From positions 1 through 32,397 of the forward strand of contig NCDY01000031.1 of NCBI GenBank assembly GCA_002280405.1: a DNA stretch of 32,397 nt, written 5' to 3'. The notes below the pieces were generated by a model. The model ran no database searches and was not told the origin of the DNA. It worked only from the letters and a program-made list of their open reading frames with translations. Shown piece after piece: positions 1 to 32,397 of this stretch. Source of the stretch: Rhodobacterales bacterium 32-66-9 (lineage in GTDB: Bacteria; Pseudomonadota; Alphaproteobacteria; Rhodobacterales; Rhodobacteraceae). The position numbers were made by a program, and so were the translations under genes. Position 1 is the first letter of the stretch. Each line of letters starts with the position of its first letter.

Positions 1-1122
1 GTCGATCCCGAGGCCCGCGTCGATCTGGTCCAGCTTGAGGTGCAGCAGCGGGCGGATGCGGTCGGGGCTGTCGGTGGCGCGGGCGAGGCCGACCTCGACC
101 GAGGCCACGCCACCATCGGCCCGGAAGCCCTGAAAGAGGACACGCCGCACCCCGCGGCCGCGGGCTTTCAGCTTGTCGCAGAAGGGTGGGAGCAGGCGGT
201 CGAGCGCGGCCTCCACGTCTGATCGCAGGCCGATCGGGTCGGGCAGGGTCAGGCGCACGGCGAAATGCATCGGCGGGCGGGCGGGGCTGACGGGTTCGGG
301 TTCCAGCCCAAGGGCCTGGTCCAGACGGCGCAGCGTGTCGGCCCCGAAGCGCCGGGCCAGCGCCGCGCGCGGCAGGCCCATGATGTCGCCGATCCGGCGC
401 AGGCCAAGGCGTGCCAGCCGGTCGACCACATCCGCAGGCAGCCGCAGGGCGGGCAGCGGCAGGTCGGCCAGCGCCTCGTGCAGCCGCCCGGGCGGGGCGA
501 CCAGCGCGGTTTCCGCCCCCCGCGCCGTGACCGCGCGGGGCAGGTTGCCGCCGCGTTCCCAGCCCCGGCGCCTGGCCGCGCGGGACCGCGTCGCCCGCGC
601 CTCCTGGTCGATCGCATCGCCCGACCGCAGCGGTGCCACCCCCGCGCGGGCATAGCGCGCCAGGGCCCAGGCCGCGCCCGGCGTGTCGGCGATGGCCGCG
701 CGGACGGTCAGGCCCAGCCCCTCGCAATCCTCGGCCACCCGGGCCAGCACGCCCGCTTCCCCGCCATGCAGATGCGCGGCGCCGGTCAGGTCGATCATCA
801 GCCCGGCGGGGGGTTCGTCCGCCACCCAGGGCGAGAAGCGCCCGGCCCAGCGGCGCAGGGTCATGAGGAACCGCGCCTCGTTCGGGGGGTCGGCGGGCAC
901 GGTCAGAAGGGAGGGGCAGATCGCGGTGGCATCGCGCAGGGGCTGGCCAAGCGCGAGGCCCGCCGCCTCGGCCTCTGCCGACAGGGACACCAGCACCTGC
1001 GCGCCGTTGCGGTCGTCCACCACGGCCAGCGGCGTGGGCACGACATCGCCCCGCCGCCGCGCGACCCGCTCCGCCGCGAGGCGCGGAAACCACAGCGACA
1101 ATATCCGTCGACCCGCCATCAT
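1..1122 (-). CDS. imuB: ImuB-like Y-family DNA polymerase homolog (3' end outside window)
   Basis: This is the non-catalytic Y-family polymerase relative that works with DnaE2 and ImuA in SOS-induced error-prone synthesis across DNA damage. 374 codons are visible in one open frame; the family is usually about 500 residues, so the C-terminus lies beyond position 1. The N-terminus reads MMAGRRILSLWFPRLAAERV, the usual ImuB start. Where active Y polymerases carry catalytic acids, this protein has LSLWFPRL near residue 8 and LMIDLTG further on, as expected of the inactive ImuB class. Tandem ATGs lie at 1122 and 1119; a GAAGGAA stretch about 12 nt upstream is the only ribosome-binding candidate. 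A LexA box lies at 1134-1148. The gene usually upstream, imuA, is absent: the next gene is a divergent cytochrome. Identification is secure; the exact start is less so. Confidence 0.9.
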   Translation of the reverse strand, partial: MMAGRRILSLWFPRLAAERVARRRGDVVPTPLAVVDDRNGAQVLVSLSAEAEAAGLALGQPLRDATAICPSLLTVPADPPNEARFLMTLRRWAGRFSPWVADEPPAGLMIDLTGAAHLHGGEAGVLARVAEDCEGLGLTVRAAIADTPGAAWALARYARAGVAPLRSGDAIDQEARATRSRAARRRGWERGGNLPRAVTARGAETALVAPPGRLHEALADLPLPALRLPADVVDRLARLGLRRIGDIMGLPRAALARRFGADTLRRLDQALGLEPEPVSPARPPMHFAVRLTLPDPIGLRSDVEAALDRLLPPFCDKLKARGRGVRRVLFQGFRADGGVASVEVGLARATDSPDRIRPLLHLKLDQIDAGLGID

Positions 1123-1133
1123 CGACTCATCGT

Positions 1134-1148
1134 GTTCCTTCTATGTTC
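1134..1148 (-). promoter_or_regulatory. LexA (SOS) operator GTTC-N7-GTTC
   Basis: GTTC at 1134-1137 and GTTC at 1145-1148 are separated by exactly seven bases. This is the direct-repeat LexA box known for alphaproteobacteria such as Rhodobacter. It ends 12 nt before the imuB start and covers the purine-rich putative ribosome-binding site, so the promoter must overlap or lie just upstream. Its location next to an SOS mutagenesis gene makes a chance match unlikely. Confidence 0.85.
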
Positions 1149-1250
1149 CGGTCATGCCACCGGCCCGCGACCCTGTCCAGTCCTGCACCACCGCAGATGA
1201 CAAATGCGTGAGAGCACGACACCCCGGGTTCCGCGACGGAGTGTCGCGCC

Positions 1251-1279
1251 TATAGTGAGCGCACCAGCCACCGAGGGAG
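1251..1279 (+). promoter_or_regulatory. putative -10 box and ribosome-binding site of the cytochrome gene
   Basis: TATAGT at 1251-1256 resembles a -10 box, about 30 nt before the start codon. A strong AGGGAG Shine-Dalgarno at 1274-1279 lies 7 nt before the ATG at 1287. No convincing -35 box is visible, so the promoter part is tentative; the ribosome-binding site is clear. Confidence 0.4.
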
Positions 1280-1286
1280 CCAGTAC

Positions 1287-1733
1287 ATGAAGAGTCTCAA
1301 AGCCCTGCTGATCGCCACGGTCCTCACTGCCGGGACTGCCTTCGCCCAAGAAGACGTGGAGCCCACCGACCCGAACGCGATCGCGCGCTCGGAGCTGATG
1401 AAGATGCAGGGTATGAATGCCGGCATCCTGGGCAAGATGGCCACGGGCGAAGCGCCCTATGACCTCGCCAAGGCCGAAGCCGCCAAGGCCTCGTTGATCG
1501 AGACCGCAGGCAAGATCGAAGCCACCTTCAAGGACCAGGGCGCGGCCGACCCGGCTTCGAAAGCCAAGCCGGAAATCTGGGCGAACTGGGACGACTTTCT
1601 GGTGAAGGCCAAGGCGCTGGGCGATGCGGTCGGGGCGATGGATGTCGCCTCGGCGGAAGGCATCGGCGCGGGCATGGGGGCAGTCGGCGGCGCCTGCGCC
1701 GCGTGCCACAAGGCCTATCGCGCGGCACCCTGA
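1287..1733 (+). CDS. periplasmic class II cytochrome c (cytochrome c'/c-556 type)
   Basis: A secreted monoheme electron-transfer protein of 148 residues. The first 20 residues form a Sec signal peptide (MKSLKALLIATVLTAGTAFA, cleavage before QED), placing it in the periplasm. The rest is helical and ends with the C-terminal heme-attachment motif CAACH at residues 137-141, typical of the four-helix class II family (c', c-556). A Met-rich early helix (ELMKMQGMN) could supply the axial ligand; if so it would be c-556-like rather than high-spin c'. It is monocistronic, ends in a hairpin terminator, and lies near formaldehyde dehydrogenase. Methylotrophic relatives also keep cytochromes near that gene, but a direct link is inference. 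Confidence 0.9.
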   Translation: MKSLKALLIATVLTAGTAFAQEDVEPTDPNAIARSELMKMQGMNAGILGKMATGEAPYDLAKAEAAKASLIETAGKIEATFKDQGAADPASKAKPEIWANWDDFLVKAKALGDAVGAMDVASAEGIGAGMGAVGGACAACHKAYRAAP

Positions 1734-1758
1734 ACCAGTTCGGCGCATTGCCGGATCG

Positions 1759-1788
1759 AAAGGCTCCGGTCATTGGACCGGAGCCTTT
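1759..1788. terminator. bidirectional hairpin terminator between convergent genes
   Basis: A perfect 13-bp inverted repeat, AAAGGCTCCGGTC at 1759-1771 and its complement at 1776-1788, encloses a 4-nt loop. It lies 26 bp after the cytochrome stop codon and 5 bp from the end of the convergent I78 gene. The A-run and T-run at the stem base give it terminator character in both directions. Confidence 0.88.
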
Positions 1789-1792
1789 CCCG

Positions 1793-2071
1793 TCATCCGC
1801 AGGTCACCCGCTCGATCACGTCGCGACGGTCAAGCCAGATGTTCAGCCGCTCGGAGTTGAAGTCCATCGTCACCGCCATGCCGTACCGGATGACCCGAAC
1901 ATCCTGGCCGAAGCGCATCCCGTCCAGCAGGACGCCGGGCTTGCCCACCAGATACTGCAGCTCGTCCGCGCCGCAGGACGCCAGATTGTCCGGCGGGGGC
2001 ATCGGCACCGGTGCCATCACGCAGGCCGCCAACACAAGCGGGGCGAGGAGCAGGGGGGAGGCGTGTTTCAT
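1793..2071 (-). CDS. I78-family peptidase-inhibitor lipoprotein
   Basis: A 92-residue predicted lipoprotein. The N-terminus MKHASPLLLAPLVLAAC has a short hydrophobic signal and a LAAC lipobox (Cys17), so the mature protein should be membrane-anchored. The mature part carries the I78 inhibitor pattern: CGADELQYLVGKP, then VRVIRYGMAVTMDFNSERLNI, then a final RVTCG. The two cysteines can form the family's disulfide. I78 proteins inhibit serine proteases of the subtilisin/chymotrypsin type. The start at 2071 is chosen because GAGGA lies 7-8 nt upstream; an in-frame extension to 2131 would bury the signal peptide. It is divergent from the formaldehyde dehydrogenase gene. Its target protease is unknown. 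Confidence 0.85.
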   Translation of the reverse strand: MKHASPLLLAPLVLAACVMAPVPMPPPDNLASCGADELQYLVGKPGVLLDGMRFGQDVRVIRYGMAVTMDFNSERLNIWLDRRDVIERVTCG

Positions 2072-2166
2072 TGTCGGATCCTCATGAGTCGCGAGTCGAA
2101 TCCCGCATTGCTTTACGCCCCAGTTTGGCACAGGTTCCGGGAAATCTCTGAGGGAGGGAATTCCAG

Positions 2167-3297
<1,131 letters not shown>

Positions 3298-3304
3298 TCT
3301 TGCC

Positions 3305-3520
3305 TTGAGGCGCGTGCGTCGAGCGTTTCGCGCGTGCTACACTGACGACCCCGAGGCCACCGGCCTCCAGGCCGCCGAGGCGCTGGGGATCGACCCTGCC
3401 GTGATGCTGAAGACCCTGATGGTCGAGGTTGACGGCAAGCCCGCCTGCTGTGTCATCCCGGCGGACCGGCAACTGTCGATGAAGCGTGTGGCTGCGGCCT
3501 TGCCGGCCCAGGCGACCTGA
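3305..3520 (+). pseudogene. ybaK/ebsC (aminoacyl-tRNA deacylase) remnant
   Basis: A short open stretch of 71 codons reads YTDDPEATGLQAAEALGIDP, then VMLKTLMVEVDGKPACCVIP, then ADRQLSMKRVAAAL. This is the early to middle part of the YbaK/EbsC Cys-tRNA(Pro) deacylase fold, normally about 155-160 residues. The first ~25 residues and the whole C-terminal half, including the conserved GGISP-like segment, are missing. There is no ATG and no ribosome-binding site. The following 110 bp to the convergent acyltransferase shows no continuation in any frame. I read it as a decaying fragment left by deletion, not a functional small gene. Confidence 0.7.
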
Positions 3521-3632
3521 GACCCGCAGCTATCCAGCCAGATCCGGCCTGCACCACAGGACGTCGGTTGTGTCCAAAGCCGGACTGCCGCCAAGACATG
3601 ACGGCAGCCAAAAACTATCGGTCGGGCAGACC

Positions 3633-4619
3633 TTAGCGCCCCTTCGCCCAGGCGAGATAGGGCCGCTCGATCCACAGCGTCGCCGCCACCGACACCGCGA
3701 TCGAAAAGGCACCCAGACCGAGCAGGGCGGTCAGCGACCCGTAGGGCGCGACTCCTGCCATTCGCAGCAAGGTTCCCACAACGGAAAAGATCAGCAGGTG
3801 CAGAAGATACAAGAGATACGAGGACTCGCCCCAGACCAGCGCCCAGGTCGGCATCCGCCAGCCCGACGCCACCATCCCGTAGACCAGCAAGGCCGAGGGC
3901 AGGCCCGCCACCCAGACCCGCCCCCAGGCGAAGGTGACGATCTCGGCCACCACCAGGCCCAGACCGACCGCCCCCAGCACCAGCGCAGGCACGGCCCCCG
4001 CCCGCCAGCCCTTGCGGAACGCCAGGGCAATCAGCGCGCCGAACAGGAACTCCACCGCGCCGGAATAGACGACCAGGCCGAAGGCGCGCGGCAGGGTCAC
4101 GGGCGCATACATCAGCACCAGCACCAGTGCCGACCACAAAACCAGCGCCGCGACCGCGCCACGCACGCCCCAGCGGAAGAAGGTCGCGGCGAAGATCAGG
4201 TAGAAGACGCCCTCGACGGTCAGCGTCCAGGCCACCGCCATCACCTGGTCCGGCACCGGCAGAAGCAGGACCGACACCAGGATCTTTCCTGTCGAGGGCC
4301 AGTCCGACCAGTCACCCCGCAGGACCGCATCTCCGGCCAGCGCCAGCAGGGTCAGCGCCAGAACCGCCCAGTAGGGCGGCACGATCCGCCAGAACCGCTG
4401 CCGCAGAAACCATTCCGGCCCCCGGTCCTGCCGTCCCTGCATCGCGTGGAAGATCACGAAGCCCGAGATGACGAAGAACACGTCGACCCCGACTTCGCCG
4501 CGCTTGAACCAGATGAGAAAGCCCGGATCGTATCCCTCGTTGACCGAGCCGGCTTGCAGGTGAAACAGCACGACCAGCGTCGCCGCAACCCCGCGCAGCA
4601 TCTGCAATCCGCCGATCAT
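3633..4619 (-). CDS. acyltransferase 3 family integral membrane protein (OafA/YrhL-like)
   Basis: A 328-residue polytopic inner-membrane protein of about ten hydrophobic segments. Members transfer acyl groups, often acetyl, onto sugars of lipopolysaccharide, exopolysaccharide or other glycans. The family's R-X10-H signature is present at Arg9 and His20 (LRGVAATLVVLFH). It is followed by GEVGVDVFFVISGFVIF, RFWRIVPPYW, WTLTVEGVFYLIF and the closing segment LWIERPYLAW. The start at 4619 (MIGGLQMLRG) matches the family N-terminus; longer in-frame starts add charged, non-homologous residues. It is divergent from the NYN gene, and no glycan gene is nearby, so the acceptor cannot be inferred. Confidence 0.88.
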   Translation of the reverse strand: MIGGLQMLRGVAATLVVLFHLQAGSVNEGYDPGFLIWFKRGEVGVDVFFVISGFVIFHAMQGRQDRGPEWFLRQRFWRIVPPYWAVLALTLLALAGDAVLRGDWSDWPSTGKILVSVLLLPVPDQVMAVAWTLTVEGVFYLIFAATFFRWGVRGAVAALVLWSALVLVLMYAPVTLPRAFGLVVYSGAVEFLFGALIALAFRKGWRAGAVPALVLGAVGLGLVVAEIVTFAWGRVWVAGLPSALLVYGMVASGWRMPTWALVWGESSYLLYLLHLLIFSVVGTLLRMAGVAPYGSLTALLGLGAFSIAVSVAATLWIERPYLAWAKGR

Positions 4620-4738
4620 CCGTGACGCCCCCGTATTCCCGCGCGATCTTGCCCGGACCTCTCTGCAAGTCAACCAGACGATTGCGCTTTCCTTGCGACC
4701 GCGGCTCGGCCACAAAGAGGCCCGACACCGGAGACCCC

Positions 4739-5482
4739 ATGCCCGCAGACACCCGCGCCCCCCGCCTGGCCGTCCTGATCGACGCCGACAACATCCCGGC
4801 CCGCCACATCGAAGCCGTTCTGGACGAGATCGCGGGCCTGGGCGAGCCGTCCGTCCGTCGCGTCTACGGCGACTGGTCCAGCTCGGCCCTTGGCCAGTGG
4901 AAGGAAAAGGCCCGCAGCCTTGGTCTGGTCATGCACCAGCAATCCGCCAACACCAAGGGCAAGAACGCAAGCGACATCGGCCTGGTGATCGACGCGATGG
5001 ACATCCTGCATGCGGGCAAGGTCGACGGCTTCGTTCTGGTTTCCTCGGACAGCGATTTCACCCGACTTGCATCCCGCATCCGTGAGGATGGGCTGCAGGT
5101 GATCGGCGTCGGCGAAAGGAAGACGCCGGAATCGCTGCGCAACGTCTGCAACCGCTTTCTGTTCCTGGAAAACCTGACCGCCGCACCCGAACCCGCCGCT
5201 GACATGCCGACGCCGACGAAACCGGCAAAGGAACCTGCAAAGTCCGAAAAGGATCCGCCGTCCAGGGCGATCCCGCTGATCCTTGCCGCGATGAAGAAGA
5301 TCGGGATCGAGGAAGACAGCTATTCCCTTGGCCAGCTTGGCCAGGTGTTGACCCAGCTTTATCCCGACTTCGACAGCCGCAGCTACGGCAGCGCCCGGCT
5401 GTCCGATCTTTTGAAGCGCACGGGAAGGTTCGACGTCCAGAAGGGCGAGGGCAATCACCTGATGGTGCGCGACAAGGCCTGA
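4739..5482 (+). CDS. NYN (PIN-like) domain protein with C-terminal OST-HTH/LOTUS domain
   Basis: A 247-residue predicted metal-dependent ribonuclease. The NYN domain spans about residues 8-145. Its acidic positions appear in LIDADNIP, ASDIGLVIDAMD and VLVSSDSDFTRLASRIREDG, the usual catalytic aspartate set. A Pro/Lys/Ala-rich linker (about 150-170) leads to a winged-helix OST-HTH/LOTUS module (IPLILAAMKKIG through YGSARLSDLLKRTGRFDV), which in other proteins binds RNA or protein partners. GGAG at 4730-4733 lies 5 nt before the ATG. It is monocistronic between the divergent acyltransferase and a ridA remnant. Family and fold are clear; the RNA substrate is unknown. Confidence 0.88.
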   Translation: MPADTRAPRLAVLIDADNIPARHIEAVLDEIAGLGEPSVRRVYGDWSSSALGQWKEKARSLGLVMHQQSANTKGKNASDIGLVIDAMDILHAGKVDGFVLVSSDSDFTRLASRIREDGLQVIGVGERKTPESLRNVCNRFLFLENLTAAPEPAADMPTPTKPAKEPAKSEKDPPSRAIPLILAAMKKIGIEEDSYSLGQLGQVLTQLYPDFDSRSYGSARLSDLLKRTGRFDVQKGEGNHLMVRDKA

Positions 5483-5484
5483 CG

Positions 5485-5792
5485 CGGACGGCGTGGGCGC
5501 ACGATTCCCTTTACCCGGTCCAGCGCCCGACTGCCTGCCGGATGCCGCCCAGCACGTTCAGCCCGGTCCGCCGCGCCGCGGCATAGCCCCGATCCACCGT
5601 CACATCCGCGCCGGGGCGGCCCTTGTGGATGATCGATGTCCCGATCTGTGCGACATGGCCGGACAGGAACACCAGGCCGCCGACCCGGTGAACGGGCTTC
5701 ATCGCGCCGTAGTCGGCACCGCAATGGCCGTCGCGGTCGAAGTCGGGGATGCCGAGGCCGACGCGGATGGCCAGTGCTTCGGCCGAGGTCAT
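5485..5792 (-). pseudogene. RidA/YjgF-family remnant, frameshifted and 3'-truncated
   Basis: From the ATG at 5792 the frame encodes RidA-like sequence: MTSAEALAIRVGLGIPDF, then GGLVFLSGHVAQIG, then KGRPGADVTVDRGYAAARRTGLNVLGGIRQAVG. RidA proteins are about 150 residues and clear reactive enamines/imines such as 2-aminoacrylate. Near 5520 this frame meets a stop after GRWTG, while the adjacent frame continues the family sequence as ALDRVKGIVR, showing a frameshift. Homology then stops beside the end of the NYN gene, so the C-terminal half is lost. The remaining ~250 bp up to 6044 holds no gene I can support beyond the upstream region of the next gene. Confidence 0.72.
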
Positions 5793-6044
5793 GGCGGTCG
5801 CCTTCCCCACCACCTTGCGCCGCTGCCCCGATTCGCCGCCATGGTGGATCGCAGGCGGCACCGCAGCGGCGGAAGCCGGGTGGAGGACGCGAGGACGACA
5901 CCGAAGGTCCGATCGGACGCGCCGATTGATCCAGCCTGCGCAAGGGCTTGGCGCGCATCGTGCGGCCCTGAACCGGCGCTCTCTTCAAATCCGCATTCAT
6001 CAATCGTGACGCATTGCCTACCTTGCCGGTAAAAGGAGCATCGC

Positions 6045-7082
6045 ATGACCCTCGTTTCGCTTGGACTCGACACCTTCGGCGACGTCTCGCTTGGACCGGA
6101 CGGCCAGCCGCAACCCATGGACCGCGTCCTGCGCGAGGTGCTGGACCAGGCCAGGCTTGCCGACGAAATCGGTATCGATTTCATCGGCCTGGGCGAACAT
6201 CACCGTCCCGATTTCGCGATCTCCGCGCCCGAGATCGTCCTGGCGGCGATCGCCGGGCGGACCCATCGGATCAAGCTTGGAACGGCGGTCACCGTCCTGT
6301 CGACCGACGACCCCGTCCGCGTCTTCCAGCGATTCTCCACGCTGAACGCCGTGTCGAACGGGCGTGCCGAGCCGATCCTCGGGCGCGGGTCGTTCACCGA
6401 AAGCTATCCCCTGTTCGGGCATGAGCTGCAGGACTACGATCTGCTCTTCGAGGAACGGCTCGATCTTTTTGCCAACCTCCTGCGCAACCCCCGGGTCACC
6501 TGGTCCGGCCAGACCCGCAGCCGGCTGAACGATCAGCCGGTTTTTCCGCAGCTGGGCCAGCCGATGACGGTCTGGGTCGGTGTCGGCGGCAGCCCGGAAA
6601 GCGTGGTCCGTGTCGTCCGGCAGGATATGCAGCTGATGCTTGCCATCATCGGCGGCGACGCCGCCCGCTTCGCGCCATACGTCGACCTCTACCAGCGCGC
6701 CTGTGCCCAGCTTGGCAGACCCGTCCGGCCGGTGGGTGTCCATTCTCCCGGTTTCGTCGCGCAGACCGATGAAATCGCGCAGGAGATCCTTTGGCCGCAC
6801 TATGCCGACATGTTCGGTCGCATCGGTCGAGAACGCGGCTGGCCGCCGGTGACCAAGGAGCGCTATCTGGCCGAGGTTCACCAGGGTGCGCTCTGCGTGG
6901 GCAGTCCCGAGACGGTTGCGCGGAAGATCGCGAAGACCGTGAAAGTCCTGGGAGTCCAGCGGTTTGACATGAAATACTCGACGGGCGCAGTTCCGCATGC
7001 CGACCTTATGGATTGCATCCGGCTTTATGGCGAGAAGGTCATCCCGATGGTGCAGGACATTCTGGCCGATCAGGCGGCCTAG
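6045..7082 (+). CDS. LLM-class flavin-dependent oxidoreductase (luciferase-like)
   Basis: A 345-residue TIM-barrel protein of the bacterial luciferase-like monooxygenase family, which uses FMNH2 or F420-type cofactors. Recognisable segments are the N-terminal [30 protein letters not shown] (strand 2 with the conserved EHH), [33 protein letters not shown] (typical luciferase-family active-site wall) and [15 protein letters not shown]. An AAGGAG ribosome-binding site lies 6 nt before the ATG. It stands alone on its strand and its 3' end overlaps the convergent trhO by 44 bp. No neighbouring flavin reductase or substrate gene is present, so the substrate is unknown. Confidence 0.88.
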
Positions 7083-7824
7083 CACCCAAGATGTCGTGGC
7101 ATGACGTCAGGCCCCCCGGCTGCAATCCATGCCCGACCGACACCCGGTCGTCGAAGACAAAACACTGTCCATGCCAAAGGCTCTCTGATTCCGGCATGTC
7201 CTCTAGGTATTTCAGGATCCCGCCCTTCAGGTGGCAGACCTGTTCAACCCCTTGGCCCAGAAGATAATTCGTCGATTTCTCGCAGCGAATGCCGCCTGTG
7301 CAGAACATGGCAATCCGCTTGCCCGCGAACCTGTGCCGGTTCGCCTGCCACCAGTCCGGAAACTCGCCGAAGGCGCGGGTGCCGGGATTCACCGCGCCAT
7401 GGAAGGTTCCGATGGCAACCTCGTAATCGTTGCGGGTGTCGATCACCACGGTCTGGGGATCGCGGACCAGCGCGTTCCAGTCCCGTGCCGTGACATAGCT
7501 TCCGACCCGTGACCGAGGATCCACCTCGGGCTGCCCCATCGTCACGATCTCGCGCTTCAGGCGCACCTTCATCCGCCCGAAAGGCAGAGTTTCCGCCGGA
7601 CTTTCCTTCCACTCCAGGCCGGCGCAGCCGGGCAGGGCCCGGATCGCCCGCAGCACCGCGTCGATCCCGGCACGCGACCCGGCGATGGTGCCGTTGATGC
7701 CTTCGGGCGCAACAAGCAGCGATCCTTTCACCCCGTTCGCCGCGCAGACCTGCAACAGCCCAGGCCGGAGCGCCGCAGGCTCCGGGAAGCAGGTGAAGTG
7801 ATACAGGGCGGCCACGATGAGCAT
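7039..7824 (-). CDS. trhO: tRNA uridine(34) hydroxylase TrhO (rhodanese-domain)
   Basis: Forms 5-hydroxyuridine at tRNA position 34, the first step to 5-oxyacetyl/methoxy-uridine wobble modifications. The N-terminal acylphosphatase-like domain (residues 1-95) includes [17 protein letters not shown]. The rhodanese domain (about 115-215) has [21 protein letters not shown] and the active-site loop [10 protein letters not shown] with Cys175 and Cys181. The C-terminal [13 protein letters not shown] is also typical. At 261 residues it is shorter than many homologs (about 280-310): after VGHGL the family's Cys-rich tail is replaced by sequence read antisense through the end of the convergent oxidoreductase gene. 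AAGGGAAG precedes the ATG. Formerly YceA. Confidence 0.93.
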
Positions 7825-7868
7825 GTCTTCCCTTTGCGCCGAAGTGCCCGGAATTTCAAGCGCTTCGC

Positions 7869-7897
7869 TTGACGCTTGCGCGCCTCCGACTTAGGCA
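7869..7897 (+). promoter_or_regulatory. putative sigma-70 promoter of pncA-pncB
   Basis: TTGACG at 7869-7874 and TAGGCA at 7892-7897 are separated by 17 bp, matching alphaproteobacterial housekeeping promoters. It lies in the divergent trhO/pncA gap, about 30 bp before the pncA start, which has a GGGGAG ribosome-binding site at 7914-7919. Confidence 0.5.
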
Positions 7898-7925
7898 GGG
7901 AGGATGACCCCGGGGGGAGCCCGCG

Positions 7926-8534
7926 ATGAGACCCGCGAACCAGGCGCTGATCGTGATCGACGTGCAGAACGACTTCTGCCCCGGCGGCGCGCTGGCCGTC
8001 GCCGGTGGTGACGAAATCATCAGCCGGATCAACATGTTGATGGGGGATTTCGCGACCGTGGTCCTGACCCAGGACTGGCATCCGGCCACCCACGCCTCGT
8101 TTGCCGCCAACCATCCGGGTGCTGTGCCTTTCAGCCTGGCGACCATGCCTTACGGCCCGCAGGTCCTCTGGCCGACCCATTGCGTCCAAGGCACGCTGGG
8201 GGCCGAGTTCCATGCAGACCTGAAGACCGACCCGGCGCAACTGGTCATCCGCAAGGGCTTTCGGTCCGCGATCGACAGCTATTCCGCCTTCTTCGAGAAC
8301 GACCGCCAGACGCCAACCGGGCTTGAAGGCTACCTTCGCAACCGGGGCGTGTCGGCGGTGACGCTGGTCGGCCTTGCGACCGACTACTGTGTTGCCTACT
8401 CGGCCCTGGATGCCGCGCGGCTGGGGTTCACGGCGACCGTCCTTGAAGGGGCGACCCGCGCCATCGACCTGAACGGAAGCCTGGCCGAGGCGCGGGACAA
8501 GATGCGCGCGGCTGGCGTCGCGCTGGAGGTCTGA
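7926..8534 (+). CDS. pncA: nicotinamidase
   Basis: Hydrolyses nicotinamide to nicotinate plus ammonia in the cytoplasm, the entry step of the Preiss-Handler NAD salvage route. The 202-residue protein has the isochorismatase-fold catalytic triad Asp12 ([13 protein letters not shown]), Lys110 (VIRKGF) and Cys155 ([11 protein letters not shown]). Asp50 and His52 (TQDWHP), together with a further histidine such as His86 in THCVQGT, are candidate metal ligands. It is followed after 4 bp by pncB, so the two are co-transcribed and act in consecutive steps. Confidence 0.96.
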
Positions 8535-8538
8535 CGCC

Positions 8539-9828
8539 ATGGACATCGCGACCCGAGTCTGGGACCACAAATGGAAGATCGACCCCATCGTGCGGTCGCT
8601 GATCGACACCGACTTCTACAAGCTTCTGATGTGCCAGTCGATTTTCCGGAACAAGCCGGACACGACCGTGGTCTTCAGCCTGATCAACCGGTCGACCAGG
8701 GTGCGCCTGGCCGATCTGATTGACGAGGGCGAGCTGCGCGAGCAGCTGGATCATGTGCGGTCGCTGTCGCTCAGCCGTGGCGAAAGCACCTGGCTGCGCG
8801 GCAACACGTTCTATGGCAAGCGCCAGATGTTCCGCCCGGATTTCATGGAATGGTTCGAGGGCCTGCGCCTGCCCGCCTATCATCTGGAAAAGCGCGACGG
8901 GCAGTTCGAGCTGAGTTTCGAAGGTGCCTGGCCCGAGGTCATGCTGTGGGAAATCCCCGCTCTGGCTGTGCTGACGGAGTTGCGCAGCAGAGCCGCGCTG
9001 AACACGCTGGGCCGGTTCGAGCTGCAGGTGCTTTACGCCCGCGCCATGACCCGGCTTTGGGAAAAGATCGAGCGGCTGCGCCGGATCGACGGGTTGCGCA
9101 TCGCCGACTTCGGAACCCGCAGGCGCCACGGCTTCCTGTGGCAGGACTGGTGCGTCCAGGCGATGCAGGAAGGCCTGGGCGCCAAGTTCACCGGCACCTC
9201 GAACTGCCGCATCGCCATGCGCCGCGATATCGAGGCGATCGGCACGAACGCCCATGAACTGCCGATGGTCTACAGTGCCCTGGCCAATTCGGACGAGGAA
9301 CTGCGCCAGGCCCCCTATCGGGTTCTGGCCGACTGGCACGAAGAACATGACGGCAATCTTCGGATCATGCTGCCGGACACCTATGGCACCGAAGGCTTCC
9401 TGAAGAATGCGCCGGACTGGCTGGCCGGCTGGACCGGCATCCGGATCGATTCCGGCGATGCGGCGAAGGGGGCCGAGACGGCGATCCGCTGGTGGAAGGA
9501 CCGGGGCGAAGATCCGAGGACGAAGCTGGTGATCTTTTCGGACGGGCTGGATGTGGAGAAGATCGAGGAGCTTTACGCCCGCTTCACCGGGCGGGTCAAA
9601 GTGTCCTTCGGCTGGGGGACCATGCTGACCAACGACTTTCGCGGGCTGGTTCACGATGACGCGCTGGCTCCGTTCAGCCTGGTCTGCAAGGCCTTGTCGG
9701 CGAACGGCAGGCCAACGGTCAAATTGTCGGACAACCCGGCCAAGGCGATGGGCCCGAAGGCCGAGATCGATCGCTACAAGCGCGTCTTCGGCGTGGGCAT
9801 CCAGGAGGCACAGGAGGTTGTGGTCTAG
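8539..9828 (+). CDS. pncB: nicotinate phosphoribosyltransferase
   Basis: Converts nicotinate and PRPP to nicotinate mononucleotide with ATP hydrolysis, using the product of pncA. The 429-residue length is normal. Family segments include [14 protein letters not shown] near residue 29, FGTRRRHGF, a segment reading [25 protein letters not shown], and [11 protein letters not shown] near the phosphate-binding site. The GGAGGT ribosome-binding site (8525-8530) lies inside the end of pncA, implying translational coupling. Transcription probably stops at the hairpin at 9899-9927. Confidence 0.97.
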
Positions 9829-9833
9829 CTAAT

Positions 9834-9878
9834 GCGTGATGCGGAAAAGTGGACTCCGGTTTTCCGCATCGATCACGC
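9834..9878. repeat. palindromic intergenic repeat (REP-like)
   Basis: GCGTGAT + GCGGAAAA (9834-9848) pairs with TTTTCCGC + ATCACGC (9860-9878); a 4-nt ATCG insertion bulges on the right arm and an 11-nt loop reads GTGGACTCCGG. The core GCGGAAAA...TTTTCCGC with a GTGGA loop is one I recognise as a frequently dispersed alphaproteobacterial palindrome. It lies just after pncB. Only one copy is in the window, so the repeat status rests on memory of other genomes. Confidence 0.6.
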
Positions 9879-9898
9879 GACCACCAAGACCCGAGATC

Positions 9899-9927
9899 GG
9901 GATGATGTTTCCATCAAACATCATCCC
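9899..9927. terminator. hairpin between convergent pncB and kinase genes
   Basis: A perfect 12-bp stem, GGGATGATGTTT (9899-9910) with its complement at 9916-9927, surrounds a 5-nt loop. It ends 4 bp before the stop codon of the minus-strand kinase gene, so it can terminate both convergent transcripts. No long T-run follows in either direction. Confidence 0.7.
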
Positions 9928-9930
9928 GGT

Positions 9931-10836
9931 CTAGGCCAGAACCATTGCCGCACAAGCCGTCGCCCGGGCCAGATGGCTGCGATGGATCGGGTCTTCGCGG
10001 GCCAGCCTCAGCGTCGCCCAGCCCACCGAAGCCAGGCTGCGGGCCAGGGTGCAGGCATCGACCATGGCCCGGTCCGTGGTGCCGTACCCCGCCATCAACG
10101 CGTCGCGCAGCAAGGGATGTTCGGGGTGCCGCACGGTCTGCAACAGGGCGGTGCCGAGGTCATAGAGGCGAAAGCCGAAACCGGCATCGTCGAAGTCGAT
10201 CAGAGATACCGAACGGTCGTTCACAAGTACATTCTCGCGCAGCACATCGGCATGGATCAGGCCGATGTCGCCGGCCAGACGTTCCCGCAGGGCGTCGCGG
10301 GCGCGGATCAGCACTGCGCGCTGATCGGCGGTGGCGGATGGGTGCTCCCAGAAACGGCCCCAGAGCGGCTGTTCGCCGACCAGACCGTCAAGGTCCCAGC
10401 GCGGGCGGGTGAAGTCATCAGGCAGTGCCAGGGCGTCGGTCGCCCGGTGCACCTGGCGCAACAGCGCCCCGAGCGCGTGGTAAAGATCGAGGATCCCGGA
10501 GATGGGGCGCGTGAACGGCAGGCTTGCCTCACCCAGGGCTTCCCCATCCATCCAGGCGAGTACCGAGGCATGGCGGCCGTCGTGCAGACCGACGAGCGGT
10601 CGTCCGTCCAGCGCGGGCAAGGCCGCCGGAACCGGAAGTCCGGCGCGCGCGAGTTCGGCGCACCACCACAGCTCGGACCGGATCGCCGCGGCGGACTGGT
10701 ATCCCGCACGGTGCAGGCGCAGCGCGGCGCGGGTTCCTGACGGCAGTGCCATTTCGAAGACATGGTTCTCGCGGTTGCGCAGGGTCCGCAGGATGCGACC
10801 GCCCCAGGCCCGTGCAGCGGTTTCGGCGGGGGTCAC
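9931..10836 (-). CDS. aminoglycoside phosphotransferase/choline-kinase-fold small-molecule kinase
   Basis: A 301-residue kinase-like protein of the APH family. The N-lobe has NRENHVFEM and an Arg-rich ALRLHRAGYQ segment. The hinge region reads VLAWMDGEAL. The Brenner motif IHADVLRENVLV (catalytic Asp in HAD) and the metal-binding LIDFDDAGFG are intact, so it is probably active. The layout resembles SrkA/YihE and homoserine-kinase-like proteins more than antibiotic kinases. It starts with GTG at 10836, overlapping the arfB stop by 4 bp (GTGA), so it is the second gene of an arfB operon. The substrate is unknown; a resistance role should not be assumed. Confidence 0.85.
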   Translation of the reverse strand: MTPAETAARAWGGRILRTLRNRENHVFEMALPSGTRAALRLHRAGYQSAAAIRSELWWCAELARAGLPVPAALPALDGRPLVGLHDGRHASVLAWMDGEALGEASLPFTRPISGILDLYHALGALLRQVHRATDALALPDDFTRPRWDLDGLVGEQPLWGRFWEHPSATADQRAVLIRARDALRERLAGDIGLIHADVLRENVLVNDRSVSLIDFDDAGFGFRLYDLGTALLQTVRHPEHPLLRDALMAGYGTTDRAMVDACTLARSLASVGWATLRLAREDPIHRSHLARATACAAMVLA

Positions 10837-11255
10837 TCTTCGTCGCCCACCTTGCCGCGCAGGACTTTCACCTCGCCGCGCGCGGTCTTGGCGGCGGCCC
10901 TGCGGCGCTGGCTGCCGAGGGTCGGCTTCGTGGCAATCCGGCGCTTCGGAGCCACCAGGGCTGCGCGGATCATCTCGACCAGTCGGGCGCGCGCGATCTC
11001 GCGGTTCCGCACCTGACTGCGGGTTTCATCCACCTGCAGCACGATTGCGCCCTCCAGCGTCCAGCGCCGTCCGGCCAGCTTTTTCAGGCGCGCCTTCACG
11101 CCGGGGGTCAAATGCGGCGACCGCTCAGCCTCAAAGCGCAATTCGACGGCGGTCGAGACCTTGTTGACGTTCTGCCCGCCGGGACCGGAGGCCCGCATGA
11201 AGCTTTCCGCAAGCTCCCAGTCGGCGATGGCAAGGGTTTCGGTGACGTGCAGCAT
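10833..11255 (-). CDS. arfB: alternative ribosome-rescue factor ArfB (peptidyl-tRNA hydrolase)
   Basis: A 140-residue release-factor-like protein (YaeJ/ICT1 family) that frees ribosomes stalled on non-stop mRNA. The catalytic GGQ lies in MRASGPGGQNVNKVSTAVELRF, about residues 26-28. The C-terminal tail is strongly basic (VAPKRRIATKPTLGSQRRRAAAKTARGEVK), the part that enters the empty mRNA channel. The domain that reads stop codons in RF1/RF2 is absent, as expected. An imperfect hairpin (11289-11319) lies about 35 nt upstream of the start. It is coupled by overlap to a kinase gene downstream. Confidence 0.94.
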   Translation of the reverse strand: MLHVTETLAIADWELAESFMRASGPGGQNVNKVSTAVELRFEAERSPHLTPGVKARLKKLAGRRWTLEGAIVLQVDETRSQVRNREIARARLVEMIRAALVAPKRRIATKPTLGSQRRRAAAKTARGEVKVLRGKVGDEE

Positions 11256-11336
11256 GGCCTGGCTATGGTGTGACGCGACAAAGCGGACGCGCCAAGAATT
11301 CCGGAAAAATCTTGGGCGCTGTCGGACGAAATAGAG

Positions 11337-11365
11337 AAAGGGCTGCCCTGCTCAGGCAACCCTTT
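11337..11365 (-). terminator. rho-independent terminator of the small minus-strand unit
   Basis: On the minus strand, AAAGGGTTGCC pairs with GGCAGCCCTTT over 11 bp around a 7-nt loop. One pair is a G.U wobble that forms only in minus-strand RNA; on the plus strand the same position is a C/A mismatch. The descending arm ends in UUUCUCUAUUU. The strand-specific pairing shows that the RNA is made from the minus strand. Confidence 0.75.
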
Positions 11366-11436
11366 CCGAGATCCAAGGAGATGGGCCAGTTAGGGCATCC
11401 AAATCCAATCGGTGGTCTATTTCCCAGGGGCTGCCC

Positions 11437-11493
11437 TTAGAAAATACGCCTCCCGACTGTCCCGACACCTCTCTCCAATATCACTCTAGACAC
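11437..11493 (-). CDS. 18-codon ORF with extended Shine-Dalgarno (candidate small protein or leader peptide)
   Basis: A GTG-initiated ORF encodes MSRVILERGVGTVGRRIF and ends in TAA. The 17 nt overlapping its start (11509-11493, minus strand) are an exact complement of the conserved 3' end of 16S rRNA (CTGGATCACCTCCTTTC). GGAGG sits 7 nt before GTG, the ideal spacing. A TTGACA box lies upstream at 11557-11552 and a terminator follows, making a self-contained unit of roughly 200 nt between the queuosine-precursor transporter and arfB. The peptide is basic and amphipathic-looking; I do not recognise it. It could be a functional small protein, a leader peptide or part of an sRNA. Confidence 0.5.
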   Translation of the reverse strand: MSRVILERGVGTVGRRIF

Positions 11494-11528
11494 TGGATCA
11501 CCTCCTTTCAAAAAGTTGCCGATGGGTT

Positions 11529-11557
11529 GAGCCTGCCACAGATTTTGTGTTTGTCAA
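11529..11557 (-). promoter_or_regulatory. putative promoter of the small unit
   Basis: A consensus TTGACA lies at 11557-11552 on the minus strand, immediately after the stop codon of the transporter gene. At 16-17 bp spacing the -10 candidate is CAGGCT/AGGCTC, which keeps the conserved A2 and T6 at 16-bp spacing but is otherwise weak. The -35 match and the position support independent transcription. Confidence 0.4.
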
Positions 11558-11563
11558 AACAAA

Positions 11564-12184
11564 TCACGCAACCCTTGCACCAAGCCTGGCGACTGCCAAT
11601 CGAAACGGCAGCAATGCCACCAGAGCAAGCAAGAGCTTCACCAACCAGTCACCGACGGCCAGCGACACCCAGAACGGAGCCTGCGGTCCAAGGCCCAGAA
11701 GCGGTGCAGCCGCCGTCGCCCAGGACACGTCATTCGTTGGCTCCAAGAAGGTCAGCGCGGCGGAAAAGGCGACGGTGAAGAAGATGGCCGTGTCCAGCGT
11801 CGAGGAGACCAGGGTCGACACCAGCGGGGCCTTCCACCAACCGCCTTGCCGCAGCCGGTTGAAGACCGAGATGTCCAGAAGCTGGGCACACAGAAAGGCA
11901 AGGCCGGAACCGATCGCGATGCGGAAGGTCACCAGCGGGCCGAACTCGCCGATGATCCGCGTGCCGATGAAGGAACAGAGTATTCCGGTGGCAAATCCGG
12001 CCAGCACCACGCGGCGGGCGGCGGCGGGACCCTGCAGCCGGTTCGTCAGATCGGTGATAAGGAAGGCAAAGGGATAGGTCAGTGCCCCCCAGGTCAGGAA
12101 CCTGCCCAGCGGGTATTGGACAAGGATGTTCGAGGCGACGACAATCGTCGCCATGGCCAGGACGCCGGGAAGAAGGATGCGCAT
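11564..12184 (-). CDS. queuosine precursor transporter (YhhQ/VUT family)
   Basis: An integral inner-membrane protein of 206 residues with about six transmembrane segments. The family imports 7-deazaguanine precursors (preQ0/preQ1 or queuine) for queuosine in tRNA. Family segments include ASNILVQYPLG, GALTYPFAFLITDLTNR (the TYP...DL motif), FIGTRIIGEFG, SGLAFLCAQLLDISVFNRLR and STLDTAIFF. The ATG at 12184 is preferred over an in-frame TTG at 12205 because GGAA lies 8 nt upstream of it. A small hairpin (12222-12236) is in the leader. The gene name is often given as yhhQ or qrtT-like; I assign none. Confidence 0.9.
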   Translation of the reverse strand: MRILLPGVLAMATIVVASNILVQYPLGRFLTWGALTYPFAFLITDLTNRLQGPAAARRVVLAGFATGILCSFIGTRIIGEFGPLVTFRIAIGSGLAFLCAQLLDISVFNRLRQGGWWKAPLVSTLVSSTLDTAIFFTVAFSAALTFLEPTNDVSWATAAAPLLGLGPQAPFWVSLAVGDWLVKLLLALVALLPFRLAVARLGARVA

Positions 12185-12221
12185 GCTGCTTTTCCGTTTT
12201 GACAAGGTCGCGGAGACTTGA

Positions 12222-12236
12222 CCCCGACCGTCGGGG
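12222..12236 (-). promoter_or_regulatory. leader hairpin upstream of the queuosine precursor transporter
   Basis: CCCCGA / TCGGGG forms a 6-bp stem with a CCG loop (CGG on the minus strand). On the minus strand, TTGACT and TATAGG lie upstream near 12249-12275, separated by 15 bp, a weak promoter candidate. The remaining ~180 bp to the end of the MFS gene (12414) shows no gene. I looked for a preQ1-I aptamer pattern and did not find one. Confidence 0.3.
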
Positions 12237-12413
12237 CGCAGGCGGCCTATACCGCGTCGGCGGGCAAGTCAACTGGTCCGGGACGAGGACGCCCAGGCAC
12301 CGCTTCCGCAGGCGAAGTTGGCGGATGGTGCGGCTGCAGAGACCGCGCCGCGCCCGCTGTCCCGCGCGGTGGCCGACCGGTCCGTCACAAACCGCTCCGA
12401 ACGCGGGTCGGCA

Positions 12414-13784
12414 TCACGCGGACATCTCGCCTTTGGGTCTGACGAAAGACAGCAGAACCAGGCCGATCAGGAACAACAGAACCAGCGGCGCGATCCCGAT
12501 CCGCTGCGATCCGCTGATCGTGGTCGCCAGCGCGATCAGCGCCGGCGACATGAAACTTGCAACCTTGCCGGACAGTGCGAACAGGCCGAAGGCCTCGGTC
12601 GCACGATCCGGCGTGGTGTGGCGCGCCATCATCGTGCGCGACGCCGCCTGCAATGATCCCCCCGCCGCCCCGATCAGCGCGCCGCAGGCGAAGAAGATCT
12701 GGTCGGGAAGGCCCGACGCCGGGTCCATCGCGATCCCCCAGATGCTTTCCCGCGTCATGCCGACGATGATCAGGCAGACGACGATCAGCACGATGATCGA
12801 AACCATGATCACCGGTTTCGGCCCGAAGGCCCGGTCCGCCCGGCCGCCGATGAAGGCCGCCACCATGGCCGTCACCGCGCCGACTATGCCGAAGATGCCG
12901 ATCTGGATGATCGACCAGCCAAGAACGCCCGAGGCATAGACCCCGCCAAATCCGTAAAGCGCGTTCAGCGCATCGCGGTAGAACAGCGACGCGGCAAGAT
13001 AGGCGGCAAGGCTTTTGCGGAAGCGCAGGCTGCGGATCAGATCCCTGAGGCTGGCAAAGGCGCGGCCGACATGCAGCGGGCGGCGCTCGGTATGGGGTTC
13101 CCTGACCCACAGGAAGAACGGGATCATGAAGACGACGAACCAGATCGCGGTGAAAGGGCCGACGAACCGGGTGCCCTCGCGCGCTTCGGGGTCGAGGCCG
13201 AAAAGCGGCGCGGTGCCCAGCAGCGTCAGCCCGCTGTCCGCCCCTTCGGCGAAGAACAGCAGCATGATGACCAGGGCGAGAAGGCCGCCGAGGTAGCCGA
13301 ACGCAAAACCCGAGCCGGAGATAGCACCCAGATCGTCGGCCTGGGTCAGCGACGGCATCAGCGCGTTGGTGAAGATCGTCGCGAACTCCATCCCGATGAA
13401 GCCGATCCCGAACAGGCCGACCGCCCAGAACAGCATCCCGTCGCCGCCGCCCGGGGCAACCCACCACAGCCCCGCCGATCCCACGACGTAGAACCCCGAA
13501 AACGTCCAGACCCAGACGAGGCGCCGCCCGGTGCCGTCGGCAATCGCACCCAGGATCGGTGCCAGCAGGGCGATGGACCCCGAGGCGATGGCAAGACCCC
13601 ATCCCCAGTAGGCCTGAGCGGCGGCCTTTGCGGCCTCTTCGTCCAGGCCCCCGCCCATGTAGTAGCCACGAGCGATTTCAGCGAAATACGGCCCGAAGAT
13701 GAAGGTCAGCAAAAGCGTGTTGTAGGGCTGGCTGGCCCAGTCGAAGAAGTACCAGCCCCAGATCCGCTTTTTCGCGCTTGTCAT
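12414..13784 (-). CDS. UMF1-family MFS transporter (Atg22-like)
   Basis: A 456-residue, 12-helix major facilitator protein of the UMF1 branch, which is related to the fungal vacuolar effluxer Atg22. The diagnostic N-terminus WGWYFFDWASQPYNTLLLTFIFGPYFA is present. GAIADGTGRRLVW is the loop 2-3 MFS motif, and FGYLGGLLAL and GALIGAAGGSLQAASRTMMAR are also conserved. A long first periplasmic loop (YYMGGGLDEEAAKAAAQAYW) follows helix 1, as is usual here. The start has a GGGGG stretch 6 nt or so upstream. The substrate is not known; fungal relatives export amino acids. Confidence 0.9.
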   Translation of the reverse strand: MTSAKKRIWGWYFFDWASQPYNTLLLTFIFGPYFAEIARGYYMGGGLDEEAAKAAAQAYWGWGLAIASGSIALLAPILGAIADGTGRRLVWVWTFSGFYVVGSAGLWWVAPGGGDGMLFWAVGLFGIGFIGMEFATIFTNALMPSLTQADDLGAISGSGFAFGYLGGLLALVIMLLFFAEGADSGLTLLGTAPLFGLDPEAREGTRFVGPFTAIWFVVFMIPFFLWVREPHTERRPLHVGRAFASLRDLIRSLRFRKSLAAYLAASLFYRDALNALYGFGGVYASGVLGWSIIQIGIFGIVGAVTAMVAAFIGGRADRAFGPKPVIMVSIIVLIVVCLIIVGMTRESIWGIAMDPASGLPDQIFFACGALIGAAGGSLQAASRTMMARHTTPDRATEAFGLFALSGKVASFMSPALIALATTISGSQRIGIAPLVLLFLIGLVLLSFVRPKGEMSA

Positions 13785-13914
13785 GCCTGCCCCCGGTTTT
13801 GCGCTGAAGTGAAGCCGGAAAAGCCCGTCGGCGCAAGGGAAGGCCTTGAGGTCGCCCCGAGCGTGTCAAAGGCGGAACCGGCCACCGGGCAAGACCGGCG
13901 ACATGGAGCGCGTC

Positions 13915-14445
13915 TCAACGCCGGGGCGGCCAGGGTCGCGTGGCCTCGGCGGCGATCCAGGCCCGGACCCAGTCTGGCAGGGCCGGACTTTCGACTGCGG
14001 CGCCGAAGGCCTTCGCCAGATCTGCCGGTGGCACCAGTCCGGCTTTCGATACGACAGCCGACCGGATCAGGACATGCGAGGTGCATTCGTCGCCCTTCCA
14101 CATCGACTGTTCCATGTAAAGAAAGCGGTCGTCCCACCCCAGGCAGCGGCTGTGGGTGGTCAGCCGGGAAAACAGCGTCACCCGCCGTCGGTAGCGCACC
14201 GAAGAGCCCGCGACGGTCATCCCCCAGCCCCGGTCCCGCAGGATCCGGTGCAACGCGGTCCGCGCCCCAAGGGACAGACGGCCGAGGTCGAACAGTGTAA
14301 GCGTCCGTCCGTTGTTCAACTCGACCCAGGGGTCAAGATCCCAGGGCCAGCACAGCTGATGGCTGACATGAGTATCGAAAAGCCCGAGGGGCGGCATCCG
14401 GCGGGCACGGGCCAACTCTTTGAACATGCGCAGGAACGGATACAT
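13915..14445 (-). CDS. acyl-CoA thioesterase-like hotdog-fold protein
   Basis: A 176-residue protein of the 4HBT/thioesterase superfamily. The segment WPWDLDPWVELNNGRTLTLFDLGR matches the hotdog helix motif (usually DxDxNGHxNNxxYL), with Asp and Asn-Asn preserved. GSSVRYRRRVTLFSRLTTHSRCLGWDDRFLYMEQSMW is the central beta sheet. The C-terminus resembles the THEM6/YbgC-like group. The start at 14445 is chosen because GGAG lies 6 nt upstream; an ATG at 14451 abuts GGAG and is less likely. It is divergent from yggT. The natural acyl-CoA substrate cannot be read from sequence. Confidence 0.82.
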   Translation of the reverse strand: MYPFLRMFKELARARRMPPLGLFDTHVSHQLCWPWDLDPWVELNNGRTLTLFDLGRLSLGARTALHRILRDRGWGMTVAGSSVRYRRRVTLFSRLTTHSRCLGWDDRFLYMEQSMWKGDECTSHVLIRSAVVSKAGLVPPADLAKAFGAAVESPALPDWVRAWIAAEATRPWPPRR

Positions 14446-14517
14446 CGGCATCTCCGGTTTCGCGCGCAGGGGTGGCCCGGCAAAGGCATGGCGTCAAGAG
14501 ATACGCTGCGGAAGCCA

Positions 14518-14546
14518 TTGCCCTTGGCGCGCCCTGCCGCTAGGTC
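14518..14546 (+). promoter_or_regulatory. putative promoter of yggT-recQ
   Basis: TTGCCC (14518-14523) and TAGGTC (14541-14546) are 17 bp apart, similar in form to the pncA promoter candidate. They lie 26 bp before the yggT start, whose GGAG ribosome-binding site is at 14563-14566. Confidence 0.42.
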
Positions 14547-14572
14547 TGGCGCAACCTGCGCCGGAGTGCCCG

Positions 14573-14860
14573 ATGACCTCGCTATACCAAATCCTGACGC
14601 TGATCCTTGACATTGTGGTGTTCATCATCCTTGCCCATGTCATCATGAGCTGGTTGATCAACTTCCAGGTTCTGAACATCCGGCAGCCGCTGGTGTCGCA
14701 AATCTGGTATGGGCTGAACCGGATGCTGGAGCCGCTTTACGCCCCGGTCCGGCGGCTGTTGCCCGCGATGGGCGGCCTTGACCTTGCCCCGCTCGTGGTC
14801 CTGATCGCGGTCTATGCCCTGCAGATCATCCTGCGCAACAACGTGGCCGCGTTCCTGTGA
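14573..14860 (+). CDS. YggT family membrane protein
   Basis: A 95-residue protein with two YggT-type hydrophobic blocks: LYQILTLILDIVVFIILAHVIMSWLI and LDLAPLVVLIAVYALQIIL. The conserved amphipathic link QIWYGLNRMLEPLYAPVRRLLPAMGGLD joins them. YggT proteins are inner-membrane and linked to osmotic-shock tolerance or to division/FtsZ placement in various bacteria; the molecular role is not settled. The ATG at 14573 follows GGAG at 6 nt. recQ begins 16 bp after the stop, so the two are probably co-transcribed. Confidence 0.92.
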   Translation: MTSLYQILTLILDIVVFIILAHVIMSWLINFQVLNIRQPLVSQIWYGLNRMLEPLYAPVRRLLPAMGGLDLAPLVVLIAVYALQIILRNNVAAFL

Positions 14861-14876
14861 ACCAAGCCTGACGTCA

Positions 14877-16922
14877 GTGGACCGCGCCGCCGAGCTTTTG
14901 CAGTCCGTCTTCGGCTTTCCCGACTTCCGCCCCGGTCAGGCGGAAATCGTCGAGGCCGTCCTGCAGGGTCGCAACACGCTTGCCATCATGCCCACCGGCG
15001 GCGGAAAGTCCCTGTGTTTCCAGTTGCCCGCGCTGTGCCGCGCGGGGGTGACGGTCGTCATCTCTCCGCTGATCGCGCTGATGCGGGATCAGGTGCGGGC
15101 GTTGCGCGCGGCGGGGGTGGAGGCCGGGGCGCTGACCTCGGGCAATACCGAGGAGGAGACGGAAGAGGTCTTCGCGGCCATCGACGAGGGGCGGCTGAAG
15201 CTGCTTTACATGGCGCCGGAACGGCTGGCCTCGGGCGCGGCACTTCAGCTTCTCCGCCGGGCGCAGTGCAGTCTGATCGCGGTCGACGAGGCGCATTGCG
15301 TCAGCCAGTGGGGCCATGACTTCCGCCCCGACTACCTGCGGATCGGCGAGTTGCGCCGTGCGCTGCGGGTGCCGCTGGCCGCCTTCACCGCCACGGCGGA
15401 CGAAGAGACCAGGGCCGAGATCGTCACCCGCCTGTTCGATGGCGAGGCCCCGGCCACTTTCCTGCGCGGCTTCGACCGGCCGAACATCCATCTGGCCTTC
15501 GCCGTCAAGGACAGCCCGCGCGACCAGATCCTGCGCTTTGCCGCTGCGCGGCGGGGGCAATCCGGCATCCTCTACTGCGCGACCCGGGCGAAGACCGAGA
15601 CTTTGGCCCAGGCGCTGCGCGAGGCCCGACATGAGGCCGTTGCCTATCATGGCGGAATGGAGGCCGACGAGCGCCGCCGGGTCGAGACCCGGTTCCAGCG
15701 CGAGGACGGGCTGATCGTGGTGGCGACCATCGCCTTCGGCATGGGGATCGACAAGCCCGACATCCGCTGGGTGGCGCATGCCGATCTGCCGAAGTCGATC
15801 GAGGGCTACTATCAGGAAATCGGTCGCGCGGGCCGGGACGGGTCGCCTGCCGAGACGATGACGCTGTATGGCCCCGATGATATCCGCCTTCGCCGCTCGC
15901 AGATCGACGAGGGGGCCGCGCCGCCGGACCGCAAGGCCGCCGACCACGCCCGACTGAACGCGCTTCTGGGGCTGGCCGAGGCCTTGGGCTGCCGCCGCCA
16001 GGTGCTGCTGGGCTACTTCGGCGAACAGGCGGGGCCCTGCGGCAACTGCGACCTCTGCGACCGGCCGGCGCTGTTGTTCGACGCGACCGATGCGGTCAGG
16101 AAGGCGCTGTCGGCGATTCTGCGGACGGGGGAGTGGTTCGGGGCGGGGCATCTGATCGACATCCTGACCGGGACCGCGACGGCCAAGGTCCGCGAGCGGG
16201 GGCATGACCGGCTGCCGACCTTCGCGGTCGGGCGCGACCTGTCGAAACCCGCCTGGGGGGCGGTCTTCCGGCAGATGATGGGCCGCGATCTGGTGCGGCC
16301 AGACCCCGACCGGCACGGGGCGCTGCGCTTGACCGAGACCGCACGGCCTGTCTTGCGGGGCGAGGCGATGGTGACCCTGCGGCGGGATACGGTCGTGGCG
16401 GCGGAAGACAGGGAGGCGGTGGTCCGGGCGCAGGTGGCGGATGAGGACCTGGGGCTTCTGGCGGCTCTGAAGGCCAGGCGGCGGGCGCTGGCGGAGGCGC
16501 AGAATGTGCCGGCCTATGTGGTCTTCCCGGACAGGACGCTGATCGAGATGGCGGAGAGGAAGCCTGCCAACCTCGACCAGATGGCGGGGATCACCGGGGT
16601 CGGGGCGAAGAAGCTGGAAAGCTATGGGGCGGCGTTTCTGGAGGTGATCACCGGGGCGGCGGCGGGGCTACACCCGGCGCGGATGAAGCTCGTCGGGCGG
16701 CCGGAGGGGGGCATGTTCGACCGGCTGGCCGAGGTGCAGCTTCGGCTGGCCCGGGGAGAGGACGGGACGGGCAAGCATCTCAGCTGCACCCATTCGACGC
16801 TGCGGGCGATTGTCGAGCGGCGACCTTCGACGCTGCGGGAGATGCAGGTGATCCAGGGGATGGGGGAGCAAAAGGTGGAGCGGTTCGGGGAGGCTTTCCT
16901 GGCGGTCCTGCGCGAGGGGTGA
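14877..16922 (+). CDS. recQ: ATP-dependent DNA helicase RecQ
   Basis: A 3'-5' DNA helicase (681 residues) for recombination and replication-fork repair. Helicase motifs include the N-terminal FGFPDFRPGQAEIV (motif 0), Walker A PTGGGKS (39-45), DEAH (137-140), TATA, YHGGM and QEIGRAGRDG. The RecQ-C zinc site is Cys372, Cys388, Cys391 and Cys394. After the winged helix come two HRDC-like repeats: VPAYVVFPDRTLIEMAERKP... and a shorter LSCTHSTLRAIVERRPSTLREMQVIQGMGEQKVERFG at the C-terminus. A GTG at 14877 (VDRAAELLQSVFGF) fits the family N-terminus best. The upstream ribosome-binding site is weak, in keeping with coupling to yggT. Confidence 0.95.
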   Translation: MDRAAELLQSVFGFPDFRPGQAEIVEAVLQGRNTLAIMPTGGGKSLCFQLPALCRAGVTVVISPLIALMRDQVRALRAAGVEAGALTSGNTEEETEEVFAAIDEGRLKLLYMAPERLASGAALQLLRRAQCSLIAVDEAHCVSQWGHDFRPDYLRIGELRRALRVPLAAFTATADEETRAEIVTRLFDGEAPATFLRGFDRPNIHLAFAVKDSPRDQILRFAAARRGQSGILYCATRAKTETLAQALREARHEAVAYHGGMEADERRRVETRFQREDGLIVVATIAFGMGIDKPDIRWVAHADLPKSIEGYYQEIGRAGRDGSPAETMTLYGPDDIRLRRSQIDEGAAPPDRKAADHARLNALLGLAEALGCRRQVLLGYFGEQAGPCGNCDLCDRPALLFDATDAVRKALSAILRTGEWFGAGHLIDILTGTATAKVRERGHDRLPTFAVGRDLSKPAWGAVFRQMMGRDLVRPDPDRHGALRLTETARPVLRGEAMVTLRRDTVVAAEDREAVVRAQVADEDLGLLAALKARRRALAEAQNVPAYVVFPDRTLIEMAERKPANLDQMAGITGVGAKKLESYGAAFLEVITGAAAGLHPARMKLVGRPEGGMFDRLAEVQLRLARGEDGTGKHLSCTHSTLRAIVERRPSTLREMQVIQGMGEQKVERFGEAFLAVLREG

Positions 16923-16930
16923 GGGTTCGC

Positions 16931-16944
16931 GTCCACGCGTGGAC
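16931..16944 (+). terminator. palindrome after recQ, possible terminator
   Basis: GTCCACGCGTGGAC is a perfect 14-bp palindrome beginning 9 bp after the recQ stop and followed by CCGGTTTT. It is a plausible weak terminator; it could also be a protein-binding site. Confidence 0.4.
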
Positions 16945-17029
16945 CGGTTTTGGGCGATACTGAAATCAATGTGTTGACTGTGGGCATTAACGATCTGGAA
17001 AGATCTCCGCCCGCGCATCGGGGTGGCGG

Positions 17030-17055
17030 GCGTCAGCGAAATCGAGCGCTGACGC
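17030..17055. repeat. 9-bp stem-loop in the recQ/kinase convergent gap
   Basis: GCGTCAGCG (17030-17038) pairs with CGCTGACGC (17047-17055) around an 8-nt loop. The 310-bp gap between recQ and the convergent histidine kinase holds no gene. It contains this stem, the palindrome at 16931 and the G/C-run element at 17104. Any of these could end transcription. Confidence 0.45.
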
Positions 17056-17103
17056 GCGAAGACCTTTGTCTCGCCTCTGGCCTTCGGCCAACCGGCTCGG
17101 GCG

Positions 17104-17145
17104 TCGGGGGTGCTTCGCCCCCCGAACCCCCAGAGGATATTTTGC
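17104..17145. repeat. G-run hairpin plus ACCCCC-AGAGGATATTTT element, copy 1
   Basis: TCGGGGG and CCCCCGA form a stem around TGCTTCG, followed by AACCCCCAGAGGATATTTTGCGAAGG. A second element of the same layout (G/C-run hairpin, ACCCCC, GGAGTATTT, then GTGAA) is at 31075-31120. Similar blocks are, from memory, common between Rhodobacteraceae genes. Function is unknown; a transcription-stop or nucleoid role is possible. Confidence 0.5.
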
Positions 17146-17232
17146 GAAGGGAAAGGCGGAGCCGGGGGCCATTTTCGGCGATCCGGCCATGCCTGGCGGC
17201 AGGCGTCGGGCCAGTTCGCCGGACGGGCGGGA

Positions 17233-19764
17233 TCAGGCGGCGTCAACCGAGGCCATGACCGGCGAACGCGCGTCGCGCGGGCGAAACTCGCTCAGCGCGC
17301 CTTCGATGGCGGTCTTGCGCAAGGGTTTTGTCAGGTAGCGGTCGATCCCGGCGGCCAGGATGCCGTCGGCGTCGCCGTCCATCGCATGGGCGGTCACGGC
17401 GACGATGGGCACCTGCGACCCCTTGGCCCGGATCGTGCGCGCGGCCTCTTTCCCGTCCATTTCCGGCATCGAGATGTCCATGAAGATGAGGTCGGGCTGG
17501 AAACTTTCCTGCATCTCGACCGCGATGCGGCCGTTGTCGGCAAAGCGCAGATCGATGTCCATGTCGCGCACCATCTTCTGGAAGACGAGCTGGTTCGTCC
17601 GGTTGTCTTCCGCCGCCAGCACCCGCATCTGGCGCAGCTCTGACGGCGCGATCAGTGCCGCTTCCTCCACCACGGCGGCGACGGGCGCGGTCAGCGACTG
17701 GAGGTGCCGGTAAAGGTCCGACCGCAGGATCGGCTTTTGCAGGATCGCCGCGAAGTCGTGCGCCAGAGTGCCCAGATGCATCGGGTTCGAGCTGAGCAGC
17801 ATCACCGGCAGCGTATGGCCCGCGACGCGGATCTGGTCGAGAAGCTGCACACCGTCCATTTCCGGCATGGCGTGATCGGTCAGGACCACGTCATAGGCGG
17901 GGTCCTGCGCCAGACGCTCCAGCACCTCGGTGCCGGAGCGGCAAAGCGTGACCTCGATCCCGCAAGGCGCAAGCTGGCGTTCCAGGATGGTGCGGTTGAT
18001 GAACTGGTCATCGACGGCGATCACCCGTTTCACCGCGACCGGCACCTGCACGGGGGCCGCATCCTCGGCCACGGGCAGGGTCACGCGGAAGCCGAAGCTG
18101 GAGCCCTTGCCGAAGTCGCTGTCGACCCAGACCGCCCCGCCCATGTGTTCGATCAGCCGCCGGGTGATCGCGAGCCCAAGGCCGGTGCCCTCGAACTTGC
18201 GGTTCCGCTCATCCTCGACCTGGTTGAACTCGCCGAAGATGTGGTCAAGGTAGTCCGGTGCGATGCCGATGCCGGTGTCTTCGACGGTGACATGCAGGGT
18301 CTGGGCGCCGTCCGCATCGTCGATGCCCACGACGCGGGTCAGCACATGGCCCTTTTCGGTGAACTTGACCGCGTTGCCGATCAGGTTGGTCAGCACCTGG
18401 CGCAGCCGCCCCGGGTCACCGACAAAGCGGGTCGGCAGGAACATGTCGAAGTCGATCATGAGGTCGATGCCCTTTTCCCGCGCCCGGGGCTGGAGAAGCA
18501 TCGTCACCTCGTGGATCGTGCGTTCAAGGTCGAAGGGTTCGGGCCGCAGGGTCAGACGTTCCGCCTCGATCTTGGAATAGTCGAGGATGTCGTTGATGAT
18601 GACCAGAAGCGCCTCGCCGGAGGAGCGGATGGTTTCGGCGAACAGGCGCTGTTCTTCGGTGAGCGCGGTGTCACAGAGAAGTTCGGCCATGCCGACGACG
18701 CCGTTCATCGGCGTGCGGATCTCGTGGCTCATGTTCGCCAGGAAGGCGGATTTGGCGCGGTTCGCGGCCTCGGCGGCCTTACGGGCGGCTTCCAGTTGCG
18801 CCTGCTGGTCGCGCATCGCGGTGATGTCGGTCCGCAGGCCGACGCGGCCCCCGTCCGGGGTGACATGATCGGATTCCAGGATCACCCGCCCGCCGGCCAA
18901 CGTGGTTTCGGCAATCGTGTCGGCGGCGCGGAAATGCTGCATCCGGTCGGCAAGCCAGACTTCCTCGCGCCCCGCGGCCTCGGGCACATGGCCGTTTTTC
19001 AGGCCGTTGCGGAGCAGATCCTCGAAGGTGACGCCAGGCTGCATGAGCGGGGCGGAGTCGGGAAACATTTCACGGTAACGCTGGTTGCAGGCCAAAAGCC
19101 GTTCCTCCCGGTCAAAAAGGACAAAGCCATCGGGCAAGACGTCGATGGCAGCCCAGATGCGCATCTGTTCGGTGATGTCGATGGCCAGGGACACGAGGCC
19201 ACCATCGTTCGCGCGGCGGTCCTGCAGCTTGATCCAGGTGCCGGTCTTCAGCTTGAGGGTCACAGGCTCGATCTGGTCTGCTTCGATCCGGGCGAGCATG
19301 CGGGCCGAGCAAGCCGCAGGCGTTTCGTCGCCAAGGTCGAGAATGTTGCGGACCAAGATGTCCACCATCTCGGCGTAGGTGATGCCGGGGGCGACGGGAT
19401 GGCCCGCAAACCAGGCAAGGCAGGCCTCGTTCGCGGTGGCAAGGCGCAGCGCGGGGTCGAACACGGCAAAGCCGTCGCGCATGGTGTTGATCGCGTCCCA
19501 GAGGTGGCGTTCGGCCATCACGGCAGCGGTATGGGCGCGGTCGAGGTCCTGCACGAACCGGGTGTTCTGGTCCTTCAGCAGCTCTGCCTCGGTCAGGGCC
19601 GTCCTGACCGCCTGGCGCTGTGCGACAATCTGGTCCGACAGCGACCTGGCATGGATCGCCAGCTTTTCGTTGGCAGCGAACAGTTCGCGGCTTTTCTGGT
19701 CCAAGAGGCGTTCGGCCGCAAGCCGCGCGCGCCGTTCCCTGACCAGACGTTCGGTAAGATCCAT
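17233..19764 (-). CDS. hybrid sensor histidine kinase with two receiver domains
   Basis: An 843-residue protein with no clear transmembrane segment, probably cytoplasmic. An N-terminal coiled coil spans residues 1-85 (LTERLVRERRARLAAERLL...). It is followed by two PAS-type domains (about 87-200 and 203-316), then HisKA with phospho-acceptor His347 (SHEIRTPMNG). The HATPase has N-box LTNLIGNAVKF, G1 DTGIGI and G2 GTGLGLAI. Receiver 1 (about 580-690) has Asp630 (TDHAMPEMDG) and KP; receiver 2 (about 713-830) has Asp763 (MDISMPEMDG) and KP. No Hpt domain is present, so output probably passes to a separate phosphotransfer protein. The start at 19764 gives the coiled coil directly; longer in-frame starts lack homology. 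It is divergent from the macroglobulin gene. Signal and partner are unknown. Confidence 0.92.
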   Translation of the reverse strand: MDLTERLVRERRARLAAERLLDQKSRELFAANEKLAIHARSLSDQIVAQRQAVRTALTEAELLKDQNTRFVQDLDRAHTAAVMAERHLWDAINTMRDGFAVFDPALRLATANEACLAWFAGHPVAPGITYAEMVDILVRNILDLGDETPAACSARMLARIEADQIEPVTLKLKTGTWIKLQDRRANDGGLVSLAIDITEQMRIWAAIDVLPDGFVLFDREERLLACNQRYREMFPDSAPLMQPGVTFEDLLRNGLKNGHVPEAAGREEVWLADRMQHFRAADTIAETTLAGGRVILESDHVTPDGGRVGLRTDITAMRDQQAQLEAARKAAEAANRAKSAFLANMSHEIRTPMNGVVGMAELLCDTALTEEQRLFAETIRSSGEALLVIINDILDYSKIEAERLTLRPEPFDLERTIHEVTMLLQPRAREKGIDLMIDFDMFLPTRFVGDPGRLRQVLTNLIGNAVKFTEKGHVLTRVVGIDDADGAQTLHVTVEDTGIGIAPDYLDHIFGEFNQVEDERNRKFEGTGLGLAITRRLIEHMGGAVWVDSDFGKGSSFGFRVTLPVAEDAAPVQVPVAVKRVIAVDDQFINRTILERQLAPCGIEVTLCRSGTEVLERLAQDPAYDVVLTDHAMPEMDGVQLLDQIRVAGHTLPVMLLSSNPMHLGTLAHDFAAILQKPILRSDLYRHLQSLTAPVAAVVEEAALIAPSELRQMRVLAAEDNRTNQLVFQKMVRDMDIDLRFADNGRIAVEMQESFQPDLIFMDISMPEMDGKEAARTIRAKGSQVPIVAVTAHAMDGDADGILAAGIDRYLTKPLRKTAIEGALSEFRPRDARSPVMASVDAA

Positions 19765-19946
19765 GCTTTCCCAGCCGCGATTCTGCCTTGGTGCCGGGGC
19801 GCGGAAAGCACCGCACATCCGGTTTTCGCGACTACCCTCGCGCATCAGGATGAACCAAGGCTTAACGCCGGACGGGTCGGGGCCAGCTTGCGCGGCCGGC
19901 CGGTGCCATGCGACAGTCGTTCCAGTCGGCGAGGGAGGCATTTTCG

Positions 19947-22900
19947 ATGCGGCGGTTTCTGAAAACGGCGGTTGCAGCGGCGGTTTTGGGTTGGTCGGGG
20001 ATGTCCAGCGCGCAGGAGCTGATCCCCGAGCGGCGAGTCGTCGTCACCCAGGACCAGGACCTGCCTGGTGGCGACATTGCTTCGGTCTACGACACCACGA
20101 TCGAGGCCTGCGAGCGGGCGGCACTGACCAATCCGCGCGCCACGGCCTATGTCTTCAACACGGTGAACGGGTCGTGCTTCATCAAGAACAGCCCGGATGC
20201 GGGGCAGTTCTTCGCGGGGGCCTATTCGGCCTATGTGATCGAGGCGGAAGCCGGAGTGCGGCAGGCTGCCAAGGCGCGGCGGGACGAGATCGCCTTTCTT
20301 CAGGACTGGGACATTCAGGCGGCCTTCGAGCAGGCCGCGGGGCTCGGGCGGCAGCACACGACGGGGCCCTGGACGGCGGAGGAGCATCTGCAGGCGGCTT
20401 ACGAAGCCGAGGTGCGGGGCGACTGGGCCGGGGCGGCGGCCTTTACCGGGGCGGCGCTGAACCTGACCGACGACGCGGCGACCTGGGGCGAATTCGCGCG
20501 CCGACAGTTGCAGGCGGGGATCGCTGATGGGAACCAGTCGGAGTATTTCTTCAATCAGGCGTTCCTGTCGTCGATCAACGGCTATCTTCGCGCCGACAAT
20601 CCGGCCTTGCGGCATTCGATCCTGGTGGTGATGGGCGACGTGCTGGAGCGCACCGGCCGGGGCAGGGACACGGTTGCTGCCTTGCGCCTGGCGCAATCCC
20701 TTCAGGAACGGACGGATACGGCGGCTCTGCTGGACGACGCCATCGGCAAATACGGCTTCCGCATCGTCGAGACGCTGGTGCAGTCCGACCTGGCCCGGCC
20801 CCGGATCTGCGCAACCTTCAGCGAGGATCTGGTGGCCTCGGGTGTGGACTATGCCAGCTTCGTCCAGCTTCCCGAGCCCGGGCTGGTGGTGGAAAACGGC
20901 GGGTATCGCCAGCTTTGCGTGGCAGGTCTGGAACACGGCAAGCGCTATGCGGTGACCTTCCGCGACGGGCTTCCGGCGGCGGACGGGCAAGTTATGGCCA
21001 AGTCGGTCGAGATCGCGCAATACGTTCGCGACCGCGCGCCCGGCGTGAAGTTCCCGGGACGCGGCTATGTGCTGCCGAAGGCGGGCGATGCGGCACTGCC
21101 GGTCGAGACGGTGAACACCGAAAAGCTGGACCTGACGCTGTTCCGCGTCACGGACCGGAACCTCTTGCGGTCGGTTCAGGACACCTATTTCGGCGCGCCG
21201 ATCAACACCTATTCCGAGGAATACTTCGCCGACACCGTGGGCGAAGTGCTGTGGACCGGCACGGCCACGGTCGCGCAGGAGGTCAACAGGGACGTGACCA
21301 CCCGCCTGCCGCTGGGCGAGGCGCTGGCGGGGCTTCCGGCGGGGATCTACGCGCTGAAGGCGGCGGTGCCGGGGGTGGATCCTTCCACCATCCCGCCGGG
21401 CTGGCAGTGGTTCGTGATCTCGGACCTTGGGATCACCACGATGTCGGGCGTGGACGGGCTGCATGTCTTCGTCCGCTCGCTGGGGACGGCGGAGGCGAAG
21501 GCGGGCGTCACGGTGGAGCTGTTGAACCGGGCCAACACCGTGCTGGGGACGGCCACGACCGACACGCAGGGCTATGCGCGGTTCGACGCAGGGTTGACGC
21601 GCGGCACGGGGGGCAGCGCCCCGGCAATGGTGGTGGTGAGGGAGGGTGACACCGACATCGCCTTCCTGTCGCTGGCCGACCCGGAGTTCGACCTGTCCGA
21701 CCGCGGCGTCGAGGGGCGCGAGGCCGCGCCTCCGGTGGATGTGTTTGTCACCACCGACCGCGGCGCCTATCGCGCCGGCGAGACGGTCTATGTCACGGCG
21801 CTGGCCCGAGACGCGCAGCAGGCGGCGGTCGAAGGCCTGCCCTTGACGGCGGTGCTGAAGCGGCCCGACGGGGTGGAATATTCGCGGCAGCTGGTCGAGG
21901 ATCAGGGTGCGGGCGGGCATGTGTTCAGCCTGCCCATCGCGGGCGGCGCTCCGCGCGGGGTCTGGCGGCTGGAGATGTATGCCGATCTCGACGCCCCGGC
22001 GCTGTCGGCAAAGACTTTCCTGGTCGAGGATTTCCTGCCCGAGCGCATCGATTTTGACCTGACCATGGCCGATGCGCCGCTTGTGCTGGGGTCGGGTCCG
22101 GCGGATCTGACCCTTGCGGCGCGCTATCTGTTCGGCGCGCCCGGCGCGGGTCTGGCCATCGAGGGCGAGGTTCTTTTGCGCGCGGCGAAGGGGTTGGACG
22201 CCTTTCCCGGATACGTCTTCGGGCGGTATGACCAGCCGTTCAGCGCGCAGATGACCGCGCTCGAGGCCGCCGGAACCGACGCGGACGGCACTGCCGTGAT
22301 CCCGGTGTCGCTGCCGGCGGTCGAAGACCCGCTGCGCCCGCTGGAAGCGCGCGTGACGGTCCGCGTCGCCGAAGGCTCGGGCCGGCCGGTGGAACGTCAG
22401 GTGACGAAGGCCGTGATCTCGCCGGATCCGATGATCGGGGTGAAGCCGCTGTTCGACGGCGTGGCCCCTGAAGGCGGCGAGGCGCGGTTCCAGATCGTCG
22501 CGGTAAAGGGCGAGACGCCCGTGCCGCTGCCGGTCAAGTGGACGGTCAGCCGAGTGCAATACGACTACCAGTGGTATCAGTCCTACGGCAACTGGAACTG
22601 GGAGCCGGTGGTCAGCCGCGCCATCGTCGCCGAGGGAGAGGCGACCCTGGGTGCCGCGCCGGTCGAGATCGCGGCGGATGTGACCTGGGGGTCCTACGAG
22701 ATCGTGGTCGAGCAGTCGGACGGCGGCAAGGCCTCGACCTCGATGGAGTTCTATGCGGGCTGGTATGCGCCTGCGGATGCCTCGGCCACGCCGGACACGC
22801 TGGAACTGTCGCTGGACAAGCCGGCCTACAAGCCGGGCGACACCGCGACGTTGCGGATCGTGCCGCGCTCAGGCGGAACGGCGCTGGTGACGGTGCTGTC

Positions 22901-25344
22901 GAACCGGCTCGTGTCGATGAAGGCCGTCGAGGTGAAGGAGGGCGAGAACCTGATCACTCTGCCCGTGACCGACGCATGGGGCGCGGGGGTCTATGTCACC
23001 GCCTCGGTCCTGCGGCCGATGGACGTGGCGGCGGGGCGGAACCCGGCGCGGGCCTTGGGGCTGACCCATGCGTCGATTGATCCGGGGGCGCGGGCGTTGC
23101 AGGCGACGGTCGAGGTCGCGGCCGAGGCGGCTCCGCGCGGGCCGCTGGAGGTGGCGGTGAAGGTCGACGGGGTGACGGCAGGCGAGACGGCCTTTGTCAC
23201 CATCGCGGCGGTGGACGTGGGCATTCTGAACCTGACCGGGTTCGAGGCCCCCGATCCGAGCGATTACTATTTTGGCCAGCGGCGTCTGGGCGTCGGCATC
23301 CGCGACATCTATGGCCGTCTGATCGACGGCATGAACGGCGCTGTGGGCGAGGTCCGCTCGGGCGGCGATGCGGGCGCGCAGGCGCGGTTGCAGGCGCCGC
23401 CTCCGACGGAAGAGCTGGTGGCGTATTTCTCTGGGCCGGTGTCGGTGGGCCCGGACGGCACTGCGCGGGCGTCGTTCGACCTGCCCAGCTTCAACGGCAC
23501 GGTGAAGGTGATGGCCGTGGCCTGGTCGAAGACCGACGGCAAGCGTGCCGCGCTTCCTGGCACCGGGGGACCGGACGCGGCTGCTCTTGGAAGTGGTCCA
23601 CGCCACCGGGCCTTCGGGCCGGATGAATCTGAGCGTCAGCGCGTCGGGTCTGACGCTGGGGCAGGTGCCCTCGGGCTTTGACCTTGGCGACAAGGCCAAG
23701 GCGGTGTTCGAGGTGCCGGTGACGGCGGGGGATGTCGGGGTGCAGGCCATCGACATCAGCCTGACCACGCCGGACGGCAAGGTGTTGAAGAAGACGCTGA
23801 CGGTGCCGGTGCAGGTGAACGATCCGGAAGTGGCGAAGATTTCGCGGCTTGGGCTGGCAAAGGGGCAAAGCTTCACCTTCGACGAGAATGTCTTTGCCGG
23901 GCTGGTTGCGGGGTCGGGCAAGGCGGTGATGGCGGTGGGGCCGCTGGCGCGGCTGAACGCGCCAGGCCTTCTGGCGGCGCTTGACCGCTATCCCTATGGC
24001 TGCACCGAGCAGATGACCAGCCGCGCGCTGCCGCTTCTCTACTTCGACGAGCTGGCCCGGGTGATGGACCTGAAAGGTGCCGAAAACATCCAGAAGCGGA
24101 TCGACGAGGCGGTGGTGGAGATCCTGGCGAACCAGTCCTCGACCGGCGGGTTCGGGCTCTGGGGGCCGGGCGAGGGTGACTTCTGGCTCGATGCCTATGT
24201 CACCGATTTCCTGAGCCGCGCCAAGGCGCAGGGCTATGTGGTGCCGGACGTGGCGTTCAAGAGCGCGCTGGCGAACCTGCGCAACCAGGTGAACTACGCG
24301 CCTGATTTCAGCGCCGAGACCAATGGCGGCGGCGAGGCGCTGGCCTATGCGCTGATGGTGCTGGCGCGCGAGGGCGCGGCGGCGGTGGGCGATCTGCGCT
24401 ACTACGCCGACGTGAAGGGCGAGGATTTCGCGACGCCCATCGCGATGGCGCAACTGGGGGCCGCGCTGGCAAGCTATGGCGATCAGGCGCGGGCCGATGC
24501 GATGTTCCGCAAGGCGGCGGCGAAACTTCAGGCGCTGGCCGGGCCGGATGTGGAACAGGTCTGGCGGGTGGACTATGGCACGCGCTTTCGCGACGCCGCG
24601 GCGCTCTTGACGCTGGCGGTCGAGGCGGGCTCGACCGCGGTGGACCGCGAGGCGCTGACCGACCGGATCGCGCGCCAGGGAACGAACCTGTCCACGCAGG
24701 AGGCGACCTGGGCCTTGCTGGCCGCCAATGCGCTGATCGACCGTCCGGGCGCCGAGGGGATCACCATTGACGGCAAGCCTGCCGATGGACCCCTGGTGCG
24801 AGTGCTGGACGCCGGCTCGGTGACGCCGGTGGTGGTCAGGAACGATGGCGCGGACACCACGGTCACGGTCACCACCTACGGGGTGCCGTCCGAGCCGGAA
24901 CCGGCGGGCGGCAACGGCTATGCGATCACGCGGAGCTACTACACCATGGCGGGCGAGGCAGTGTCGCTTGACCGGGTGACCGCTGGCACGCGGCTGGTGG
25001 TGGTGCTGGAAGTCACGCCCTTCGCTTACGGCGAGGCGCGGCTGATGGTCAACGATCCCTTGCCCGCGGGATTCGAGATCGACAACCCGAACCTGATGTC
25101 GGCAGGGTCCACGTCCGAGCTTGGCTGGCTGGACACGTTGCAGGACGTCCAGCACAGCGAATTCCGGCAGGACCGGTTCCTGACGGCCGTCGACTGGTCG
25201 TCGGATCAGCCGTTCAAGCTGGCCTATGTGGTGCGGGCGGTGTCTCCGGGGACGTTCCGCCACCCGGCGGCCTCGGTCGAGGACCTGTACCGCCCCGACT
25301 TCCGCGCGCGCAGCGAAGCGGGCGTGGTGACGATCGCGCGGTAA
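19947..25344 (+). pseudogene. alpha-2-macroglobulin family gene with thioester, disrupted by a frameshift
   Basis: Bacterial alpha-2-macroglobulin (YfhM-like), a large periplasmic protease trap. The first part, 19947 to a stop at 23681, begins with a Sec signal (cleavage near SSA/QE) and a PAN/apple-like domain (residues ~28-90, YDTTIEACERA...GSCFIKN). MG domains follow (TDRGAYRAGETVYVTALARD, KPAYKPGDTATLRI). The second part resumes in the next frame near 23545 with VPRFLAPGDRTRLLLEV and runs to 25344. It carries the thioester motif YGCTEQ (codons 24001-24012), a helical domain (STGGFGLW...FWLDAYVTDFL) and the C-terminal receptor-like domain. At the junction near 23541 the reading frame moves by +1, and about 18 residues usually found between VAWSKT and LPRFLAPGD are absent. 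The gene has a GAGGGAGG ribosome-binding site and is followed by pbpC. Either a real inactivating deletion or a sequence error. Confidence 0.85.
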
Positions 25345-25375
25345 GGATGGACCAGGGGCGGACATATGCGCCTCT

Positions 25376-25410
25376 CCTCCCCCGCGTGGGGAGGGGATGG
25401 GGGTGGGAGG
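25376..25410. repeat. CCTCCCC/GGGGAGG hairpin repeat
   Basis: CCTCCCC (25376-25382) pairs with GGGGAGG (25388-25394), followed by GGATGGGGGTGGGAGG. It is located 32 bp after the macroglobulin stop. This CT-rich/G-rich block is a type I recognise as dispersed between genes in alphaproteobacteria. It may also act as a terminator. Confidence 0.5.
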
Positions 25411-25429
25411 CGGTGTCGGCGCGGCCCAA

Positions 25430-25454
25430 CCGCCCCGGGTCAAGCCCGGGGCGG
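25430..25454. repeat. CCGCCCCGGG-TCAAG-CCCGGGGCGG palindrome
   Basis: A perfect 10-bp stem with a 5-nt loop ends 8 bp before the pbpC start codon and overlaps where its ribosome-binding site should be. The GGTCAAGCC core is a widespread palindromic repeat in proteobacterial genomes. Folding of the transcript here could limit pbpC translation. Confidence 0.55.
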
Positions 25455-25462
25455 GGTTTCTG

Positions 25463-27502
25463 ATGCGGGCGCGGTGGCTGGTTGCCCTGACCATCGGCCT
25501 CTGGCTGGCCGCCCTTGGCCGCGACCGCCTTGATATCTGGATCGAGGCGACGGTCCTGCCGCCCCTCATCGTCGAGACCTCGGTCGAGGTCCTGGACCGG
25601 AACGGCGATCTCCTCCGCGCCTATACCGTCGCCGATGGCCGCTGGCGGCTGGCGCTGCCGCCGGACAAGGTCGATCCCTTGTATCTGCGGATGCTCATCG
25701 CCTATGAGGACAAGCGGTTTCGCGACCATGCAGGGGTGGATCCGAAGTCGGTGATCCGGGCCGGGCTGCAGGCAGTCTGGAACGGGCGCGTCGTCTCGGG
25801 GGGATCGACCCTGACGATGCAGGTGGCCCGCCTTCTGGAAGAAAGCGGCACCGGCAGGGTGAGCGGAAAACTTCGGCAGATGCGGGTGGCGCTGGCGCTG
25901 GAGCGGCGGCTGTCCAAGGACCAGATCCTGCAGCTTTATCTGCATCTTGCGCCATTCGGCGGGAACCTCGAAGGCGTCCGCGCGGCCTCGATCAGCTATT
26001 TCGGCAAGGAGCCGCGCCGGCTGACCCCGGCAGAGGCCGCCCTGCTGGTGGCGATCCCGCAATCCCCCGAAACCCGCCGGCCCGACCGGGCCGCCGATCG
26101 CGCGGAAGCGGCGCGGAACCGGGTCCTGGCGCGGGCGGTCGAGGCAGGCGTGATCGACGCCGAGGCCGCCGAGGCGGCGCTGCGTGAGGAGGTGCCGGGC
26201 CTGCGCAAGCCGTTCCCGGCGCTGGCCCCGCACCTGGCCGACCGCGCGCGGGACGCGGAACCGCAGGCATTGTCCCACCGGCTGACGCTTGACAGGGCCT
26301 TGCAGACGAAGCTGGAGGCGCTGGCGCAGGAAGCGGTCGCGGGCCGGGGCGAGGCGTTGCAGGTGGCGATCCTGGTGGCCGACCATGCCTCGGGCGAGAT
26401 TCTCGCCAGCGTCGGCTCGGCGGGATATCAGGCGGACCTGCGGCAGGGGTTCGTCGACATGACGCAGGCGCCGCGCAGCCCCGGGTCCACGCTGAAACCG
26501 CTGGTCTATGCGCTGGCCTTCGACGAAGGGCTGGGCCACCCCGAGACGATGATCGACGACACGCCGATGACCTTCGGGACCTATGCCCCGCAGAACTTCG
26601 ACCGGCTCTATCTGGGCACGATCCGGATGCGCGAGGCGCTGCAACTGTCGCGCAACATCCCGGTCGTGCAACTGACCGAGGCGCTGGGTCCGGCGCGGCT
26701 GATCTCGGCGATGGAGAAGGCGGGCATGAAGCCGATGTTTCCCGGCAATCAGCCGGGACTGGCGATTGCGCTGGGCGGCGTCGGCGTGACGCTGAGCGAC
26801 ATGGTGCAGCTTTATGCCGCCATCGCGCGGGGCGGGGTCACGCGGCCCCTGTCCTGGCGGCTGGACGCAGAGGTGCCCGAGGGGCAGCGTCTGGTGTCGG
26901 CGGTCGCGGCCTGGCAGGTGGGGGATATCCTTGCGGGTCTTGCCCCCCCTCCCGGCGCGCCGTCGAACCGGCTGGCTTACAAGACGGGGACATCCTACGG
27001 CAGCCGGGATGCCTGGGCGATCGGGTTCGATGGCAGGCATGTGATCGGCGTCTGGATGGGCCGGGCCGACGGGACACCCGTGCCGGGGGCCTTCGGTGCG
27101 GATGTGGCGGCCCCGGTGCTGTTCCAGGCCTTCAACCGGCTGAAGCCGAAGCTAGACCCGCAACCGCCCGCGCCGGCCTCGACCCTTCTCGTGTCGAACG
27201 CCGAATTGCCGCAACCCTTGCGGCGGTTCCGCTCGCGCTCGGCCGCCTATGAGCCGGCGGCGGATGCGCCTGCGGTCGCCTTCCCGCCAGACGGCGCAGA
27301 GGTGGAGCTTCTGCCTGCGGGTTTGAAGGTGCGGGTCACCGGCGGAACCGCGCCCTTCACCTGGCTGGCGGACGGTGTGCCGGTCATCGTCGGAATGAAG
27401 GCGCGTGAAGCGATGCTTGCACTGCCGGGGATGGGCTTTGTGACCCTCAGCGTGATCGACGCCGAGGGACGATCGGCCCGGTCGCAGGTGCGGGTGCGAT
27501 AG
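25463..27502 (+). CDS. pbpC: penicillin-binding protein 1C
   Basis: A bifunctional peptidoglycan synthase of 679 residues anchored by an N-terminal helix (about residues 4-19). The GT51 glycosyltransferase has catalytic Glu82 in YEDKRFRDHAGVDPKS and the GGSTLTMQVARLL block (114-125). The transpeptidase has SxxK at Ser342-Lys345 (SPGSTLKPL), SRN at 396-398 and KTGTS at 507-511. A C-terminal BiPBP_C domain of about 90 residues closes the protein. The start at 25463 (MRARWLVALTIG) is chosen because upstream codons lie in a palindromic repeat. Its usual gene partner is the alpha-2-macroglobulin, directly upstream here but disrupted; PBP1C is thought to repair cell wall at sites of protease attack. 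Confidence 0.95.
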   Translation: MRARWLVALTIGLWLAALGRDRLDIWIEATVLPPLIVETSVEVLDRNGDLLRAYTVADGRWRLALPPDKVDPLYLRMLIAYEDKRFRDHAGVDPKSVIRAGLQAVWNGRVVSGGSTLTMQVARLLEESGTGRVSGKLRQMRVALALERRLSKDQILQLYLHLAPFGGNLEGVRAASISYFGKEPRRLTPAEAALLVAIPQSPETRRPDRAADRAEAARNRVLARAVEAGVIDAEAAEAALREEVPGLRKPFPALAPHLADRARDAEPQALSHRLTLDRALQTKLEALAQEAVAGRGEALQVAILVADHASGEILASVGSAGYQADLRQGFVDMTQAPRSPGSTLKPLVYALAFDEGLGHPETMIDDTPMTFGTYAPQNFDRLYLGTIRMREALQLSRNIPVVQLTEALGPARLISAMEKAGMKPMFPGNQPGLAIALGGVGVTLSDMVQLYAAIARGGVTRPLSWRLDAEVPEGQRLVSAVAAWQVGDILAGLAPPPGAPSNRLAYKTGTSYGSRDAWAIGFDGRHVIGVWMGRADGTPVPGAFGADVAAPVLFQAFNRLKPKLDPQPPAPASTLLVSNAELPQPLRRFRSRSAAYEPAADAPAVAFPPDGAEVELLPAGLKVRVTGGTAPFTWLADGVPVIVGMKAREAMLALPGMGFVTLSVIDAEGRSARSQVRVR

Positions 27503-27507
27503 GGGTC

Positions 27508-27570
27508 GCTCGTCGGGGATTTCACCCCTCCTCGCTCTGGCGCTCCGACGAGAAGAAGAAGTCGAACGAG
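27508..27570. terminator. nested inverted repeats between pbpC and the convergent thiolase
   Basis: CTCGTCGG (27509-27516) pairs with CCGACGAG (27545-27552). Inside it GGGG-ATTTCA-CCCC forms a small stem, and CCTCCTCG/CGAGGAGG gives a competing fold ending about 10 bp before the thiolase stop codon. It probably serves as a terminator for both genes, though no T-run follows. Confidence 0.4.
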
Positions 27571-27576
27571 GAGGCA

Positions 27577-28734
27577 TCAGGCGCGCTCGATGGCCAGCGC
27601 GATCCCCTGCCCCCCGCCGATGCACAGGGTGATGAGGGCAGTCGTGCCCCCGCTCCGTTCCAGTTCATGCAGCGCCTTGACCACCAGGATCGCGCCGGTC
27701 GCGCCCACGGGATGGCCAAGCGCGATCGCCCCGCCATTGGGGTTGACCTTCGCCGGGTCGAGATCCAGCACGCGAGAGACCGCAAGCGCCTGGGCGGCGA
27801 AGGCTTCGTTCGATTCCACCACGTCGAAGCCTTGAGGCCTGACCCCGAGCTTGCGGCACAGGGCCTGCACGGCGGGGATCGGGCCCAGGCCCATGACCTG
27901 CGGGTCCACTCCGGCCAGGGCATAGCCCATGATCCGGGCGCGGGAGCCCTTCGCGCTGCGCGACAGCACAAGCGCCGCAGCGCCGTCGTTGATGCCGGAG
28001 GCGTTTCCTGCCGTGACCGTGCCGTCCTTCTGGAACGCCGGCGGCAGGCCCGCAAGGGCCTCGGCGGTTGTGCTCTTGGGGTGTTCGTCGGTGGCGAAGG
28101 GAACAGATCCCGTCCTGCCGCCGACTGCAACCGGGGCGATCTGGCCGGCGAACCTTCCCTCGGCGATGGCGCGGGCGGCGCGGGTCTGGCTTGCCAGCGC
28201 GAAGGCGTCCTGATCCTCGCGGGTTATGCCGTGGTGCGCAGCAACATTCTCGGCGGTCACACCCATATGGCCGGAGCCGAAGGGGCAGGTCAGCGCGCCG
28301 GTCAGCATGTCGAGGGCGCGGCTGTCGCCCATCTTCTGCCCGAAGCGCGCGGCAGACAGGACATGGGGCGAGCGGCTCATGCATTCCGCACCCCCGGCCA
28401 GCGCCATTCCGGCATCGCCCAGCATCAGCGCCTGGACGGCTGAAACCACGGCCTGCGCGCCCGATCCGCACAGGCGGTTGACGTTCAGCGCCGGGGTGGT
28501 TTCGGGGATGCCTGCGCGCATCGCCATGACGCGGCTCAGATACATGTCGCGAGGTTCGGTGTTGATGACATGGCCCATCACGACCTGGCCGATCTGGCCG
28601 CCCTCGACGCCCGCGCGGGACAGGGCGGCGATCGCGGCATGGGTGGCGATGTCGACGGGCGGCAGACCGGCAAGCGAGCCGCCGAAGCCGCCGATGGCAG
28701 TGCGGGCGGCGGAAAGGATGTGGACCTCGGTCAT
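27577..28734 (-). CDS. acetyl-CoA C-acyltransferase (beta-ketothiolase)
   Basis: A 385-residue cytoplasmic thiolase that condenses two acyl-CoA molecules or cleaves 3-ketoacyl-CoA. The nucleophile Cys89 is in [12 protein letters not shown]. The C-terminal pair is His341 ([15 protein letters not shown]) and Cys371 (LCIGGGQG), both intact. The N-terminus [29 protein letters not shown] resembles the BktB/PhaA-type biosynthetic group. The start at 28734 has GGAGG upstream; a further ATG at 28761 adds only a non-homologous leader. No phaB or phaC gene is adjacent, so a role in polyhydroxyalkanoate synthesis versus acyl degradation is undecided. Confidence 0.93.
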
Positions 28735-28809
28735 CGGTGCCTCCGGGATTTTGCGCAGCATGCACCAAAGCCGGGTGCCATGCGCGGCGACGTCGCGTCA
28801 CGGGCGGCA

Positions 28810-28815
28810 TTGACA
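28810..28815 (+). promoter_or_regulatory. putative -35 box of the MFS transporter gene
   Basis: A perfect TTGACA lies at 28810-28815 in the thiolase/MFS divergent gap, 46 bp before the GTG start. The expected -10 region (GAAGTC at 17-bp spacing) is poor, so this is tentative. Confidence 0.3.
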
Positions 28816-28861
28816 GTGCCACGGCGGCGGGGGAAGTCAGGCCGGTCAGCAGGAGAGCGAT

Positions 28862-29962
28862 GTGAAAGACCTGATCCGGGCCCATGCCGGGCTGTTGTTC
28901 GCCGGGGTGGCTACCTTTGTGATGATGGGGGCGGGACAGGCCTTGTTCGGCCCGGCGCTGCCGGTCTATGTCCGCGACTTTGCGCTGAGCGAGGGCGAGG
29001 CAGGGCTTTTCGTGGCGCTTCTGTGGGTCGGCTGCTTTCTTGGCGTCGGGCTGATGTATTTCCGGGGCGCGTCGATCGGACCACGGCACGCGCTCGTGGC
29101 GATGATCCTGGGCGCAGGCGGGATGGCGGCCAGCCCGGGCTGGGGGCTGACGCTGGCAGGCGGTGTCGTCTTCGGCATCGGCTATGGCATGGCGACGGCG
29201 GTGTTCAATCCGCGCGTGATGCGGGCCTTCGGGGCGACCGGCCCGTCGATGCTGAGCCTTCTGAACGCGACGTTCGGGGTTGGTGCCATCGCCGCGCCGC
29301 TGGTCTTTGTCTGGCTCGGCAGCGATCCGGTCCGCGCCTTCGGAACGGTTGCGGTAGCCCTGATGGTCATCTGGGTCTTGGCCGGGCCCGCAGGGCGTGA
29401 GGGCGTGGCACCGCACGGCGCGGTCAAGCCTTTCCGGCCGCACTGGGGCATCCTCGCCTTCGGCGCGGTCGCGATCGGCCTGGAAGCAAGCCTTGCCGGT
29501 CTGGGGCCGACGGCGCTGATCCGGGCAGGAGAGGCGGAAGCGCGGGCGTCGGAACTTCTGAGCGCCTTTTTCGTGGTGTTCCTGCTGGCACGGGTGGCGC
29601 TGATCTTCATTGCGCACCGGGTGCAGCCTTTCGTCCTTTTCACGGTGGCGGTCGGGTCGGCGGCGGTCTTCGCCCTCGGCGCCGCGTTTCTGGCACCGGG
29701 GCCGTTCTTCGTCGCGATGGGCGCCTCGACCGGAGTGTTCTTCCCGGGGTTCTACGTCACTGCCGCCGGCAAGATGGGCGAGGATACCAGGGTTCCGCCG
29801 ACGATCGTCGCGTCCGGGCTGGTCGGGGCCATCACCGCGCCGCTGATCCTTGCACCCCTCGGCGCATCCCTGGGCGACCGAGGCTTCTTCGTTCTGGTCG
29901 CAGGGATCCTGGCGGCCGTCAGCCTGGCTGCCATCGTCAGTCTGCGCCGGATGCGGGTGTAG
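28862..29962 (+). CDS. MFS transporter
   Basis: A 366-residue polytopic membrane protein with about 11-12 hydrophobic segments. The MFS pattern includes FGPALPVYVRDFALSEGEAGLFVALLWVGCFLGVG near helices 1-2 and GGVVFGIGYGMATAVFNPRVMRAFG around helix 4. The sequence LLNATFGVGAIAAPL (helix 5) resembles sugar/fucose-type MFS (FucP/YfkF-like) families. It is slightly short for an MFS protein. GTG at 28862 is the start: AGGAG lies 6 nt upstream, and the overlapping ATG at 28859 runs straight into TGA. It is divergent from the thiolase. Substrate unknown. Confidence 0.85.
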   Translation: MKDLIRAHAGLLFAGVATFVMMGAGQALFGPALPVYVRDFALSEGEAGLFVALLWVGCFLGVGLMYFRGASIGPRHALVAMILGAGGMAASPGWGLTLAGGVVFGIGYGMATAVFNPRVMRAFGATGPSMLSLLNATFGVGAIAAPLVFVWLGSDPVRAFGTVAVALMVIWVLAGPAGREGVAPHGAVKPFRPHWGILAFGAVAIGLEASLAGLGPTALIRAGEAEARASELLSAFFVVFLLARVALIFIAHRVQPFVLFTVAVGSAAVFALGAAFLAPGPFFVAMGASTGVFFPGFYVTAAGKMGEDTRVPPTIVASGLVGAITAPLILAPLGASLGDRGFFVLVAGILAAVSLAAIVSLRRMRV

Positions 29963-29979
29963 CGGCAGCGTCCGCCGCT
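29961..29979 (+). terminator. short stem-loop after the MFS gene
   Basis: AGCGGC and GCCGCT pair around an 8-nt span starting at the stop codon. It is short with no T-run, so termination is only possible. Confidence 0.25.
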
Positions 29980-30094
29980 GCGGCACCCGCCGGCAAGCCG
30001 CTGGGAAACATTTCCGCGGCAGGGCGCAAAGTGGTACGTCCTGACCTGGAAAGGTCGCGGGCAGCCCCGCGGCGCGGCTGCGGGAGGCGTGGTG

Positions 30095-30316
30095 ATGGAC
30101 AGGCGGAACCCCTGGCGCTTTGGCCCGACGCGGGGCGAGCTGTGGTTCTGGCTTTGGGTCAGCTTTGGCGGTTTTGGCCTGATGGCGGTGGCCTCGGGAA
30201 TGCGCGGCTTGCCCGAGGGCCCGGCATTTGTCGAAGTCGTGGGCCTTGCAACCCTGGTCTTCGGCTATCTTGGCGGGCGGTCGGTCAAGCGTCTGATCCG
30301 GCGCGAGCATCCATGA
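30095..30316 (+). CDS. small two-helix membrane protein of unknown function
   Basis: A 73-residue protein, MDRRNPWRFGPTRGELWFWL at the start. It has two hydrophobic segments (about 16-34 and 46-62) and basic ends (RSVKRLIRREHP), so it should sit in the inner membrane with both termini inside. GGGAGG at 30082-30087 lies 7 nt before the ATG; two upstream GTG codons are too close to it. I do not recognise the family. It stands alone and its end is 3 bp from the end of the convergent phosphatase gene. Confidence 0.6.
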   Translation: MDRRNPWRFGPTRGELWFWLWVSFGGFGLMAVASGMRGLPEGPAFVEVVGLATLVFGYLGGRSVKRLIRREHP

Positions 30317-30319
30317 CGG

Positions 30320-31051
30320 TCAGCGCCCGGGCAGCCGCCTGCGGCCCTCGGGTGTCAGAAGTGCGGCCTCGCGGCCTTCGATCACCACGGCAGAAAGCGG
30401 GCCGCCATATGCCGCCCCCGAATCGAGATTCAGCCGGTTGCCATAATGCGTCGCCGCCTCGATCGCCGTGTGGCCATGAACGATCAGCGGGCCGTGGCTG
30501 GTGGCCTCGCTGAGGAACGGCTCGCGGATCCAGACAAGGTCGGTCTCGCTTTGGTCCTGCAGCGCGATCCCCGGGCGGATGCCCGCGTGGACAAAGGCGC
30601 AATCCCCGGCCAGGCGCAGCGTGGGGCACGCCGCCAGGAACTCGAGATGTGCCTGCGGCACGGCCAGGCGTGCATCGGCGTGGACCTTGGCCACCGGACG
30701 GTCGGCGGCATTCGCGACACCGTAGGATTGCAGCGTGTCCGGGCCGCCAAGCTTGGGGTGCAGCCAGCCGAGATCGGCACGCAGGCCGGGTTCCTGTTCC
30801 GTCGGGTTGCGCAGGAACCGCCAGAACATCCGGTCGTGATTGCCTTTCAGAACGACCCAGTCCTGCCCCGCGGCGATCCCGGCCAGCAGAAAGTCGATGA
30901 CGCCGCGGCTGTCCGGGCCGCGGTCGACCAGATCGCCCAGATGGATCACCGGCCCCGGCCCGTGCCGCGCCTTGTCATCGGCGATCAGGTCATGCGCGCC
31001 CTGGAGAAGGCCGAGATGACCGTGGATGTCGCCGATGGCGTAGATGTGCAT
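30320..31051 (-). CDS. PPP-type serine/threonine phosphatase / metallophosphoesterase
   Basis: A 243-residue cytoplasmic metallophosphatase. The PPP signature motifs are present in order: GDIHGH (about 7-12), GDLVDRGPDS (about 39-48), GNHDRM (about 70-75), a later FVHAGI and IVHGHT. These bind two metal ions and are intact. It resembles bacterial PrpA/PrpB-like protein phosphatases and ApaH-like enzymes; phosphoprotein or dinucleotide substrates cannot be distinguished from sequence. AGGAG lies about 8 nt before the ATG at 31051; an upstream in-frame start at 31075 falls in a repeat element. Confidence 0.9.
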   Translation of the reverse strand: MHIYAIGDIHGHLGLLQGAHDLIADDKARHGPGPVIHLGDLVDRGPDSRGVIDFLLAGIAAGQDWVVLKGNHDRMFWRFLRNPTEQEPGLRADLGWLHPKLGGPDTLQSYGVANAADRPVAKVHADARLAVPQAHLEFLAACPTLRLAGDCAFVHAGIRPGIALQDQSETDLVWIREPFLSEATSHGPLIVHGHTAIEAATHYGNRLNLDSGAAYGGPLSAVVIEGREAALLTPEGRRRLPGR

Positions 31052-31074
31052 GGGTCGGCTCCTGGTCGAAGGCA

Positions 31075-31120
31075 CCGGGGGGTTTCACACCCCCCGGACC
31101 CCCTGTGGAGTATTTGTGAA
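31075..31120. repeat. G-run hairpin plus ACCCCC-TGTGGAGTATTT element, copy 2
   Basis: CCGGGGGG (31075-31082) and CCCCCCGG (31090-31097) form a perfect 8-bp stem around TTTCACA, followed by ACCCCCTGTGGAGTATTTG and GTGAA. It matches the layout of the element at 17104-17145. It sits between the cupin gene and the phosphatase gene, both on the minus strand. Confidence 0.55.
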
Positions 31121-31148
31121 ATGGGCAAGCTGCAAGGCTTGGTCGGCA

Positions 31149-31742
31149 TCAGGTTGCCGTGGGGTCAGGCAGCATGCGATAGCTGTCAAGGCCGATGTCG
31201 CCCGACCACCGCCAGATGGCAAGAAAGCCGTCCGGCCCGGCGCGCATGGCATGGGGCATTCGCGGCGGGTGGTGGACCGCGTCGCCCGGTCCGAGGGTCA
31301 GGCATCGGTCCCCGGCCCGCCAGAGGGCGCTGCCCGAGAGGATCGCATAGGTCTCGGCGGCATTGTGCGCGTGAAGCGGGTAGTGGCTGCCGGGTGCCTG
31401 GTAGAAAAGGCCGAAGCGGAGGCTATCCGACGGGATCGGCGCACCCGGTCCAAGGAGGGTGACGACGGACTTGATCGAGCGCAGGGCCTTTGGCTGACGA
31501 GCGGCGGCGGGGCTGTCCTGCCAGGGGAGTTGGGCGTGGGCCTCGCGGATCAGCATGGCCGCGGGGTGGCCACCGGCCAAGGCGGCGGTGTGCAGGATGC
31601 CCGAAGACAGGTCGGAAGGCACCGAGGTCGGGAAGTCGGTGCAGGCCGCAGCGCGCAAGGCGGTGGCGGTCAGCCCGGCCTCGGGGCGCGGTTCGCTGGC
31701 CGTGAGGTCGGCCAGCGCATGAAGGAGCGCAGACAGGATCAT
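31149..31742 (-). CDS. cupin of the dimethylsulfoniopropionate (DMSP) lyase family, DddQ/DddL-like
   Basis: A 197-residue cytoplasmic protein, about the length of DddQ (~200). DMSP lyases cleave DMSP to dimethyl sulfide and acrylate. The C-terminal cupin barrel (about 108-185) reads RFGLFYQAPGSHYPLHAHNAAETYAILSG...VHHPPRMPHAM. Candidate metal ligands His126, Glu130, Tyr132 and His164, with Tyr121 nearby, have the same spacing as the ligands I recall for Ruegeria DddQ (125, 129, 131, 163; Tyr120). The N-terminal helical part is also DddQ/DddL-like. It starts 42 bp after serA, and a 7-bp hairpin covers its GAGG ribosome-binding site. A related cupin with another substrate remains possible. Confidence 0.75.
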   Translation of the reverse strand: MILSALLHALADLTASEPRPEAGLTATALRAAACTDFPTSVPSDLSSGILHTAALAGGHPAAMLIREAHAQLPWQDSPAAARQPKALRSIKSVVTLLGPGAPIPSDSLRFGLFYQAPGSHYPLHAHNAAETYAILSGSALWRAGDRCLTLGPGDAVHHPPRMPHAMRAGPDGFLAIWRWSGDIGLDSYRMLPDPTAT

Positions 31743-31745
31743 GAC

Positions 31746-31776
31746 GCCTCGGCCAGGCGGAGTGCCCGACCGAGGC
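31746..31776 (-). terminator. hairpin between serA and the DMSP-lyase-like gene
   Basis: GCCTCGG (31746-31752) pairs with CCGAGGC (31770-31776) with a 17-nt interior that can extend the stem. It follows the serA stop and its 3' arm (minus strand) contains the GAGG preceding the cupin ATG. It may be the serA terminator, an attenuator, or a structure masking the ribosome-binding site. Confidence 0.5.
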
Positions 31777-31784
31777 AGGATCTG

Positions 31785-32397
31785 TCAGGCGATGTCGAAC
31801 TGCAAGGCCTTCACCTGCTGGAACATGCCGGTGCCTTCCAGCGTCGCGATGACCTTGGGGTCGATCGGCTGGTCCAGATACAGGATCGCGATGGCATCCT
31901 GGCCCACGCCCGACCGGCCCAGGGTGAAGTTCGCGATGTTGACGTTGTTCTTGCCCATCGTCATGCCGAGAAGGCCGATGATGCCGGGCACGTCCTCGTT
32001 GGTGGTGTACAGCATGTGCTGGCCGATCTCGGCGTCGATGTTGATGCCCTTGATCTGGATGAAGCGCGGCTTGCCGTCGCTGAAGCAGGTGCCCGCCACG
32101 GACCGTTCGCGTTTGTCCGTCACCATCGTGACCTTGATGTAGGCGTCGAACACTCCGGTCTTTTCCTGCCTTGTGGTGGATATCTGGATGCCCTTCTCCT
32201 TGGCGACCACGGGGGCCGAGACGAGGTTGACGTCGGGGTTCTGCGCCTTCAGCACGCCCGCGATCACCGACTGGTTCAGCGCGGCAAGGTTCATCTCGGC
32301 GACCGTGCCGTCGTAAAGAATGTTGATCGCCTTGATCGGCTCGTCCGTCATCTGGCCGATGAAGCTGCCAAGGTGGCCCGCCAGCCTGATCCACGGC
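31785..32397 (-). CDS. serA: D-3-phosphoglycerate dehydrogenase, C-terminal part (5' end outside window)
   Basis: The enzyme oxidises 3-phosphoglycerate to 3-phosphohydroxypyruvate, the first step of serine synthesis. About 203 residues are visible, of ~530 for the long-form enzyme; the frame is open to the right edge. Visible parts are the end of the catalytic domain (PWIRLAGHLGSFIGQMTDEPI), the intervening domain (INILYDGTVAEMNLAALNQSVIAGVLKAQNPDVNLVSAPVVAKEKGI) and the C-terminal ACT domain (HMLYTTNEDVPGIIGLLGMTMGKNNVNIANFTLGR...). The ACT domain is where serine feedback occurs in relatives. An ATG at 32351 is internal, not the start. Confidence 0.95.
   Translation of the reverse strand, partial: PWIRLAGHLGSFIGQMTDEPIKAINILYDGTVAEMNLAALNQSVIAGVLKAQNPDVNLVSAPVVAKEKGIQISTTRQEKTGVFDAYIKVTMVTDKRERSVAGTCFSDGKPRFIQIKGINIDAEIGQHMLYTTNEDVPGIIGLLGMTMGKNNVNIANFTLGRSGVGQDAIAILYLDQPIDPKVIATLEGTGMFQQVKALQFDIA

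Follow-up and report, generated by a model that had tools for sequence, protein, structure and literature searches.

A putative small mRNA of the rreR type, with an extended Shine–Dalgarno sequence, beside arfB in a Rhodobacterales genome

The window, i.e. the whole stretch of 32,397 nt from Rhodobacterales bacterium 32-66-9 that was analysed, contains a compact series of expression signals on the minus strand, flanked by a Vut_1 transporter gene upstream and by arfB downstream. The parts of this unit and its two neighbours are as follows.

11564–12205, minus strand: Vut_1 transporter gene (PF02592, E 1.5e-27), the next gene upstream, a neighbour
11552–11557, minus strand: −35 box TTGACA (in genus loci, TTGACA 23/24 and TTGACG 1/24)
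11537–11549, minus strand: palindrome-like block CACAAAATCTGTG inside the promoter spacer, a candidate operator (genus and family loci)
11530–11535, minus strand: −10-like CAGGCT after a spacer of 16 nt; its second and last letters (A and T) are retained across genus loci
11493–11509, minus strand: extended Shine–Dalgarno (SD) sequence GAAAGGAGGTGATCCAG, 17 nt complementary to the 16S rRNA 3′ end (genus, family, and part of the class)
11474–11497, minus strand: start-codon hairpin UCCAGUGUC/GAUAUUGGA, 9 bp, overlapping the 3′ end of the SD (folds and family alignment)
11437–11493, minus strand: 18-codon ORF (rreR type), peptide MSRVILERGVGTVGRRIF, with a GTG start at 11493–11491 and a TAA stop at 11439–11437
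11375–11393, minus strand: conserved box CTAACTGGCC-CATCTCCTT (folding; family members)
11329–11367, minus strand: intrinsic terminator, a hairpin (11367–11335) with a T-rich tail (folds; CTATTTC after the hairpin)
10833–11255, minus strand: arfB (RF-1 domain; PF00472, E 1.5e-20), the next gene downstream, a neighbour outside the unit

All minus-strand elements claimed in the initial annotation (TTGACA, the 17-nt 16S complement, GTG, 18 codons, the terminator hairpin, and CUCCUU, located at 11380–11375) were found in the sequence, and the adjoining gene on the same strand does encode an RF-1 domain, as expected of arfB. The terminator ends approximately 75 nt ahead of this gene. The initial annotation had also described a self-contained unit; the promoter-like boxes and the terminator are present, and a standalone transcript is predicted from them. 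The 5′ start of the RNA is placed at approximately 11523 on the minus strand, and we infer monocistronic transcription of the unit as an RNA of approximately 190 nt. When the whole window was compared with Rfam at the gathering threshold, no match was obtained. The block in the promoter spacer has the form CAC(A/C)AAATCTGTG in 24/24 genus loci and a looser form, CAC-N6-TGTG, in 27 of the 70 other family loci. A regulator may bind at this block (11537–11549). The conservation of CACAAAATCTGTG exceeds what a spacer requires.

The reverse complement of GAAAGGAGGTGATCCAG agrees with the 16S tail, as found in relatives, over exactly 17 nt. Plasmid records from Rhodobacter, Gemmobacter, Cereibacter, Sulfitobacter, and Ruegeria contain the 57-nt tail used for this comparison with zero mismatches. 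A search of the organism's own 2.9-Mb assembly gave no match to this tail, and complementarity to its own 16S rRNA is therefore presumed from the relatives; no intact tail was found in the 25 genus genomes, where two matches carry two mismatches each. The match extends into the GTG start codon, whose G is its 17th and last base; this refines the start spacing given initially. The 14-nt core, with one mismatch allowed, occurs only once in the 2.9-Mb assembly. The possibility that the match is a degenerate 16S fragment was rejected, since the similarity ends at 17 nt and the remainder belongs to a conserved unit.

A 238-nt block was matched over most of its length in 24 of the 25 genus genomes, including that of the organism itself, and the other genomes with a long match show 85–97% identity to the unit. 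The exception, G017 (70% complete), has a match spanning 29 nt only. A 21-nt motif, searched with up to 2 mismatches, was detected in 115 of 149 family genomes (reversed control pattern, 0), and loci were retrieved from 70 of these 115 genomes (30 + 40). A looser exact pattern was present in 58 of 385 class genomes, and 60 of 398 genomes matched in a sample of the phylum, i.e. 60 of 135 alphaproteobacterial genomes and none of 263 from other classes, as counted from the listed rows. The RF01867 model (E ≤ 0.001) identified 61 of 289 class genomes, with 9 above the cut-off, and among 14 control genomes matched Caulobacter vibrioides alone. At least 119 stretches were obtained in a scan of named genomes; among the matches listed, all are Alphaproteobacteria by name except two ‘Proteobacteria bacterium’ MAGs (L108 and L122). 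Sphingomonadales are numerous among the relatives listed, and a recognisable copy is absent from most sampled class genomes at these search settings. One alphaproteobacterium, G036, carries the motif twice (C1:805112 and C1:2922049), while the other matching genomes of the class and phylum searches have one each. In three Azospirillum loci (L147, L187, and L204) and in L064, the same extended SD precedes an ORF of 56–59 aa whose product resembles small secreted proteins (MSHGA...LLTAG(V/I)A(N/S)A...); this looks like another gene type using the extended SD.

The reading frame was compared in 94 family elements, the off-target L239 being excluded from 95. Exactly 18 codons are present in 87 of these ORFs, and the remainder have 20 (3), 24 (1), 26 (2), or 31 (1) codons. 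Codon 19 is TGA in 40, TAA in 25, TAG in 22, and another codon in 7 elements; TGG is never seen at this position, even though each of the two letters is variable (Fisher p 8e-9 for distinct ORFs, kinship ignored). Stops are found in 0/94 elements at codon 17, at codon 18, and at the same place in each shifted frame. The conserved-frame check suggested in the initial annotation thus gave a positive result, with ORF length and stop position kept in the family and all three stop codons in use, and this retention of length with interchangeable stops points to translation by ribosomes. It also argues against a non-coding sRNA or sponge that sequesters 30S subunits or pairs with other RNAs and in which the ORF is incidental. 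Such an RNA would fit the observations that conservation is highest in the 16S complement, that the RNA is structured, and that the relative CC2171 is classed as an sRNA in Rfam. However, the best 30 relatives by the RF01867 model, with ORFs of 18–30 codons, also begin with ATG (16) or GTG (14), counts that lean to GTG because the model consensus has GUG and the locating motif (up to 4 mismatches) includes it. We consider a purely non-coding function unlikely.

The amino acid sequence behaves differently from the frame. In 79 distinct ORFs of the 87 with 18 codons (pairs with up to 18 differences pooled), pN/pS was 0.83 in frame versus 0.71 and 0.83 when the frame was shifted, a comparison that is a weak test over 18 codons under RNA constraint, and the entropies at codon positions 1–3 were 0.83, 0.85, and 0.85. 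No synonymous excess or other coding signature was detected in the substitutions of these 79 family ORFs, and a peptide function deduced from codon statistics was rejected for lack of a signal. Residues S2, R3, L6, E7, V10, G11, and T12 are well conserved in the family. If the 18-aa peptide were the functional product, with the long SD merely securing its expression, the conserved frame, start, and stop and the near-identical peptides at all 24 genus loci that bear the element would be accounted for, but the conserved residues are specified by nearly invariant codons (AGA, TTG, GAG, and ACA) and the in-frame pN/pS is no better than in shifted frames. Outside the family, the peptides vary by lineage (MSHCH...TWIVAS, MSHGSA, MSSDF, and VSYLKRCHLAGIAR) and have little in common beyond MS(H). 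Furthermore, according to PMC7217052, two small proteins, one with 18 aa from Dinoroseobacter shibae and one with 14 aa from Bradyrhizobium japonicum, are unstructured in solution, which is still compatible with a function on binding. Taken together, the chance that the peptide is the functional product appears small; the peptide seems to be under less constraint than frame, length, and RNA shape, and it is probably not the product on which selection mainly acts. The abundantly translated micro-protein envisaged initially finds no support, given the lack of a synonymous excess and the reportedly weak translation of the Bradyrhizobium relative.

The predicted transcript in the window folds at −84.4 kcal/mol (z −3.7 versus shuffles). 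Among 91 family members (the other-type ORFs L250, L252, and L257 and the off-target L239 being excluded), the start-codon hairpin has 9 of 9 pairs in 66, 8 in 17, and 7 in 8 members. The final SD bases form part of its 5′ arm, and the 17-nt complementarity spans both the hairpin arm and the region of the SD core that can pair with the downstream box: CATCTCCTT (11383–11375) is able to pair with AAGGAGGTG of the SD. The CUCC core, C(A/G)(T/C)CTCC, is the best SD partner in 71 of the 91 members, 24 of which belong to this genus, and the mean best score of SD partners in family members is 6.89 versus 5.14 for mononucleotide shuffles. In 71/71 family members tested, the ORF has a terminator-like hairpin behind it, a count made without a shuffled control. 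An RNAalifold consensus for Rhodobacteraceae was built from 63 of these 71 sequences; L216, L219, L223, L236, L237, L248, L259, and L264, which are mostly divergent or long, were excluded by hand. This consensus recovers the start hairpin (7 of its pairs) and the terminator, and the SD/CUCC helix is absent from it. In the terminator stem, both-sided changes occur in 8 of 9 pairs, whereas the start-hairpin pairs of the consensus have changed almost only on one side. Nearly all changes in the start hairpin and the SD/CUCC pairing are one-sided because the SD and the start hardly vary.

A different arrangement is found in other orders, where many of 37 hand-picked representatives fold with a long stem between codons 2–7 and bases ahead of the terminator, leaving most of the SD unpaired; the stem is absent from some of these folds, e.g. 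those of L091 and L168. This stem is also absent from the Rhodobacteraceae consensus and is skipped in the alignment of the window with RF01867. Of the 158 distinct non-family units with a length of 170 nt or more, 14 had no good terminator, and the other 144 were used to examine partner preference by swapping arms. Own arms pair at −9.1 versus −6.6 kcal/mol for swapped arms (90 distinct arms; Wilcoxon p 4e-12, kinship ignored), and the own partner beats 95% of swaps in only 23 of 90 cases. The initial annotation had proposed that a conserved frame would mean a peptide and compensatory stem changes an RNA; given the both-sided changes in the terminator and the preference of the long stem in other orders for its own partner, the second outcome is positive as well as the first. 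In four Bradyrhizobium loci (L121, L133, L136, and L196), a 14-aa ORF (VSxxKRCHLAGIAR) contains its own anti-SD, GUCACCUC, and in the Bradyrhizobium folds the SD is paired with GUCACCUC within the ORF.

The gene order around the unit is well kept within the family. Vut_1 lies upstream on the same strand at 24/24 genus and 29/30 family loci; downstream, again on that strand, arfB is present at 19/24 and 23/30 loci, respectively (42/54 together). Within approximately 1.5 kb downstream, arfB is missing at 5/24 genus and 7/30 family loci, and a contig end explains this only for L020. Outside the family, 179 loci were considered, of which 163 are distinct and 152 include 800 nt or more of flanking sequence on each side. 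At these loci, arfB was found nearby in 3/179 cases, always upstream on the other strand, and downstream of the unit in 0/179. The neighbours examined there (10 proteins of 7 loci, 4 without a Pfam match at E 1e-8, together with 12 query proteins) are RF3, MutS, SMC, TPR, ExoD, AstE/AspA-type, or unassigned genes, which are common only to close relatives. A function deduced from neighbours (arfB, RF3, MutS, TPR, or others) was rejected because the neighbours examined change by lineage. These data bear on the idea that the unit is a cis-acting leader (attenuator) of arfB, through which ribosome rescue would respond to free 30S subunits or to stalled translation. Family loci tend to retain Vut_1, the unit, and arfB in this order and on one strand, and the spacing of approximately 75 nt in the window would suit a leader; against this, a constant position upstream of arfB was found neither in the family, given the loci without arfB, nor outside it, and the ORF is followed by a terminator-like hairpin in every family member tested. 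We regard the leader function as very unlikely. The leader-peptide sensor suggested for arfB in the initial annotation would be possible within the family, but the arrangement outside it speaks against such a role. As neighbours vary outside the family, the unit looks standalone and its association with arfB local.

Considering these observations, we think it probable that the unit is a small mRNA of approximately 190 nt, transcribed from a promoter of its own up to its own terminator, which binds 30S subunits tightly, is poorly translated, and has its fate set by ribosome occupancy. The evidence in favour comprises the 17-nt complement and the position of the start codon, the frame kept without a coding signature, the start hairpin, the CUCC partner, the compensatory changes in the terminator, and the varying neighbours, whereas the absence of the SD/CUCC helix from the RNAalifold consensus, the one-sided changes, and the conservation of much of the peptide count against it. 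According to this proposal, a free 30S subunit would use its 16S 3′ tail to displace the internal pairs of the start hairpin and of the SD/CUCC helix. Invasion by the tail would open the cage around the start codon and hold the RNA, with slow initiation; since the full SD helix would run into the start codon, the 30S–mRNA complex is proposed to be tight but a poor initiator. The RNA would then sit on the 30S subunit with weak translation through the 18 codons, and its stability, lifetime, and output would follow ribosome occupancy. Of the functions offered initially, the capture of 30S subunits by an RNA is the one closest to the reported co-sedimentation of rreB with 30S; for the present unit, such binding is predicted.

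An SD of 15–17 nt is far beyond the needs of initiation, yet it is retained across several alphaproteobacterial orders. Because the long SD usually occupies one site per genome and the peptide behind it drifts, these units provide a natural probe of the effect of over-strong 16S pairing on the ribosome. With a kept frame and stop, a peptide without coding signature, and a caged start, the question of ribosome sensor or micro-protein becomes directly testable in laboratory strains.

The unit looks like a member of an already described but little-understood type, a small messenger with an extended SD, whose relatives are scattered in Alphaproteobacteria. It is almost certainly the rreR described by Hahn et al. 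2017, to which rreB corresponds in Bradyrhizobium. In that study (RNA Biol 14:1353–1363), rreB is said to co-sediment with 30S subunits, its translation is reportedly weak and hindered by the long SD and the GTG, the start codon is said to affect the stability of the transcript, and the name rreR (18 aa) was reportedly given for the Rhodobacter/Roseobacter lineage. Like rreR and rreB as reported, the unit has an SD of 16–17 nt extending up to the start codon, a GTG start, and a short ORF, and a small monocistronic transcript is predicted for it. The reported definition of at least 16 nt of 16S complement directly ahead of a short ORF compares with 17 nt here, and the reported ORF lengths are 18 aa in the Rhodobacter/Roseobacter lineage, as in 87 of the 94 family ORFs, and 14 aa in Bradyrhizobium. 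No difference was found between the family units and the reported description of rreR; Sphingomonadales, which are among the relatives listed here, are not known to be included in Hahn et al. 2017. The reference list of PMC7217052 includes that study, and the unstructured proteins mentioned above, with 18 aa in D. shibae and 14 aa in B. japonicum, are presumably rreR and rreB, respectively.

The Caulobacter sRNA CC2171 (Rfam RF01867) shares the initial GAAAGGAGGUGAUCCAGUGUCU and the terminator at the end, and the window aligns with RF01867 end to end (E 8.6e-5, 30.6 bits); the score is below the gathering score of 75, and the long stem of the model is skipped. It is conceivable, and put forward only tentatively, that rreB, rreR, CC2171, and the MSHGS-type units of sphingomonads all represent a single alphaproteobacterial 30S-reading RNA that varies by lineage. 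In this view, a short translated frame would lie in a refoldable RNA, the start codon (and in some lineages the SD) would be guarded by internal pairs and freed by a free 16S tail, and the RNA would serve to report on free 30S subunits or to buffer them, the peptide being a by-product.

More distant parallels also exist. In the extended SD motifs of Staphylococcus aureus, as presented in PMC13009471, an extension of the SD helix near the start affects start-codon choice, as proposed here, but those motifs are on ordinary mRNAs rather than on a dedicated small transcript, which is predicted here, and the pairing lengths are compared loosely. Leader peptides of the peTrpL type (PMC7298713) likewise involve a very short translated ORF ahead of a terminator; unlike them, our unit lacks a run of sensing codons and, outside the family, is not followed by any fixed operon. 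Term searches in PMC4842269, PMC5082802, PMC4117421, and PMC10117765 returned no passage on the element. As far as the searched literature shows, the start shared by rre units and the Rfam CC2171 family, the presence of such units in Sphingomonadales and other orders, the signature of a frame without a peptide, and the differing ways of guarding or presenting the SD are new.
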